Shown one piece after another: positions 1 through 64,000 of a stretch of DNA of 64,000 nt; position 1 is the stretch's first letter; each line of letters starts with the position of its first letter. Below the pieces are notes generated by a model. That model searched no databases and was not told where the DNA came from. It saw only the letters and a program-made list of their open reading frames with translations. The position numbers were made by a program, and so were the translations under genes. The DNA is from Fulvivirga maritima (GTDB lineage Bacteria; Bacteroidota; Bacteroidia; Cytophagales; Cyclobacteriaceae): contig NZ_CP089980.1 in NCBI RefSeq assembly GCF_021389955.1, positions 4,893,001 to 4,957,000 on the forward strand, read 5' to 3'.

Positions 1-1
1 G

Positions 2-406
2 AAAGGTTTTATTCAATATCAATTTGTAGTGCCAGAAGCAGGTGGAAAAGAAAGCATCAGGCTGATTTTAGATGCTATTACAAAAAGTGGCTGTGTACCA
101 TTTCTCAATGTGCTTAAGAAATTTGGAGAAGGGCAGGGGGCTCCACTCTCATTTCCTATGAAGGGATATACCTTTGCTATTGATTTCCCTGTAACTGACA
201 GGCTCAGAGAGTTTACTAAAAAGCTAGATAAAATGGTGTTAGATGCCGGAGGAAGACTGTATTTGGGGAAAGATGCTTACCTGGATGAGGCTACTTTTAA
301 AGCCATGTATCCGCAGTATAAAGAATGGCTGGAAGTAAAGAGAAAATATGACCCTAAAGGGTTGTACAGTTCGGATCTTGCCAGAAGAATTGGGCTTACC
401 CTGTAA
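2..406 (+). CDS. FAD-linked oxidase, C-terminal part (cut by window edge)
   Basis: The reading frame is open to the left edge, so only about 134 C-terminal codons are present. The tail resembles the C-terminal substrate domain of FAD-dependent oxidases of the DprE1 / D-arabinono-lactone oxidase group (VAO superfamily). In that group the chain closes with a conserved stretch like the KYDPKGLYSSDLARRIGL seen here. The GTG at 29 is internal, since coding similarity continues upstream of it (KGFIQYQFV). The FAD-binding half lies outside the window, so cofactor linkage and substrate cannot be judged. Family assignment is an inference from the tail alone. Confidence 0.7.
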   Translation, partial: KGFIQYQFVVPEAGGKESIRLILDAITKSGCVPFLNVLKKFGEGQGAPLSFPMKGYTFAIDFPVTDRLREFTKKLDKMVLDAGGRLYLGKDAYLDEATFKAMYPQYKEWLEVKRKYDPKGLYSSDLARRIGLTL

Positions 407-424
407 GGTCAGTAGTGTAGAAAT

Positions 425-456
425 GAGTTTGTAAGGCATCTATACCTCACAAACTC
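425..456. terminator. inverted repeat between convergent genes
   Basis: GAGTTTGT at 425-432 pairs with ACAAACTC at 449-456, with an extra AGG/CCT pairing inside. It sits between the stop of the oxidase gene and the stop of the opposing peroxiredoxin gene, so it could serve both as a transcription end. There is no long T-run on either side, so the call is moderate. Confidence 0.45.
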
Positions 457-464
457 ACTATATG

Positions 465-911
465 TTATAAGATCTGTGCAGTGTGATCTTTAGTTTTTAC
501 TTTTTGTATGATCTTTTCAATTTTTCCTTCTTCATCTATAAGAAAAGTTACCCTGGCAGTGCCCATGTATTTTCTTCCATACATTTGCTTTTCTACCCAA
601 GTTCCATATTTCTCATGAATTTGCTTTTCGGTATCAGCCAAAAGTGTGAAAGGAAGCTCCTGCTTCTCTATAAATTTCAAGTGAGATTTCTCAGAATCAG
701 TACTCACTCCTAATACTTCATAACCGGCTTTTTGTAAGGCAGTATAGTTATCACGTAGGTTGCAAGCCTCTGCTGTACAGCCCGGTGTACTGTCTTTAGG
801 GTAAAAATACAGCACCACTTTTTTACCTTTATAATCTGAAAGTTTTACAGTGTTGCCGTTTTGATCGTTTACTTCAAAATCTGGTGCCTGATCACCTTCT
901 TGTAATTCCAT
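465..911 (-). CDS. bcp: thioredoxin-dependent peroxiredoxin, BCP/PrxQ type
   Basis: This 148-residue protein is the usual length for BCP/PrxQ peroxiredoxins, which reduce hydrogen peroxide and organic hydroperoxides in the cytoplasm using thioredoxin. The active-site block YPKDSTPGCTAEAC gives peroxidatic Cys45 and resolving Cys50, the spacing typical of atypical 2-Cys PrxQ proteins. The N-terminus (GDQAPDF) and the later FLIDEEGKI strand are standard for the fold. It starts two bases after the stop of the M23 peptidase gene, so it is probably the last gene of a three-gene minus-strand operon (FAH protein, M23 peptidase, bcp). Confidence 0.93.
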   Translation of the reverse strand: MELQEGDQAPDFEVNDQNGNTVKLSDYKGKKVVLYFYPKDSTPGCTAEACNLRDNYTALQKAGYEVLGVSTDSEKSHLKFIEKQELPFTLLADTEKQIHEKYGTWVEKQMYGRKYMGTARVTFLIDEEGKIEKIIQKVKTKDHTAQIL

Positions 912-913
912 TT

Positions 914-2866
914 TTAATTGATTTTTGTTATATACTCTTTTTCGTTATTTGAATTATCTGTCACCACTACCTTTACTTCTCCGGTAAAGGGCTTTTTAGG
1001 ATCCAGCTTTTCTGACCATATCAGATTGGTTTTATAGTCATAGTTCATAAGCACCCAAGAGCCATCTACCCAGCACTTAAATTCTTTTATGCCAGCCCTA
1101 TCATCATAGATCTTGAATCGCAATTCATTTCTGGTCACCTTAATGGGGTTAATGGTAGGAGGGTTAACATCTTTTAAGATAGTAAACCGACCAAAATCTC
1201 TTGTGGAAAATGATATCTTGTCATAGTTCCAATCACCTCCTTTATAATATGCAGCACCTCTTTCAGTAAGTAGGTAAACCGCATATTTATCAGCATCTTT
1301 ATAAGGTATCTGAGGTTTCAAGGTTACGCCAATATAGCTTCTCAGCGGTACATCAGTATCTCCTATATAAAAATACTCCTTATTCGCTACACTATCATAT
1401 TGATAATCAGTCTGTAGATAAAGTGTGTCAAAAAGGTCTCCTTGCGTGAAAGAGATATCAATAAGCTCACTGTAATACTTATATGATGAGCCTGCCGGTA
1501 TCATATCTTTATAGTTTACTTCTGTGTTTTTGCCATTAATATCTACTGAAAAAGGAAGCCCATCTCTCATGTCCCAGAGGTATACACCTACATTTCCGTT
1601 GATGGTATAGTCAGGAGTAAGGTCTTTCTCCTCAGGCAGATAAACACTAACTGCAGCGGGAAGCTCCTTATTATTAAGATCAGCTTTTATTACCAGTGTA
1701 TTTTCTTTTAGATAAATGCCATTAGCCTCATGTCCGTATGCTTTTATATCATCAGGAGCTGAGGGTAGGCTTTTAAGCGAAAAGGTTACTTGGCTCTGGT
1801 TGCCATAACTGTCTGTCATCAGGATTTTAGCAGGATGCTCCGCCAGGCTGTTAAAGTGAAGCCTTCCTTTATGCGCATCTGTAGTGTAAAACTGTAGCTC
1901 GTTTCCATCATCAACAAAGAGTTTGTGGTACCTTTCTCCGGTATTTCTGAGCTCCCTATAATCCATATGTTTCAGGATGTTTCGTTGCTCTCCAAAAGCA
2001 AAAGTGGTAATGTCTTGTTTAAAGACCATATTATTGTCTACATCAAGCACCATTTCATTGATACCACAGCGAAAGCGTGCATTATCCAGCTTATCATAAG
2101 CGTAGATTTCTATGCCTACTTCTCCGGTTACTTCTATGGGTTTATCAATTACATAATCATTACCAACACGTCTCAGTGTAAATACCTCTCTTCCAAATTG
2201 TCCGTTTACACGCGAATTTTTATTTAAAGTGGTAATGGCCAATTTCTCTGCTACAGGCGGTGTCTGATCCAGCACCTCGTTAAAGCCATAGTGCAGTGGA
2301 TTGAGTGGTTTATTATTTCTATCTCTTATGTCAAAGTGTAAATGTGGCCCTCCAGAACCACCGCTATTACCTGAGTAAGCTATGGTATCGCCTTTTTTTA
2401 CATCAAATTGGCCTTTTCTGAAAAACAAATCAATATCAAATTGCTGTTTGCGATATTGCTCTTGCCTAATGTAATCTGCCAGCTCACCAGTAAATTGCTC
2501 CAAGTGCCCATATACAGAGATATGCCCATTAGGGTGAGTAATGTATACTGCATTACCATAACCATACGGAGATACCGCTATTCTGGAGACATAACCATCT
2601 GCGGCGGCTTGTACCATGAGTCCGGTGCGGCTTTCTGTTCTTATATCTATTCCTGTATGAAAATGGTTAGACCGAAGTTCACCCATGGTGCCGGCTAGCG
2701 TATTTCTGTAGCCAGGCTTAATAGGAAATAAATAATAGCCACTTTTTCCCGGACTATATTCCGCGTCATTACTCTGCGAGTAAGATGCCAGAGTAAGTAA
2801 TGTTAATATTAATGTAAATGATAAATGCTTATTTAACCTCAAATTCCAGTAGTTTCTCATCCTCAA
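914..2866 (-). CDS. M23 family metallopeptidase, secreted
   Basis: A 650-residue exported protein with a hydrophobic signal segment at about residues 15-30. The LytM/M23 zinc endopeptidase domain covers about 55-195, with H70-x3-D74 (HTGID), H121 in YGHLEQ and H175/H177 in PHLHFD; these supply zinc ligands and catalytic residues. M23 enzymes cut peptidoglycan cross-bridges or act as division and envelope factors. The remaining 450 residues are beta-rich with no domain I recognise, as in the long Bacteroidota M23 proteins. The start overlaps the 3' end of the upstream FAH gene by 38 bases; Met3 (2860) is an equally possible start. All catalytic residues are present. Confidence 0.88.
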   Translation of the reverse strand: MRMRNYWNLRLNKHLSFTLILTLLTLASYSQSNDAEYSPGKSGYYLFPIKPGYRNTLAGTMGELRSNHFHTGIDIRTESRTGLMVQAAADGYVSRIAVSPYGYGNAVYITHPNGHISVYGHLEQFTGELADYIRQEQYRKQQFDIDLFFRKGQFDVKKGDTIAYSGNSGGSGGPHLHFDIRDRNNKPLNPLHYGFNEVLDQTPPVAEKLAITTLNKNSRVNGQFGREVFTLRRVGNDYVIDKPIEVTGEVGIEIYAYDKLDNARFRCGINEMVLDVDNNMVFKQDITTFAFGEQRNILKHMDYRELRNTGERYHKLFVDDGNELQFYTTDAHKGRLHFNSLAEHPAKILMTDSYGNQSQVTFSLKSLPSAPDDIKAYGHEANGIYLKENTLVIKADLNNKELPAAVSVYLPEEKDLTPDYTINGNVGVYLWDMRDGLPFSVDINGKNTEVNYKDMIPAGSSYKYYSELIDISFTQGDLFDTLYLQTDYQYDSVANKEYFYIGDTDVPLRSYIGVTLKPQIPYKDADKYAVYLLTERGAAYYKGGDWNYDKISFSTRDFGRFTILKDVNPPTINPIKVTRNELRFKIYDDRAGIKEFKCWVDGSWVLMNYDYKTNLIWSEKLDPKKPFTGEVKVVVTDNSNNEKEYITKIN

Positions 2867-3440
2867 TATATGCTGCTAGTTTATTCCCAATTTCAACATG
2901 ACCAACTCCTTTAGGAGTTCCTGTAAATATCATATCTCCTTGCTTAAGTGTGAAAAACTGGGAGATATATGATATAATGTAATCAAAGCTAAAAAGCATA
3001 AGACTGGTGTTCCCTTGCTGTCTTACTTCATCATTCAGGGTGAGACTGAAGTTGATGTTATTCAGATCATTGAATTTCTCTTTAGGAAGAAAATCAGATA
3101 TAGGAGCAGAGCCATTAAATCCTTTGGCCAGTGCCCAGGGAAGTCCCTTTTCTTTAGCTTTTTGCTGAAGATCTCTTGCTGTGAAATCAACCCCAATGCC
3201 TATTTCCTGGTAATATTTATGAGCAAACTTTTCCTGAATGTTTTTACCTTCTTTAGAGATTCTTAAAACCAGCTCCACTTCGTAGTGGATGTCCTTACTA
3301 AACTCCGGATAAAAGAAGGGAGCGTTATCTCTTAATAAGGCGGTGTCTGGCTTTGTGAAAATCACTGGTTCGTCAGGTCTTTCGTTGTTCAGTTCTTCAA
3401 TATGTTCTACGTAATTTCGTCCTACAGCAAGTATCTTCAT
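2829..3440 (-). CDS. fumarylacetoacetate hydrolase (FAH) family protein
   Basis: A 203-residue single-domain FAH-fold protein. The segment FSKDIHYEVELVLRI carries the acidic metal ligands of the family, and the end GDMIFTGTPKGVGHVEIGN is the family signature loop. Members cleave C-C bonds or decarboxylate/hydrate 2-oxo acids, for example acylpyruvases and oxaloacetate decarboxylases; the substrate cannot be read from sequence. It is the first gene of the minus-strand cluster with the M23 peptidase and bcp, and is divergent from the M48 peptidase gene across a 122-bp AT-rich gap that must hold both promoters. Confidence 0.88.
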   Translation of the reverse strand: MKILAVGRNYVEHIEELNNERPDEPVIFTKPDTALLRDNAPFFYPEFSKDIHYEVELVLRISKEGKNIQEKFAHKYYQEIGIGVDFTARDLQQKAKEKGLPWALAKGFNGSAPISDFLPKEKFNDLNNINFSLTLNDEVRQQGNTSLMLFSFDYIISYISQFFTLKQGDMIFTGTPKGVGHVEIGNKLAAYIEDEKLLEFEVK

Positions 3441-3562
3441 TAGAAAAACTATTTATAAGTGGTTTGGTTATATTAAAAATAAGGGAAGTAATTTTATTAT
3501 CTTCAGAATCAATAAATTTAGCCTAAAATTGTAAAGATTTAACTACTGAAAAAAATTAAAAC

Positions 3563-4363
3563 ATGATTAAAAAGATATTATTTCTATTTGTAATTGGGCT
3601 GTTTTTATACAGTTGTGCCAGCGTACCGGTTACGGGCAGATCACAGTTAAACCTGGTATCTAATTCAGAAATATTACCTATGAGTTATGACCAATATCAG
3701 CAGACTTTGAAAGACAACAAACTTTCTACCAACCAAGAATATGTAAACATGGTGAAATCGGTAGGTAAGAAGATTCAGGTGGCTGTAGAAGAGTATATGA
3801 AACAGAATGGTATGTCTGACAACCTGAAAGGATACTCTTGGGAGTTTAATGTGATTGAATCTGATGAAGTGAATGCCTGGTGTATGCCTGGCGGGAAAGT
3901 AGCTTTTTATACAGGTATTATGCCTATTTGCCAGGATGAAACCGGGGTAGCCGTAGTTATGGGTCATGAGGTGGCGCATGCAATAGCTAACCATGGTAGA
4001 GAAAGAATGAGTGAGTCTCTGGTAGCTAACTTCGGTTTAAGTTCATTAAGTACGGCCTTTGGTCAGGATCCTTCACTAACCCAGCAGTTGCTATATCAGT
4101 CAGTAGGTATAGGTACTCAGCTGGGAATGCTTAAATTCTCAAGAACGCATGAGTCTGAGGCTGATCATATCGGTTTAATATTTATGGCTATGGCTGGTTA
4201 TAACCCTAGTGAAGCGCCTAAGTTTTGGGAGCGTATGGAAGCTAATAGCGGCGGCAGCAGGCAGCCTGAGTTTCTATCTACTCACCCGCACCCAGACACG
4301 CGTATTGCTGATTTAAAAAAGGAATTACCAGAAGCTATGAAGTACTATAAAGGAGGGAAGTAA
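3563..4363 (+). CDS. M48 family metalloprotease, lipoprotein
   Basis: A 266-residue lipoprotein: the N-terminus ends in the lipobox LYSC, with Cys18 as the likely lipidated residue, followed by the ASVPVTGRSQL stretch typical of Bacteroidota M48 lipoproteins. The zinc site is H135-E136-x2-H139 (HEVAH), with a third ligand in E197-SEAD (the ExxAD motif). Related enzymes (Oma1/LoiP/BepA type) act in envelope protein quality control. The C-terminal FLSTHPHPDTRI block is also standard for the group. All key residues are intact. It stands alone, 63 bp before bshB1. Confidence 0.92.
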   Translation: MIKKILFLFVIGLFLYSCASVPVTGRSQLNLVSNSEILPMSYDQYQQTLKDNKLSTNQEYVNMVKSVGKKIQVAVEEYMKQNGMSDNLKGYSWEFNVIESDEVNAWCMPGGKVAFYTGIMPICQDETGVAVVMGHEVAHAIANHGRERMSESLVANFGLSSLSTAFGQDPSLTQQLLYQSVGIGTQLGMLKFSRTHESEADHIGLIFMAMAGYNPSEAPKFWERMEANSGGSRQPEFLSTHPHPDTRIADLKKELPEAMKYYKGGK

Positions 4364-4426
4364 GAGTTAACGCTCCTGTTAACTATAATTTTCATAGTTT
4401 TGCACTCAGGTTGAAATTAGAAGATT

Positions 4427-5155
4427 ATGGAGAACATAAAATTGGATGTGTTAGCTTTTGCTGCGCATCCTGATGATACTGAGCTTAGCTGTGCAGGAAC
4501 ATTAGCGGCTCATATAGATAAAGGCTACACAGTAGGTGTAGTAGACTTTACCCGTGGTGAAATGGGTACCAGAGGCTCTGCAGAAATAAGAGAAGTAGAG
4601 GCTCGAGAGTCAGCTAAAATATTAGGCCTGGCCGTGAGAGATAACCTTGGCTTTGAAGATGCATTTTTTGCTAATGACAAGGAGCATCAGCTGGAAGTAG
4701 CCAGAGCCATTCGTAAATACAGACCAAATATTGTGCTTGCTAATGCCGTGCATGACAGGCACCCTGATCATGGAAAAGCTGCCAAGTTAGTGATAGAGGC
4801 CTATTTTTTGGCAGGATTGGCTAAAATTGAGCTCACTGATGAAGAAGGCAATGCTTTAGAGCCCTGGAGACCAAAATCAGTGTATCATTATATCCAAAGC
4901 TTATATATAGAGCCTGACTTTGTGGTAGATGTGAGTGATTATTGGGAAAAGAAAATGGATGCCATCAGAGCGTTTAAATCACAGTTTTTTGATCCTAATA
5001 GCGAAGAGCCAGAAACCTATATTTCTTCTCCTGAATTTATGCAGGTAATAGAAGGAAGAGCGAAGGATCTGGGACATGGTATAGGAGGAAAGTTTGCTGA
5101 AGGGTTTACCATCAACAGGCACATAGGGGTGAAAGATTTACATGACCTTTTATAA
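4427..5155 (+). CDS. bshB1: bacillithiol biosynthesis deacetylase BshB1
   Basis: A 242-residue zinc-dependent LmbE/PIG-L family deacetylase. The AHPDD motif (residues 13-17) supplies the zinc ligands and catalytic Asp, and HDRHPDHGKAAKL is the second family block. Within the superfamily, the FTRGEMGTRGS segment and the IEPDFVVDVSDYWEKKMDAIRAFKSQF region fit BshB1, which removes the acetyl group from N-acetylglucosaminyl-malate in the cytoplasm to make the bacillithiol precursor. Bacillithiol is the main low-molecular-weight thiol of many Bacteroidota. The following DUF2721 gene begins 14 bases later and is probably co-transcribed. Confidence 0.92.
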   Translation: MENIKLDVLAFAAHPDDTELSCAGTLAAHIDKGYTVGVVDFTRGEMGTRGSAEIREVEARESAKILGLAVRDNLGFEDAFFANDKEHQLEVARAIRKYRPNIVLANAVHDRHPDHGKAAKLVIEAYFLAGLAKIELTDEEGNALEPWRPKSVYHYIQSLYIEPDFVVDVSDYWEKKMDAIRAFKSQFFDPNSEEPETYISSPEFMQVIEGRAKDLGHGIGGKFAEGFTINRHIGVKDLHDLL

Positions 5156-5169
5156 ATAGGAGGTGATCA

Positions 5170-5562
5170 ATGTCTATTAGTTTAACTACACCAGCCCTTT
5201 TATTTCCGGCTATTTCATTGCTTTTACTGGCTTATACCAATAGGTTTTTAGCCATAGCCTCACTAATCAGAAACCTGAATGTGCGGCAGAAGGAAGCCCC
5301 AAAGCCTACAACATTAGGTCAGATTAAGAGTCTGAAAAGCAGGCTCAAGCTTATTAAGAACATGCAGATTACAGGGGTATTTAGTTTCTTCCTCTGTGTG
5401 TTGAGTATGTTTCTCCTTTTTCAGGGACACAGTACGTGGGGGGAATACGTGTTCGGAGTAAGTATAATTGCCTTGCTTATTTCACTGGCCATGTCACTGC
5501 AAGAGCTGGTAATAAGTACTAAAGCTTTGAGTCTGGAACTAAGCGATATGGAGCACGAATAA
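5170..5562 (+). CDS. DUF2721 family membrane protein
   Basis: A 130-residue protein with three hydrophobic segments (about 7-30, 68-86 and 92-112), separated by a basic cytoplasmic stretch rich in Lys and Arg. The pattern, including FPAISLLLLAYTNRFLAIASLIR, matches DUF2721 inner-membrane proteins of unknown function. It follows bshB1 after 14 bases with a purine-rich AGGAGGTGA-like stretch just before the ATG, unusual in this AT-rich, mostly Shine-Dalgarno-free window. A rho-independent terminator overlaps its stop codon and closes the transcript. Confidence 0.82.
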   Translation: MSISLTTPALLFPAISLLLLAYTNRFLAIASLIRNLNVRQKEAPKPTTLGQIKSLKSRLKLIKNMQITGVFSFFLCVLSMFLLFQGHSTWGEYVFGVSIIALLISLAMSLQELVISTKALSLELSDMEHE

Positions 5563-5583
5563 TCATTTATTCGTGCTTTTTTT
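5552..5583 (+). terminator. rho-independent terminator after bshB1-DUF2721
   Basis: AGCACGAAT (5552-5560) pairs with ATTCGTGCT, followed by a run of seven T. The left arm lies inside the last codons of the DUF2721 gene and includes part of its stop codon. Confidence 0.85.
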
Positions 5584-5667
5584 ATGTCTTCATTAAAAGG
5601 ATAAATACTTTCTTCTTTTTTGCAAAAATCTTCTTTTTAGCCTATAAATGGATAAAGTTTACTTGAG

Positions 5668-6567
5668 TTAACTTTCTATTGGAGTGATTTCGTAGAGTTC
5701 AGCATTCTTTTTGGGTTGAATACCATCACCATTATCTTCTGCATATACTTTAGTGAAAGCTGCCCCATAGTACATGATCATGGAGCAGTAAAATATAAAC
5801 AGAAACAGCACCATAATTGAAGCGGAAGTACCAAAGATATTATTGATATTATCGGTAACTAAAAACTGAGTAAGTATGTACTTGCCCAGGTTAAATAGCA
5901 CAGCGGTAAATGCACCACCTATAATTGCCGTTTTTCCATGAATTTTAGCATCAGGCAGATACTTAAATAATATGGCGAACCAAAGGGTAACGGAGAGCAA
6001 GGAGAGGAGATAACTCACGGTCATTACTATAAAGGAATCTACACCTGGTATCAGCTCATCAAGGTAATCTTTTAATACGGCTACAGAAGCATCTGCCACT
6101 AGCGATCCGAAAAATAAAATGCCGCTTACCAAAATGAGTAAAAATGATATAAGCCGCTGGGTAAGGTTGTATTTTAATCTTTTGTTGGTTTTAATTCTAA
6201 TATTCCAAATTCGATTAAGGGCTTGCCTTATTACATGAAATAAAGTGGTAGAAACAAAGACCAAAAAGAGGCTACCTCCAATGGCTATCCAGGTGCTGCT
6301 GGCCTGGTTACGAAAGTTCTGAACTATGTTTTTTATCTGACGAGAGGTGCCATCACCAAAATATTTTTGTATTTCGTTAAACAACTGATCTGATAATGTC
6401 TCTTGCTTAAAGTACAAACTCAGTATACCCACTAAAATTATAATGATAGGAGGTAACGAAAAAACAGTGAAAAATGCAGTGGATGACCCTAATAATAAGG
6501 GTTGGTTGTGTCTCAGGCATTTAAAAGCACTGAGAAAAAGCTTAAGCCATTTCGTGATAATCTTCAT
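5668..6567 (-). CDS. YihY/BrkB family membrane protein
   Basis: A 299-residue integral membrane protein with about six transmembrane segments. The early block LLGSSTAFFTVFSLPPIIIIL and the motif ALNRIWNIRIKTNKRLKYNLTQRL are typical of the YihY/BrkB (UPF0761) family, formerly misnamed ribonuclease BN. The molecular role is unknown; transport has been suggested for members. It is the last of three minus-strand genes, 96 bp below the beta-barrel gene, and may be read separately. Confidence 0.88.
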   Translation of the reverse strand: MKIITKWLKLFLSAFKCLRHNQPLLLGSSTAFFTVFSLPPIIIILVGILSLYFKQETLSDQLFNEIQKYFGDGTSRQIKNIVQNFRNQASSTWIAIGGSLFLVFVSTTLFHVIRQALNRIWNIRIKTNKRLKYNLTQRLISFLLILVSGILFFGSLVADASVAVLKDYLDELIPGVDSFIVMTVSYLLSLLSVTLWFAILFKYLPDAKIHGKTAIIGGAFTAVLFNLGKYILTQFLVTDNINNIFGTSASIMVLFLFIFYCSMIMYYGAAFTKVYAEDNGDGIQPKKNAELYEITPIES

Positions 6568-6663
6568 AAAGAACTAATGCCGCGGTCTATTTTTAAGGCT
6601 TTCAATCCACAAAGGTAAAAGTTTAGTAATAACACCCAAGTAAGATACTGGTTTGATTGGCTG

Positions 6664-7248
6664 TTAAAATCTATAGAACAAACCTGTAGTAATAGAGATA
6701 CTCTCTACTTCTTTATTTACTTTATATTTATCAAAATCAGGATTAGTATACATATAATCTACATTGAGAGGTATTTGTAGCCGTCTCCCCAAAGCATATT
6801 TTACTGATGCTCCCGCATTATAGACTATAGAATGGCCCTTATGGTTTTTATTCTCATACTGAAAATAAAAGTTAGAGTGTATAGGCAACATGGTTATACT
6901 ATAGCCAATTAAAGATCTTAATTCCAGTGCAATTGATTTATTAACATTACATGCCAGTAAAGGCCCTATCATTACTCCTCCGTATGACCAGCGATTCATG
7001 TCAGTATTTTCCATGGTATTGGTAGCGCCAAAGCCAGAAAGATTAATACCTATATTTTTACTAAAATAGTAGTCCAGATCCAAGCTGGCCCGGGTACCCG
7101 TTTTAGTTATAAAATCATAATGGTTTAGAGGCATAGAAGGCCCCACATTTATACCAATAAAGCCATTTCTGCGCTTAATCATCTGGGCAGTAGCTACTTC
7201 CCAGCAGAAAAGGCAGATGATCGTAGATATGATTATTGACTTCTTCAT
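6664..7248 (-). CDS. outer membrane beta-barrel protein, hypothetical
   Basis: A 194-residue exported protein with a signal peptide (Lys-Lys start, hydrophobic IIISTIICLFCWEVATAQ). The mature part has alternating-hydrophobicity strands with many Gly and aromatic residues and ends in the aromatic TTGLFYRF, as outer-membrane barrels do. It fits the small PorT/OmpW-like barrels common in Bacteroidota, but I do not recognise a specific family. No function is assigned. Confidence 0.7.
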   Translation of the reverse strand: MKKSIIISTIICLFCWEVATAQMIKRRNGFIGINVGPSMPLNHYDFITKTGTRASLDLDYYFSKNIGINLSGFGATNTMENTDMNRWSYGGVMIGPLLACNVNKSIALELRSLIGYSITMLPIHSNFYFQYENKNHKGHSIVYNAGASVKYALGRRLQIPLNVDYMYTNPDFDKYKVNKEVESISITTGLFYRF

Positions 7249-7345
7249 TAATTATAAAATGAAAAATGTCAATAAATTGTTTTAATAAGTGATGATCCTT
7301 GCTAAAAATATTTTTATTATAAGTGCCTAGTGGATAACGAGTAGG

Positions 7346-7380
7346 CAAAAGAAAAGCCCAAATGGAAATGAACCCGGGCT
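7346..7380 (-). terminator. rho-independent terminator of the 114-residue protein gene
   Basis: On the minus strand AGCCC (from 7380) pairs with GGGCT and is followed by TTTTCTTTT. It lies 23 bases beyond the stop of the gene at 7403-7747. Confidence 0.65.
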
Positions 7381-7402
7381 CTTGTTATTATTAGTTATGC
7401 TA

Positions 7403-7747
7403 TTAATTGCTCAGTGCATTGGCAGCACCTTTGATAAACTGAACACCGCCAAATATAATGGCACCCCAAAAGATAAAGCCAATATTGGCAACAGTAAGCG
7501 CTATTCCTCCCACACACCATAAGGCGCCGTAAAGCATATCTTTGTTAGCCCTGCTTTTCTTTGCCTCGGATATTTGTTTCTGTAGGTTTTCTACTACTGT
7601 ATTGGCATTATCCTGACTTAGTCCTTGTTCCTGCAGCTTGTTCTTTACTTCATAAGGGCCTAGCTTTTTATTTACTAGTAGATCAACGGCATAGTTATAT
7701 ATCTGATCTACGGTTTCCTGCTGTGATGGTGAAATGGTTGCTTCCAT
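7403..7747 (-). CDS. small membrane protein of unknown function
   Basis: A 114-residue protein with an alpha-helical, charged N-terminal half (about 1-70) and a hydrophobic, Gly-rich C-terminal half (about 72-108) that looks like one or two membrane segments. The N-terminal half resembles the short helical bundles found before membrane anchors in Bacteroidota small proteins, but I do not recognise a named family. It has its own terminator and is divergent from the hybrid kinase gene across 313 bp. Confidence 0.65.
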   Translation of the reverse strand: MEATISPSQQETVDQIYNYAVDLLVNKKLGPYEVKNKLQEQGLSQDNANTVVENLQKQISEAKKSRANKDMLYGALWCVGGIALTVANIGFIFWGAIIFGGVQFIKGAANALSN

Positions 7748-8060
7748 ATTAATAGTGTAAGTGAATTAATTATAATTTTTATACAATTAATTATGTTAAG
7801 GTAAGTGGCTGTAATTCATATTTTATTTAAAATGTCTCGTGTGTAGGAGATAGGATGAAAAAAAATAATTATATGATTAGAGTTTGAATGTCAATTGCTA
7901 AACTGGTTTACTTGATATAGTTTTTCAAATTCTTGGAATTATTTAATTAAATCAATTGAAAAATACGGTTACATCATGTAACTTTCATTGAATTAACCGA
8001 CAAAACATACATCTACCTCCTAGCCGAAAGCCAACTATTTATTATTATCAATGAGTTGTT
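7748..8060. other. intergenic region, divergent promoters
   Basis: This AT-rich 313-bp gap separates the small membrane protein (minus) and the hybrid kinase (plus), so promoters for both must lie here. I see no open frame with coding character and no clear hairpin or operator. Confidence 0.6.
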
Positions 8061-10868
8061 ATGGATTATATCGAGACTATTGAAGAGGCGCAGCCCGCCA
8101 GGGTTTTACAAGGGTTACCTAGAGAAGATGTGGAATCTATTACTAGTCTGGCCAGGCAGATTTGTGACACTAAGTTTGCTTTTATAGCCATAGTAGATAA
8201 GGATAAGCTTTTCTATATGGATGAGGAAACACATGATGTAAAAGGTATACAATTTGATCTTACCTTTTGTAAGTATACATTAATGTGTAGTGACGGCTTT
8301 TTTGAAGTGCCTGATGCTGATAAGGATCCTCGCTTTAAAGATAATCCATTTGTTAGAGACGCAGAGCTGTATATGAAGTTTTATGCCGGAGTAGCCTTGT
8401 TTACTCCTAACGGCGAACCTCTGGGTACTTTGGCGGTAATAGATCAGCGGCCTCAAAAGATGAATGCTCAGCAGATTCATGCCCTAAAAATACTGGCCAA
8501 GCAAGCTATGAACCTTTTTAAGCTACGTACCAGTAAATTAGAGCTGGAGCTGGCATTGGATGAGCTTAATTTCACCCAGCAAAAACTCAGAAGAGCTAAA
8601 AATGAAGCTGATTTCAAGGTTGAAAAATTACGCTTTCTAACGCATGCAGTAAATGTAGGCCTATTTGAGAAGAGCGTGGTAGAGGGGATAGAGAGCTGGT
8701 CTGATGAGCTTTATAGGATTCTGGGTTATGAGCCAGGGGAGATAAAAGGGACCGTACGTAATTTATTCAGTAGGATACACCCTAGTGATAAGGAAAAAAT
8801 TCAGAAACTGACCTACTGCGAAGACTGTCAGAAAAAAGTGACTATCCTGGAAATAAGGCTCAAGACCAAGCGAATGGGGTATAAGTGGTTTGAGGTGGCA
8901 GGCAACATCAAAAGAGATCAAAAAGGTAAGGTACAATTACTCATAGGTCGTGTACTGGATATTCATGAAAGGAAAGTAGCAGAGAATCAATTAAAAGCCT
9001 TTATAGAATACGCTCCCGCTACTATTGCTATGTTTAATAAAGATATTGAGTACATAGCAGCAAGTAACAAATGGCTTAAAGATTATTTGCTGACTGACAC
9101 AGAGATAATAGGTAAAACTCTTTATGAGACTTTTCCCACCATGAATTTGGAGTACTGGAAAGAAGTACATGAGAAATGCCTACAAGGGCACACCGAGTCT
9201 AATGATGGAGAGTTTTTCGAGCAGATAGTAGTAGGTAAAAGTATGTGGCTCAAATGGGAAGTGAGACCTTGGTACATTAGTGAAGACGAGATAGGAGGGC
9301 TCATGGTGCTTACTGAAGATATTACTGAGACCAAGCAGAGAAATATTGAACTTAAAAGAGCCAAAGAAAATGCAGAAAAAGCCTCGCAAGCCAAAGCACA
9401 GTTTTTAGCTACTATGAGTCATGAGATAAGAACCCCTCTTAATGCTATCAATGGCCTTTCTCATTTATTAATGTCAGAAAACCCAAGGCCAGATCAACTT
9501 GATCATTTAAAGCTGCTGAAATTTTCTGGTGATAACCTGCTCAGTCTTATCAATGATATATTGGATATTAATAAAATAGAGGCCGGTAAAATCAGACTTG
9601 AGAAAAGTGTATTTGGTCTGGAGCAGCTGATTAATAATATAAAAAACTCATTAATCTATAAGGCACAGGAGAATCTGGTAGAGCTAAAGATAGATTATGA
9701 TAATAGTCTGCCTAAGTACTTTTTAGGAGACTCTACCCGCATGAGCCAGATTATCTATAACCTGGTAGGTAACGCTATAAAATTCACACATGAAGGAGAG
9801 GTGAAAATCGGTCTAAAGGTAGTGGATAGATATAGAGATCAGTATAAAATTAGATTTTCTGTAAAAGACAATGGCATAGGTATATCTAAAGAAAACCATG
9901 CTAAGATTTTTGATTCCTTTGAGCAGGCCAATGAACGCATCTCTAAGAGTTACGGAGGTACCGGACTTGGACTTTATATTACCAGGAAGCTTTTGCACCT
10001 GATGGGAAGCGAAATAGCAGTAATAAGTGAAGAAGGAGTAGGTTCTGAGTTTTACTTCGATATATATCTTGAAAAAGGAGAAGCATCAGAAGATGAAGTA
10101 AATTATCAAGTAGGAGTAGAGGATATAAAATCGCAGAGCATAAAGGCTTTAGTGGTAGAAGATAATACTGCCAATCAAATACTTATCAGTAAGTTTTTAG
10201 AGAAGGCTAAGGTCAGTTTTGATATTGCTAATAATGGAGAAGAAGCACTGGTACTGATAGAGTCCCAGGCTTATGATATGATACTGATGGATTTAAGAAT
10301 GCCCCGTATGGATGGTTATAAGGCCTCTAAGCATATTCGTAATATGGAAGGGGAATACTATCAGAAAGTGCCCATTATAGCCCTCACTGCTGATGTATTC
10401 TCTGAGGTGCAAGATAAGGCCTATGGAGCCGGCATGACTGATTATATGAGTAAGCCCTTTAAACCCAGTAGTTTGTATGAAATACTCTATAAGTACTCAG
10501 GAAAGGTAGTGAAGCAGAAATTGAATAATAACAGTACTGCTGGAGATGAGAAAATAAAGAGTATTATTCATGCTTATGCTGATGGTGACGAAGAGTTTGT
10601 GATTGATTTTGCCAGAAGGTGTAAGAAAAATTATTTGGAATTTACTAATACCTTCAAGGCTACCGTTAAGGATGGTGATCTTGAATCTTTAAATGATGCT
10701 ATCCATAAAATAAAGAGCCTTAATGTGGTTTTTGAGCAAAAGGAGTTGCAAGATCGGCTGGTTGAATTGAGTGCTTACGAAGATGAGTTTGTAAAGCCAA
10801 AGGCCTTGCATACTGAAATACTTCAGTATTGTGAAAAAATAATAGCTACGCTAGATACCATGATATAG
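8061..10868 (+). CDS. hybrid sensor histidine kinase (GAF-PAS-PAS-HisKA-HATPase-REC-HPt)
   Basis: A 935-residue cytoplasmic hybrid kinase; no membrane segment is visible. Order: GAF domain about 20-160; coiled coil; two PAS domains about 195-310 and 312-430; HisKA with phospho-acceptor His454 in SHEIRTPLNAINGL; HATPase with N-box (IIYNLVGNAIKFTH) and G-boxes (DNGIGIS, GGTGLGLY); receiver domain with phospho-acceptor Asp744 in LMDLRMPRMDGY; and a C-terminal HPt-like domain with His882 in AIHKIKSL. All phosphorelay residues are present, so it could pass phosphate His-Asp-His to an unlinked regulator. The GAF-PAS front suggests an intracellular cue. A terminator follows, and the next gene is a PAS protein that could be a partner. 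Confidence 0.92.
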   Translation: MDYIETIEEAQPARVLQGLPREDVESITSLARQICDTKFAFIAIVDKDKLFYMDEETHDVKGIQFDLTFCKYTLMCSDGFFEVPDADKDPRFKDNPFVRDAELYMKFYAGVALFTPNGEPLGTLAVIDQRPQKMNAQQIHALKILAKQAMNLFKLRTSKLELELALDELNFTQQKLRRAKNEADFKVEKLRFLTHAVNVGLFEKSVVEGIESWSDELYRILGYEPGEIKGTVRNLFSRIHPSDKEKIQKLTYCEDCQKKVTILEIRLKTKRMGYKWFEVAGNIKRDQKGKVQLLIGRVLDIHERKVAENQLKAFIEYAPATIAMFNKDIEYIAASNKWLKDYLLTDTEIIGKTLYETFPTMNLEYWKEVHEKCLQGHTESNDGEFFEQIVVGKSMWLKWEVRPWYISEDEIGGLMVLTEDITETKQRNIELKRAKENAEKASQAKAQFLATMSHEIRTPLNAINGLSHLLMSENPRPDQLDHLKLLKFSGDNLLSLINDILDINKIEAGKIRLEKSVFGLEQLINNIKNSLIYKAQENLVELKIDYDNSLPKYFLGDSTRMSQIIYNLVGNAIKFTHEGEVKIGLKVVDRYRDQYKIRFSVKDNGIGISKENHAKIFDSFEQANERISKSYGGTGLGLYITRKLLHLMGSEIAVISEEGVGSEFYFDIYLEKGEASEDEVNYQVGVEDIKSQSIKALVVEDNTANQILISKFLEKAKVSFDIANNGEEALVLIESQAYDMILMDLRMPRMDGYKASKHIRNMEGEYYQKVPIIALTADVFSEVQDKAYGAGMTDYMSKPFKPSSLYEILYKYSGKVVKQKLNNNSTAGDEKIKSIIHAYADGDEEFVIDFARRCKKNYLEFTNTFKATVKDGDLESLNDAIHKIKSLNVVFEQKELQDRLVELSAYEDEFVKPKALHTEILQYCEKIIATLDTMI

Positions 10869-10903
10869 ACATAGTTTCGCTTTAACAATTGATTTTGAAA
10901 AGG

Positions 10904-10938
10904 AAAAGTTCTGCCTGCAATTAGGTGGAACTTTTTTA
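10904..10938 (+). terminator. rho-independent terminator after the hybrid kinase
   Basis: AAAAGTTCTGCCT pairs with AGGTGGAACTTTT around a 6-base loop. The two central positions are G-U pairs in RNA, and a T-run follows. Confidence 0.8.
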
Positions 10939-11139
10939 TTCTGTCTTTATTCAGATTTTCGTATTACCCAGGAGTTTTTTTATGGCTATTACCAATTATT
11001 ATCGGGTGTTAAAAAATAAAAACAAATTATATTGTGTCAGTATGACGTGATGTGAATTATGGGTAGCTTTGCAGCTTCAAACGAAGACTATTGATAAGCC
11101 TGACCTGCTTAATTTTTTAAAATCTTATCATTTTTTTAG

Positions 11140-13926
11140 ATGCTTAACAGGAAAAATTACATCACAATCGTTTTTCTGAGCTTAATTTCTATATCATTTA
11201 TAGTTGGCTTATTTGTTCTTAACAGTTGGCAGAAATCTTATACGATGAAATCTTCGGATTTTTTAAGAACTGTAGAAAAAATTAAAGAGAAGAGTGCTTC
11301 GTCTATCATAGCACTTTTAGGTAACAGTACTTCTAAAATGAAGGCAGAAGCAGACATGGAGGAAGCAGTAAAGCTACTTCAAAATATCACTTCAGAAGCA
11401 GGGCATAACTTTCTTGAAATAGAAGACCCTAACTGGAACTACTTGATGGCTCAGGGTAAAGCTATGGAGAAAATGGTTTCTGAAGCCATGCAACTAGGTG
11501 AGAGTAATGTGTTGGCTCTTAATGAACTTGAAGAATTGCATAATGAAGAGGTTCTAATTCTCAATGTAATAACAAAAAAAGTAAAAAATAGGATAGAAGA
11601 ACGGGCTTTTGCTCATGGTTTAGGTTTAGTAGTTTTATTTTCTGTTTTCTTTCTCTGTACGCTAGTATTGGCCGTTCTTACCTGGAAATACCTTAAAAAA
11701 AGTAAAGAGAAAACGGCAGAAGTAGAGCAACTCAAAAGTGTGGATGAAAATAGGGTTCATAAGTTTAGTGAATATATAAGATCTATATCTTTGGGTAATT
11801 TTGATGATATGGAAGACATAGATACCGGAGACGAAGATTTATCGATTTCATTATCTGAATTAAAAGATCAGTTTAAGCATAACAAGGAAGAGGACGAGAA
11901 GCGCTCTTGGATCAATGTAGGGGTGGCAGAAGTAAATGAAATGCTGCGCGTGCATGATGATTTACAGTTAATGGCTAATGAGCTTCTTACTTATATTATA
12001 AAATATCTGAACGCTAACCAGGGCTGCCTGTTTGTAGCTGAAGATGTAAAAGAAGATAGCCATATGAATATGGTGTCAATGTATGCATATGGACGTAAAA
12101 AATACCTAGAAAGAAGGATAGCTAAAGGGGAAGGTCTGGCAGGGCAAAGCTGGCAAGAAGGCCATATTATTCATCTTAAAGAAGTACCTGATAATTATGT
12201 TAATATCACTTCAGGGTTAGGAGAGGCATTACCTAAAAGCATTCTAATTACACCACTAAAGCTTAATGAGTTTAATTATGGGGTGGTAGAAATAGCCTCT
12301 TTTAACGAGTTTGCTCCTTATCAGATTGAGTTTGTAGAGCGAATTTCTGAGGTAATAGCTTCCATGGTTTCTAACATGATGACCAATGAGACTACCAAAG
12401 CACTCTTGGAAGAGACGCAGCAGCAAGCCGAGGCTATGAAGTCTCAGGAAGAGGAGATGCGACAGAACCTGGAAGAATTATCAGCCACGCAGGAAGAGGT
12501 ACATCGGGTGCTAAAAGAGGTGCAGGATAATGAGCAGTTTATGTCAGACGTGATGGACTCTTCAAAAGATGTGATTTTCACTGTAGATAAAGAATTAAAA
12601 CTGGTTAATTATAACAAAATCTTTGAAACTACTATCTGGCAAGGTAAAGAAGAAGTTGGTAAGGGGGTTTATGTGGCTTCTATGTATACAGAGGAAGAAA
12701 AGGAAGAGCATCTATCTAAAATGAGACGAAGCCTTAATGGTGAGTCCATGGAGGTTGAGATGATTAAAGAGGTTGGTGGTGAAAAGTACACTTTCAGTGT
12801 AAACTATAGTCCCATAAAAAACAAGGAAGGTGAAATAGTAGCAGCAGCCATTTTTGCTAGGGATATTAGTGAGATGGTACGTGCTAATATGAAACAACAG
12901 GAGCTGCTTCATGAAACACAAAACCAAGCAGAAACTATGAAGGCCCAAGAAGAAGAGCTAAGGCAAAACCTGGAAGAACTATCTGCTACGCAAGAAACTA
13001 TTCAGACCGCCATGGTAGAAGTCAGGGAGAAAGAAGAGCTGGTAAGAGGTATTATGGATTCAGCTATAGATGCTATATCCACAATAGATAAGAACTATAG
13101 AATTATCAATTTCAACAAAGCACTGGCAGATAACTTTAAAGCAAATGGCATGGAAATAAAGTATGGCATGGAGGTGTTTGATTTACTCAGTGAGGAGATG
13201 AAGCCTGAATATAAGAAACATTATATGAAGGCTTTTCAAGGCGAAAGATCCAGCCTTACTGATGTCTTTGTTTTAGGAGGGGTAACTATGTATTATCTCA
13301 CTACTTTTAATCCTCTTAAAAATTCCGAGGGAGAAATAATAGGGGCAGCAGTATTTAGTAGAGACATTACTGAAACGGAACAAAGTAAGAGAGAAGTAGA
13401 AAAATTACTTACAGAAACACAGCAGCAGACCGAGGAAATGAAGGCGCAAGAAGAGGAACTTTTGCAAAATATGGAAGAACTCTCTGCCACTCAGGAAGAG
13501 ATGGAGAAAATGCTGGTAGAAGTTCAAAATAGAGAAGAGCTAGTTTCCAATATTATAAATGCTACCAGTGACACTATTTTTACCATAGATAAGAATTACA
13601 TCATAACCAACTTTAACCAGGCCATAGTTAAAAACTATGAGTCGCAAAATAAGGAGGTAAGAAGAGGAATCTCAATCTTCCATTTAATGGATGAAGAGCA
13701 AGGTAAAACTTATAAAGAGTACTATGACAAGGCGTTTGCGGGTGAAGAGACTGTATTAATAGATGAATTTGTGCTGGGAGACAATACCATGTATTTCGCT
13801 TCTACATTTAGACCTATTAGAAATAACAAGGGCGAAGTAACAAATGTGGTTGGGTTTGGTAAAGATGTTACCGAATTAGAATCATATAAACGTGAACTGG
13901 CAAGTTTGAAGGCGGATCGCAGCTAA
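11140..13926 (+). CDS. membrane sensor protein: GAF plus three PAS domains, no output domain
   Basis: A 928-residue protein with transmembrane segments at about 8-28 and 166-188 flanking a helical periplasmic region, like the four-helix sensor of chemoreceptors. In the cytoplasm: a GAF domain (about 256-415), then three PAS domains (about 470-590, 638-750 and 803-915), each preceded by a near-identical coiled-coil linker containing the motif EEELxQNLEELSATQEE. There is no HisKA, HATPase, GGDEF, cyclase, phosphatase or HTH domain; the chain ends 13 residues after the last PAS. It may pass signal by protein contact, for example to the hybrid kinase upstream. The linker-PAS repeats look like internal duplication. 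Confidence 0.85.
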   Translation: MLNRKNYITIVFLSLISISFIVGLFVLNSWQKSYTMKSSDFLRTVEKIKEKSASSIIALLGNSTSKMKAEADMEEAVKLLQNITSEAGHNFLEIEDPNWNYLMAQGKAMEKMVSEAMQLGESNVLALNELEELHNEEVLILNVITKKVKNRIEERAFAHGLGLVVLFSVFFLCTLVLAVLTWKYLKKSKEKTAEVEQLKSVDENRVHKFSEYIRSISLGNFDDMEDIDTGDEDLSISLSELKDQFKHNKEEDEKRSWINVGVAEVNEMLRVHDDLQLMANELLTYIIKYLNANQGCLFVAEDVKEDSHMNMVSMYAYGRKKYLERRIAKGEGLAGQSWQEGHIIHLKEVPDNYVNITSGLGEALPKSILITPLKLNEFNYGVVEIASFNEFAPYQIEFVERISEVIASMVSNMMTNETTKALLEETQQQAEAMKSQEEEMRQNLEELSATQEEVHRVLKEVQDNEQFMSDVMDSSKDVIFTVDKELKLVNYNKIFETTIWQGKEEVGKGVYVASMYTEEEKEEHLSKMRRSLNGESMEVEMIKEVGGEKYTFSVNYSPIKNKEGEIVAAAIFARDISEMVRANMKQQELLHETQNQAETMKAQEEELRQNLEELSATQETIQTAMVEVREKEELVRGIMDSAIDAISTIDKNYRIINFNKALADNFKANGMEIKYGMEVFDLLSEEMKPEYKKHYMKAFQGERSSLTDVFVLGGVTMYYLTTFNPLKNSEGEIIGAAVFSRDITETEQSKREVEKLLTETQQQTEEMKAQEEELLQNMEELSATQEEMEKMLVEVQNREELVSNIINATSDTIFTIDKNYIITNFNQAIVKNYESQNKEVRRGISIFHLMDEEQGKTYKEYYDKAFAGEETVLIDEFVLGDNTMYFASTFRPIRNNKGEVTNVVGFGKDVTELESYKRELASLKADRS

Positions 13927-13979
13927 TAACAACCAAAAATGTACATTAAATAGTTTTTTAGTTTAATAGATTAGTGTTT

Positions 13980-14026
13980 AAAGCCTCGGGAATATGATGT
14001 GAATCATAACTTCCGAGGCTTTTTTG
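13980..14026 (+). terminator. rho-independent terminator after the PAS protein gene
   Basis: AAGCCTCGG pairs with CCGAGGCTT. The loop itself contains the palindrome ATGATGTGAATCAT, and a T-run follows. Confidence 0.85.
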
Positions 14027-14310
14027 GTGCTTGTAGACACTGGTAGGAGGGGGTTGGTTAGCAGGATCGTTTTGTCTATATTGAAATTGATTTGCTAAAG
14101 AATGTCGTCGATGACAAACAAAAGAGGGCGCCAAGAGGCTGAAGTTTAAGTGAGTTTAATGTAAGTGATTGGTTTGCAATGTTTTAAAATTTCGTCGAAG
14201 CCCGGGTAAAATTATATGATCGGAGGTCGACGCTTTTAGTAACTCAAAATGTTATTTGAAATATTGGAAAATGAGGAAAATAAGCCGATGTTTACTTTGA
14301 AACCCATCGG
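14027..14310 (+). promoter_or_regulatory. candidate CRISPR leader
   Basis: This 284-bp gene-free stretch lies before the first intact repeat. The array orientation (repeat ends in ATTGAAAT, the expected 8-nt crRNA handle; the degenerate repeat is at the far end) puts the leader here. A perfect 9-bp inverted repeat, AAGCCGATG (14282-14290) with CATCGGCTT (14305-14313), straddles the leader-repeat junction. I cannot point to a specific promoter. Confidence 0.6.
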
Positions 14311-14792
14311 CTTCTAATCGCACCTATGAGGAATTGAAATATAATTTTATTGGCTTCAGCTACACCTTTGGCTCCTTCTAATCGCACCTATGAGGAATTG
14401 AAATTTTCAAGGGGATAAAAACTTTAAATTTGTAGGTAACTTCTAATCGCACCTATGAGGAATTGAAATTTATGTATGGCAAATTCTACCACGTCACGTC
14501 TCGTTTCTTCTAATCGCACCTATGAGGAATTGAAATTCTGCTGTGCCTACGGTCTGACTCAATGTCATAGGTCTTCTAATCGCACCTATGAGGAATTGAA
14601 ATTAGAGTCAGCATCTTTATTATCATCTATGCAAAACTTCTAATCGCACCTATGAGGAATTGAAATTGGAGGAAGACCTTAAATCAACTCAAATTCAGAT
14701 ATCTTCTAATCGCACCTATGAGGAATTGAAATAGGTTGATAGAGCGAGACAGGCCACAAGTGAAGTAACTTCTAATCGCACCTATGAGGAAT
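14311..14792 (+). CRISPR. CRISPR array, 8 repeats and 7 spacers
   Basis: A 30-bp repeat begins CTTCTAATCGCACC and ends GAGGAATTGAAAT. Starts are at 14311, 14375, 14440, 14507, 14573, 14637, 14703 and 14769. The first seven copies are identical; the eighth matches only the first 24 bases (to 14792) and then diverges, marking the leader-distal end. Spacers are 34, 35, 37, 36, 34, 36 and 36 bp and all different. The repeat's ATTGAAAT end is typical of Cas6-processed type I-B/III arrays and would be the 5' handle of the crRNA. cas6 starts about 210 bp downstream on the same strand. Confidence 0.98.
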
Positions 14793-14798
14793 GGACAC

Positions 14799-15006
14799 TG
14801 ATGCTAACTGCTATTGTCTAAAAACTAAATAGCCAAAACTCCTTCACAAAGAAATTCCGGCCCTTCGGAAACTATTTCCCGCCCTTCGTACATCTCTTTC
14901 TGGTTTATGAATATTTAATGTTATCTATGGATAAATAATGCATTTGTAAAGCAAGTCAATACTTATAATATTATTAACTTAATTAATATTATTAAATAAG
15001 ATTGAA
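14799..15006 (+). promoter_or_regulatory. region between CRISPR array and cas6
   Basis: A 208-bp, mostly AT-rich gap that should hold the promoter of the cas operon. It contains a small hairpin, TTCCG/CGGAA at 14855-14870, and a near-repeat of its loop (CCCTTCG) 20 bases later. No open frame is visible. Confidence 0.4.
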
Positions 15007-15795
15007 ATGAGGCTCAGAATAACATTAAAATCAGAAAGTGATAATTGCCAGCTGCCCATTAATTATCAATATGTGGTGCACAGTTGGATTTATAGTGTTT
15101 TGCAAAAGGCTGATGCTGAGTTTAGCCAATTTTTACATGATGATGGCTACAGAGATAGAGGGAAAGCCTTTAAATTTTTCCATTTTTCTAATCTGACAGG
15201 ATTGCCCTATCAGGTGAAAGGGGATAGGATCATATTTGATACTGATTACCTGCACCTTACCGTAGGCTTTTTATTGCCAGATGCTATGCAGAAATTCATT
15301 CTGGGCTTGTTTAATAAACAGCGCCTGGTATTGGGAGATAAAAGGAGTAGCGCGGCTTTTGAAGTAGAAGAGGTGCAGCTGCTGGCACGTCCTCATTTCC
15401 AAACCACCATGAATTATAGAGCGCAAACGCCATTGGTCATCTCCAAAAAAGAAGTCACTGACCGATATGCTCAATATTTATCTCCAGAAGACGGCCGTTA
15501 TGAAATGTGCTTCATCAATCACATGCTGCAAAAGTATAAAATAGCGGTTCCGCAGTTAGTAGATGAAGTATCTGCAGAAGTTGATGATTTCATAGCCATG
15601 CAATGGAAGCTACAGTCAGCACCTAGAAAAAAGGGAGTAACCATTAAGGAAGGCACGCCGCAAGAAACACAAATAATAGGCTATGTCTATGATTTTGAGT
15701 TTACGGCTCCTCCAAAAATTCACCAAATGGCTTATGATGCCGGCTTTGGCGAAAAGAATAGCCTGGGTTTTGGGTTTTGTCAGCTACTGAATTGA
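15007..15795 (+). CDS. cas6: CRISPR endoribonuclease Cas6
   Basis: A 262-residue RAMP-fold protein. The N-terminus (MRLRITLKSE, LPINYQY, FLHDDGYR, FKFFHFSNL) and the C-terminal Gly-rich loop GFGEKNSLGFGFCQLL are the standard Cas6 signatures; the latter binds RNA. His44 in FLHDDGY sits where the general-base His of many Cas6 enzymes lies. Cas6 cuts the pre-crRNA within each repeat, leaving the 8-nt handle seen in the adjacent array. It is the first gene of a tightly packed operon; the cas10 ATG follows its stop after two bases. Confidence 0.95.
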   Translation: MRLRITLKSESDNCQLPINYQYVVHSWIYSVLQKADAEFSQFLHDDGYRDRGKAFKFFHFSNLTGLPYQVKGDRIIFDTDYLHLTVGFLLPDAMQKFILGLFNKQRLVLGDKRSSAAFEVEEVQLLARPHFQTTMNYRAQTPLVISKKEVTDRYAQYLSPEDGRYEMCFINHMLQKYKIAVPQLVDEVSAEVDDFIAMQWKLQSAPRKKGVTIKEGTPQETQIIGYVYDFEFTAPPKIHQMAYDAGFGEKNSLGFGFCQLLN

Positions 15796-15797
15796 TA

Positions 15798-17489
15798 ATG
15801 AATAAATTAATGGAAACTCAAATTGACGCTACAGTAGAGAAAGATAGTTTTTATAAAAAGAAAGCACTTTTCGAAAAAGCTTTATATAAGGGTGAAATCA
15901 CAAACGGAGGTTATGTCGTAAAAGGCGATTTATCTGGAATTCAGTCCTTTATTTTCAATATTCCTTCAAAACACGCCAGTATGTATCTGAAAGGTCGCTC
16001 TGCATATTTACAGTTGCTTAGTGAAGTAGTAGCGCGCTATGTTCATGATAAACTTGTAGGAGAAAGCATGGACTTTTCACAAGCGGTAATCTATAAAGGA
16101 GGCGGTAATTTTCTTCTCTATTATGAAGATGAGCTCATATATGAAAAGATTGAAAGCCTTCAGGCAGAAATAGATAAGGTTCTATATGAGGCGCATCATG
16201 AAGGTTTATACCTTGCTTTAGCTGGTGTCCGGTATGAAAAAGGGTATCAGGCTACATTAAACCAACGACTGCAAATTCTGAAAAAGCGAAAGTTTAGTGG
16301 ACTGAGTCATCATAATCTATTTGAGCCTTATGAAAAAGCGGAGAGACGCCCCATTTCTGGTGAAAAGAGAATTGATAATTGTGGGCAAGAAGAGGTGGCG
16401 GGATTTTATGAAAGCTTTAAAAAATTAGCAGAGGAGTATATAAAAGCTGAAGCTATTTCTTTCAAGTCTGTAAAAGGTGGTGCTGGGAATTACAATTCCT
16501 GGGATGGAGTATTTGATGCATTTGAGCAGCAGGTGGAATTTGATAATGCCCATGCGGAGCCTTATAGAATGGTAAATCGTATTGATGTCCGTTCTTTTGA
16601 TGACCTGGCTAAAAACAGTGAGGGTGCCGAGAAATTAGCGCTTTTGAAAGTGGATGTAGACAATATGGGAGATCTTTTTTCCGATAAAAGCCTGAAGCAG
16701 ACTCAGGAAATAAGTGATGCCCTCGGGTTCTTCTTTGAAGAGTATTTAAATACCATAATAGATGAGTTTAAAGGAGATGTTGAGTTGTACAACGAGGAGG
16801 GAAAAAAGGTTGACATCAAAGAAAATGTCAGGCGGATATATACGGTATACAGTGGTGGAGATGATGCCTTTTTAGTAGGTCCTTGGAATGTCATGGTAGA
16901 GCTTGCAAGCAGACTCCATCAAGAGTTTGACGCGTTTGCACCAAAGTCAGCTGAAATTAGTCTTTCAGCTTCGCTCACCATCATTGATAAAAATTATCCG
17001 GTAATACAAGCGGCAGAAACGGCCGAGAACTGGCTTCATTTGGCAAAGCATAGGGACGGTAAAAATGCCATCTGCCTTTTTGGTGAGGTATTTAGCTGGG
17101 GTGAGTGGGGGTATATCGACAAACTAGTGGAGTTACTGCATGGAATAATAGAGTCCACACCTGGAAACCCTAGAGCAATTATTAGAAAAGTGGAAGGCAC
17201 TACTTCTGCATTTAGAAAAATCACCAACAATATAAACCGACATGATGAACTAAAAATGCAGAGTGTTTATAAGCTGATGTATTACGTGCGACATTTAAAG
17301 AGCGGGAAGAATGAGTTAGCAGAGATCTATAAGAATATTATTTTAGACGGGTTTCTTCGTCCTGATTCATTTGCTTCTGAGAATGCGCATGGCCTAACAA
17401 AGCAAGTAAATGTAAACTATATGATTGTACCAGTAGCATGTAGGCTGGCTGAATTTTATCAAAGAAAAATGGGAAAACATGACTTATGA
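15798..17489 (+). CDS. cas10: Cas10/Csm1-like subunit with GGDD motif, lacking the HD domain
   Basis: The large subunit of a type III effector. I chose the ATG at 15798, just after the cas6 stop, rather than an in-frame start inside cas6; this gives 563 residues. The first palm domain begins almost at once (GDLSGIQSFIF, 43-53; KGRSAYLQLL; YKGGGNFLLYY). The second palm carries an intact GGDD at 353-356 (YSGGDDAFLVGPW), the site that makes cyclic oligoadenylates. Typical Csm1 proteins are about 750-850 residues with an N-terminal HD nuclease; here there is no room for it and no separate HD gene nearby. The usual four-Cys zinc site is not evident (one Cys in the region). It overlaps csm2 by 11 bases. 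Confidence 0.93.
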   Translation: MNKLMETQIDATVEKDSFYKKKALFEKALYKGEITNGGYVVKGDLSGIQSFIFNIPSKHASMYLKGRSAYLQLLSEVVARYVHDKLVGESMDFSQAVIYKGGGNFLLYYEDELIYEKIESLQAEIDKVLYEAHHEGLYLALAGVRYEKGYQATLNQRLQILKKRKFSGLSHHNLFEPYEKAERRPISGEKRIDNCGQEEVAGFYESFKKLAEEYIKAEAISFKSVKGGAGNYNSWDGVFDAFEQQVEFDNAHAEPYRMVNRIDVRSFDDLAKNSEGAEKLALLKVDVDNMGDLFSDKSLKQTQEISDALGFFFEEYLNTIIDEFKGDVELYNEEGKKVDIKENVRRIYTVYSGGDDAFLVGPWNVMVELASRLHQEFDAFAPKSAEISLSASLTIIDKNYPVIQAAETAENWLHLAKHRDGKNAICLFGEVFSWGEWGYIDKLVELLHGIIESTPGNPRAIIRKVEGTTSAFRKITNNINRHDELKMQSVYKLMYYVRHLKSGKNELAEIYKNIILDGFLRPDSFASENAHGLTKQVNVNYMIVPVACRLAEFYQRKMGKHDL

Positions 17490-17967
17490 AGAAAGAATAC
17501 AAAGGCTAATAAGCCTTGCACTGGAAATACCGGAGGGATGGGGAAATAAGAAATCCTATTTAACCGATATTGAGGATTATGTAAAGCATAATTTGGCTAA
17601 GGTGACAGCCAGCCAAATAAGAAACCTATTTAATGCAATAGATCAAAAGAAGAAAACTGAGGAGCTTATTATGATTATTCCTGACCTGAAGTATGCTGCA
17701 GGTAAAAGGGGAACTGACGAAGCTCTCAAAAGATCACTTATCCATCTATACATCCCTGTTCTAGAAAAGGTGAATAGTGAAGTGAAATTGGAGGCTTTTA
17801 AAAATTTTAATAAAGCTATACTCTGCTTTCATAAATACTATGAAAATAATAAACCAAAAAACAATCATGGCACTAAAAGCAAAAATTATAATCAACGGAA
17901 AAATTCTAACAAAAACCGGTCTTCACATAGGGGGAAGCAAGGGAGCAATAGAGGCGGGCGCACTTGA
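17479..17967 (+). CDS. csm2: type III-A small subunit Csm2, with a basic tail
   Basis: The Csm2 small subunit lines the crRNA-target filament of the type III-A complex. Residues 1-121 match the family: TASQIRNLFNAIDQ, IIPDLKYAAGKRG and the closing FNKAILCFHKYYE. Csm2 proteins usually end soon after this point. Here the frame runs on to 162 residues with a tail almost entirely of Lys, Arg, Asn, Ser and Gly, ending SNRGGRT. This tail is written over the first 101 bases of csm3 in another frame. It starts inside the end of cas10. Confidence 0.9.
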   Translation: MTYEERIQRLISLALEIPEGWGNKKSYLTDIEDYVKHNLAKVTASQIRNLFNAIDQKKKTEELIMIIPDLKYAAGKRGTDEALKRSLIHLYIPVLEKVNSEVKLEAFKNFNKAILCFHKYYENNKPKNNHGTKSKNYNQRKNSNKNRSSHRGKQGSNRGGRT

Positions 17968-18631
17968 TAGCCCAGTTATTAAAAGCGCGGCAGGTGTACC
18001 GTATATACCGGGGAGTTCTTTTAAAGGAAGCTTAAGATCTGCAATTGAAACATCTATAGATACAAAAGATATTTTAACAGATAAAAGATCAAAACTCATA
18101 AATGATCACACGCATCCTATTTGTATTGTCTTTGGTATAGGGGCAAAATATACTAATGAGGTGCAGACCAAGGCTACTAGACTTATTGTTAGAGATAGCT
18201 TTTTAACACATGAAAGTGAAATTGCTCTTTCTTCGAAAACAAATGGCTTTGAAAAGCTCAGTGAATTTTATACAGAAACGAAACATGAAAACATCATACA
18301 TCGAGAGACAGGAGGAACGGTTCAAGGAGGATTACGAGAAATTGAAAGAGTACCAGCCGGAGCAATTTTTGATTTTGAAATGGTATATGACGTTTATGAA
18401 GATACTGATTACGAGAACCTTAAGTTTATTGCAACTGGCTTAAGATTACTGCAAGATCGCTATTTAGGAGGAAATGGATCACGAGGCTATGGTAAGGTTG
18501 TATTTCAGGATGTCAGATTGAAATATCGTACTATTAAAATGTATGAGGATAACGAAGAGGCAAAAAGACTTGATATTGATTTATTAAATGGAAAGTTCGA
18601 GGCTTCTAAACTCAAAGAACAAATAAAGTGA
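17867..18631 (+). CDS. csm3: type III-A backbone subunit Csm3 (Cas7 group RAMP)
   Basis: A 254-residue RAMP protein from the chosen ATG; an in-frame ATG at 17840 would add nine residues that do not look like the family N-terminus. The N-terminus LTKTGLHIGG and the block DSPVIKSAAGVPYIPGSSFKG are classic Csm3. Asp34, in GALDSPV, aligns by motif with the catalytic Asp that cuts target RNA every six bases in Csm complexes, so RNase activity is expected. The C-terminal region has LGGNGSRGYGKV, the Gly-rich RNA-binding loop. It is overlapped at its 5' end by csm2 and coupled to csm4 through a GTGA overlap. Confidence 0.94.
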   Translation: MALKAKIIINGKILTKTGLHIGGSKGAIEAGALDSPVIKSAAGVPYIPGSSFKGSLRSAIETSIDTKDILTDKRSKLINDHTHPICIVFGIGAKYTNEVQTKATRLIVRDSFLTHESEIALSSKTNGFEKLSEFYTETKHENIIHRETGGTVQGGLREIERVPAGAIFDFEMVYDVYEDTDYENLKFIATGLRLLQDRYLGGNGSRGYGKVVFQDVRLKYRTIKMYEDNEEAKRLDIDLLNGKFEASKLKEQIK

Positions 18632-19605
18632 TCCTCTATAAACTATACCCAAAACCTCCATTCAGTAGATTTAGAACCAGTAATGATGGCTTGGATATAA
18701 CAGATTACATGATTCATTCTGACACATTGTTCTCTTCGCTAGTGAATGTACATGCTCAGGTTTACGGGAAAGAGGATACTGATGAGTGGGTAAAGGATTT
18801 TGAAACGGATCAGTTGAGCATATCGTCTGCTTTTATAGGATTGGAGCAAGAAGGTAAAGTCATTTACTTTTTTCCTAAGCCAACTATGTTAATGGAGCAT
18901 GAGTTAATCCCTGAACACCGTAAAGCCAGCGCGGCTATGCAGTGGGTAAGCGAAGGGCTTTTACAGAAAATATTGGACCATTATGATTCAGATTCTAGGT
19001 GTAGCTTTTTGCAAATAAAGGATTGCGTAAAAAGTAAGGATGGTAAATTCTGGTGTTTGCCAGAAGAGTCAGGATCACTGCCCAACATTGTGACAAAACA
19101 AGTAAAGCCTGGTTTGGAGATTGATCGCCAAACCGGAGGTGCTGTAGAAGGCATGCTTTATAATCAAACCGATTGGATGTTGCCTTCGAAAACGAAGGAA
19201 TGGTACCCGTTTTTATTTGTGTTGGCCAAAGGAGAGCAGCAAAAATTGGCCGCATGCCTGCGATTATTGGCAGATACAGGTATAGGAGGTAAAAGAAGTA
19301 CCGGAGCAGGACAATTTGAAAGGGTAGAGGTATCTGATTGGTCATGGCAGCAGCCATCAGATAAAGGATTAGAATACCACCTTTCACTGCTCAATCCAGA
19401 GGCAAATGAAATGGATAAGCTCAGGTATTACGAGTTAAAAGTGCGTGCCGGACATTATGCAGGCAGGCAGCAAGAACTCATGCCGCATGTAAATATGGTG
19501 GGAGAGGGTGCTGTTACCCAACAAGGCACTACTGGCCGATTGGTAAGTCTATCTCAAACGCCTCCGATAATAAGATATGGTAAAAGTTTCACATTAGAAT
19601 TTTGA
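18628..19605 (+). CDS. csm4: type III-A RAMP subunit Csm4
   Basis: A 325-residue protein starting with GTG at 18628, overlapping the csm3 TGA stop by four bases, which suggests translational coupling. The N-terminus ILYKLYPKPPFSRFR, then SDTLFSSLVNVHAQVYG, fits Csm4, which caps the crRNA 5' handle and binds Cas10. The Gly-rich loop GIGGKRSTGAGQFE (about 210-224) and the end YGKSFTLEF also match. It is not Csm5: the N-terminus and the first-palm SDTLFSSL block are Csm4-like. No Csm5 gene follows; the next frame in the operon is a nuclease-like protein. Confidence 0.9.
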   Translation: MILYKLYPKPPFSRFRTSNDGLDITDYMIHSDTLFSSLVNVHAQVYGKEDTDEWVKDFETDQLSISSAFIGLEQEGKVIYFFPKPTMLMEHELIPEHRKASAAMQWVSEGLLQKILDHYDSDSRCSFLQIKDCVKSKDGKFWCLPEESGSLPNIVTKQVKPGLEIDRQTGGAVEGMLYNQTDWMLPSKTKEWYPFLFVLAKGEQQKLAACLRLLADTGIGGKRSTGAGQFERVEVSDWSWQQPSDKGLEYHLSLLNPEANEMDKLRYYELKVRAGHYAGRQQELMPHVNMVGEGAVTQQGTTGRLVSLSQTPPIIRYGKSFTLEF

Positions 19606-19609
19606 TGAG

Positions 19610-20404
19610 ATGAGTAAGGAAAAGGATACAAAGGAAATAGTTGATCAGATAGCCGAAAATTACAAAGAACTGGAAAAAAAGGTTGCTAGTGAATTGAGTT
19701 TGAAGTTTAATGAACACCATCTAACCACGGGGCACAATCGAGAAGAAATTTGGATGAGCCTTTTCAGGCAAATTATCCCTATGAAATTCGCTATTAGGCA
19801 AGGTGTTTTCTTAATAGATTCTCAGGGTAAAGTTTCAAAAGAAGTGGATTTGGCCGTATTCGATGAGCAGTATACACCTTACATTTTCAATTATGGTAAG
19901 ATTCATTTTATTCCTATTGAAGCGGTGGCCATGGTAGTTCAGTGTAAGAGTAAAACTCTTAAAAATAAGAAGTTAGAAAAATGGTTATGGAGTATAGGTG
20001 AATTAAGTACTGAAGAAGGAGGGATCGCTCGCATAGCTACCTGTTTTACCTCTTTGCCTCCAAAAACTCAAAAGAAAACAAGACCTCTTCAGGTTCTATG
20101 TCATTTAAGTGATGAGGCACATAAGTCCGACCATTTTGATCTATGCATTTCATCTAGTCCTAAAGGGTTGAAAATTAAATGGAAAGATGGGTTTTCTTCA
20201 ATTGAAGATATATCAAAAACCTTGAATGGAATAGAAGAAGTTGAAATTGTTAATGAATCACTACAAAATTTAGAAGTTCCTGGGAATACTATTCTTACCT
20301 TAATTCTGCAGCTTAACCAGGTTTTGATGCTTATAAACAACCCTATGTTATTTCCGCATTATGCATATGCCAGGTTGTTTCGTGAGAAGCTAAGGGCTGA
20401 ATGA
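19610..20404 (+). CDS. DUF6602-like putative nuclease in the CRISPR operon
   Basis: A 264-residue soluble protein starting four bases after csm4, so part of the operon. The central block resembles DUF6602 proteins: REEIWMSLFR (44-53), SKEVDLAVFDEQYTP (76-90), IPIEAVAMVVQCKSK (101-115). This arrangement (E46, D80, then Q111-x-K113) is what a PD-(D/E)xK / Mrr-like restriction-endonuclease core looks like, with Gln in place of the usual Glu. I see no CARF, HEPN or RAMP motif. It occupies the slot where csm5 and csm6 usually sit. Nuclease activity and the DUF6602 link are inferences; operon membership is read directly. Confidence 0.7.
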   Translation: MSKEKDTKEIVDQIAENYKELEKKVASELSLKFNEHHLTTGHNREEIWMSLFRQIIPMKFAIRQGVFLIDSQGKVSKEVDLAVFDEQYTPYIFNYGKIHFIPIEAVAMVVQCKSKTLKNKKLEKWLWSIGELSTEEGGIARIATCFTSLPPKTQKKTRPLQVLCHLSDEAHKSDHFDLCISSSPKGLKIKWKDGFSSIEDISKTLNGIEEVEIVNESLQNLEVPGNTILTLILQLNQVLMLINNPMLFPHYAYARLFREKLRAE

Positions 20405-20462
20405 ATTTTATCTAATAAAAGAGGTTCTTCTCTCTGGTTTCTCAACGGAGACATAGCTTCGA

Positions 20463-23400
20463 AAAAGCCTATACTCACTCAATACATAGATTTCTCCTGC
20501 CGTCGAAATGACAAACGCTTTTTTTTAATTATTGAGAGGAGGTCTCCAGAAAACCGTCATCCCGGCCGCAACGAAGTGAAGAGCCGGGATCTCACTGCTC
20601 AGGTGCTGCTGGCTGATCAGAGAGATTCCTGATATCATTCCGCTATCGCTTCATGATTCAGGAATGACGTTTTTTCTCTCTGATAATTACGAGGAAAACA
20701 TGACGAAGTAATCCCGAAGCTATGGAAAGCAGTCTGTATTGGTCAGCATAAGCAACTTATAGATTGCTTCATCACGCTTCGCTGCATTCGCAATTACCAG
20801 CTCTCTTGGCTAAGTGCGAAATCTTGCTGTACCGTCGTGCGGTGAAAAGGGAATGAAAAGCAGGCTTTTCTCAAGTCCTTAGTGGCAGTTCATGACTATG
20901 AAATGTTTCAGTGAGCGGAAGACCTCACAGCAAGAAAGATTTTTTTGTTACTTTTTTGATCGACTGCAAAAAAGTAAGGGAACTAGGGCAATGGAATGTT
21001 AATTGTGTGTCACCAAGTAGGCTGTTCTTTGAAAGGCTTGTGCTAACTGAATACATAGATTTCTCCTGCCGTCGAAATGACAAACGCTTTTAAATATTGG
21101 AAATAAGAGACGGTCTCATAACATAAAACCGTCATCCCGGCCGCAACGAAGTGAAGAACCGGGATCTCACAGCTCAGGTAGTGCAACCTGATCAGCAAGA
21201 TTCCTGATATCATTTCGCTATCACTTCATGATTCAGGAATGACGTTTTTTTTCTCTCTGGTAATTACGAGGAAGCTATGACGAAGTAATCTCGAAGCTAT
21301 GGAAAGCAGTCTGCATAGGACAGTAGAAGGAAGTTTGAGATTGCTTCATTACGCTTCGCTGCATTCGCAATTACCAGCTCTCTTGGCTAAGTGCGAAATC
21401 TTGCTGTACCGTCGTGCGGTGAAAAGGGATTGAAGGGCAGGCTTTTCTCAAGTCCTTAGTGGCAGTTCATGACTATGAAATGTTTCAGTGAGCGGAAGAC
21501 CTCACAGCAAGAAAGAGTTTTTTGTTACTTTTTTGATCGACTGCAAAAAAGTAAGGGAACTAGGGCAATGGAATGTTAATTGTGTGTCACCAAGTAGACT
21601 GTTCTTTGAAAGGCTTGTGCTAACTCAATACATAGATTTCTCCTGCCGTCGAAATGACAAACGCTTTTAAACTATTGGAAATAAGACAAGGTCTCGTAAT
21701 ATAAAGCCGTCATCCCGGCCGCAACGAAGTGAAGAGCCGGGATCTCACTGCTCAGTTGGTGCAACCTGAGCAGTGAGATTCCTGATATCTTTCCGCTATC
21801 GCTTCATGATTCAGGATTGACGTCTTTTTCTATCTGGTAATTACAAGGAAAACATGCCGAAGTAATCTTGAAGCTATGGAAAACAGCCTTCACAGAGGAC
21901 AGCATAAGCAACTTTGAGATTGCTACATTATGCTTCGCTGCATTCGCAATTACCAACTATCTTTGATAAGTGTGAAATCTTGCTGTACCGTCGTGCGGTG
22001 AAAAGGGATTGAAGGGCAGGCTTTTCTTAAGTCCTTAGTGGCAGTTCAATTATATGAAATGCTTCAGTGAACGGAAGACCTTACAGCAAGAAAGAGTTTT
22101 TTGTTACTTTTTTGATCGATTGCAAAAAAGTAAGGGAACTAGGGCAATGGAATGTGAACTGTTTGTTGCCAAGTTCGCTGTTCTTTGCAAGGCTTGTGCT
22201 AACTTAATGCATAGATTTTCTCCTGCCGTCGAAATGACAAATGCTTTTAAATATTGGAAATAAGAGACGGTCTCATAATATAAAACCGTCATCCCGGCCG
22301 CAACGAAGTGAAGAGCCGGGATCTCACTGTTCAGTACTGCTAGCTGATCAGTGAGATTCCTGATATCTTTCCGCTATCGCTTTATGATTCAGGAATGACG
22401 TCTTTTTCTATCTGGTAATTACGAGGAAAACATGACGAAGTAATCCCGAAGCTATGGAAAGCAGTCTGCATAGGACAGTAGAAGGAAGTTCGAGATTGCT
22501 TCATTTCGCTTCGCTGCATTTGCAATTACCAGCTCTCTTGGGTAAGTGCGAAATCTTGCTGTACCGTCGTGCGGTGAAAAGGGATTGAAAAGCAGGCTCT
22601 TCTCAAGTCCTTAGTGGCAGTTCAATTATATGAAATGCTTCAGTGAACGGAAGACCTTACAGTAAGAAAGAGTTTTTTGTTACTTTTTTGATCGACTGCA
22701 AAAAAGTAAGGGGGCTAAGGCTATGGAATACAAACTGTGTGTCGCCAAGTTCGCTGTTCTTTGAAAGGCTTGTGCTAACTCAATACATAGATTTCTCCTG
22801 CCGTCGAAATGACAAACGCCTTTTTTTAAATTATTGAGAGGAGGTCTCCAGAAAACCGTCATCCCGGCCGCAACGAAGTGAAGAGCCGGGATCTCACTGC
22901 TCAGGTAGTGCAACCTGATCAGTGAGATTCCTGATATCATTCCGCTATCGCTTCATGATTCAGGAATGACGTCTTTTTCCTATCTGGTAATTACAAAAAA
23001 GCCATGACGAAGTAATCCCGAAGCTATGGAAAGCAGTCTGCATTGCGCAGCATAAGCAACTTTGAGATTGCTTTATTACGCTTCGCTGCATTCGCAATTA
23101 CCAGCTCTCTTGGCTAAGTGCGAAATCTTGCTGTACCGTCGTGCGGTGAAAGGGGATTGAAAATCAGGCTTTTCTCAAGTCCTTAGTGGCCAGTTCATAA
23201 CTATGAAATGCTTCAGTGAACGGAAGATCTTACAGCAAGAAAGAGTTTTTTGTTACTTTTTTGATCGATTGCAAAAAAGTAAGGGAACTAGGGCAATGGA
23301 ATGTGAACTGTTTGTTGCCAAGTTCGCTGTTCTTTGAAAGGCTTGTGCTAACTCAATACATAGATTTCTCCTGCCGTCGAAATGACAAATGCTTTTAAAC

Positions 23401-25555
23401 TATTGGAAATAAGAGACAGTCTCACAACATAAAAACCGTCATCCCGGCCGCAACGAAGTGGAGAGCCGGGATCTCACAGCTCAGGTGCTGCTGGCTGATC
23501 AGCAGGATTCCTGATATCATTCCGCTATCGCTTCATAATTCAGGAATGACGTTTTTTTCTTTTCTGGTAATTACGAGGAAGCCATGAGGACGTAATCCCG
23601 CAGCTATGGAAAACAGCCTTCACAGAGGACAGCATAAGCAACTTCGAGATTGCTTCATTAGGCTTCGCTGCATTTGCAATTACCAGCTCTCTTGAGTAAG
23701 TGCGAAATCTTGCTGTACCGTCGTGCGGTGAGATGGGATTGAAAAGCAGGCTTTTCTCAAGTCTTTAGTGGCAGTTCAATTATATGAAATGCTTTAGTGA
23801 GCGGAAGACCTCACAGCAATAAAGAGTTTTTTGTTACTTTTTTGATCGACTGCAAAAAAGTAAGGGAACAAGGGCAATGGAATGTTAATTGTGTGTCACC
23901 AAGTAGGCTGTGCTTTGAAAGACTTGTGCTAATTCAATACATAGATTTCTCCTGCCTTCGAAATGACAAATGCTTTTAAACTATTGGAAATAAGAGACGG
24001 TCTCATAACATAAAACCGTCATCCCGGCCGCAACGAAGTGAAGAGCCGGGATCTCACAGCTCAGGTGCTGCTGGCTGATCAGAGAGATTCCTGATATCAT
24101 TCCGCTATCGCTTCATGATTCAGGAATGACGTTTTTTTCTCTCTGGTAATTACGAGGAAGCCATGACGAAGTAATCTTGAAGCTATGGAAAACAGCCTTC
24201 ACAGAGGACAGCATAAGCAACTTCGAGATTGCTTCATTAGGCTTCGCTGTATTCGTTACTACCAACTCTTTATGATAAGTGCGAAATCTTGCTGTACCGT
24301 CGTGCGGTGAAAAGGTATTGAAAATCAGGATTTTATCAAGTCCTTAGTGGCAGTTCATGACTATGAAATGTTTCAGTGAGCGGAAGACCTCACAGCAAGA
24401 AAGAGTTTTTTGTTACTTTTTTGATCGACTGCAAAAAAGTAAGGGAACTAGGGCAATGGAATGTTAATTGTGTGTCACCAAGTAGGCTGTTCTTTGAAAG
24501 GCTTGTGCTAATTCAATACATAGATTTCTCCTGCCGTCGAAATGACAAACGCTTTTAAGCTATTGGAAATAAGAGACGGTCTCATAACATAAAACCGTCA
24601 TCCCGGCCGCAACGAAGTGAAGAGCCGGGATCTCACTGCTCAGGTAGTGCAACCTGATCAGTGGGATGCCTGATATCATTCCGCTATCGCTTCATGATTC
24701 AGGAATGACGTTTTTTCTCTCTGATAATTACGAGGAAAACATGACGAAGTAATCCCGAAGCTATGGAAAGCAGTCTGTATTGGTCAGCATAAGCAACTTA
24801 TAGATTGCTACATTAAGCTTTGCTGCATTCGCAATTACCAGCTCTCTTGGGTAAGTGCGAAATCTTGCTGTACCGTCGTGCGGAGAAAGAGGTATGGAAA
24901 GCAGGCTTTTCTCAAGTCCTTAGTGGCAGTTCAATTATATGAAATGCTTCAGTGAGCGGAAGACCTCACAGCAAGAAAGAGTTTTTTGTTACTTTTTTGA
25001 TCGACTGCAAAAAAGTAAGGGAACTAGGGTAATGGAATGTAAACTGTGTGTCAACAAGTTGGCTGTTCTCTGAAAAGCCTATGTTAATTCAATACATAGA
25101 TCTCTCCTTTCGTCAAAATGACAATCGACTTTTTTTAAAATTATTGAGAGGAGGTCTATATAAAAACCGTCATCCCGGGCCGTAACGAAGTGAAGAGCCG
25201 GGATCTCACTGCTCAGGTAGTGCTGGCTGATCAGCAAGATTCCTGATATCATTCCGCTATTGCTTCATGATTCAGGAATGACGTCTTTTTCTATCTGGTA
25301 ATTACGAGGAAGCCATGAGGAAGTAAACCCGAAGCTATGGAAAGCAGTCTGCATTGGGCAGCGTAAGCAACTTATAGATTGCTACATTACACTTCGCTGC
25401 ATTCGCAATTACCAGCTCTCTTGGGTAAGTGCGAAATCTTGCTGTACCGTCGTGCGGTGAAAGGGGGTGATAATGAGGGGTGTTCACAAGTTCATAGTGG
25501 CAGGTCATAGACACTATGAAATGTTTGAGTGATCAGAGGGTTTCAGAATAAGAAA
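20463..25555. repeat. tandem array of ~577-bp direct repeats (about 8.8 units)
   Basis: Nine copies of a core (CCGTCATCCCGGCCGCAACG) start at 20554, 21129, 21707, 22286, 22856, 23436, 24016, 24595 and 25167, spaced 570-580 bp. Each unit carries, in order: a ~116-bp three-hairpin core ending in a T-run; a stretch with GACGAAGTAATC...AAGCTATGG and CTGTACCGTCGTGCGGTGA; then a perfect 11-bp inverted repeat (TTACTTTTTTG/CAAAAAAGTAA). The array starts about 60 bp after the CRISPR operon in a partial unit (matching from CTCAATACATAG) and fades out near 25555. Copies are highly similar with scattered substitutions. The 60-codon frames inside the units are not credible genes: two of eight are cut by stops. 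Confidence 0.95.
22856..22971. repeat. three-hairpin (cloverleaf-like) repeat core, representative copy
   Basis: The best-paired copy of the core. Hairpin A: ATCCCGGC with GCCGGGAT. Hairpin B: CTCACTGCTCAGGT with ACCTGATCAGTGAG (13 of 14 pairs, 6-base loop). Hairpin C: ATTCCTGA with TCAGGAAT, extended inside by ATCAT/ATGAT. An outer CGTC/GACG pair closes the whole. A run of T follows after TC. The other tandem copies and the two copies at 35.3-35.8 kb keep the same layout. Confidence 0.85.
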
Positions 25556-25581
25556 ATAAGGGTAAGAGCTAGTTATACTAG

Positions 25582-25758
25582 CTAATTATCAGAAAACAGC
25601 TTTTGATATAATTTTTTGTGGCCTTCTTTTACATTTATTCTTCGGTACCTTATCTCTTCTAATATACAATCCACATCAATTAATAAGTCAAAAACAGATT
25701 CATCGGAAACAAATTTATCGGGATCGACCGTTACGATCTTAGAATTTTTATTTTTCAT
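25582..25758 (-). CDS. small acidic protein, unknown function (58 residues)
   Basis: A minus-strand frame just outside the tandem repeat array. The ATG at 25758 opens a 58-residue protein that reads like real coding sequence: MKNKNSKIVTVDPDKF at the start, a middle rich in Asp/Glu and Leu/Ile (VFDLLIDVDCILEEIRYRR), and a lysine-rich end closing in LFSDN. It probably forms one or two helices. I do not recognise a family. The overlapping plus-strand frame (25616-25837) has a far less protein-like composition. The palindrome AGCTAG/CTAGCT at 25567-25583 overlaps its stop. Confidence 0.55.
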   Translation of the reverse strand: MKNKNSKIVTVDPDKFVSDESVFDLLIDVDCILEEIRYRRINVKEGHKKLYQKLFSDN

Positions 25759-25958
25759 GGAGTATCAGGTTAGATTAGTTATACTAAATATATATAATTG
25801 TATTATAACATCAATAATTTATGTGGAGTTTTATTAAATTATATGTAGATATTATTTGGTTTAAAATATACTTTCATGTGTGGTAAGAGAAGCAGGCCTT
25901 TAACTTATAAGAAAGTCATTGTGTATTTGTGTTGTATAAATTAATATTGCACCTTCAA

Positions 25959-26357
25959 ATGAAACCGATCTCAAACATAGGAGCTTATATTTTAGCCGCA
26001 CTACTCTTTGTGCAGGCTTTTCAGGCGCCTATTGTTTATGTGGCATTTAAGGTGCAGCAAGATTATATTGCTGATAACCTCTGTGAAAATAGGTTTAAAG
26101 AGATAACCGTTTGTAGAGGTTCCTGTGTGCTAAAAGAAGATCTGGAAAAAGTGATGGATTTTGGTTCAGATAAAAGTGCTGAGCATCCTACCAGAATAAA
26201 GCTTGAAAGTTCTCCTTATTGTCTTTTAAGTCATTTTACTTCTAATAATGAGTCCATAAGCGAATGGATTAATTTTGACTACCCTCATTATTCAGAGAAA
26301 TTACTGTCTGGTTATAGCTCAGACTTATTTATTCCCCCTCAGTTAAGTATCATTTAA
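25959..26357 (+). CDS. small exported Cys-containing protein, first gene of copper/heme cluster
   Basis: A 132-residue protein from the ATG at 25959; an upstream in-frame TTG at 25929 would add ten residues before the signal segment. It has an N-terminal hydrophobic stretch (IGAYILAALLFVQAFQAPIVYVAF) and then a Cys cluster, LCENRFKEITVCRGSCVLKEDL. This layout resembles small Bacteroidota exported proteins with a CxNK...CxGKCYL motif found near metal-uptake genes. That family link is from memory of the pattern and is tentative. The three clustered Cys could bind metal. It is followed 217 bp later by two MbnP-like genes. Confidence 0.7.
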   Translation: MKPISNIGAYILAALLFVQAFQAPIVYVAFKVQQDYIADNLCENRFKEITVCRGSCVLKEDLEKVMDFGSDKSAEHPTRIKLESSPYCLLSHFTSNNESISEWINFDYPHYSEKLLSGYSSDLFIPPQLSII

Positions 26358-26573
26358 GTACCTTATTTAATTATAGTTTATCAGCACTATGTATTTATTT
26401 CAGTGCATGATATGCCTATAGCTATATTTGATCTGGTACGCTCGCCCCAAAACTCAGATAATCGCTTGCTTTAAATTCTATAATCGCATGTAATAATGCC
26501 TTTGTATTGATAAGCTGTGCTGAGTTTTAAATGATATTTTAAAATTTATAACCAACATCAAATTCAATTAAAA

Positions 26574-27377
26574 ATGAAGAACACTTTGTTTTTCGCAGCA
26601 CTTTTATGTGCTTTCATATCTCTTTTTTCGTGCTCTGATGATGATCGGGAAATTATTGAAGAAGTAGTTATTAGTTGTGGAAGTGACCTTACTTTAATTT
26701 TCGATAATGTATTAGGTGAAGAGGATTTTGTGCTTAACCAAGCATATGAAGTAGGAGACGTTGTATACAGTTTCAATAGCCTTCGTTACTGGATTAGTAA
26801 TGTGAGTTTTAGAAAAAGTGACGGTACTATAGTTGAAATTCCTGATTCTTATTATCTGATTGAAGATACTGAAGATGTTTCAATACAAGATGGTATTTAT
26901 ACTTATACTGGTCAGAAAAGAGAAGATATCAACTTTGCTGATTTCGAAGCAGGCACCTATACTTCAGTAATATTTTCAGTAGGTGTAGATGAGGAGCATA
27001 ACGATAATTTAAGCCTTAGTGCGGGTGAGTTATCATCTATGGTAGGTATGACTAATGTGTCATGGATGTGGCATACTAGCTATATTTTCACTTCATTAAA
27101 AGGTACTGCCGAAAGTGGAGATACTAAAACCGTAGAAATAGAAACGGGTCTTAATGATAATTATAGAACTATAGAATTAGAACTGCCTGGCTCTATTGAA
27201 GTAACTAATGACAGTAGTTATCAAATTACAATTACGGCTGATGTACTTACTACACTTCAAGCTTTTGATAACTGGGAAAACCCTGTAGTAGGGGCTTCAC
27301 AGCCAGAACTTATGGAATCAGTGTCAGATAATTTTGCAGCTGATTTTTTCACCCTTAAGGTGCCTTCTCAAAACTAA
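26574..27377 (+). CDS. MbnP-like lipoprotein (copper-binding family), copy 1
   Basis: A 267-residue lipoprotein (SLFSC lipobox, Cys20, then an acidic DDDRE stretch). The blocks LRYWISNVSF and VSWMWHTSYIFTSLKG are hallmarks of the MbnP family, and YTSVIFSVGVD is another. Characterised MbnP is a periplasmic copper-binding protein in which a conserved Trp is oxidised to kynurenine by the di-heme partner MbnH; the WMW here is the candidate site. It pairs with a second MbnP-like gene and two di-heme peroxidase genes downstream. Copper as ligand is inferred from the family. Confidence 0.88.
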   Translation: MKNTLFFAALLCAFISLFSCSDDDREIIEEVVISCGSDLTLIFDNVLGEEDFVLNQAYEVGDVVYSFNSLRYWISNVSFRKSDGTIVEIPDSYYLIEDTEDVSIQDGIYTYTGQKREDINFADFEAGTYTSVIFSVGVDEEHNDNLSLSAGELSSMVGMTNVSWMWHTSYIFTSLKGTAESGDTKTVEIETGLNDNYRTIELELPGSIEVTNDSSYQITITADVLTTLQAFDNWENPVVGASQPELMESVSDNFAADFFTLKVPSQN

Positions 27378-27456
27378 TTCATGAAATAAATCATAGCGTT
27401 GGCTGCCTCAAATAATAATCAACTGATACAGCTACGCTTTTAAATTAAACATCATA

Positions 27457-28251
27457 ATGAAAATTTTCAAATACATATATATCAGTGTTTTATGCTCATC
27501 TATGCTCATGGCTTGTGGTGATGACGATAATGAAGCTACTCCTGAGGGAGGTCAAGCCATTTTGGAGTTTGACAACCGCGTAGGTATGGCAAATCTTAAC
27601 CTGGATACTGAGGACTATCCCTACACTAATGCTTTGGGGCAGGATTTTAATGTTAACATGTTAAAGTACTATATCAGTAATATCAAGTTTAGTAGAGAAG
27701 ATGGTACCGAATACACTTTTCCTTTAAGTGAAGATGGTTCAGAGGGCTATTATTTGGTAGATGAAGAAGATCAATCTACTATGTTTCTACACTTAAATGG
27801 CATACCTGAAGGCGATTATACAGGAGTTACGTTTACGGTAGGTGTTGATGCGGATCGCATTTTGGAAGGAGCTCAAACTGGGGCTTTAGATGTTACTAAT
27901 GATATGTTCTGGAACTGGAATGCCGGCTATATTTTCATGAAGTTTGAAGGACATTCTCCGGTTTCCACAGAAGATAATCAGGTTTTGGAATACCACGTTG
28001 GGGGTTATAAAGCAGATTCTGAACAACCTACATTAGCAGATAACGTGAAGCAAATTTCGCTTAATGGAGATTTTACTATTAGTGAAAACAAAGAGCCGCA
28101 AATACACGTGGTGGTAGATATTCTTAAATTCTTTGATAGCCCTAACACTATAGATTTTAGTGTTAATGCCAGTAGGCATTCTCCAGCCGCTTCTATTGAT
28201 GTAGCAGAAAATTATGTTGACGCATTTGTCTTAGATCATATTCATGAATAA
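27457..28251 (+). CDS. MbnP-like lipoprotein (copper-binding family), copy 2
   Basis: A 264-residue paralogue of the preceding gene. It has a lipobox MACG (Cys20) followed by DDDNEA. The family blocks are LKYYISNIKFSREDG, YTGVTFTVGVDADRI and DMFWNWNAGYIFMKFEG, with the Trp pair in the same place as in copy 1. Its stop overlaps the start of the MbnH-like peroxidase gene by eight bases, a direct sign of co-expression with the enzyme expected to modify it. Confidence 0.9.
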   Translation: MKIFKYIYISVLCSSMLMACGDDDNEATPEGGQAILEFDNRVGMANLNLDTEDYPYTNALGQDFNVNMLKYYISNIKFSREDGTEYTFPLSEDGSEGYYLVDEEDQSTMFLHLNGIPEGDYTGVTFTVGVDADRILEGAQTGALDVTNDMFWNWNAGYIFMKFEGHSPVSTEDNQVLEYHVGGYKADSEQPTLADNVKQISLNGDFTISENKEPQIHVVVDILKFFDSPNTIDFSVNASRHSPAASIDVAENYVDAFVLDHIHE

Positions 28252-29278
28252 GGTATTTATCTTCTTGTTAATCAGTGGGTTGTTTCTGTTTGTTGCTTGT
28301 GCTGATGAAGAACAATCCGTTGATTACTGGAGTGTGGATGTACCGGAATATTTTCCTGAGATGGTTTATACCATAGAGAATAATCCGGTTACCAAAGGCG
28401 GTTTTGAGTTGGGTAGAATGCTGTTTTATGAGCCGAAACTTTCTAGCGATAATACAGTGTCATGTGCTAACTGTCATCAGCCATATTTGGCATTTGCAGA
28501 TCCTGTGCATGTGCTCAGTGTAGGGGTAGATAACCAGAAAGGAACACGTAATGCTCCGCCCATATTTAACCTGGCTTTTCAGTCTCATTTCTTTTGGGAT
28601 GGAGGTGTTAATCATGTTGATTTTATACCTATTAACCCCATCATGAATGAGTTAGAAATGAATGAGAGCATGTCTAACGTAGTGCAGAAGGTAAATCAAT
28701 TGCCTCAATACCAGGCTAAGTTTAGAGAGGTATATGGTAAGGACAGTATCAATGGCGAAGAGTTCTTGCATGCGTTTTCACAATTTTTAGTAATGCTGGT
28801 TTCTGATAATGCTTACTATGACCAATGGATGCAAGGAGAATATGAGCTTACAGAGGCTGAACTGAGCGGTATGCAGGTTTATGAGTCAAAATGTGCAGAC
28901 TGCCACGGTACGGCACTATTTACTGATGGTAGCTTCAGGAATAATGGGCTGGATGCAGAGTTCAGTAAAGATAAGGGCCGCTATACTATTACCGAATATC
29001 CTGATGATGAAGGAAAATTTAAGGTGCCTACACTGCGCAATATTGAGCTTACGGCTCCTTATATGCATGATGGCCGCTTTGAAACGCTGGAAGAGGTGCT
29101 TGATCATTATGATGCCGGCATGGTTAACAGTGCTACGCTAGATCCTCTATTGGTTCAACCCAATGGGGAGTTGGGCATTCCTTTGAGCGATCAGGAAAAG
29201 ACCGATATCATAGCCTTCCTTCATACTTTAACAGACAGGGATTTTGTGAGCGATAGTCGCTTTTTTGATCCTAATTAA
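28244..29278 (+). CDS. di-heme cytochrome c peroxidase, MauG/MbnH-like, copy 1
   Basis: A 344-residue lipoprotein (FVAC lipobox) with two c-type heme sites: C74-x2-C77-H78 (CANCHQ) and C217-x2-C220-H221 (CADCHG). The family block VPTLRNIELTAPYMHDGRF follows. Di-heme proteins of this type either reduce peroxide (CcpA) or, as MauG and MbnH, oxidise side chains of a partner protein. The eight-base overlap with an MbnP-like gene favours the MbnH role: making kynurenine from Trp in MbnP. It is periplasmic, tethered to a membrane. Confidence 0.9.
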   Translation: MNKVFIFLLISGLFLFVACADEEQSVDYWSVDVPEYFPEMVYTIENNPVTKGGFELGRMLFYEPKLSSDNTVSCANCHQPYLAFADPVHVLSVGVDNQKGTRNAPPIFNLAFQSHFFWDGGVNHVDFIPINPIMNELEMNESMSNVVQKVNQLPQYQAKFREVYGKDSINGEEFLHAFSQFLVMLVSDNAYYDQWMQGEYELTEAELSGMQVYESKCADCHGTALFTDGSFRNNGLDAEFSKDKGRYTITEYPDDEGKFKVPTLRNIELTAPYMHDGRFETLEEVLDHYDAGMVNSATLDPLLVQPNGELGIPLSDQEKTDIIAFLHTLTDRDFVSDSRFFDPN

Positions 29279-29292
29279 AACTTTAGAAAATA

Positions 29293-30217
29293 ATGAAACG
29301 ATATATAGTACTTTTTTTATTCATAGCATGGCTGTTGCCTAAAGAGACAAAGGCCTGTGATGTATGTGGATGCTCGCTGGGCAGTAATTACATGGGTATA
29401 TTGCCTCAGTTTAACAAAAATTTCGTGGGCTTAAGGTGGAGCCAGGCAAAGTTTTATGCGCACATGGATCATCATAGCGATTACCTGGGGAGAGGAGTAC
29501 TCGCATGATACCTACAGTCAGGTGGAGCTTTGGGGACGTTTTTATCTTACCGAGAGGCTGCAGGTGTTTGCCTTTGTGCCCTATGGTTATAATGATATGG
29601 ACGGCACTGAGCAAGTAGTGAGTAATTCTGGCCTTGGAGATATTAGTGTTATGGCTAACTACATGCTGGTAAATACGGGTGATGATGATGGTAAAACCTT
29701 TAAACATACATTGATGGTAGGAGGGGGAGTGAAGCTGCCTACGGGTGATAGTGATATGAAAGACCGTGGTGAGCTGGTTAATCCCAACTTTCAATTAGGT
29801 ACTGGTAGTACAGATTTCATGGTGAACTCTATATACACTATTCGCTACCAGAAAATAGGCCTTAATGCAGAGACAGGGTATAAAATCAACACCAGAAATA
29901 GTGATGACTATCTGTTTGGTAATCAATTTCATGCGTCTGCTCAATTTTTCTATTGGCAAAATATCGGTGATTTCAGCTTTCTACCAAATGTTGGAACCTA
30001 TTTTGAATCCGCTGAAAGTCATGAAGAGGGGAAGATCAAGAATGAAAATACCGGAGGAAATGCTCTGTTATTATCTACAGGATTAGAAACTTACTATAAA
30101 AAATTTACTGTAGGCTTCAACTATAAGCACCCGCTATCTCAAGATTTTAATAGCGATGATATTGCTTCAATTGAAAGTAAGTCCAGGATGATGGTTTCAC
30201 TCACATATAATTTTTAA
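29293..30217 (+). pseudogene. outer membrane transporter-like protein, frameshifted
   Basis: Two overlapping frames make one protein. Frame 1 (29293-29508) has a signal peptide, the Cys motif CDVCGCS and reaches HMDHHSDYLG. Frame 2 continues EEYSHDTYSQVELWGRFYL and runs to 30217. Removing one G from the GGGG run at 29487-29490 joins them exactly, giving about 307 residues. The mature part is beta-barrel-like (KLPTGDSD, alternating strands, ending LTYNF) and resembles the phenol MetA-pathway / CDVCGCS outer-membrane proteins that accompany metal genes in Bacteroidota. It is either a true frameshift or a homopolymer base-calling error; if the latter, the gene is intact. Confidence 0.8.
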
Positions 30218-30221
30218 GATC

Positions 30222-30665
30222 ATGAAAAATCTAATCACAATGATAAGCACAATTATGCTTTTCATGGCTTGTAATCCAGATCAGGGAGGAGCGTATGATA
30301 AACTGGTTGACGTTCATAATAAGGCTATTGAAGTGCATGACGAGTTAATGCTACAGATGGATAACATTTATAACTACCGTCAAAAAGTGCAAAAAGCGGT
30401 TGATTCTTTAGCTCAAAATGAGGGTGATCATGACACTAAGTTATTAAAAGGCAGAGAAGTGATCCAACATCTTCAAAAAGCGGATGAAGAAATGATGAGT
30501 TGGATGCATCATCATACCATGGTACCAGATTCTTTGGAATCGGCTGCAGATTCGGTAGTTATACGGGTGACTAAAGAACAGCAGAAGCAATATGAGGGTA
30601 TACTAATGGTAGATTCTTTGATGAAATCCAGCATGGCGGAAGCTCAATCTTTTTTAGAAAACTAG
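30222..30665 (+). CDS. helical lipoprotein, His/Met-containing, unknown function
   Basis: A 147-residue lipoprotein (FMAC lipobox, Cys17). The mature part is almost wholly alpha-helical with heptad-like spacing and carries a His/Met cluster, EEMMSWMHHHTMVPDS, around residues 89-104. Such a cluster could bind copper or another soft metal, which suits the neighbouring MbnP/MbnH-like genes; this is inference. Similar Bacteroidota proteins are often labelled viral A-type inclusion protein, a label without functional meaning. It starts five bases after the frameshifted barrel gene and ends 11 bases before the second peroxidase gene. Confidence 0.75.
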   Translation: MKNLITMISTIMLFMACNPDQGGAYDKLVDVHNKAIEVHDELMLQMDNIYNYRQKVQKAVDSLAQNEGDHDTKLLKGREVIQHLQKADEEMMSWMHHHTMVPDSLESAADSVVIRVTKEQQKQYEGILMVDSLMKSSMAEAQSFLEN

Positions 30666-30675
30666 GGGTTAACAT

Positions 30676-31710
30676 ATGACAATGTGCCTTAGATACAGCA
30701 TAGTATTCATATTTGTTTCTTGTTTATGTGCTTGTGATAAAAGTAATGAAGATACGTTGCCCAAAAATACAGATTTCGAGTTGAATATACCGGATTACTT
30801 TCCTGCTCCTGAACCTCTATTGTCCAATAATCAAAAGATGACAAAAGAGATTGTAGCTCTAGGTAAAAAGTTATTCTATGATCCGATTTTATCGGGTGAT
30901 AATACGATTTCTTGCGCTACATGTCACCAGCCCAATTTAGGCTTTTCAGATGGCTTATCTTTGTCTGATAGAGGAATTACGGGGGAACAATTACCGCGTC
31001 ACTCTCCAGCATTAATTAATTTGTCATGGAGTAAAGCTTTCTTTTGGGATGGAGGTGCTACTAATTTAGAGAGCCAGGCCATGGCGCCTATAACTAATAA
31101 AGATGAGATGGGGCAGGCGATACCTGAACTCATGTCAGAGCTAAGTAATCATGATGAATATCCAGGGTTGTTTAATGAGGCCTTTCCTGATGAAGAGATG
31201 GATATGACTACTATCGCTAAGGCGCTGGCGCACTTCGAGCGAACTCTGATATCTGCAGGTAGTAAATATGACGATTATAGGAAGGGTAAGGCAAAACTGA
31301 GTGAGCTTGAGCTGTACGGAATGAAAGTAGTAGAGAGCAAATGCGGTGGTTGTCATCCGGCTCCTTTATTTACTGATAATGATTATCATAATAATGGTTT
31401 GGATGATACCTATAGTGAAGATAATGACCGTATGGAGCAAGGCAGGTTACGGATAACGTATATCTACGAAGATATGGGGAAATATAAAACACCAACCTTA
31501 CGCAATATACTCAAATCAGCACCTTATATGCATGATGGTCGGTTGGGTAGGCTTGATGATGTACTTCATCACTATACTAATGGTGTTAAAAGATCACCTA
31601 CTTTAGATCCTTTGATAGATACTGAAGGAATCAGCCTCTCAGAGGTTCAAAAGCAAGCCATACTGGTTTTTTTAGAAACGCTTACAGACGAAGAGTTTTT
31701 AGAAATGTGA
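30676..31710 (+). CDS. di-heme cytochrome c peroxidase, MauG/MbnH-like, copy 2
   Basis: A 344-residue lipoprotein (CLCAC lipobox, Cys20) with heme sites C80-x2-C83-H84 (CATCHQ) and C223-x2-C226-H227 (CGGCHP), and the family block TPTLRNILKSAPYMHDGRL. It is a paralogue of copy 1 with the same length but clearly diverged. It closes the cluster and is followed by a strong terminator. Two MbnP-like and two MbnH-like genes in one run suggest two enzyme-substrate pairs, or one pair plus a true peroxidase. Confidence 0.9.
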   Translation: MTMCLRYSIVFIFVSCLCACDKSNEDTLPKNTDFELNIPDYFPAPEPLLSNNQKMTKEIVALGKKLFYDPILSGDNTISCATCHQPNLGFSDGLSLSDRGITGEQLPRHSPALINLSWSKAFFWDGGATNLESQAMAPITNKDEMGQAIPELMSELSNHDEYPGLFNEAFPDEEMDMTTIAKALAHFERTLISAGSKYDDYRKGKAKLSELELYGMKVVESKCGGCHPAPLFTDNDYHNNGLDDTYSEDNDRMEQGRLRITYIYEDMGKYKTPTLRNILKSAPYMHDGRLGRLDDVLHHYTNGVKRSPTLDPLIDTEGISLSEVQKQAILVFLETLTDEEFLEM

Positions 31711-31716
31711 TAATGA

Positions 31717-31776
31717 AAAGGTTGTCTCAAAAGAAAGTTTTAAGTCAGTAACGATTTTTGAGACAACCTTTTTTTG
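31717..31776. terminator. bidirectional terminator between copper cluster and SDR gene
   Basis: AAGGTTGTCTCAAAA pairs with TTTTGAGACAACCTT (about 15 bp) with T-runs on the plus side and A-rich sequence on the other, so it can end transcripts arriving from both directions. It lies between the second peroxidase and the convergent NAD(P)-binding protein gene. Confidence 0.85.
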
Positions 31777-31777
31777 C

Positions 31778-32431
31778 TTAGTAAGCAGCTGTAAATCTCT
31801 TTTTAACAAATTTATTTTGCTCAAGCTCATCTACTAAAGCTACTGCTACATCTTCGGCAGAAAGAATACTTCTACCTTCTTCATTTAATACTGGGTTTTC
31901 TAGTCCAGTTCTGTAATTTCCTTTTCTTTCACCAGAAGTTCCTTGGTGCATTTCAATGGCAGGGCTAAAGAAGGTCCAGTCTAATACTGTGTTCTTTTTT
32001 ATGTCTTCTAAATAATCTCTTGCAGCCGTTGCTCCAGGTTTAATGTTAGCAGGAAATTCAGGGGTATCCACCAATTGTACATTGTCTTGATTGTATAAGC
32101 TTCCGGCACCACCAATAACGATGTATCTTGATATTCCAGATTTCTCTATTGCTTTTTCTATATTTCTAGCCCCTTTAAGGTAATCATCATAAATGTTAGG
32201 GTTAGTCCAGCCTGGGTTAAACGCACTAATGACGGCATCACTACCTTCAAGCACTTTGGCAAGGGCATCTATGTCATTTACGTCTACACTAGTAGCCGTT
32301 ACTTTTTCGCTGGTTTCTACTTTCTCTACATTTCTGGCAATAGCCTGTACTTCATATCCTCTGTCTGCCAGCTCTTTTACTACTTTAGGGCCTACAAATC
32401 CGGTGGCTCCAATTACTGTTACTTTACTCAT
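31778..32431 (-). CDS. NAD(P)-binding protein, atypical SDR (NmrA/YwnB-like)
   Basis: A 217-residue single Rossmann domain. The dinucleotide motif GATGFVG lies at 8-14, followed by an Arg-containing loop (AIARNVEK) that favours NADPH, and by YIVIGGAGSLY and TFFSPAIEM in the usual SDR order. The catalytic YxxxK of classical SDRs is not evident, as in the atypical redox-sensing or quinone-reductase-like members. It is read in the same direction as the Rrf2 regulator gene 60 bp upstream, which may control it. Confidence 0.85.
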   Translation of the reverse strand: MSKVTVIGATGFVGPKVVKELADRGYEVQAIARNVEKVETSEKVTATSVDVNDIDALAKVLEGSDAVISAFNPGWTNPNIYDDYLKGARNIEKAIEKSGISRYIVIGGAGSLYNQDNVQLVDTPEFPANIKPGATAARDYLEDIKKNTVLDWTFFSPAIEMHQGTSGERKGNYRTGLENPVLNEEGRSILSAEDVAVALVDELEQNKFVKKRFTAAY

Positions 32432-32490
32432 ATCTATTTGTTTTAAGTTTATTATGTAATATAAATTGTTACAATTTGGGTGTAAAAAAA

Positions 32491-32901
32491 TTAGCCAAAG
32501 TTTTCAGCGAATTCGGATAATTTCTTCTTACTCAAAAATTGTATTACTAAATCATTTGTTTCGGTAAATAAGCTATTCAAATTGTTATTAATCTCTTTAC
32601 CTACGAAGCATTTAGGGTTAGGATGGTTGTTTTTTTTGCCTAATACATCTGAATTATTGATTGCCTGAAAGATTTCAGAAATGTATATCTCATCCATTTT
32701 TTTAGCAATTCTAGATCCACCTTCCTTACCTTTTTTACTTTCCACCAAACCTGCCTCTCTAAGCACACTCAGCTCTTTTCTTACTATCACAGCATTAATG
32801 TTAATGCTGCCTGCTAAAAAATCAGAGCTCACCCAAGCTCCGGGCATTTTTGCCAGGAGGGTCATGATATGAATGGCCGTTGCAAATCTCGTGTTGTTCA
32901 T
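32491..32901 (-). CDS. Rrf2 family transcriptional regulator
   Basis: A 136-residue winged-helix regulator. The start TRFATAIHIMTLLAK, the HTH segment SSDFLAGSININAVIVRKELSVLREAGLVESKKGKEGG and the wing are typical of Rrf2. Rrf2 proteins often carry three Cys for an iron-sulfur cluster; here only one Cys (in NPKCFVG) is present, so cluster binding is unlikely and it fits the YwnA/redox-thiol type. The likely target is the adjacent NAD(P)-binding gene, by analogy with ywnA-ywnB pairs. Confidence 0.88.
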   Translation of the reverse strand: MNNTRFATAIHIMTLLAKMPGAWVSSDFLAGSININAVIVRKELSVLREAGLVESKKGKEGGSRIAKKMDEIYISEIFQAINNSDVLGKKNNHPNPKCFVGKEINNNLNSLFTETNDLVIQFLSKKKLSEFAENFG

Positions 32902-33095
32902 TAGTGATGCAAATATAGCGAAATTTTATATGTAACAAATTATATTACAATTAAAATGATGTTCAGGTTTATTCTGTTATTTTTCAATAGTTGATAATGT
33001 TCAAGGAGAGGTTCTGCTTCTAATCAAGTACTTTTTTGATATTTTTTGTATTACTTAGAGGACTCTGTTAAAAAATATTTATTAAACCTCAAAAA

Positions 33096-35030
33096 ATGCT
33101 CAAATACGTTACTCTGTCAATCATCTCTTTAATTCTTAGCTCTGTCACCTATGCACAAAATGCCTCCGTTTCAAGTCCGGATGGCAAGCTTAAAGTAGAC
33201 ATTTATATAAAGGAAGGAACTTTGTTTTATGAAGTTTATTATGCTGGTAATCAGGTGCTGGAGCAATCGCGCCTGGGCCTAGAGACTAATCTGGTTGATT
33301 ATGCTAATGGCCTTACCTGGCAAGGATCAGAAAAGAAGTCTTTAGATTTTACTTATACGCAAGAGAAGATAAAGCAATCAGAAGTGCACTATCAAGGAAG
33401 TGAGCTGGTCTGCACTTTGAATAACAAAGATAAAAAGCCAATAAAGGTCATCTTCAGGGTGAGTAATAATGATATAGCCCTGCGCTATGATATTCCTGCG
33501 GCTGGTGATCCTGTGGCCTTGGTGGTAGAGAAGGAATTAACTGCTTTTAACTTTCCTCAGGCAGCAAAGGGCTTTTTAAGTCCACAGTCTAAACCTATGG
33601 TAGGCTGGCAAAGAACTAAACCCAGCTATGAAGAAAATTATGCTATTGGTCAGAAAATAGAAGCTCAATCTGAGTTTGGTAATGGCTATGTTTTTCCAGG
33701 CTTATTTGAAGTAGATAACCATTGGGTGCTGCTTTCGGAGACAGGGGTAAGAAGCCTTTATTGTGCCTCTCACCTCAGTGATCCTACTGAAGATGGTGTG
33801 TATCATGTAGCCTTTCCTGATCCAGGAGAGAATAACGGTTTTGGAGGCAGTGGCGCGGCTATTGGCTTGCCAGCACAAACGCCCTGGAGAACCATTACTG
33901 TTGGCAGTTCGCTTAAGCCAATAGTAGAAACTACCATTGCTTATGATGTGGTGGAGCCGCTATATGAAGCTTCTAAGAATTATGAATACGGCAGAGGAAC
34001 CTGGAGTTGGATCATGTGGCAGGATAACAGTATTAACTTTGAAGATCAAAAGAAATACATTGACCTGGCAGCAGCCATGACTTATGAGTTTGTGCTTATT
34101 GACAATTGGTGGGATAGAATGGGAAATGATAAAATGGAAGAATTGATCCAGTATGCTGCCAGTAAGGGAGTAGGCGTGTTTCTATGGTATAACTCTAATG
34201 GCGCCACCAGTGATGCCCCGCAGAGCCCTAAAAAACGGATGAATACCTCCATAGAGCGAAAAAGGGAAATGAAATGGCTGAAAGAAAATGGTGTAAAAGG
34301 CATTAAAGTTGACTTTTTTGGTGGAGATAAGCAGGAGACCATGAGGCTTTATGAAGATATTCTTTCTGATGCTAATGATTACGGGCTGATGGTGGTTTTT
34401 CATGGAGCGACTTTGCCCAGAGGCTGGGCCAGAATGTACCCTAACTATGTGGGTAGTGAGGCAGTCTTAGCCTCCGAAAACTTGATGTTCAGTCAGGACT
34501 TTAATGATCAGGAAGCGGTAAATGCTACCCTGCATCCTTTTATAAGAAATGCTGTGGCCTGTATGGAGTATGGTGGTGTAGTGCTTAATAAGCGGTGTAA
34601 CCGAACCAATGACGGGGGCAATATTAGAAGAACAACAGATGCTTTTCAGCTGGCCACGGGTATATTATTCCAGAATCCGGTTCAGTTTTTTGCTTTAGCT
34701 CCTAATAACTTGGAAGACGCTCCTGAGTTCGCTATTGACTTTATGAAGCAGATACCTACCAGCTGGGAAGAGACACAATTTTTAGAAGGCTACCCAGGTA
34801 AATATGTTCTCTTAGCCAGAAGAAGTGGTGATAAATGGTATGTGGCCGGAGTTAATGGTCAGAAAGAAGCTGTTACTGTTACTGTAAACTTACCCATGCT
34901 AGCCGGCAAAGAATTAGCTATGTATGGAGATAAAAAAGGAGAGAGCTTTAAAAAAACTATAAAAGTAAATAAGAAAGGACAAGTGAAACTTACCATAGAG
35001 CCACAAGGAGGAGTGGTTTTAGTAGAGTAG
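33096..35030 (+). CDS. glycoside hydrolase family 97 protein
   Basis: A 644-residue exported enzyme (signal peptide ending SVTYAQ). GH97 layout: N-terminal beta-sandwich (about 25-290, starting ASVSSPDGKLKVDI), central TIM barrel (about 291-560, with FVLIDNWWD, GVFLWYNSNG, KGIKVDFFGGDKQ, VVFHGATLPRGWARMYPN) and a C-terminal all-beta domain. Asp406 in KVDFFGGD sits where retaining members (alpha-galactosidase-like) have their nucleophile; this suggests, but does not prove, a retaining alpha-galactosidase rather than an inverting alpha-glucosidase. Periplasmic. No SusC/SusD pair is next to it. Confidence 0.93.
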   Translation: MLKYVTLSIISLILSSVTYAQNASVSSPDGKLKVDIYIKEGTLFYEVYYAGNQVLEQSRLGLETNLVDYANGLTWQGSEKKSLDFTYTQEKIKQSEVHYQGSELVCTLNNKDKKPIKVIFRVSNNDIALRYDIPAAGDPVALVVEKELTAFNFPQAAKGFLSPQSKPMVGWQRTKPSYEENYAIGQKIEAQSEFGNGYVFPGLFEVDNHWVLLSETGVRSLYCASHLSDPTEDGVYHVAFPDPGENNGFGGSGAAIGLPAQTPWRTITVGSSLKPIVETTIAYDVVEPLYEASKNYEYGRGTWSWIMWQDNSINFEDQKKYIDLAAAMTYEFVLIDNWWDRMGNDKMEELIQYAASKGVGVFLWYNSNGATSDAPQSPKKRMNTSIERKREMKWLKENGVKGIKVDFFGGDKQETMRLYEDILSDANDYGLMVVFHGATLPRGWARMYPNYVGSEAVLASENLMFSQDFNDQEAVNATLHPFIRNAVACMEYGGVVLNKRCNRTNDGGNIRRTTDAFQLATGILFQNPVQFFALAPNNLEDAPEFAIDFMKQIPTSWEETQFLEGYPGKYVLLARRSGDKWYVAGVNGQKEAVTVTVNLPMLAGKELAMYGDKKGESFKKTIKVNKKGQVKLTIEPQGGVVLVE

Positions 35031-35050
35031 CATTTTAACTAAATAATAGC

Positions 35051-35097
35051 AGACAGTGGTGTTGCTGTAGAATTTACAGTGAGGCTACTGTCTTTAT
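35051..35097 (+). terminator. possible terminator after GH97 gene
   Basis: AGACAGT (35051-35057) pairs with ACTGTCT (35087-35093), followed by TTATTAT. The loop is long (29 bases) and the T-run weak. Confidence 0.45.
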
Positions 35098-35315
35098 TAT
35101 GTCTCCGCTTTGAGCTAGATCGAAAGAAGGCGATATTTCACGTAATAGAATTGAAATAGATTACTTGGTATGGTCACCAAACCTAACCATCAGGATCACC
35201 ATGACCCAAGGAGAGACCTATTTTACTAGTTTAAGACAAACCCGTTAGTCGGCGTATGTCCGTAGCCTTTGGCGCGCTGTTTTCAACGCGTGCCATCTAG
35301 ATTAGCAAATAAAAG

Positions 35316-35430
35316 CCGTCATTCCTGAATCATGGAGCATAGCGCAATGATATCAGGAATCTCACTGTTCGGTTGGTGTTATCTGAACGGCGAGATCCCG
35401 GCTCTTCACTTCGTTGCGGCCGGGATGACG
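35316..35430 (-). repeat. dispersed copy of the three-hairpin repeat core, reverse orientation
   Basis: CCGTCATTCCTGAATCATGG at the left and GCGGCCGGGATGACG at the right: the reverse complement of the core found nine times in the tandem array at 20.5-25.5 kb. Hairpins A and C are kept; hairpin B reads CTCACTGTTCGG/CTGAACGGCGAG with changes on both arms, partly compensating. Confidence 0.9.
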
Positions 35431-35460
35431 TGATAGAGTTATGACTAATTACTTCCCACT

Positions 35461-35492
35461 GGTCTTAGGTTAAGCGTAGGGGGTCTAAGACC
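35461..35492. repeat. hairpin GGTCTTAG/CTAAGACC
   Basis: A perfect 8-bp inverted repeat with a 16-base loop lies between the two dispersed core copies, in sequence that I cannot assign to any gene or known element. No T-run follows. Confidence 0.4.
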
Positions 35493-35662
35493 TATCATGT
35501 GCAAGACCATTTGCTCGGAATAAGATAAGCAGATGTCTGAAGGTACAATGTGCAATGAGTATTTCATGACACCATTTTGTGCATAAACAAAGGAATTTGA
35601 GCGGATGCTACGACCAGTTGGGTAAAGCAGGCTTTCGCACACATGAATTAGTAAAGAAAAAA

Positions 35663-35778
35663 CCGTCATTCCTGAATCATGAAGCAGAGCGCAATGATAT
35701 CAGGAATCTCACTGTTCGGTTAGTGCTATCTGAACAGCCAGATCCCTGCTCTTCACTTCGTTGCGGCCGGGATGACGG
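35663..35778 (-). repeat. second dispersed copy of the three-hairpin core, reverse orientation
   Basis: It begins CCGTCATTCCTGAATCATGA and ends GCGGCCGGGATGACGG. Same reverse orientation as the copy at 35316. One arm of hairpin A has ATCCCTGC instead of ATCCCGGC. A partial copy of another part of the tandem unit follows at about 35815-35915. Confidence 0.9.
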
Positions 35779-35814
35779 TAAATGATTATAGTACTTATAA
35801 TGGTGATTGAGAAC

Positions 35815-35920
35815 GAAACGAAGTGTAGTGAAGCAATCGCGAACTTTCATTTACAAGCCAGAGCAGTCTGCTTTCCATAGCTTCAAGATTACTTCGTCAT
35901 AACTTCTTGTTAATCAATGT
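35815..35920 (-). repeat. partial copy of the tandem-unit body, reverse orientation
   Basis: GTGAAGCAATCGCGAA, then GCAGTCTGCTTTCCATAGCT and AAGATTACTTCGTCAT, is the reverse complement of the GACGAAGTAATC...AAGCTATGG...GATTGCTTCA segment of the 577-bp units. Its order relative to the core copy at 35663 implies that the intervening ~190 bp of the unit was deleted or never present. Confidence 0.75.
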
Positions 35921-35951
35921 GAAATAACCGTAATAGAAAGCCGTAAGGCCC

Positions 35952-36935
35952 TTACAAATCAACGTAAAACATGTCTATAAGGCCTTTTCCTTTGGCTTCT
36001 ACTTTGCCTCTGTAACGGCAGGAGTAGGCGTGTTTTACCATGTTATAGGTAGGTTCTGAGATGTTGATTTTATTGGGTTCACTGGAGGTTTCCAGGCGGG
36101 TGGCGGTGGTAACGGTGTCACCAAAAATGTTATAGCTGTATTTTTTATCTCCAACCACGCCAGCTACCAGTGAGCCGGAATGAACACCTATTTGGGCATT
36201 CCATTTGAGCTCGTTAGTTTTATTCCTTTCGTTGAGGTAATTGAGGATTTTTTTGCCTGCAGCAATACAGTGAAGCGCATGTTGCTGAGTGTTATTTTGC
36301 AGCCCGCAAACGGCCAGATAGCCATCTCCATAGACCTGTATTTTTTCCATTTCTTCTTCTTCAATAATCTCATCAAATTTTTGATATATCTCATTGAGTT
36401 CAGCTATTAGTACTTCTGGCTTTACATGTGCCACCAGGTAGGTGAAGCCCACAAAATCACAGAAAAAGACGGAGACATTGTCGTATTTTTTAGGCGCGAA
36501 AGTGCCAGGAAGCACTTCGCCTTCTATGGCATGATCAGGAACAGAGCAATGCCAGTGCTTAATTTTAAGTTGGTTATCAAGATTTTTTTCGAATATGATG
36601 GTGTTCCGTATCTTTTCTAATACCACCATTTTGAGTCTTACTCTTACATACAGGCATATTTCTCCGCACACTAATGCCAGATGATCGGCCATAACCAAGC
36701 TTTCAACCCAGTTGATTTCATAATCGTATGGGTCTGCTATCTGATCAACTTCTCGAATTCTTTGATACTGAAGATCGGTTTTGTTTTTCCATAGCTCATG
36801 AGCGTTGGTACCAAAGCCAATGAATTGGTTGTCTACCATTGTGAGGATGTCCTGGCCCTCTGCTTCATTTCTCGATCCCCACTTGATCCAAAAATTTTTG
36901 AAAGCCTGTACTGCTTGTTCTTCTAATCCTTCCAT
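35952..36935 (-). CDS. class III adenylate/guanylate cyclase with N-terminal SnoaL-like domain
   Basis: A 327-residue soluble protein. Residues 1-130 look like a SnoaL/NTF2-like cone (AFKNFWIKWGSRNEAEG, VMADHLALVCGEI), a possible ligand pocket. Residues 152-327 are a class III cyclase domain: metal-binding Asp160 (FFCDFVGFT) and Asp204 (YGDGYLAV), and Lys198 (EKIQVYG) as the adenine-recognising Lys, favouring cAMP. The transition-state Arg280 is present, but the usual Asn four residues before it is Thr276 (TVTTATR). The second base-selecting position is Asn269. Activity is plausible but not certain. Transcribed alone. Confidence 0.88.
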   Translation of the reverse strand: MEGLEEQAVQAFKNFWIKWGSRNEAEGQDILTMVDNQFIGFGTNAHELWKNKTDLQYQRIREVDQIADPYDYEINWVESLVMADHLALVCGEICLYVRVRLKMVVLEKIRNTIIFEKNLDNQLKIKHWHCSVPDHAIEGEVLPGTFAPKKYDNVSVFFCDFVGFTYLVAHVKPEVLIAELNEIYQKFDEIIEEEEMEKIQVYGDGYLAVCGLQNNTQQHALHCIAAGKKILNYLNERNKTNELKWNAQIGVHSGSLVAGVVGDKKYSYNIFGDTVTTATRLETSSEPNKINISEPTYNMVKHAYSCRYRGKVEAKGKGLIDMFYVDL

Positions 36936-37148
36936 GTTAGCAAAATATTATTGAAAGGGCTATTGATTAGTTATTAGGCATGTTGATTCTAATATTAAAA
37001 CACTAATTGTTTTGGGTTTTTATACACAGGTGATGTTTTAGGTCAATTATTATTAATGTACAAATTACATTTAATTAATCCTAATTAATAATTGATTAAT
37101 TAAACTTAATTTAATTAAAGAAAATGGAAGGAAAAAGGAAAAAGTGAA

Positions 37149-37202
37149 GGAAAACCGAAGTTTGAAATGTTTCGTCCCTCAAGAGAGATATCAAACTTCG
37201 GT
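37149..37202 (-). terminator. terminator of proC
   Basis: ACCGAAGTTTGA pairs with TCAAACTTCGGT (12 bp) around a 26-base loop. On the minus strand it is followed by TTTTCC. It lies 20 bases past the proC stop. Confidence 0.7.
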
Positions 37203-37221
37203 GTAATAAATCTAAGAAAAA

Positions 37222-38025
37222 CTATGCTTTTCCTAGCTCTACAGCTCTGTCAAAGGCTGCATAAGCGGCTTCTTCTATTAATTGCTTCACATTATTGTCT
37301 TCCATAGAGTCTAATGCTGCTCTGGTGGTACCTCCTTTAGAGGCCACTCGGTTCATCCATGATTGTGGTGATATATTAGACTTGTTAAACAATTCTACAG
37401 CACCTTCAAAGGTCTGGCTCACTAGTACTTTTGAGTCGTGGTCAGAGAAGCCCATTTTTTTGGCTGCGTCCATCATAGATTGCATAAAATAGAATACATA
37501 GGCTGGTCCGCTACCAGATATTCCTGTAGAAGCGTCAATGTCATTTTCTGTATCTAACCGCACAGCTTTACCTGTGGTGCTAAGCAGTTTCTCTACAGTA
37601 GATAGCTCCAGGCGTGATACTTCATCTGAAGCAGTGAAAGAGGTGAGTCCTTTGCCTACTTGAGCCGGTAAGTTAGGCATAGCACGCACTACTTTTTTAA
37701 TACCTAGCCCATCTTGCATGCTTTTTATAGTTACACCGGCCATAATAGAGATAATGATTTGCTCAGGAACGATAAGGCTTTTTATCTCACTGAACAGATC
37801 TTCAGCATGATATGGTTTTACGGCTATAAAAATGATATCAGCTTTAGGTAGACACTCTGTTAGATCAGTATGCACCTCAAAGCGGCTGATCGTTTTTAAT
37901 TCTTCAGTTTTTTTCGGATCAGTATCCGAAATCATCAAATTTTGTCTTTGCAGTAACTCAGATCTTACTAAAGCCTTTGCATAAGCTAAACCCATATTAC
38001 CTGCACCTATTACTAATACTTTCAT
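37222..38025 (-). CDS. proC: pyrroline-5-carboxylate reductase
   Basis: A 267-residue enzyme that reduces pyrroline-5-carboxylate to proline with NAD(P)H, the last step of proline synthesis. The dinucleotide motif GAGNMG lies at 7-12, then IIFIAVKPYHAEDL, VVRAMPNLPAQVGKG and the C-terminal block DASTGISGSGPAYVFYFMQSM with the SKGGTTRAALDSME signature that binds the substrate carboxylate. Length and motifs are standard. It stands alone with its own terminator. Confidence 0.95.
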   Translation of the reverse strand: MKVLVIGAGNMGLAYAKALVRSELLQRQNLMISDTDPKKTEELKTISRFEVHTDLTECLPKADIIFIAVKPYHAEDLFSEIKSLIVPEQIIISIMAGVTIKSMQDGLGIKKVVRAMPNLPAQVGKGLTSFTASDEVSRLELSTVEKLLSTTGKAVRLDTENDIDASTGISGSGPAYVFYFMQSMMDAAKKMGFSDHDSKVLVSQTFEGAVELFNKSNISPQSWMNRVASKGGTTRAALDSMEDNNVKQLIEEAAYAAFDRAVELGKA

Positions 38026-38338
38026 TGCTTGTTTTTAATTTTTGTGATTAAAAAGTTGTCAATTGTACTGCAAGCATTGTGCATTAATGCCTTTGGCAAA
38101 GACTAGTTTTACTAAGACTTAGTACGAAAGAGCAGGAGTTAAAGGCCTAACTGCTCTTAAAAGGTGATTTTACGGCTTTTGTAATTAGAAATGAATACTG
38201 TCAGTGTAAATGTCAATCCGTCATGACAAAGTGCAATAATGACAGCAGGTGTGTCATAATAGGAGGGGCTATAAAGCAAAAGAGGCAGGCCTGATCCCTC
38301 AGGTCGCCTCTTTTATTTAGATATATAGGGATTCTTGT
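38026..38338. other. intergenic region with bidirectional hairpin
   Basis: This 313-bp gap upstream of proC and downstream of the 610-residue protein gene has no credible open frame. It holds the hairpin described separately at 38278-38314 and the proC promoter region. A second small inverted pair, TCATGACA (38221) and TGTCATAA (38252), is visible but weak. Confidence 0.6.
38278..38314. terminator. bidirectional terminator downstream of 610-residue protein gene
   Basis: AAAAGAGGC...GCCTCTTTT with inner AGGCCTGA/TCAGGTC pairing gives a long hairpin with a 4-base loop. The minus-strand gene at 38339 ends 24 bases away. Confidence 0.75.
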
Positions 38339-40171
38339 TTATTCTGACTTGACAGCTGGTTCCACGCAGAAGGCTTCAAAAAGACTATCTAATTGATCTT
38401 CCATATGGTTCAAAGCACCTATAAATGATGCTTTCATATTATCAGATTTTTGTAGAATCTGATCTGCCATGTCTCGGTAATAAGTAACGCCTTCTATAAT
38501 TTGCTTATAGAATTTAGTGTGCGTCCTTTTTTCTTTTGTAGACAAAGTGTCCGTAATGCTGGTAAGTTGCTCTTTGAAATAATCTACATATAAAGAGAGC
38601 TCTTTGATAAACATATGCGGTCTTTGGCTATTCGCTAATAGATTAATACGTCCGTAAATATGATCTACCATTTCTTTCAGGCTTACTTTTTTATTAAAAT
38701 AAGCGATGTTAGGCCCAGGGCAAATGGTTACGTTTGGTAGACCTTTCACAAAGGGGACGTCATAGTTTCTCGCTACAGAATTACTTAAGCCTACGCAAAG
38801 GCATTCTACTGTTTGCATCTCCTGTACTTCCTTTTCAAACTGAATTTTAGGCAGATTAAGAGACTTTAAGTACTTCATTTTAAGTTTTTGATACTTTTTA
38901 GAAGCGGTACAAATAGGATCTTCAGTAAACTCGGTATTAAGAGCCAGGTGCTTTTCAGTACAAGGACTACCCGGTTTTCCAGATTCAATTCTTGCCAGCT
39001 TTTCTCTTTCAGAGCTGGTTCCTTTCAGGTAATTAAATCTTACTCCTAAAGGAGAATTTTTGCTTAGCACCACATCATCTTCATGGGCGTTGCACAATAG
39101 ATTAAGTGTTTCTTCATCTACAGTGGTAGCCTCTGGTACTAAAAGGAAGGGAGAGCCCCAACCAGTACCATCTACCTGATAGTGTCTTTCAAGGAAATCA
39201 GCTTCTTCATAAGTGCCTATACCGCCCTGAACTGTAATTCTAAGCTTAGGAACCTGATCACTTATTTTTTCGCCTTTTTCTTCATTAGCTTTTTTATAGA
39301 GGTTAAACATATCCTCTATAAGGCCTTCTTTATTGGTTTTGAAGTCCTCTAAAATAGGGCCTATTAAAAAGCCAGGAGTAGCAAAGGCGTGGCCTCCGCA
39401 GTTAAGACCAGATTCGATCCTAAACTCACTTACCCAGATGCCTTTCTTAGCAAGGAACTTACCCTGCACCAGGGCAGAGCGGTAATCACTTACTTTTACT
39501 ACTATATCTTTATCGAAGCGATTATCTGCTTTTGCTTTAAAGCACTCAAAGTGCTCTATGTAGCTAAAGAGGTTAGGGTTCATGCCGGCAGAAAATACTA
39601 TTGATGAGTTTTTAAGGTCGCTCATAGCATAACCTCTCAGTGCTGATAATGCCTCTGTGTTGTTTTCAAGATCATCTTTTTCGGAAGGACGATCTAGCTT
39701 GGTCATGATGTTAACATCAATACGGCCAGCTTTAATATTTGATTTAAGAAAATCGGCTAATTCCTTTTTCTTAGTATCGTCAGTGGTTTCTTGCATTTCA
39801 AAATACACCTGACGCAATGGATTTTCGTCAGGTAGCATTTCAAAGTATTTGTTTAAGTCAGAGCCTGGGCCAAACTCTCCCTGCTTCATCTCATCCACTT
39901 GGTAGCGAACGATTTTATTGATCAGGTTGAGGTAATCAGTGATTCGTCTGGCTCTGTAGTCAGTGCTTTTATCACTGATTACTTCATAAGTAAGGCCAAA
40001 CTTTTCTCCCCAGGTTTGATAATAATGTCTTCTTGTAGTTTCTATAAGTTTATCCTGAATAATGGAGACTACCGAATTGATACCAAAGCGCGCTACCTTT
40101 ACAGGCGAATCTATGGTAAAAGCCAGACCCATTACCGGAATGTGAAATTTATGCATATCAGTTAAATTCAT
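38339..40171 (-). CDS. conserved 610-residue protein, possible FMN-binding TIM barrel (nitronate monooxygenase-like)
   Basis: I do not recognise a named family. The start IPVMGLAFTIDSPVKVARFG resembles the first strand of FabK/nitronate-monooxygenase-type TIM barrels, and residues 311-350 (RITVQGGIGTYEEADFLERH, then VDGTGWGSPFLLVPEAT) resemble their phosphate-binding GGI and G-x-G-x-x-F blocks. Inserts make it about twice the usual length. Cys are scattered (NCGGH, VECLCVG), and the last 100 residues are helical. No signal peptide or membrane segment. Transcribed alone, below the AraC regulator. The enzymatic assignment is inference from short motifs. Confidence 0.6.
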   Translation of the reverse strand: MNLTDMHKFHIPVMGLAFTIDSPVKVARFGINSVVSIIQDKLIETTRRHYYQTWGEKFGLTYEVISDKSTDYRARRITDYLNLINKIVRYQVDEMKQGEFGPGSDLNKYFEMLPDENPLRQVYFEMQETTDDTKKKELADFLKSNIKAGRIDVNIMTKLDRPSEKDDLENNTEALSALRGYAMSDLKNSSIVFSAGMNPNLFSYIEHFECFKAKADNRFDKDIVVKVSDYRSALVQGKFLAKKGIWVSEFRIESGLNCGGHAFATPGFLIGPILEDFKTNKEGLIEDMFNLYKKANEEKGEKISDQVPKLRITVQGGIGTYEEADFLERHYQVDGTGWGSPFLLVPEATTVDEETLNLLCNAHEDDVVLSKNSPLGVRFNYLKGTSSEREKLARIESGKPGSPCTEKHLALNTEFTEDPICTASKKYQKLKMKYLKSLNLPKIQFEKEVQEMQTVECLCVGLSNSVARNYDVPFVKGLPNVTICPGPNIAYFNKKVSLKEMVDHIYGRINLLANSQRPHMFIKELSLYVDYFKEQLTSITDTLSTKEKRTHTKFYKQIIEGVTYYRDMADQILQKSDNMKASFIGALNHMEDQLDSLFEAFCVEPAVKSE

Positions 40172-40295
40172 AGCTTGTGATGTGTTTTGAAAATTAGGAG
40201 CTATATAGGTAACTCGGTTTTTTCATGTGTTTGATTTAATTGTTTCTGCTGCTTACCTGTGCTGCATAATACTCAAAGTATGTAATAATGGAGGC

Positions 40296-40342
40296 CGTAA
40301 AAAATGACTTATATCATGCTTCTTGGAGAAGTAAATCATTTT
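40296..40342 (-). terminator. terminator of the AraC-type regulator gene
   Basis: On the minus strand AAAATGATTTA pairs with TAAGTCATTTT (one mismatch), with an inner CTTCT/AGAAG hairpin, followed by TTTTTTA. It lies about 115 bases past the regulator stop. Confidence 0.6.
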
Positions 40343-40457
40343 CGCCCCTGTGATCAAATGGGGAGGGGTAGGTAAAAGGTGCGGTTGATCATTTCAGGAA
40401 GAAAATTGGTCAATAAACAGACAGTTTTCTTCCATTTAATCATTTATATGATCGGAG

Positions 40458-41441
40458 TTATGACTTTAATGAGCTGGGCAGGTAGCCGAACTTCTTCTTA
40501 AAGGCAGTGGTGAAATGCTGCGGATTTTTATAGCCAATAGAATAGGCCACTTCAGATACACTACAATTATTCAGCAGCATTTTTTTGGCTTCCTCCATTC
40601 TAATACTTGTAAGGTATGCGAATATTGGCTCGTGAAAAACAGCCTTAAAATTCCTTTTCAATTTAGATTGATTAATGCCGGTAAGTGCTGAAAGCTCTTT
40701 AATGGTGATGGTTTTATTAAAGCGTTCTCTCAGGATTTTTTCCGCTACCAGTATTTGTGCTTTCTCTTTATCAGAAATAGAAATGAAATCTGTGCTATCT
40801 GTTTGCTTTGAAATATTCCATAATAACAAGCTGAAGATCTCTTTTACCTTTGATTCCAGATACACTTCTTTAATTTCGACCTCATAAGAACACTGAATAA
40901 TGTCTTTGATGGTAAGTAACAAGTTAGAAGGTATAGGTTCACTCTCCTCAAACATTTTAAAAGGCTTATGCTCGTTGAGTGCCAGAGCAAGTGGAGAGAT
41001 GTTTTTTTCAAAATGGCCTTTAAATGCGTTTCTTAAATATTCTTCTGTAACTATTATTTCCAGGTTTTTTCTGGTACCAACTTTATAATTTAACCTTCCC
41101 GCTACTTCAGGCAAGTAAAAAAAGTTGTATTGGCCTCCTTTAATCTCTACAGGTACGCTGCTGGTATTCGCAGGGGTATAATTACTATAGCCTTCTATTT
41201 CGAACTGTACTTTAATATATGGGAAGCTATGCTTTACTTCTACAGTTAATGGTTGGGTGATATGTTCGTGACGAACCACCATCATAATGCCATCTAAAAG
41301 TATCTCACGATTATCAATGGTAACATGATCACGCTCCAGAGCATCATGGTTTTCCTGCATGCTGGAGGTGTGAAAACCCGCCTCTTGTTGCTTAACTAGC
41401 GGTTTTTTGTCGTCTTTATTAATGATAAAAGTAGATTTCAT
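40458..41441 (-). CDS. AraC family regulator of the adjacent iron-uptake operon
   Basis: A 327-residue regulator with an unassigned N-terminal sensing region (1-220) and a C-terminal AraC DNA-binding domain of two HTH motifs: IKELSALTGINQSKLKRNFKAVF and VSEVAYSIGYKNPQHFTTAFKKKFGYLP. The first HTH plus the N-terminal layout resembles PchR-type regulators that respond to ferric siderophore. It is divergent from a TonB receptor gene across 149 bp, the classic arrangement for a siderophore-responsive activator. The ligand is unknown. Confidence 0.9.
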   Translation of the reverse strand: MKSTFIINKDDKKPLVKQQEAGFHTSSMQENHDALERDHVTIDNREILLDGIMMVVRHEHITQPLTVEVKHSFPYIKVQFEIEGYSNYTPANTSSVPVEIKGGQYNFFYLPEVAGRLNYKVGTRKNLEIIVTEEYLRNAFKGHFEKNISPLALALNEHKPFKMFEESEPIPSNLLLTIKDIIQCSYEVEIKEVYLESKVKEIFSLLLWNISKQTDSTDFISISDKEKAQILVAEKILRERFNKTITIKELSALTGINQSKLKRNFKAVFHEPIFAYLTSIRMEEAKKMLLNNCSVSEVAYSIGYKNPQHFTTAFKKKFGYLPSSLKS

Positions 41442-41590
41442 CTCGTAAAAGTAATGGTTCTTCTTATAGCAATTGACCTTTTTGCGTAGGTAATAATTCC
41501 TTTTGCGTTAACAAAATTAAGTAGGCCAAGATAGCTTTGCGTCACTATTAAGATTCAGTCTAAATAAATGTAAAAGTAGTAAAATATTCG

Positions 41591-43963
41591 ATGTGTTTAA
41601 AATATATCACTTTTTGGCTGTGCCTGTTAGCCAGTTTTTCACTGTATGCACAGTCGAGTATTAAAGGTAGGGTTAGAGATGAGGAAGGGGAAGCACTAGT
41701 TGGAGCTAGTGTAGAGCTGCAAGAAACTGGCAAAGGAACCATCACCGATATACATGGAGATTTTAGTATAGAAGGCCTACAGGCAGGGGATTATAATCTG
41801 GAGATACATTATATAGGTTATGAAAAGCAGGTAGTATCAATTACGCTTGCTGAGAATGACAGCCAATCCATATCTATTCAGCTAAAATCAAAAAATGAGC
41901 AGCTCGATGAAGTAGTGGTTAAAGGGAAGTCAGTAGAGCAGGCCAAGCGTGAAGAACCTATAAAAGTAGAGGTAATTGATACTAAAAAGTTTCAATCTCA
42001 GTCTATTAGCTTGCCTCAGGTTATTAATCAGGTTTCTGGGGTTAAGGTGCGGCAAAATGGAGGCATTGGTAGTGGTGCTACTATTAATATTAACGGGTTG
42101 CAGGGAAATGCTATCCGTTTCTTTAAAGATGGCATTCCTTTAGACTACCTTGGCAGTGCGTTTAACCTTACGGTACTGCCTGTAGATCAGTTGGCTAATA
42201 TTGAAATTTATAAAGGCGTGCTGCCTGTAGATCTGGGAGCTGATGCGCTGGGAGGTGCAGTCAATTTTGTTTCCAGGGAAAATTATGATAATAACCTGGA
42301 TGTTTCTTACTCTTTTGGTTCTTTTAACACTCATCAGGCCACAATAAATGGTTATTGGAATATCCCTAACACCAAGCTTTTTGCCTCTGTTTCGTCTTAT
42401 TTTATCGCTTCGGCTAATGATTATAAAATAGATGTAGAAATAGCTGATCCTGAAACAGGAGTAAATCAGGAGCAAGAAGTAAGGAGGTTTCATGATGGAA
42501 TAAACACATCATTTATTGAAGGTAAAATAGGTGTGAAAAATACCAAGGTGGCTGACCTATTTGAGGTAGGAGCTGCTTATTATGATCTTGAAAAAGAGTT
42601 GCAGAATAACATCAGGCTCACAGATGCTTATGGAGAGGCCATGAATTATGAAAATGACCTTATATTTAGCTCTCGCTATAAGAAAAGAATCAATAAACTT
42701 ACCGTTGATCTTTTTGGTGCTTACAGTAATAGAAATACACTTTTCGATGATACACCTGAAAACCGATATAACTGGTTAGGAGAGCCCACTACCATTTCTG
42801 ATAATGGTGGCGAGACGAGTTTAAATGTACAATCTTACCGAAATCTGGATTTTGATAACTGGATGGTACGCCTAAACCTACAGTATAAGCTAAGTGAAAA
42901 TCAAAAGTTAAGCTTCAACCATAACTATATCTACGAACATAGAGTAGGTTCTGATCCGTATGCGGAGCTTTATAATGATGAAGTAGATGTGCTTACATTC
43001 CCTGCGAAATATGTGCGACACATCAGTGGTTTAGGTCTTACTTCACAGTTTTTTAATGGCCGTTTAGAAAATGTTTTTTCACTAAAGCGATATGCCGTAG
43101 TTACCAGCTCTGTCACTTCTTCAGCTGAGTTTTATGGTGAGGTGCCAGAGTTTTCTGACGACAGTTACGGCGTTAGCAATTCCATTAAATATAAGTTTAA
43201 AGAAGCTCAGTTTATAAGGCTTTCTTATGAAAGAGCTACCAGAATACCAGAATCAAGAGAATACTTTGGAGATGCAGTATTCATTACCGGTAACCCTGAG
43301 CTAGAGCCTGAGTATAGTCATAATGTTAATCTGGGCTTTTTCTCTGCATTGAGTAAAACGGGTAAGCTATCGCTAGATGTTAATGGCTTTTATAGATACG
43401 TAGAGGGTAATATATTCTTGAGGCCTTATTATTTAATCTCTTCTCGTTATGAAAACACAGATGACAGCCAGGTGCTGGGTGGCGAGATGACTTTAAAAGG
43501 AGCTTGGTTCGATGGTCGGCTCAAAACTAACCTGGCATTAACCTATCAGGATATTAGGCGCAAGAATGTGGACATTACCTCTATGCTGCTGCAAGATGCA
43601 AGACAACCCAATATCCCTTATTTCTTCGGGAATTTAGGGGCCAGGTATACGCCAAAATCATTCATAGATGGAGCCAATTGGGAGTTTTATGCTAATTATA
43701 ATTATGTAGAAAAATACCTGCTTAACTCCATTCCTAAACAACAGGAGCCATCATTATTTGGCAGTACCAGTCATTTATCAGGAGCTGTAGTTATACCCAG
43801 TCAACATTTGGTAGATGCCGGGGTCACTTGCCGGCTGCAGAAAATGCCTTTGCACGTGAGTTTTGAGCTTAATAACCTGCTCAATGCGGATGCCTATGAT
43901 GGCTTCAGAGTGCAAAAGCCAGGCATTAATTATCGTGTGAAACTTAAATATTCAATAAACTAA
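41591..43963 (+). CDS. TonB-dependent receptor, siderophore-type
   Basis: A 790-residue outer-membrane receptor. Signal peptide to about residue 20 (FSLYAQ); carboxypeptidase-regulatory-like beta domain 22-105 (SIKGRVRDEEGEALVGASV); plug 110-225 with VINQVSGVKVRQNGGIG and IEIYKGVLPVDLGADALGGAVNFV; then a 22-strand barrel with the late NPELEPEYSHNVNLGF block and a C-terminal aromatic/charged strand (YRVKLKYSIN). The operon (DUF4374, DUF3325/DUF3649-like proteins, PepSY) and the AraC neighbour point to ferric siderophore uptake. The substrate cannot be read. Confidence 0.93.
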   Translation: MCLKYITFWLCLLASFSLYAQSSIKGRVRDEEGEALVGASVELQETGKGTITDIHGDFSIEGLQAGDYNLEIHYIGYEKQVVSITLAENDSQSISIQLKSKNEQLDEVVVKGKSVEQAKREEPIKVEVIDTKKFQSQSISLPQVINQVSGVKVRQNGGIGSGATININGLQGNAIRFFKDGIPLDYLGSAFNLTVLPVDQLANIEIYKGVLPVDLGADALGGAVNFVSRENYDNNLDVSYSFGSFNTHQATINGYWNIPNTKLFASVSSYFIASANDYKIDVEIADPETGVNQEQEVRRFHDGINTSFIEGKIGVKNTKVADLFEVGAAYYDLEKELQNNIRLTDAYGEAMNYENDLIFSSRYKKRINKLTVDLFGAYSNRNTLFDDTPENRYNWLGEPTTISDNGGETSLNVQSYRNLDFDNWMVRLNLQYKLSENQKLSFNHNYIYEHRVGSDPYAELYNDEVDVLTFPAKYVRHISGLGLTSQFFNGRLENVFSLKRYAVVTSSVTSSAEFYGEVPEFSDDSYGVSNSIKYKFKEAQFIRLSYERATRIPESREYFGDAVFITGNPELEPEYSHNVNLGFFSALSKTGKLSLDVNGFYRYVEGNIFLRPYYLISSRYENTDDSQVLGGEMTLKGAWFDGRLKTNLALTYQDIRRKNVDITSMLLQDARQPNIPYFFGNLGARYTPKSFIDGANWEFYANYNYVEKYLLNSIPKQQEPSLFGSTSHLSGAVVIPSQHLVDAGVTCRLQKMPLHVSFELNNLLNADAYDGFRVQKPGINYRVKLKYSIN

Positions 43964-43971
43964 ACTTTATA

Positions 43972-45204
43972 ATGAAAAGAACCTTTTTTAAAAGCTTCGC
44001 AGTGGCATTAGCTATGACTGCTGCACTAACGAGCTGTTCTGATGATGATGATAATGAAGAAGTAATACCGGGAGGGAATGCTGATAATGGCGTAGCTATG
44101 TGGGTAATCACTGATCCTAATAATCTAAGTGGTGCTTTGCTAACTAATGAAGGCATGTTCTCAGGACAGGTAGACGTTGCTTCTGCTTCTAATGCTATTC
44201 AGCTTGGAGCTGCCCGTGATGCAGGAATTGTTTATAACGGAGACTTATATAACCCTTCAAGTCCTTCAGGTGATGTGGGCTTACAGAAATTTACTTATGA
44301 AAGTGGACACTTAACTGAAGCAGGTTTCATAGCAGTAGGAGAAGGCCGCTTTATATTCGAAATAGTGAGTGATACTAAAGGATATTATACTGATTCTGAT
44401 AGAAGTACTACCGCTATCCAGACTTTTAATCCTAGTACTATGCAGCGTACAGGTGAGATAGATATCGCTGAAGAAATGGAGCCTTATATGTCTGCTGATG
44501 TGGTAAGAACCAGAGTAGGATCTTTTATGCTGGAAAGTCAGGGTAAATTATACACTCAGGTGTTCTTTTATGGTGAAAACGGAAATCATGTAGATGACAA
44601 ATCTTATGTAGCCGTGTTTGACATCAATAGTGATGAGTTTATTGGCTTTGCTATTCATGATGATTTCATATGGTTAGGTTTCGAAAGAAAGAACCTTCAT
44701 ATGGCCTCTGTAGCTGATAATGGAGATGTTTACCTGGCCAGTGTAGTAGGTAATGTTACTGATCAGGCACATGCAAGATGTGTACGAATTAAAGCCGGAG
44801 AAAATGACTTTGATGAAAGCTGGAAGTTAGATTTCAATGATGTTATTGGCGAAGAAGGTAGCTACCTGCTAAGTGGACCTACAGTAGTAGGAGACAAGCT
44901 TTATGTACGCCTAAAAGGTGACGGCATGGCTCTGGATTATAGCAACAATGCTGAAGAGAACATTTATGCTTATGAGATTGACATAGAAACACAAACTGCT
45001 GACAGAATAGAAGGTATACCTGGTAGTGGAGCTGCTGGTTATAGTGTAAGTGGCCCCGTAGTAAGTGAAGGTAAAGTCTATTTCGCGGTTAGTAACTCTG
45101 ACTATCAAGGATATTATGCTTATGATCTCAGTACAGGAGAGGTGGAAGAAGCATTTGACCTAACAGGTGGTATTCCAAGTCATTTATTATTAATTAATCC
45201 ATAA
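43972..45204 (+). CDS. DUF4374 lipoprotein
   Basis: A 410-residue lipoprotein (TSCS lipobox, Cys17, then DDDDNEE). The body is a repetitive beta-propeller-like series (SYVAVFDINSDEF, NGDVYLASVVGN, AYEIDIET, YYAYDLSTGEVEEAFDLTGG) matching DUF4374, which in Bacteroidota regularly lies directly after a siderophore-type TonB receptor. It starts nine bases after that receptor gene here. A role in surface capture or periplasmic handoff of the ligand is likely by context only. Confidence 0.88.
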   Translation: MKRTFFKSFAVALAMTAALTSCSDDDDNEEVIPGGNADNGVAMWVITDPNNLSGALLTNEGMFSGQVDVASASNAIQLGAARDAGIVYNGDLYNPSSPSGDVGLQKFTYESGHLTEAGFIAVGEGRFIFEIVSDTKGYYTDSDRSTTAIQTFNPSTMQRTGEIDIAEEMEPYMSADVVRTRVGSFMLESQGKLYTQVFFYGENGNHVDDKSYVAVFDINSDEFIGFAIHDDFIWLGFERKNLHMASVADNGDVYLASVVGNVTDQAHARCVRIKAGENDFDESWKLDFNDVIGEEGSYLLSGPTVVGDKLYVRLKGDGMALDYSNNAEENIYAYEIDIETQTADRIEGIPGSGAAGYSVSGPVVSEGKVYFAVSNSDYQGYYAYDLSTGEVEEAFDLTGGIPSHLLLINP

Positions 45205-45210
45205 TACGTT

Positions 45211-45540
45211 ATGCTTAGTGTGTCGGTTTTTATCATGTTCCTTTCGATATGGTGCTTATATGCCATTTCAGGAAAGGTAGAGTATGTCAAAACAGGCCTC
45301 ACCTTAATATTATCAAAAAACAGCAGGGCAGCCACTATTGGCTCCCTGTTATTATTTGCGGTCTCTGTGGTGTTGTTATGTTTGAGCTATGGTCTGGTAG
45401 CGGGTATATTTTCAGCTTTAGTGCTATGGATGACCCTGGCTTCTAGCATAGTGCTTTTGGCACCTGCTCAGAGAATTAAATGGTTTCATATTGTCATTTT
45501 TTTAATGGCTACCGGTACGCTGGAAGTCCTTTATTTTTAG
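45211..45540 (+). CDS. small four-helix membrane protein, DUF3325-like
   Basis: A 109-residue protein with four hydrophobic segments and short loops. Its place between the DUF4374 and PepSY genes, together with the next small membrane protein, matches the DUF3325/DUF3649/PepSY trio found beside siderophore receptors. Sequence support for DUF3325 itself is modest. Function unknown; probably accessory to inner-membrane iron reduction or uptake. Confidence 0.75.
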   Translation: MLSVSVFIMFLSIWCLYAISGKVEYVKTGLTLILSKNSRAATIGSLLLFAVSVVLLCLSYGLVAGIFSALVLWMTLASSIVLLAPAQRIKWFHIVIFLMATGTLEVLYF

Positions 45541-45543
45541 AAT

Positions 45544-45828
45544 ATGCCTGCCAATAAAAAATATCTTGCTAAGTCTGGCTGGACTAAAGCCAGCAAGCTA
45601 TTGGCCTCTCTGGTGGGAGGAGTGGTAGCTTCAGTATCCATTCACCTGGCATTGGCCTTATGGTTAGGAGCTGAGTATATAGCCCCCATATCTCTATGCT
45701 CAATTTTTATGCTTTGGGGCTTTTTTATGGCCATAGTGTATTGGATCAAAAAGCCCTGGATGGCATGGAGTGTACTCACACTCGTGTCTCTCATTTCGAT
45801 AGGCTTTATTTATATAGAAAAACTTTAA
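45544..45828 (+). CDS. small membrane protein, DUF3649-like
   Basis: A 94-residue protein: basic N-terminus, then three hydrophobic segments (about 20-43, 48-67 and 74-92). The motif PWMAWSVLTL near the end and the position directly before the PepSY gene fit DUF3649 iron-uptake proteins. It begins three bases after the preceding stop and ends four bases before the next start, so the operon is tightly packed. Confidence 0.75.
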   Translation: MPANKKYLAKSGWTKASKLLASLVGGVVASVSIHLALALWLGAEYIAPISLCSIFMLWGFFMAIVYWIKKPWMAWSVLTLVSLISIGFIYIEKL

Positions 45829-45832
45829 TTAG

Positions 45833-47458
45833 ATGAACAAACGGGTTTATAACGTATTTTTTAATGTTCACACCGTTAGCGGAATAGTAATGAGTGTTGG
45901 GTTGTTTGTATGCTTTTTGGCGGGAGCCTTTGCCTTGTTTATGGGTAATATTAACAAATGGCAAATTAATGCTAAGAGTGCTGAAAACGTAAAGGTAGAC
46001 TATGAGGGTATGATCTCTGTGCTGGATGATGAGGGGTATAACCTGAATGGTCGTACCATGTTTATGCAGCTGGTAGATGATCCTATGCCGTTCGTAATGG
46101 TGATGTCAAGACCGGTGAGAGGTGGTGAAAAAGGGGCAACCCGTAATGTGTATGAAAACAGTGGAGAAGGAATAAACCCTAATGGAGCCATTTCCCTCAA
46201 AATAGACCCCGAGACCTTTAAAATTATTGATAGTGCCGAGGCTGAGCCTAGTAATTACTTAGGCACCTTCCTCTATCATTTACATTATTTTGATCAGATT
46301 CCCCGTGTGGGTTTATATTTAAGCGGCTTTGTGTCATTGTTTTTCTTGCTGGCCATTATTTCTGGTACCATAGTTCATTGGCGCAAAATCGTTTCTAACT
46401 TTTTCACCTTCCGATTAAAAGCCTCTATTAAAAACTTCTGGACTGATGGCCATACTGCTTTAGGTATTATTGGTTTGCCGTTTCAGTTTATGTATGCCGT
46501 TACCGGCGCTATGCTGGGGCTGTTAGTGGTTGTGCTTATTCCTGCTAGTATGGTGCTTTTTGGTGGCAACACAGCCAAGTTGCTCGGCTATATTGCACCT
46601 GCTTACAAAACTTATGAGAAGGCCAATGAAATTCAATTAGAGAGAGAGAATATCAATGACCTGGTGCAGCAAGCACGAAAGGATCTCGATGTCCCGGATT
46701 ATAAAATGGCAGCTGTTAATGTGGTAAATTATAATGATAAAAATGCCTATCTAATGGCTGAGTTCAGGCAAGAAGGAGAGAAGACCTTTTTTGATGATGG
46801 TCATGTGGTGTATCGCTTAAATGATGGTGAGCAAGTGGAAATAAAGCCATTTGGTGATAATGGATTGACCAAAGGAGGAGTGCTGCATACTATCAGGAAG
46901 CTACATTATGCTCATTTTGGAGGTTATTTCATGAAAATCATTTACTTCATCCTTGCCTTAGGTACCTGCTATGTAATACTCTCAGGGGTGATGATTTGGC
47001 TTGAAGCCCGAAATTCTAAAAAGTATGCTTCAAAAAAGAAGTTTAACACTGCCGTAGACGCTATTTATATGGGTACCTGCATGGGCTTGTTGCCTGCTAT
47101 AGCCTTCTTCTTTTGTCTTGCCAAGCTCATGCCCGAAGGAATAGTAGATAGATTTGCGATGATGAGTAATATATTCTTCTTGTTTTGGCTCGGTTATATT
47201 GTTTATGCTTTCATTATTAAAGATTTATACAAAATAAACAAGCATGCACTTTTTCTTACTGGTATTTTAGGGCTTATTATACCTGTATTAAACGGTATTA
47301 CTGCAGGCATGTGGTTTTGGAAGGCATTGCCATCGGGCTATTATGATTCCTTTTTTGTAGACTGCAGTTGGTTGCTGTTAGGCGCTATTTGTTTGATAGT
47401 GAGCAGGTACGTTAAAAGGCTGAAATGCTATAAAAAGGTAAAAGCTGCTCAGGTGTAG
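45833..47458 (+). CDS. PepSY-associated membrane protein (ferric siderophore reductase-like)
   Basis: A 541-residue inner-membrane protein. It has the PepSY_TM layout: first helix about 12-35, a periplasmic domain, then helices with conserved His (YHLHYFDQIPRVGLYLSG, IVHWRKI, DGHTALGIIGLPFQFMYAVTG, RKLHYAHFGGYFMKIIYF) and additional C-terminal helices to about residue 530. Members such as FoxB/FsrB-type proteins bind heme and reduce ferric siderophores in the periplasm. It is the last gene of the TonB receptor operon. Iron reduction is inferred from family and context. Confidence 0.88.
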   Translation: MNKRVYNVFFNVHTVSGIVMSVGLFVCFLAGAFALFMGNINKWQINAKSAENVKVDYEGMISVLDDEGYNLNGRTMFMQLVDDPMPFVMVMSRPVRGGEKGATRNVYENSGEGINPNGAISLKIDPETFKIIDSAEAEPSNYLGTFLYHLHYFDQIPRVGLYLSGFVSLFFLLAIISGTIVHWRKIVSNFFTFRLKASIKNFWTDGHTALGIIGLPFQFMYAVTGAMLGLLVVVLIPASMVLFGGNTAKLLGYIAPAYKTYEKANEIQLERENINDLVQQARKDLDVPDYKMAAVNVVNYNDKNAYLMAEFRQEGEKTFFDDGHVVYRLNDGEQVEIKPFGDNGLTKGGVLHTIRKLHYAHFGGYFMKIIYFILALGTCYVILSGVMIWLEARNSKKYASKKKFNTAVDAIYMGTCMGLLPAIAFFFCLAKLMPEGIVDRFAMMSNIFFLFWLGYIVYAFIIKDLYKINKHALFLTGILGLIIPVLNGITAGMWFWKALPSGYYDSFFVDCSWLLLGAICLIVSRYVKRLKCYKKVKAAQV

Positions 47459-47518
47459 CAGGTTTGAAAATCGTATCTTTTGGTTTGACATTCTTTTTTT
47501 AGGCTATATGCATACGTC

Positions 47519-47526
47519 TATATTTG
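47519..47526 (+). promoter_or_regulatory. Bacteroidota-type -7 promoter box
   Basis: TATATTTG matches the TAnnTTTG -7 consensus of the Bacteroidota primary sigma factor. It ends 21 bases before the ATG at 47548. No TTTG lies at the usual 19-base spacing upstream; the nearest is at 47484. Confidence 0.45.
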
Positions 47527-47547
47527 CATTATAGAAAAGAAAAAAGA

Positions 47548-48045
47548 ATGTCATTAAATCTACTACATCGCACACCAGGAGTAGGTGAAGCCTATAAGCT
47601 TGATCGTGGCTATGTATGTGCTATTAAGCATTTTGAGAAGCATTCTAAAATCTTTTGTGAGAAGGGTTTTTACAAGATCTGCCTGGTAGCCAATGGCCAC
47701 TCTTCTGTAGGAGCAGAGGCTCTATTGTTTTATGGAAACCCGAAAGCTTCTTGTTCTTGTGAAACTATGCCTGCTCCGGGCTTGGGTTATACCTTTCTGT
47801 TTTCTGAAGATTTTGTACTGTCATCCCCGGCAGGGAAACAAGTGCTTCAGTCACCCTTATTTAATAGTTTGAGTAATATCTTTTTAAAAGTGAGCCCTAA
47901 ACATGCCAGCTTCCTTTGCAATGTGTTTAAGCAAATGATGAATGAGCAAGATTCACATTATTTGTTTAAAGGTGAACTCATGCTTAACTACCTCAATATC
48001 CTCGTGTTTGAGGGTATGAAAATATCTTACAAGCAAGGCGAATAG
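47548..48045 (+). CDS. AraC-type N-terminal sensor domain without DNA-binding domain
   Basis: A 165-residue protein from the ATG at 47548; a TTG at 47524 is unlikely because the -7 box overlaps it. The sequence resembles the N-terminal cupin-plus-helix domain of Bacteroidota AraC regulators: a cupin-like strand set, then GLGYTFLFSEDFVLS, a helical SPLFNSLSNIFLKVSPKHASF and the linker helix ELMLNYLNILVFEGMKI. It stops exactly where the two-HTH domain should begin, and the next 280 bases contain no HTH coding in any frame that I can see. It may be a truncated regulator or a stand-alone ligand-binding/dimerising protein. Confidence 0.65.
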   Translation: MSLNLLHRTPGVGEAYKLDRGYVCAIKHFEKHSKIFCEKGFYKICLVANGHSSVGAEALLFYGNPKASCSCETMPAPGLGYTFLFSEDFVLSSPAGKQVLQSPLFNSLSNIFLKVSPKHASFLCNVFKQMMNEQDSHYLFKGELMLNYLNILVFEGMKISYKQGE

Positions 48046-48154
48046 TTCTTTCGCTTTTAAAGCAAAACGGCATTTCTGTTACCCGTTTGTGACCGAGGTT
48101 TGAATTTATTAGTTTATGGATTGATAATCTTTATCTTAAAAATATTGACCATTC

Positions 48155-48162
48155 TAATTTTG
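48155..48162 (+). promoter_or_regulatory. Bacteroidota-type -7 box upstream of DUF2255 gene
   Basis: TAATTTTG matches TAnnTTTG, 162 bases upstream of the DUF2255 start, which would give a long 5' leader. The -33 element is not convincing. Confidence 0.3.
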
Positions 48163-48324
48163 TGTTATAGAAGGGAAACTTTTTTTAAGGATCAGAAGAG
48201 ATTGTTAAAAGGTTTCTGTTAACAAAGAAAGTGTCTGGTAATCAAGGAATATGAGGCGTTTTGCCTCACAGGTAGATAAGGTAGGATGGCCAGGCTAAAA
48301 CACTAACATAAAAGACAGAAAATT

Positions 48325-48714
48325 ATGAGTAATCTTTCAGAGACAATAACAGAAGAAGAAGTAAAGCAAATTGCTGAGAAAAATGATTTTCATATAGCCC
48401 CATTTAGAGAAGATGGAGAGACTTATGGTACGCTTACCTGGATATGGTCTGTAGAAGTAGATGGCGAGCTATATGTGAGAGCCTATAACGGGACATCATC
48501 AAGATGGTATCAAGCTGCCTTGAGTCAAAAAGCTGGTAAAATAGAAGGGGCTGGCTTAGCTAAGAAGGTGAAGTTTGAGCCCACAAGCGGAGAAGATATT
48601 AATGCTAAAATTGATGATGCTTACCGTGCTAAGTATAGTGACAGCCCATACCTGAGCTCTATGATTAGCGAGCGAGCTAAGGCAGCTACGGTTAAAATAT
48701 TACCTGCTGCTTAA
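48325..48714 (+). CDS. DUF2255 family protein
   Basis: A 129-residue cytoplasmic protein. The blocks WIWSVEVDGELYVRAYNGTSSRWYQAAL (33-60) and DDAYRAKYSDSPYLSSMI are typical of DUF2255, a split-barrel flavin-reductase-like fold related to pyridoxamine-phosphate-oxidase proteins. The reaction is unknown. It lies 61 bp before a zinc alcohol dehydrogenase gene in the same direction, at the start of a run of small oxidoreductases. Confidence 0.85.
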   Translation: MSNLSETITEEEVKQIAEKNDFHIAPFREDGETYGTLTWIWSVEVDGELYVRAYNGTSSRWYQAALSQKAGKIEGAGLAKKVKFEPTSGEDINAKIDDAYRAKYSDSPYLSSMISERAKAATVKILPAA

Positions 48715-48775
48715 GGCATTTTAATTTCACACAGGATTGAACAGTTAAAAATAATTCAACAACCAAAAGAACAAA

Positions 48776-49819
48776 ATGGAAACTATTGATTCAAAAGCCT
48801 ATGGCGCGGAAGCTGCAGAAGCTCCCGTGAAAGAAATGGACATTAAGAGAAGGACCATTCTCTCTAATGACGTGGAAATAGAAATTTTATATTGTGGTAT
48901 TTGCCATTCTGATCTACATGCGCTTCATAATGATTGGGGTGGTACTACTTATCCTATTGTACCAGGACACGAGATAGTAGGTAAGGTAACTAAGGTAGGG
49001 CCTGCAGTTACTAAACTTAAAGAAGGAGACTTAGCAGCCATCGGTTGTATTGTAGATAGCTGTGGCCACTGCCAGCACTGTAACCATGGTGACGAGCAGT
49101 TTTGTGAAGAAGGTTGGACGCTTGTGTTCAATGCTCCTGACAGACACCTTGGTGGCGTAACTTACGGTGGATTTTCTGAGCGCATAGTAGCAGATGCTGA
49201 TTATGTGTTGAAAATGCCTGAATTTGATGATCTTGCTGCTACTGCACCACTTTTATGTGCAGGTATCACGGTATATTCTCCTTTAAAACATTGGGAAGTA
49301 GGCCCTGGTAAAAAAGTGGGTATTGTAGGTATTGGTGGTTTAGGTCATATGGCTATTAAAATTGCCAAAGCTATGGGCGCTGAAGTTACCGTATTTACCA
49401 CTTCTCCTTCTAAGGTAGAAGATGCTAAAAGACTTGGTGCTGATGAGGCAGTATTGTCTAAAGATCCTGAGCAAATGAAAGCACAGTCTGGTTTTGATAT
49501 GATTCTGGATACAGTATCGGCTAAGCATGATGTAAATGCTTATATCAACACCTTAAAAGTTGATGGTAGCTTAGTATTAGTAGGTCTGCCTAATGAGCCA
49601 TTAGAAATAGGAGCATTTAGCGTGGTGAGTGGTAGAAGAAGCTTCGCTGGTTCAAATATCGGTGGTATTGCCGAAACTCAGGAAATGTTAGAGTTCTGTA
49701 AAGAGCATAACATTACTGCTGATATCGAATTGCTTAAAACAAGTCAGATCAACGAAGGATTTGAAAGACTTGAAAAAAATGACGTGAAATACCGTTTTGT
49801 AATAGATTTAAAATCTTAA
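48776..49819 (+). CDS. zinc-dependent alcohol dehydrogenase, YahK/CAD type
   Basis: A 347-residue medium-chain dehydrogenase that reduces aldehydes with NAD(P)H. Catalytic zinc ligands lie in CGICHSDLH and GHEIVG; the structural zinc site is CGHCQHCNHGDEQFC; the nucleotide motif is GIGGLGHMAIKIAKAMG. The pattern is that of the cinnamyl-alcohol dehydrogenase subgroup (YahK, AdhA), usually NADPH-specific and broad for aldehydes. All zinc Cys are present. A terminator follows, so DUF2255-adh is probably one transcript. Confidence 0.93.
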   Translation: METIDSKAYGAEAAEAPVKEMDIKRRTILSNDVEIEILYCGICHSDLHALHNDWGGTTYPIVPGHEIVGKVTKVGPAVTKLKEGDLAAIGCIVDSCGHCQHCNHGDEQFCEEGWTLVFNAPDRHLGGVTYGGFSERIVADADYVLKMPEFDDLAATAPLLCAGITVYSPLKHWEVGPGKKVGIVGIGGLGHMAIKIAKAMGAEVTVFTTSPSKVEDAKRLGADEAVLSKDPEQMKAQSGFDMILDTVSAKHDVNAYINTLKVDGSLVLVGLPNEPLEIGAFSVVSGRRSFAGSNIGGIAETQEMLEFCKEHNITADIELLKTSQINEGFERLEKNDVKYRFVIDLKS

Positions 49820-49831
49820 TCTATACTTTGT

Positions 49832-49871
49832 AAAGCACCTGTGGCGCACTTTGCCATAGGTGCTTTTTTTT
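49832..49871 (+). terminator. rho-independent terminator after alcohol dehydrogenase gene
   Basis: AAAGCACCTGTGG pairs with CCATAGGTGCTTT (one mismatch) and is followed by eight T. Confidence 0.88.
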
Positions 49872-49914
49872 GATATCGGTACTCAGGTATTAGCTTCTAT
49901 AACCATTCGCACTT

Positions 49915-50376
49915 ATGAAATCCCTTTCATTTATCTCTCTACTGTGCATTATCAGCTTTACAGCATGTACTCAGAATAAAGACAAACAAACTACTCACAA
50001 GCAAGAAATACTTCAAAATATGAAATTGAAAATAAAAATAGGAGAGGTGGAGCTCACGGCCACCATGTATGATAATCCTACTACTAAGGATTTCATTTCT
50101 ATGCTGCCTATTTCTACTCCTTTAAAGGACTATGCCAGCAATGAAAAGATTTTCTATCCTGAAAGAAAACTAAGCACGGCTGATGCTCCCAGTGGCTATG
50201 AGGCCGCTAAAGGAGATATTACCTACTATGCTCCATGGGGAGATATAGCCATTTTTTATAAAGATTTTAGTTATGCAGGCGGCCTTATCAGTCTTGGTAA
50301 AATAGATGATAACCGCATAGAGCAACTAAAGACTCTATCAGGTGATAAAGAGGTAACTTTTGAGTTAGCTGACTAA
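49915..50376 (+). CDS. cyclophilin-like fold lipoprotein
   Basis: A 153-residue lipoprotein (FTAC lipobox, Cys19). The mature part matches the bacterial cyclophilin-like domain: KLKIKIGEVELTATMYDNPTTKDFISMLP, then YYAPWGDIAIFYKDFSYAGGLISLGKI. Such proteins share the cyclophilin fold but lack evidence for prolyl isomerase activity. They are often next to small oxidoreductases, as here. The original downstream sequence is interrupted by an IS4-type element about 40 bp after the stop. Confidence 0.85.
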   Translation: MKSLSFISLLCIISFTACTQNKDKQTTHKQEILQNMKLKIKIGEVELTATMYDNPTTKDFISMLPISTPLKDYASNEKIFYPERKLSTADAPSGYEAAKGDITYYAPWGDIAIFYKDFSYAGGLISLGKIDDNRIEQLKTLSGDKEVTFELAD

Positions 50377-50417
50377 TCATAAATAAAACATATCAATCTT
50401 AATCTTAAATTTTTAAT

Positions 50418-51809
50418 CACTAGTGTCCGACTAAACTCTGGTCTAAGAAATTTTAGCGATTCTAAGCAAAAATAAAGTGGTTTTCTTCTAATCTGGAAAA
50501 GTGAGCCCTCTATGGACTAAATAAAGGGTATTGATTGGTTTTATATATTGTTTTTTGAAGTTCTAGGTCTGGATTGTTTAGAAAGCGGGTAAGGTGAACA
50601 TAGGCCATCAAGTGAAACCTTACCAATGAGACCATATTAGAGAAGGCCCATCTTTTTTTGATCTGTTTTCGGACTACTTCCATCAATAATAGACAGATCA
50701 GGGCACTCCAAATTTGGATCTCAATAGCATTTTGGTTGTCCCCCAGAAAATATTTGAGAGGAAAGTTCTGCTTCAGCTTTTTAAATAAAAGCTCTATCTG
50801 CCATCGGTATTTATAAATGGCCGCTATTGTGGCTGCTTCCAACTCCATATTATTGGTCATAAACACTAATAATTTATTATTGAGGTCATCATAATAGGCT
50901 ATTCTTCTATTTTGAAGCTCTTGCACTTGTCCATCAGTCTTGAAACTGATAACAACTTTTTCATCCTTAAGTACACAAAAGTCTTTATCTTCAGGCAGTT
51001 CTAGCTCATCTATTGATTGATATCTGGCATTTTCCTTCATTCTAGTAATGTAAAATATCCCTTGATGACTCCATTGTGCGTATTGTCTATAATCGATATA
51101 CCCTTTATCCATCACCACATAGGATCCTTCTGGGAGTTGTAATTGCTTTAAAAATGTATGATCATGCTGACTTCCCTTGGTCAACCGTACTAAACATGGC
51201 ATTAATTCTGCCGCATGAATCATTACATGAGCTTTAATGCCTCCCTTGCTTTTGCCATCTTTTCTAGGGCGTCCTGCTACCTTGAGAATATCTTTAAACA
51301 GACTAATAATCGTTGAATCAACAATATAAAGTTTATTGAGAACTTCCATTCTCAAGCGGCTGTCCGGCAAAAGGTGCCGATACTTTTTAAACAATTTCAT
51401 GTAAATGTCTGCAAAGACTATACTACTGCGTTTTTTGTTGCTATCTGATAAAGTGGAACGTCTGGGTATAAATTGAATACCTAAATGGATCAGCTTGTTT
51501 TGGCAGGCCAAAAGCCCCGTAGTAAGCTCTCTGAGAGCACTTGCCCCACTGAAACAGCAGTATAACATGCTTACTAGGTGATGCCAAGTATTCAATTTCT
51601 TGTAATATCTGTCAGATTGGTATTTTGATATTATTTGATTTAACACCGATTTATCTATCAGCGATAATAGTTGAGAAAAGATTGGCTGTCCGTAGAAATA
51701 TGTATTTTTACTCATGTGTGATTTTTTGTTGTGGTAAACCGAAAATACACATTATGGGGCACTCTTGAAATTATTCAGAGGCCCCTATCTTTTTTCTCGG
51801 ACACTAGTG
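50418..51809 (-). mobile_element. IS4-family insertion sequence (1392 bp)
   Basis: Perfect 13-bp terminal inverted repeats, CACTAGTGTCCGA at 50418-50430 and its complement at 51797-51809, are flanked by a perfect 9-bp target duplication, ATTTTTAAT, at 50409-50417 and 51810-51818. One transposase gene on the minus strand. The right target copy contains the first two bases of the ATG of the DUF2911 gene (51817), so the element sits directly against that gene. Confidence 0.96.
50510..51715 (-). CDS. IS4-family transposase
   Basis: A 401-residue DDE transposase. Catalytic residues: Asp in YIVDSTIISL, Asp in VVMDKGYIDY, and Glu in the Y-R-E-K signature YKYRWQIELLFKKLKQ. The N-terminal DUF4372-like region (FSQLLSLIDKS, TWHHLVSMLYCCFSGASALREL) is typical of Bacteroidota IS4 elements. 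Length is standard and the frame is intact, so it may be active. It shares family layout but not close identity with the transposase at 61767. Confidence 0.95.
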   Translation of the reverse strand: MSKNTYFYGQPIFSQLLSLIDKSVLNQIISKYQSDRYYKKLNTWHHLVSMLYCCFSGASALRELTTGLLACQNKLIHLGIQFIPRRSTLSDSNKKRSSIVFADIYMKLFKKYRHLLPDSRLRMEVLNKLYIVDSTIISLFKDILKVAGRPRKDGKSKGGIKAHVMIHAAELMPCLVRLTKGSQHDHTFLKQLQLPEGSYVVMDKGYIDYRQYAQWSHQGIFYITRMKENARYQSIDELELPEDKDFCVLKDEKVVISFKTDGQVQELQNRRIAYYDDLNNKLLVFMTNNMELEAATIAAIYKYRWQIELLFKKLKQNFPLKYFLGDNQNAIEIQIWSALICLLLMEVVRKQIKKRWAFSNMVSLVRFHLMAYVHLTRFLNNPDLELQKTIYKTNQYPLFSP

Positions 51810-51816
51810 ATTTTTA

Positions 51817-52686
51817 ATGAAGAAACTTCAATTAACCTTATTAGGAATGTTAACGTGCATTCTTACTCACGCACAAATTACAGTTCCATCTCCAAGTCCC
51901 GCAGGCTCAGTGTATTCTAAGGTAGGACTTACTGACGTAACCATTGATTATCACAGACCTAAAGTGAGAGATAGAATCATTTTTGGTGCAGGAGAAGAGG
52001 CATTATTGCCTTACGGAAATTTGTGGAGAACAGGAGCAGGTAACGGAACCATACTCACCCTTTCTACTGATGCTAAAATAGCTGGTAAAGAAGTGAAAGC
52101 CGGTAAGCATTTAATATTAACCATTCCTGAAGAAGAAGATTGGACCTTCATTTTGTACAGTGATTTGGATATTGATGGCGCTAATTTGAGCGGTAATTTC
52201 ACTGAAGATAATGTAGAATTAAAAACTACAGTTACAGCTACTACACCTGCAGAAGAGGTGCAGTCTTTAACCTTCCAAATAAGTGATATTAGTGATGATA
52301 ACACTACAGCTAATATCGTTTTTTCTTGGAGCGACGTGCGTTTTGAGGTGCCAATAGAAGTGTCTTTTGATGACATTGTGCTTCAAGATATTGCCAATAA
52401 AACAGTAGTAGAACCTATTAACTACATAAGAGCGGCCAGCTATTATTACACCTATGATAAAGACCTGGATCAGGCTCTGACATGGGTTAATACTTACCTT
52501 GATATGGAAGGGCATGATACTCATTTCTGGTATATGTACCTGAAAGCTCAGATCTTGGCCAAGTTGGGTAAGAAAAAAGAAGCCATTAAAACTGCCACAC
52601 GATCAATAGAATTGGCCGAAAAAAGCCCAAGAGGAGATTTAGGTTATACTAAGAAAAATAAGGCTTTAATCGCCTCTTTAAAGTAG
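51817..52686 (+). CDS. DUF2911 family exported protein with C-terminal helical repeat
   Basis: A 289-residue exported protein (signal to THAQ). The DUF2911 domain fills about 20-190: SPAGSVYSKVGLTDVTIDYHRPKVRDRIIFG, YGNLWRTGAGNGT, GKHLILTIPEEEDWTFILY. The C-terminal 80 residues form a TPR-like helical pair (DQALTWVNTYLDM, AQILAKLGKKKEAIKTATRSIELA). Function unknown. An IS4 element lies immediately upstream: its right end is eight bases before the ATG, so any native promoter has been displaced and expression must come from IS sequence, or is lost. Confidence 0.9.
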   Translation: MKKLQLTLLGMLTCILTHAQITVPSPSPAGSVYSKVGLTDVTIDYHRPKVRDRIIFGAGEEALLPYGNLWRTGAGNGTILTLSTDAKIAGKEVKAGKHLILTIPEEEDWTFILYSDLDIDGANLSGNFTEDNVELKTTVTATTPAEEVQSLTFQISDISDDNTTANIVFSWSDVRFEVPIEVSFDDIVLQDIANKTVVEPINYIRAASYYYTYDKDLDQALTWVNTYLDMEGHDTHFWYMYLKAQILAKLGKKKEAIKTATRSIELAEKSPRGDLGYTKKNKALIASLK

Positions 52687-52806
52687 TAAATAATCAATTT
52701 CATTAATCTGGTTTGAATTTCTTAATTATTGATTTGAAGGTTATTAACCTTTGTTATGCTATGTAGCGGAATTTTGTATTCATAATAAGCAAACAAAGAA
52801 GTGATC

Positions 52807-53388
52807 ATGGAAAATTCAGAACAGAACGATAAAGTAGGGATTTTAGAAACACTAAAATCCGGCGAGTTGGTAAAAATGGATCATCCTGAAATAGGGCATC
52901 TGGCAAAGATAGCTACTGATGCCTTTAAGATTTTGGAAGAATTCAATCGTACTTACGACATTCCAAAAGCAAGGTCCATTTTTGGTAAGCTAATAGGTAA
53001 AACGCTGGATGATAGTACTACCGTTTACCCTCCATTTTACACTAACTACGGAAAAAATATATCACTCGGAAAAAGGGTGTTTATCAATCACGCATGTTCT
53101 TTTCTTGATCTCGGGGAGATAGTAATAGAAGATGAGGTAATGATAGGCCCCAGAGTGAATATCACTTCAGAAAACCACCCGGTAAAACCTGCGGAGCGTA
53201 AAGCCTTGGATCCCGCCAAAGTGACTATTAAGAAGAATGCATGGTTAGGAGCTGGAGTAACTATACTGCCTGGTATTACGGTAGGAGAAAATTCAGTAGT
53301 TGCTGCTGGTGCGGTAGTTACTAAAGATGTGCCTGCCAACACCGTGGTGGCCGGAGTACCTGCTAAAGTGATAAAAGAAATAGATTAA
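52807..53388 (+). CDS. sugar O-acetyltransferase (hexapeptide, LacA/Maa type)
   Basis: A 193-residue left-handed beta-helix acetyltransferase; ATG at 52807 chosen over GTG at 52801. The N-terminal helical cap is followed by hexapeptide turns ([32 protein letters not shown]) and the closing [37 protein letters not shown]. The His of FINHACSF is the expected catalytic base that activates the acceptor hydroxyl; the donor is acetyl-CoA. The acceptor sugar is not predictable. Confidence 0.92.
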
Positions 53389-53412
53389 TAATTTGAAAAA
53401 CTAATAAATACA

Positions 53413-54052
53413 ATGGCCTTATTAGATGATTTGAACTGGCGTTATGCCACTAAAAAATACGACACAGAAAAAAAAGGTTTCTGATGATGATATCGCTAAA
53501 ATAGTAGAAGCAGCTAGAATGGCACCTTCTTCATATGGTATTCAGCCTTGCAGAGTAATAGCAGTGAGTAATCAGGAGCTTAAAGAGAAAATGGTGCCTG
53601 TAGCCTGGAATCAAAAAATAGTTGCAGAGTGCTCTCACGTGCTGATATTTGCCGCATGGGATAAGTACACTTCTGAGCGTGTTCATAACATTTTTGACTA
53701 TACTACAGACCAAAGAGGAACGCCAAGAGGATCAGCCTTTGGTTCTCATACAGAAGCAATAGCTAATTCGCAGATAGAAATGACTGATGAAGAAGCATTG
53801 CAAGATACTTCACGCCAAGCATGTATAGCTTTTGCTATGGCTATAGCTCAGGCTGCAGAGCTTAAAATAGATAATACGCCTATGGGTGGTTTTACTAATT
53901 CAGAAATGGATGAGCTTTTAAGTCTAAATGAAAAAGGCTTGAAAAGTGTTTATATGCTCGCTTTAGGGTATAGACAAACAGAAGGAGACTGGTTAGTAGA
54001 TCTAAAAAAAGTAAGAACTCCTACTGAGGAATTTCTTATTGAAATGAAATAA
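53413..54052 (+). pseudogene. nitroreductase family protein, frameshifted near the start
   Basis: The ATG at 53413 opens the expected N-terminus MALLDDLNWRYATKKYDTEKK, which runs into a stop after the run of eight A at 53468-53475. The rest of the protein (VSDDDIAKIVEAARMAPSSYGIQPCRVI... to 54052) is in the next frame. Dropping one A restores a normal nitroreductase of about 212 residues: FMN-binding RYATKKYD and PSSYGIQP, and the closing MLALGYRQ. It would reduce nitroaromatics, quinones or aldehydes with NAD(P)H. It is either inactivated or an assembly error; slippage on the A8 run could also permit some full-length product. Confidence 0.85.
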
Positions 54053-54097
54053 ACTGGTATTGGCTTTTTAGTCAATAAAATATTTCCTTAAGCAATT

Positions 54098-54136
54098 GGA
54101 GTGTCAGGTGCTTGGCATATAGTGGTCTGGCACTCC
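54098..54136. repeat. intergenic hairpin
   Basis: GGAGTGTCAG pairs with CTGGCACTCC (one G-U) around a 19-base loop in the 279-bp gap between the nitroreductase and DUF3737 genes. No T-run, so the role is unclear. Confidence 0.4.
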
Positions 54137-54331
54137 ATGGTATTGAGCCTGATAACAAGTTTATAACCTTAATAGATACTGATTTATTATAAGCCGCTTA
54201 ATCTCCATCAAACCTAATTCATTCGTCAGAATCGAAATAATAAAGTCAGTTTAAAATACAATAGTCATTTATAACCACCGGTAGTCTGTACTTATCAAGT
54301 GCAGGGGTGGGATTGCTAGATCAAAAAAATA

Positions 54332-55186
54332 ATGGAAATAATTAAAGATAAGTTTTACGAAGGGGAGAGGCCTCTTTATGCGGCTAAAGATGTGCGTTTA
54401 GAGAACGTAAAGTTTTACCCGGGAGAGTCTGCGCTTAAAGAAGCTAGTAACATAGAGGCTGATAACTGCTATTTTATGGGTAAGTACCCTTTTTGGCACA
54501 ATGAAAATACAGAAATAAGAAACTCTCTGTTTACGGTATATGGAAGAGCAGCCATTTGGTACTCTAAAAACATTAGAATGTATGATACGGTAGTAGAGGC
54601 TCCTAAAATGTTTAGAGAAATTGACGGCCTGTATCTGGAAAATGTGAAATTGCCTAATGCCGGTGAAACTTGCTGGAACTGTAGAGATCTGGAATTGAAA
54701 AATGTAGAGGCATATGATGCTCCTTATATTTTCATGAACAGTCAAAATATTAAAATTGAAGACTTCAAGCTTAGAGGAGATTACTCTTTTCAGGATGCTA
54801 AAAATGTGGTTATAAGAAATGCCCATTTAGATTCTAAAGATGCATTTTGGAAAACGGAAAATGTTACAGTATATGATTCTGTAGTAGATGGAGAATACCT
54901 GGGTTGGCATTCTAAAAACCTTAAATTTGTTAATTGTAAAATTAATGGTACTCAGCCGTTTTGTTATGTTGAAAATCTCACATTAGAGAACTGTGAAATG
55001 TTGGGTAACTGTGACCTTTCGTTTGAATATAGCACAGTAAATGCTGATGTAACTACACACATTGTAAGTGTGAAAAATCCTATGGGTGGCGTTATTAAAG
55101 CGAAGAGCATAGGTGAGATTATTATGGATGAAAACGTGAGGAAACCAGGAGAATGCAAAATTGAAGTGCTTGAAAATCAGAAATAA
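54332..55186 (+). CDS. DUF3737 family protein (beta-helix)
   Basis: A 284-residue cytoplasmic protein made of short repeated strands of about 18-22 residues with a recurring N-x-x-x-x-N/D pattern ([59 protein letters not shown]), giving a right-handed parallel beta-helix. It matches DUF3737, common next to PatB/MalY-type aminotransferases. Its stop (TAA) shares one base with the ATG of that aminotransferase gene, so the two are translationally linked. Function unknown. Confidence 0.9.
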
Positions 55187-56355
55187 TGAAATATAACTTT
55201 GATAAATCTGTGGATAGGCGTAATAGTAACTCTTACAAATGGGATGCTAATACCGCTGAAGATATCCTCCCTATGTGGGTGGCTGATATGGACTTTCGTA
55301 CGGCAGAGCCTGTAATAGAGGCTTTGACTAAAAGAGTACAACATGGAGCTTTTGGATATACTAAAGTGCCACAGGCTTATTTTGATGCTGTTACCGGCTG
55401 GTTTGAAAGGCGGCATAATTTCAAGTTTAAAGCAGAATGGCTATTGTATACTACCGGAGTGGTTCCGGCATTATCCGCAGTAATTAAGGCACTGGCTCAG
55501 CCTGGTGATCAGGTGATAGTACAAGGGCCGGTGTACAATTGCTTTTTCTCTTCTATTCGTAATAATGATTGCGAAATGGTTTCTAATGATTTAGTATATG
55601 CCAACGGCACTTATAGCATAGATTATGATGATTTAGAACAGAAAGCAAAGAACCCGAAGGCCAAGTTAATGCTTCTTTGTAGCCCTCATAACCCGGTGGG
55701 TAGAGTGTGGACTAAAGAGGAGTTGGTGCGTATAGGTGAAATATGTATTAAAAATGATGTGACTATCATTTCTGATGAAATTCATTGTGATCTGGTATAT
55801 GAAGGTCATACGCATATTCCTTTCGGTTCTATTAGTGAAGAATTTCTAATGCATTCGGTTACTTGTTCTGCGCCAAGCAAAACGTTTAACCTGGCAGGGC
55901 TTCAGGTGGCTAATATACTGGCTGCTGATGCTGAAATGAAAAAGAAAATAGATAAGGCCCTTAATATTAATGAGGTTTGTGAGATCAATCCTTTTGCAGT
56001 AGAAGGGCTCATAGCTGCTTATAATCAAAGTGAAGATTGGCTCGATCAGTTAAGACCTTATCTGAGAGAAAATTACCTCTATCTAAAAGGCTTTTTTGAA
56101 GAGCATCTGCCGCAGTTTCCGGTATTACCATTAGAGGGTACTTACCTGGTTTGGGTAGATTGTGCTGTGCTTAAAAAGAAATCAGAAGAGCTATCAAAAG
56201 AATTGGTAGAAAAGGTGAAGTTGTGGGTTAATGAAGGTACACTTTACGGAGAAGCAGGTGAGGGATTTTTACGTTTCAATATTGCCTGCCCTAGGGCCCG
56301 CATGATTGAGGGGCTCAAGCGATTTGAAGAAGCCTTTGGCACAGTAAGAGGTTGA
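55186..56355 (+). CDS. MalY/PatB family aminotransferase (cystathionine beta-lyase type)
   Basis: A 389-residue PLP enzyme of fold type I. The N-terminus [20 protein letters not shown] is diagnostic for the MalY/PatB group. The PLP Lys is in [13 protein letters not shown]; the Asn/Asp/Tyr pocket is [13 protein letters not shown] and [10 protein letters not shown]; the carboxylate-binding Arg is in [12 protein letters not shown]. Members cleave cystathionine or cysteine conjugates to homocysteine or thiol, pyruvate and ammonia. It overlaps the upstream DUF3737 gene by one base. Confidence 0.94.
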
Positions 56356-56889
56356 TGCCCAAGCAAAGGATAGTTGCTTTTCTTGTAGAGGCTGGGAAAT
56401 GATTTTAGCTTCACGAGCCTTCTGGTTGGCTAGTCTTACAAGTCATGAATTAGATACTTTTAAATTAACAACTGTGCCTGCCTATGTTTGGTGGGCATTG
56501 CTGTATCTGGTCACTTTCGTATCGATGTTGCCTTATTTCGCGGTTGTTTGTATAGTGCTAAGTAGTTGCCATGCTCCAAGAAATAGGTTTGATATTTATT
56601 GTCAGCGGTATTGTAGTAGTGCAAATTTCGAATAATCTCTAATAGCCTTCAATTTCTTATAATGGTTAATGGAATGGTGAACGTATAATGAGTTGATGCT
56701 GAGATTCTTTTAACTAATAATTCGCTGAATTACTGCTTAAATACCGGCTTGTTTTTATAAAAATTAAAGCATGTTTGATTTTTATAACTTTTGGTTTGGA
56801 TTTTATATAAACTAAAAAAGAATATAGTAGTTTATATAAGTGAGGTTTCACTAATGAAGCTTCAGAGTTTTAATCAAAAGCGAATAAAG
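56356..56889. other. intergenic region without convincing gene
   Basis: This 534-bp AT-rich stretch holds a 78-codon frame (56399-56635) whose hydrophobic middle (VWWALLYLVTFVSMLPYF) could suggest a membrane peptide, but its ends look non-coding and no family is recognised. The last 150 bases are very AT-rich and should contain the promoter of the following gene. No clear terminator was found after the aminotransferase gene. Confidence 0.5.
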
Positions 56890-57542
56890 ATGAAAGTATT
56901 AATAATAGGAGCAAATGGTAAGGTGGAAGAAGAATCGCTCAGCAAATGAGCGAGGCAGAAGGGTTTGAGCCCACCGCATTTATAAGAAAGGAAGAGCAGA
57001 AAGATTATTTTGATTCCATTAATGTCCCATCTATTGTAGAAAGCCTTGAAAGTACTGAAGAAACTATTTCTGGAGCCATTAAGGGCTTTGATGCTGTAGT
57101 GTTTTCTGCTGGTTCTGGCGGGTCAACCGGTTATGATAAAACCATTGAAATAGATCTTTATGGAGCGGTGAAAAGTATTAATGCAGCAAAAACAAACGGT
57201 ATAAAAAGGTTCGTTATGGTAGGAGCGGCATTTTCTGATGTGCCTGCTTATTGGTCAGACACTATGAAGCCATACTATATCGCTAAACAATTGGCCGACA
57301 AAGAATTGATAAGAAGCGGTTTGGATTATACGATTTTAAGGCCTGTTAAACTTACAGACGAAGATGAGCCAGGTAAAATAACTATAGAATCAGATCCATA
57401 TCAGTTAAACAAAGAAATACCTAGATCGGCTGTAGCTAAAACAGTTTTAACTGTGTTGCCAGATGAAAGCTCATATGGTAAAATTCTAGAAATGAGTGAA
57501 GGTAATAAAGAGATAGAAACAGCGATAAAAGAATTTGTATGA
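56890..57542 (+). pseudogene. NAD(P)-binding protein (NmrA/SDR-like), frameshifted
   Basis: The ATG at 56890 gives MKVLIIGANGKV and then runs into a stop within eight codons. Adding one G to the GG at 56925-56926 restores the family sequence GANGKVGRRIAQQMSEAEG and joins it to the downstream frame (56946-57542), which continues GFEPTAFIRKEEQ, FVMVGAAFSD and YTILRPVKLTDE. The repaired protein, about 217 residues, is an atypical SDR with a GxxGxxG NAD(P) site, like the protein at 31778-32431. It is either a real deletion or a homopolymer error. A terminator follows. Confidence 0.85.
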
Positions 57543-57551
57543 CAGGTTTAT

Positions 57552-57624
57552 GGCAACTTTAGGTTGCTCATTTAGTCAGTACTACTGAATGTAAATGTGC
57601 TAAAAACTTAAAGTTGCCTTTTTT
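57552..57624 (+). terminator. rho-independent terminator with branched loop
   Basis: GGCAACTTTA pairs with TAAAGTTGCC, followed by six T. The 47-base loop contains a second palindrome, TCAGTACTACTGA. Confidence 0.75.
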
Positions 57625-57781
57625 AATCTGCTGCTGACATTAAACTTCACTTTTAGGTTTGAATTTATTAGTAATTGATTTGAAATTATTACAAACTTTT
57701 AAGTGATTGAAGAGTTTAATATAGTATAGGTTAATCGCGAAATAATACAAGGAAAACAAAACCCTAAACAGCTAAATATTT

Positions 57782-58657
57782 ATTAACAAAAAACAAAATA
57801 CACTATTAGAAGAAAAATATAAATTAAATAACGGAGTAGAAATCCCAAAATTAGGTTACGGAACTTGGATGATTGATAATGCTGATGCTCCGGATGCAGT
57901 AAAAGAAGCTTTAAAAATAGGATACAGACATATTGATACCGCTCAGGCTTACCAAAACGAAAGCGGAGTAGGAAAAGGTATTAGAGAGTCTGGTATTAAC
58001 AGAGAAGAGATATTCGTAACTACCAAATTAGCTGCAGAAGCTAAATCTTACGATGAAGCCAAAAAAGCTATTGAAGGTTCTCTTGTAGCACTTGACTTGG
58101 AATATATTGATCTAATGATTATTCACAGTCCTAAACCATGGGCTAAATTTGATGGAGAAGACAGATTCTTCGAAGGAAACCTGGAAGCATGGAAAGCGCT
58201 GGAAGAGGCTTACGAAGCAGGAAAAATTAAAGCTATTGGTGTATCTAACTTCCAGATAGAGGATATTGAAAATATTGTGAATAATGGTAAAGTAAAACCT
58301 GCTGTTAACCAGATTTTAGCTCATATTAGTAATGTGCCTACAGAGCTGATCGAATTTGCTAAATCAAATGATATCTTAACAGAGGCATTCTCACCAATTG
58401 GTCACGGAGAGTTATTTAAAAACGAAGAGATAGAAAAAATCGCTAAGAAATACGATGTTACTATCCCTCAGTTGGCCATTAGATATGACTTACAATTAGG
58501 TCTTCTTCCACTACCTAAAACAGGTAATCCTGATCATATGAAGTCAAATGCAGATGTTGACTTTGTGATTTCAGATGAAGATATGGAAACATTAAATAAC
58601 CTGGAAGAGATCAAAGATTACGGTGAAGCAAGTAACTTCCCTGTATTCTCAAAATAA
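57782..58657 (+). CDS. aldo/keto reductase lacking a standard start codon
   Basis: The conserved first strand of the family (KLNNGVEIPKLGYGTW) lies upstream of the first ATG (57869), so that ATG cannot be the true start. The frame is open back to a TAA at 57773 with no ATG, GTG or TTG. The best candidate is ATT at 57782, giving INKKQNTLLEEKYKLNNG; ATA at 57776 is the alternative. From 57782 the protein has 291 residues. Catalytic Asp-Tyr-Lys-His of the AKR fold: HIDTAQAYQNE, TTKL and IHSPKPW; the final QLAIRYDL and LPLPKTGNPDHM (NADPH loop) are present. It is either translated from AUU or silenced by ATG-to-ATT change. Confidence 0.82.
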   Translation: MNKKQNTLLEEKYKLNNGVEIPKLGYGTWMIDNADAPDAVKEALKIGYRHIDTAQAYQNESGVGKGIRESGINREEIFVTTKLAAEAKSYDEAKKAIEGSLVALDLEYIDLMIIHSPKPWAKFDGEDRFFEGNLEAWKALEEAYEAGKIKAIGVSNFQIEDIENIVNNGKVKPAVNQILAHISNVPTELIEFAKSNDILTEAFSPIGHGELFKNEEIEKIAKKYDVTIPQLAIRYDLQLGLLPLPKTGNPDHMKSNADVDFVISDEDMETLNNLEEIKDYGEASNFPVFSK

Positions 58658-58694
58658 GAAACTACCACTAAATAAGTACACAAAAAATGATTGA

Positions 58695-58727
58695 GTTACT
58701 GCGGTTCTGACTTTGAGCCGTAGTAAC
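58695..58727. terminator. hairpin downstream of aldo/keto reductase gene
   Basis: GTTACTGCGG pairs with CCGTAGTAAC (one G-U in RNA) around a 13-base loop. It lies 37 bases after the stop. No T-run, so terminator function is uncertain. Confidence 0.45.
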
Positions 58728-58775
58728 CTCTATGATATAATTATGTATTTGTCAGTGATATTAAGTATAAATTAA

Positions 58776-60193
58776 CCCTGATTATGCATTAGAAAACTAA
58801 AAGTTTAGAAAATCCTTCGATAATTGTGTAAAAAGATCGATTTTGATGAGGTATAAAAATCACCAGAATGGTTACTCAAAATATAGGGTCTTTACCCATT
58901 GAATATTCCTCCAAGCCAGTGACACCCTTTGGAGGGATGAGTTTAATGAAACGATTTATCGATCAGGTAGGGATACGAGAAAAATTAGCCGAACTGGCAC
59001 TTCCATCTCCTGGTTCTAACCGAGGGTATGACCCCAAGCAAATCGTAGAGAGTTTTTGGCTGAGTATCTGGACAGGGGCTAGTAGATACATCCATTGTGA
59101 CTGGTTGAGATATGATACTGTTTTACAGTCAATTTTTGGATGGGATGGTATGCCTAGCCAAAGTACCTACAGTCGTTTTTTTGGAAAATTCTCTCAATCC
59201 CTAAACAACGAAGTATTTCCAGAGCTTCAACAATGGTTCTTTGACCAGCTCCGTTTAGGAGCACTCACCATTGATTTTGATAGTACTGTGATCACTCGAT
59301 ATGGAGATCAACAAGGGAGTAGTAAAGGTTATAACCCCAACAAAAGAGGGAGAAATTCACATCATCCTTTGATGGCCTTTGTGAGTCAAACCAGAATGGT
59401 GGCCAATGCATGGCTCAGGCCAGGCAACACAGCGGCCAGTAGTAGTTGCAGGGAGTTCATGGAAGAAACCTTTAAGCACGCCTTGGCAGGACAAAAAGTA
59501 GGTCTGGTAAGGGCCGATAGTGGTTTTTACAACGAAGAAATCATGTCATATCTAGATGAAGAACTCATCAATTACATTATGGCTGTACGCATGTACCCCA
59601 ATGTAAAAAGCGAAGTTTGGGGACTTAAAGATTGGGTCAAACTGGCAAAGGGAATAGAGCTGAACGAGATGGTTTTCAGTCATGAAAACGGTAAGCCAAG
59701 ACGATACATTATTGTAAAAAAGCAAGTTGACATCAGGCCACATGCAGGAGGCAAGGAACTTTTTGAAGATCAGCCTGGCTATCGATATAGTTGCTATGTG
59801 ACCAATATGGATTTACCTCTGGATCAGATTTGGAACATGTACAACACCCGCGCCGATTGTGAGAACAGAATTAAGGAATTGAAACAAGATTTTGGGCTTG
59901 AAAATTTTTGTTTACAAGATTTTTGGGCAACAGAAGCCTCCTTTCGCTTTATCATGGTGGCTTACAATTTGATGAGTTTATTCAGGCATTTTGCGTTGAA
60001 CCATCATCGAAAAGCAACCCTATCAACCCTCAGATCCTATTGCTTTGCATTAGGAGCCTGGACAGCAAACCATGCTAATAAAAAGGTTTTAAAAATCTCA
60101 TTACCCTCCAAAAGAAGACCCTGGATGGAGGGAATATTCTTGAACATATCGTCTACTAGTCCTCCTTTTGATTATTCTAATGAATAATCCGGG
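58776..60193 (+). mobile_element. IS1380-family insertion sequence (1418 bp)
   Basis: Imperfect 19-bp terminal repeats: CCCTGATTATGCATTAGAA at the left and the complement of CCCGGATTATTCATTAGAA at the right (17 of 19 match). They are flanked by a 5-bp direct repeat, ATTAA (58771-58775 and 60194-60198). The transposase stop codon lies inside the right terminal repeat. The element separates the aldo/keto reductase gene from the SDR gene. Confidence 0.9.
58868..60187 (+). CDS. IS1380-family transposase
   Basis: A 439-residue DDE transposase. Signature blocks: GALTIDFDSTVITRYG (first Asp), VGLVRADSGFYNEEI (second Asp) and YNTRADCENRIKELKQDFGL with the catalytic Glu. The start (PFGGMSLMKRFIDQVGIREKL) and the middle (SQSTYSRFFGKFSQ) are typical of IS1380. 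Full length and no internal stop, so potentially active. Confidence 0.95.
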   Translation: MVTQNIGSLPIEYSSKPVTPFGGMSLMKRFIDQVGIREKLAELALPSPGSNRGYDPKQIVESFWLSIWTGASRYIHCDWLRYDTVLQSIFGWDGMPSQSTYSRFFGKFSQSLNNEVFPELQQWFFDQLRLGALTIDFDSTVITRYGDQQGSSKGYNPNKRGRNSHHPLMAFVSQTRMVANAWLRPGNTAASSSCREFMEETFKHALAGQKVGLVRADSGFYNEEIMSYLDEELINYIMAVRMYPNVKSEVWGLKDWVKLAKGIELNEMVFSHENGKPRRYIIVKKQVDIRPHAGGKELFEDQPGYRYSCYVTNMDLPLDQIWNMYNTRADCENRIKELKQDFGLENFCLQDFWATEASFRFIMVAYNLMSLFRHFALNHHRKATLSTLRSYCFALGAWTANHANKKVLKISLPSKRRPWMEGIFLNISSTSPPFDYSNE

Positions 60194-60256
60194 ATTAATT
60201 TCAAGAGCAGCATGATTATTTAACCAAAAAATCTACTGCTGTAGGAGGAGAAAGAG

Positions 60257-61024
60257 ATGAAAAAATCATTAGAAGGAAAAACAGCAATAATAACAGGCGC
60301 TAGCAAAGGTATAGGAAAAGCCATTGCAGAATTGTTCGCAGAAGAGGGCGCCTCTGTAGTATTAACTGCAAGAAAAGAAGATGAACTGAACGAAACTGTA
60401 AAAGGAATTACTTCAAAAGGCTACCCTGCACTTGGTGTGGTGGCTGACGCAGGAGATCCTAAATCTCCAAAAGAAGTATTTGACAAGGCTATTGCCGAGT
60501 TTGGGCAAGTAGATATTCTTGTAAACAATGCCGGATTTGGTGAGATGGCCAGTATAGAAGAAACTACTGATGAGCACTTTGAGAATACCTTACAGGTAAA
60601 CTTATTCGGTGTGTTCAGGTATAGTAGAGAAGCTATACAGCACTATATACCTAGAGGTAAAGGTGTTATCATAAATATATCATCAGTTAATGGTAATAAG
60701 CCTGTTAATGGAATATCATACACCACCAGTAAAGGAGCGGTTAATACCATGACTAAGCATTTGGGTATGCGCTTCGCAGGTACGGGCATTCGTGTTAATA
60801 CTATTGCTCCTGGTGTTACCGTGACTGATGCTTCTAAAGCTTGGAAAAACGGAGAGCAAGAAGGTGGAGAGGAAATGATGAAAGTGACACAAAAATATGT
60901 AAATCTGGAAGTAGAAGAAGCTGACCCTATAGATATGGCTCATGCGGCTGTTTATTTTGCCAGCGATGTTTCTAGAAATACTACTGGTCAGATTTTGCAA
61001 ATAGATAATGGTGGATGGCTATAA
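60257..61024 (+). CDS. SDR family oxidoreductase (FabG-like)
   Basis: A 255-residue classical short-chain dehydrogenase. Cofactor motif TGASKGIGKA (about 13-22), NNAGFGEM, catalytic Ser in IINISSVNG and Tyr-x3-Lys in ISYTTSKGAVN, and the C-terminal TGQILQIDNGGW. An Arg after the second strand (LTARKEDEL) favours NADPH. The substrate is unknown. Probably part of the same oxidoreductase group as the aldo/keto reductase before the IS1380 element was inserted between them. The next gene begins 40 bases later. Confidence 0.93.
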   Translation: MKKSLEGKTAIITGASKGIGKAIAELFAEEGASVVLTARKEDELNETVKGITSKGYPALGVVADAGDPKSPKEVFDKAIAEFGQVDILVNNAGFGEMASIEETTDEHFENTLQVNLFGVFRYSREAIQHYIPRGKGVIINISSVNGNKPVNGISYTTSKGAVNTMTKHLGMRFAGTGIRVNTIAPGVTVTDASKAWKNGEQEGGEEMMKVTQKYVNLEVEEADPIDMAHAAVYFASDVSRNTTGQILQIDNGGWL

Positions 61025-61063
61025 GCCAACTGCTATTTAGGTGAAAAATGGTAGAGTAACTCA

Positions 61064-61549
61064 ATGGAAAACTTTTATAGACCGATGCTTGTGATAGCAT
61101 TAGCCATTACTGTTTGTTTAGGCTGTCAACCTGAAGGAAAAACTGATAATGACATCAGTTATATTCAACAGGGAACACTAGCTTCTAAAGAAAATAATAC
61201 CGGTAATGTGTGGGTGAAAATGCATTTGGAGAGTGACAGTATTTATAATACTATGGTAGTGACTGAAGCATTTGAACTTGGAGCCAGAACTAACTGGCAT
61301 ATTCATCCTTCCGGAGAAATATTGGTTATAACAAAAGGTAATGGTTTTCATCAGTTACGAGGTGGGGAGATGGAAAAAGTGAAGAAAGGCGATGTGATTA
61401 AATGTCCTCCCGGAGTGGCTTATTGGCATGGAGCGGATAGCAATAATGTGCTTAGTCACATTGTTGTGGTCCCTAATACTGAGAAAGGAATGGTGAACTG
61501 GTTAGAGCCCGTTACTGATGATGAGTATTCACAAGCAAAGCGTTTATAA
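61064..61549 (+). CDS. cupin-domain lipoprotein
   Basis: A 161-residue lipoprotein (CLGC lipobox at about residue 21). A single cupin fold carries the metal-binding first motif in TNWHIHPSGEILVITKGNG and the second in PPGVAYWHGADSNNVLSHIVV; the His/Glu ligands of both motifs are present. This class often resembles carboxymuconolactone decarboxylase-associated or quercetinase-like small cupins. The reaction is unknown; the location is periplasmic, lipid-anchored. It follows the SDR gene and is closed by a terminator. Confidence 0.88.
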   Translation: MENFYRPMLVIALAITVCLGCQPEGKTDNDISYIQQGTLASKENNTGNVWVKMHLESDSIYNTMVVTEAFELGARTNWHIHPSGEILVITKGNGFHQLRGGEMEKVKKGDVIKCPPGVAYWHGADSNNVLSHIVVVPNTEKGMVNWLEPVTDDEYSQAKRL

Positions 61550-61576
61550 GGTTTTCTGAGTATGTTTAAAACTAGC

Positions 61577-61621
61577 AAAGCCACATGGAATTATTAATCG
61601 GTTTCATGTGGCTTTTGTTTT
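61577..61621 (+). terminator. rho-independent terminator after cupin gene
   Basis: AAAGCCACATG pairs with CATGTGGCTTT around a loop with partial GAA/TTT pairing; TTTTGTTTTT follows. Confidence 0.82.
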
Positions 61622-61679
61622 TAGCAGGCTTTTCATATGATCATTCATAGGTTAGCTTACCACATTTTAAAGATACACA

Positions 61680-63013
61680 CAATAGCGTCCTAAATAATAA
61701 ATGAGAGGCCGTGAATTTAGCCTAAAAAGATTATTTTAGGTTTGACTCCAAAAACACACGCCTCTCATGAGTAATATTACACTCTTTTCTCAGATTATTA
61801 AAAAGATTGATCGGTCTATTTTCAATAAATTGGTACGGGAAAAACAAGCCGACAAAGGATGTAAGGGTTTTAATAGCTGGACTCATTTGGTATCCATGCT
61901 ATTTTGCCATTTTGCCAAGAGCACATCGGTCAGAGACATCTCCAATGGGCTTCGTTCTGCAACAGGAAACCTCAACCATTTGGGTGTTAGGAAAGCTCCG
62001 TCCAAGTCAAGTGTAAGCTACCAAAACAAGCGTAGAGATGCGGATTTATTCAAAGATCTGTACTATTCACTGCTGAAAAGTTTAGGACAGCAGGCAGCTC
62101 TGAGACGGGTAAAACTGAAGGTCAAGGTTCCGGTATACCTGCTGGATGCCACCGTTATCAGCCTGTGCCTTTCGGTGTTTGACTGGGCTACCTTTCGGAC
62201 AAAAAAAGGAGCTGTAAAAATGCATACTTTATTGGACTATGATGGAAAGCTCCCTGTTTTTGTGAACATTACCGAAGGCAGTGTGGCCGACAACAAAGGG
62301 GCTTATGGTATCCCATTGGAGAAAGGGGCAGTGATCGTGGCCGACCGCTATTACAATGATTTTCCGATGATCAACGTCTGGGACAGCAGCGGGGTGTATT
62401 TTGTCATCAGGCATAAAAAGAACTTATCTTATACCTCTATCAAAGAACGGGACCTGCCAGAGCACACTGCACAGCATGTGCTCAAAGATGAGGAGATAGA
62501 ACTGTCCAACGCCCAGTCCAAGGCTAAATATCCAAAAACGCTAAGACGAGTGGTGGTTTGGGATGAGAGAAACGGGCAAACCATTGAAGTCATCACTAAC
62601 AACTTCAAGTGGGCAGCACAGACCATCGGAGAACTATACAAGGCCAGGTGGGAGATAGAGGTGTTTTTCAGAGATATCAAGCAATTACTGCATATAAAAA
62701 CTTTTGTGGGCACTTCCAAAAATGCAGTGATGATACAAATATGGACTGCATTGATTACAATACTGCTACTAAAAGTAATGAAAGCAACGGCAAAATATGG
62801 CTGGCACTTATCAAACCTAGTGGCCTTTATACGGCTCAATATTTTTGTTAAAATTGAGCTTCAAAAGTGGCTCGACAAACCCTTTGAAGTACATAAAGAA
62901 CCACTCCTAGATGTGATACAGGGGGATCTATTTTCAAATTAAGTTCAAATTGCAAAGGAAAGATATCTCAACAAAGAAAATTTCAACAAACCAATTTATT
63001 TAGGACAGCATTG
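61680..63013 (+). mobile_element. second IS4-family insertion sequence (1334 bp)
   Basis: Imperfect 18-bp terminal repeats: CAATAGCGTCCTAAATAA at the left; the right end reads as the complement of CAATGCTGTCCTAAATAA (15 of 18 match). They are flanked by a perfect 9-bp target duplication, AGATACACA, at 61671-61679 and 63014-63022. One transposase on the plus strand. It is inserted about 110 bp upstream of an esterase gene and is different in ends and transposase from the IS4 element at 50418. Confidence 0.94.
61767..62942 (+). CDS. IS4-family transposase (second type)
   Basis: A 391-residue DDE transposase. Catalytic Asp in YLLDATVISL, Asp in VIVADRYYNDF and Glu in YKARWEIEVFFRDIKQ. The N-terminus FSQIIKKIDRSIFNKLV and SWTHLVSMLFCHFAKSTSVRDI correspond to the DUF4372-like region of IS4 transposases. 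Intact frame. Confidence 0.95.
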   Translation: MSNITLFSQIIKKIDRSIFNKLVREKQADKGCKGFNSWTHLVSMLFCHFAKSTSVRDISNGLRSATGNLNHLGVRKAPSKSSVSYQNKRRDADLFKDLYYSLLKSLGQQAALRRVKLKVKVPVYLLDATVISLCLSVFDWATFRTKKGAVKMHTLLDYDGKLPVFVNITEGSVADNKGAYGIPLEKGAVIVADRYYNDFPMINVWDSSGVYFVIRHKKNLSYTSIKERDLPEHTAQHVLKDEEIELSNAQSKAKYPKTLRRVVVWDERNGQTIEVITNNFKWAAQTIGELYKARWEIEVFFRDIKQLLHIKTFVGTSKNAVMIQIWTALITILLLKVMKATAKYGWHLSNLVAFIRLNIFVKIELQKWLDKPFEVHKEPLLDVIQGDLFSN

Positions 63014-63115
63014 AGATACACAAGTAAATGAAAGAGCTTTAATCAGCTGCTGAATATCGTGTTTCAGAACCGATTAATGTTTTGTAATAACAAACAAAAA
63101 ATTAAACATGAATAA

Positions 63116-64000
<885 letters not shown>

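Follow-up and report, generated by a model that had tools for sequence, protein, structure and literature searches.

A long non-coding tandem array beside a CRISPR operon in Fulvivirga maritima is probably a BIME-like mosaic of REP palindromes and the core of a mobile element

The window, a stretch of 64,000 nucleotides of the Fulvivirga maritima chromosome (positions 4893001-4957000), carries next to its CRISPR operon a tandem array which very probably is a BIME-like interspersed mosaic, built from REP palindromes (modules A, B and C) and the core (module D) of a mobile element that is non-autonomous and confined to the genus, and tandemly amplified in intergenic space. It is the longest pile-up found of a REP/D repeat family that is dispersed over the whole chromosome. 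Most likely, the array is without a dedicated product or host function.

The tandem block extends over 20463-25562 and holds nine (8.8) units with start-to-start spacings of 569-582 bp, in agreement with the nine cores at 570-580 bp described in the initial annotation. Counted from their core starts, the units lie on the forward strand at 20463-21031 (unit 1, which begins within module A and has a complete D), 21032-21608 (unit 2, the 577-bp reference unit), 21609-22187 (unit 3), 22188-22763 (unit 4), 22764-23336 (unit 5), 23337-23917 (unit 6), 23918-24496 (unit 7), 24497-25072 (unit 8) and 25073-25562 (unit 9). The high similarity reported among them holds at mostly 88-92% identity: pairs within units 1-8 share 87.5-92.6%, and the diverged unit 9, which finishes in a decayed and truncated D at about 25562, shares 79.5-84.6% with the remaining units. 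The start of the array was placed 59 bp past the stop codon of the last CRISPR-operon gene (ORF 19610-20404), where about 60 bp had been given. The view that it contains no credible gene also stands: in the ORF list, the sole ORF of at least 80 amino acids touching the array is an 86-aa reverse-frame ORF at 22680-22940. Tandem Repeats Finder did not report the array, because its maximum period is 500. A satellite-like higher-order period, in the form of a variant segment common to units 1, 5 and 9, was considered and found to be absent from the full identity matrix and the lag analysis.

Long near-repeats can be mis-assembled, and the tandem copies might on that account be an artefact of assembly. 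Such an origin is extremely unlikely, as the chromosome is one closed contig of 6.39 Mb and a related array occupies the orthologous site of a congener whose genome was assembled independently; in particular, duplication during assembly is improbable because the units differ by 8-12%. Extra near-identical copies, beyond the nine units, may have been collapsed in assembly.

With module borders set by where matches to the unit elsewhere in the genome start or stop, each unit was resolved into four modules, all of them dispersed intergenic repeats, which together make up a mosaic and are given here by their forward-strand positions in unit 2: (i) module A (21032-21085; unit positions 1-54), the tail of a D-element, which includes an intact single REP, AGATTTCTCCTGCCG-T-CGAAATGACA (REP sequence AGATTTCTCCTGCCGTCGAAATGACA), of the type that IS110 targets elsewhere in the genome; (ii) module B (21130-21244; about 97-220), a CGTC-tagged REP doublet, CGTCATCCCGGC...GCCGGGATCTC / GATTCCTGA...TCAGGAATGACG, with covarying stems; (iii) module C (21259-21376; about 222-347), a further REP doublet, GGTAATTAC...GTAATCTC / GAGATTGC...GCAATTACC; (iv) module D (21398-21576; 367-545), a conserved core of ~180 bp closed by the inverted repeat TCTTGCTGT...ACAGCAAGA, after which comes a hairpin, TTACTTTTTTG...CAAAAAAGTAA. 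B and C consist of REP palindromes as inverted pairs, which is characteristic of BIMEs and REPINs. The palindromes previously noticed in the units are borne out, with 84% (B) and 82% (C) of the pair cells keeping the fold, compared with 24-44% in controls with the pairing shifted by 1-3 columns. Compensatory changes were found in both stems of B (for example, C-G/T-A, G-C/T-A and T-A/G-C), and the covariation of B also appeared in a raw pattern search (CCCGGCC/GCCGGG versus CCCTGCC/GCAGGG).

Module D is the most constant of the four across loci and species, and its closing stem, TCTTGCTG(T/C)/(A/G)CAGCAAGA, shows one compensatory pair between species (T-A 44 to C-G 35). Both features would suit an array that codes for a structured non-coding RNA in several copies, with D as the RNA and one transcript per unit. 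However, consensus folding of the D alignment, from which decayed copies had been removed, yielded little covariation besides that closing-stem pair and a hairpin; the fold energy of D is no better than that of dinucleotide shuffles (z -1.36), and a multi-branch RNA fold of D was rejected as not significant against the shuffles. Rfam searches at gathering and relaxed thresholds returned no family match, only chance matches to human lncRNA/miRNA. Many D copies, moreover, are truncated, and the conservation of D at one orthologous locus is about that of the adjacent genes (~86%) and not above it; an earlier impression of stronger conservation in D than in the surrounding genes was dropped after better orthologous loci were compared. 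An RNA-encoding role is thus very unlikely, and the idea of a structural RNA template finds no backing here. In the covariance analysis across units that had been proposed, covariation was seen in the stems of B and came down to one clear pair in D. Given that D is conserved about as well as its gene neighbours, some constraint on it may exist.

Searches of the rest of the genome and of relatives, which had been called for, place the modules in a large family. BLAST of the unit against the genome gave at least 107 matches, and pattern searches found about 43 copies of D at about 30 intergenic loci and 47 B-type REPs (0 for the reversed pattern); these copy numbers are lower bounds, the BLAST scans having scored a subset of candidates. 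The modules are dispersed in many intergenic copies, a further characteristic of BIMEs and REPINs, and occur in varying combinations with break-points common to several loci. Within the window, two copies of B lie outside the array on the reverse strand, at 35315-35430 and, 347 bp from the first, at 35660-35779. A second array of the 577-bp unit is located at 4.49 Mb between unrelated non-CRISPR genes, and other tandem loci have periods of ~345 bp (L066, L078 and L033) or ~425 bp (L032). Among 15 genomes of the genus, the D pattern is present in 43 copies here and in 31 and 12 copies in two congeners, and is absent from the 12 others; in the named genome collection it was found in Fulvivirga sediminis only, and in viral contigs it was not found. 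As three of the 15 genomes carry D, the family is patchy across the genus, like mobile DNA.

Alignment of isolated D copies identified D as the core of an element of ~435 bp, with left end TACCAATGAC and right end ...GTGCGGTTGAAACAAATGTTAGGTCT, and many of the D copies are located in such an element. The genome also houses an IS110-family element of 1571 bp (recombinase NF033542, E 4.8e-63), whose five copies compared here are 97-100% identical (92% in a congener) and are inserted in REPs, either AGATNTCTCCTTTCG-T-CGANATGAC or CTTCGACGGGGC-T-CAGTGTGAC. The right 39 bp of the D-element are 82-87% identical to the right end of this IS110 (best E 4e-8), the left end is common to IS110 and the better-preserved D-element copies, and the REP head NNNNATGAC flanks most D-element right junctions, as it does at the IS110 copies. 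Since both the ends and the REP-head target match those of the resident IS110, the full-length D-elements appear to be non-autonomous IS110 passengers, with their mobilisation by the recombinase and its bridge RNA predicted from sequence. Consistent with such mobilisation, at two loci a D-element present here is missing from the orthologous site in the sister genome G006; these empty sites are not base-exact, with diverged flanks and no recognisable intact target. IS200-like Y1 elements were rejected as the parent of D, their flanks showing no similarity. The initial annotation listed amplified mobile-element debris among several possibilities, and it is this one that the modules support, being dispersed REPs together with an IS110-type passenger.

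The D-elements themselves carry a CTTCGAC...GTGAC REP, and that REP is the IS110 target in L066 and L038; nested insertions are therefore to be expected. In the ~345-bp arrays, the junction reads ...TTAGGTCT followed directly by CA(G/A)TGTGACTC, that is, the right end joined to the second half of the CTTCGAC...GTGAC REP. Within the window, the 577-bp units gave no match to the IS110 right end, and the REP of module A is intact. As these units hold no IS110 ends and the evidence comes from other loci, we infer an IS110 step in the history of the window array from those loci.

Traces of recombination were found among the units. Identical tracts between units were significant (p<=0.01, permutation) in 9 of the 44 pairs, some of them involving the 4.49-Mb array, and unit similarity does not drop with distance along the array, so that there is no nearest-neighbour gradient. 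Furthermore, an orthologous D locus with conserved flanks comprises a single unit in one species and a tandem pair in another. The mosaic tracts and the one-versus-two-unit locus point to recombination in the form of duplication, deletion and gene conversion. In the proposed course of events, REPs would have spread first, perhaps via RAYT-type single-strand transposases; the IS110 recombinase would then move D-elements in trans into REPs; the REPs borne by the D-elements would allow nested insertions and so give rise to mosaics; and unequal recombination plus gene conversion between units would lengthen and homogenise the block.

The site of the array has a history that is shared between species. 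Upstream on the forward strand are CRISPR repeats (CTTCTAATCGCACCTATGAGGAATTGAAAT; 14305-14792), the type III-A genes cas6, csm1 (cas10), csm2, csm3 and csm4 (15007-19605) and the last gene of the operon, which is NucC-like (19610-20404; DUF6602; PADLOC NucC, E 8e-72); downstream, on the same strand, a 142-aa ORF, a gene for an MbnP-family protein and a 264-aa ORF follow (25929-28251). In the sister species genome G006, which is probably F. sediminis, the site is flanked by the same genes (at 73-75% DNA identity) and has the same CRISPR repeat along with a closely related cas6, after which the type I-B genes cas5b, cas3, cas8b and cas7b replace the III-A genes. Next come a shorter D/A/B array, in which a 203-aa ORF is embedded, and then the MbnP orthologue and the same downstream genes, the segment 25904-29330 being conserved (75% DNA identity) past the shorter array. 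Besides one another, the nearest relatives of the G006 D copies at this site are the D copies of the window, and the array site therefore predates the species split. In one lineage or more, CRISPR effector genes have been exchanged beside the array, and the array may have offered the homology for this III-A/I-B exchange, which is one event.

The same CRISPR repeat and cas6 in both species, the I-B versus III-A genes, and a D/A/B array after the effectors in each could also be taken to mean that the array is functionally tied to the CRISPR-Cas locus, serving its regulation or a selected exchange of cassettes. This too is very improbable: arrays of the same type are present elsewhere without CRISPR, dozens of dispersed copies are unlinked to defence, and for a single exchange event general repeat homology is enough of an explanation. 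Lying next to CRISPR genes does not amount to a functional link, because the second 577-bp array adjoins non-CRISPR genes and the site is common to a species with another effector type; the initial annotation had left open whether the adjacency has a meaning. The suggestion of a recombination hot spot fared better and is plausible in view of the mosaic units, the copy-number difference between species and the adjacent effector exchange. A bolder form of the mobile-element reading, to which we give a low probability, would have the D-elements as miniature IS110-type passengers carrying the REP targets of their own recombinase, RNA-guided recombination between their ends and internal REPs as the builder of head-to-tail arrays, and the arrays as joints at which defence cassettes are swapped, in this case CRISPR effectors of type III-A versus I-B.

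The placement of the family on the chromosome was examined by GC skew, which over 50 stretches located the terminus at around 5.15 Mb and the origin at around 1.6 Mb; an origin at dnaA (3.10 Mb) was rejected, and replichores were assigned by the skew. D copies cluster around the inferred terminus, with 24 of the 28 loci oriented against the leading strand (p 1.8e-4). The dispersed copies of B are oriented likewise, except for one locus at 3.87 Mb, and most D loci of the congener G004 show the same tendency. This location, the near-uniform orientation of D and B, its likeness in a congener and a description of BIMEs elsewhere as binding several proteins (PMC2817692) would be consistent with a chromosome-organising or protein-binding region, for instance gyrase/IHF-like BIME sites or a terminus-related system. 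Such a role is nonetheless hardly likely, as both 577-bp arrays run in reverse of the orientation rule, most congeners are without D and no conserved protein partner was found. The bias would also be left by insertions that Y1-type enzymes make into lagging-strand single-stranded DNA (PMC6006769) or be expected from placement relative to genes. RAYT genes are present in the genome, one of them at 5.85 Mb with a C-type REP doublet just downstream; the remaining RAYT loci examined have no adjoining REP doublet.

As a BIME-like mosaic, the array is known in kind, and its size and composite unit are new. With the BIMEs and REPINs of Escherichia coli (BIME-2) and Pseudomonas fluorescens SBW25, it shares an intergenic and dispersed occurrence, inverted REP doublets and ordered tandem clusters that include flanks, such as those formed by REP doublets in SBW25 (PMC3116915). 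Arrays are likewise oriented differently on the two halves of the chromosome, as are the tandem REP arrays of P. fluorescens, which take opposite orientations there (PMC3116915). The array differs in its 577-bp unit of three REP types plus a non-REP core of ~180 bp, in its length (5.1 kb, whereas the largest ordered REPIN cluster given in PMC3116915 measures slightly more than 700 bp) and in its occurrence in a member of the Bacteroidota without a clear cognate RAYT. The CGTC-tagged REP class lists Bacteroidetes among its phyla, and large ordered clusters are rare in it (Di Nocera et al. 2013, PMC3733652), whereas they are present here. Like that class, module B forms inverted dimers and has the CGTC tag with an 8-bp stem starting AT (8-9 bp from AT in families 1-4); it was not filed in these families, because its loops are 16 and ~24 nt (families, 4-5) and its tail is CTC (families, CCA). 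Compared with bacterial satellites or macrosatellites (tandem repeats >100 bp), long head-to-tail units and mosaic homogenisation are shared, but the units here are built of dispersed mobile repeats that also occur singly.

REPs are targets of several insertion sequences (PMC1525189), and their targeting by an IS110-family element is established for IS621 (PMC11208160). Similarly, the IS110 of this genome is inserted in REP heads, and its ends and target recur in the D-element; unlike IS110-family elements, the D-element lacks a gene for the recombinase and contains its own REP targets. Papers that name IS110 together with non-autonomous miniature elements are few.

Any effects of the array would be indirect: it would supply homologous sequence for rearrangements and sites for IS110 to land in, and possibly hairpins where transcripts end. 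What seemed a unique non-coding block can now be read as an example of long mosaic arrays being built in Bacteroidota by REPs, an RNA-guided IS110 and recombination, and it is a natural marker of cassette turnover at a CRISPR locus. If IS110 does move the target-carrying D-elements, array growth by RNA-guided recombination would be directly testable.

At the CRISPR locus of the window, type III-A effector genes plus a NucC-like effector are encoded at 14305-20404, whereas the counterpart in the sister species G006, probably F. sediminis (locus L172; G006:C23:472000-491000), harbours the type I-B effectors Cas5b, Cas3, Cas8b and Cas7b. Despite these different effector genes, the two loci share the same CRISPR repeat and a close cas6, and both flanks are conserved between them. 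At the orthologous G006 site, a 203-aa ORF with no match in Pfam lies between array units (L172:14333-14944). In the window, a possible ORF of ~56 aa is on the minus strand (25590-25758), located in the gap that separates the array from the next gene.

Copies of D (the ~180-bp core) and B (the CGTC-tagged REP doublet) are, as a rule, oriented against the leading strand, the main exceptions being both 577-bp arrays (G000:C1:4491249-4492973 in the F. maritima genome and window 20463-25562).

A 1571-bp IS110-family element, which encodes a 439-aa recombinase, has repeatedly inserted into the heads of A-type and CTTCGAC-type REPs. Copies are located at L066:1688-3258, at L038:1442-3012 and in L080, with two more positioned almost head to tail in L075; the element is also present in the congener G004 (loci L140 and L154). 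Identity of the copies is 97-100% inside the F. maritima genome and 92% in a congener.

CGTC-type REPs have been described as having no dedicated transposase. At ~5.85 Mb (locus L046), a RAYT-like gene (REP-associated transposase type; 139 aa, under the NCBIfam cut-off), which is probably truncated, is followed within ~200-300 bp by a C-type REP doublet. In L035 (G000:C1:5550000-5566000), small ORFs and the C-terminal ends of Rhs/YD-repeat proteins follow one another in a series, kept apart by B-C REP doublets; this arrangement looks like cassette turnover, with the REPs standing between cassettes.
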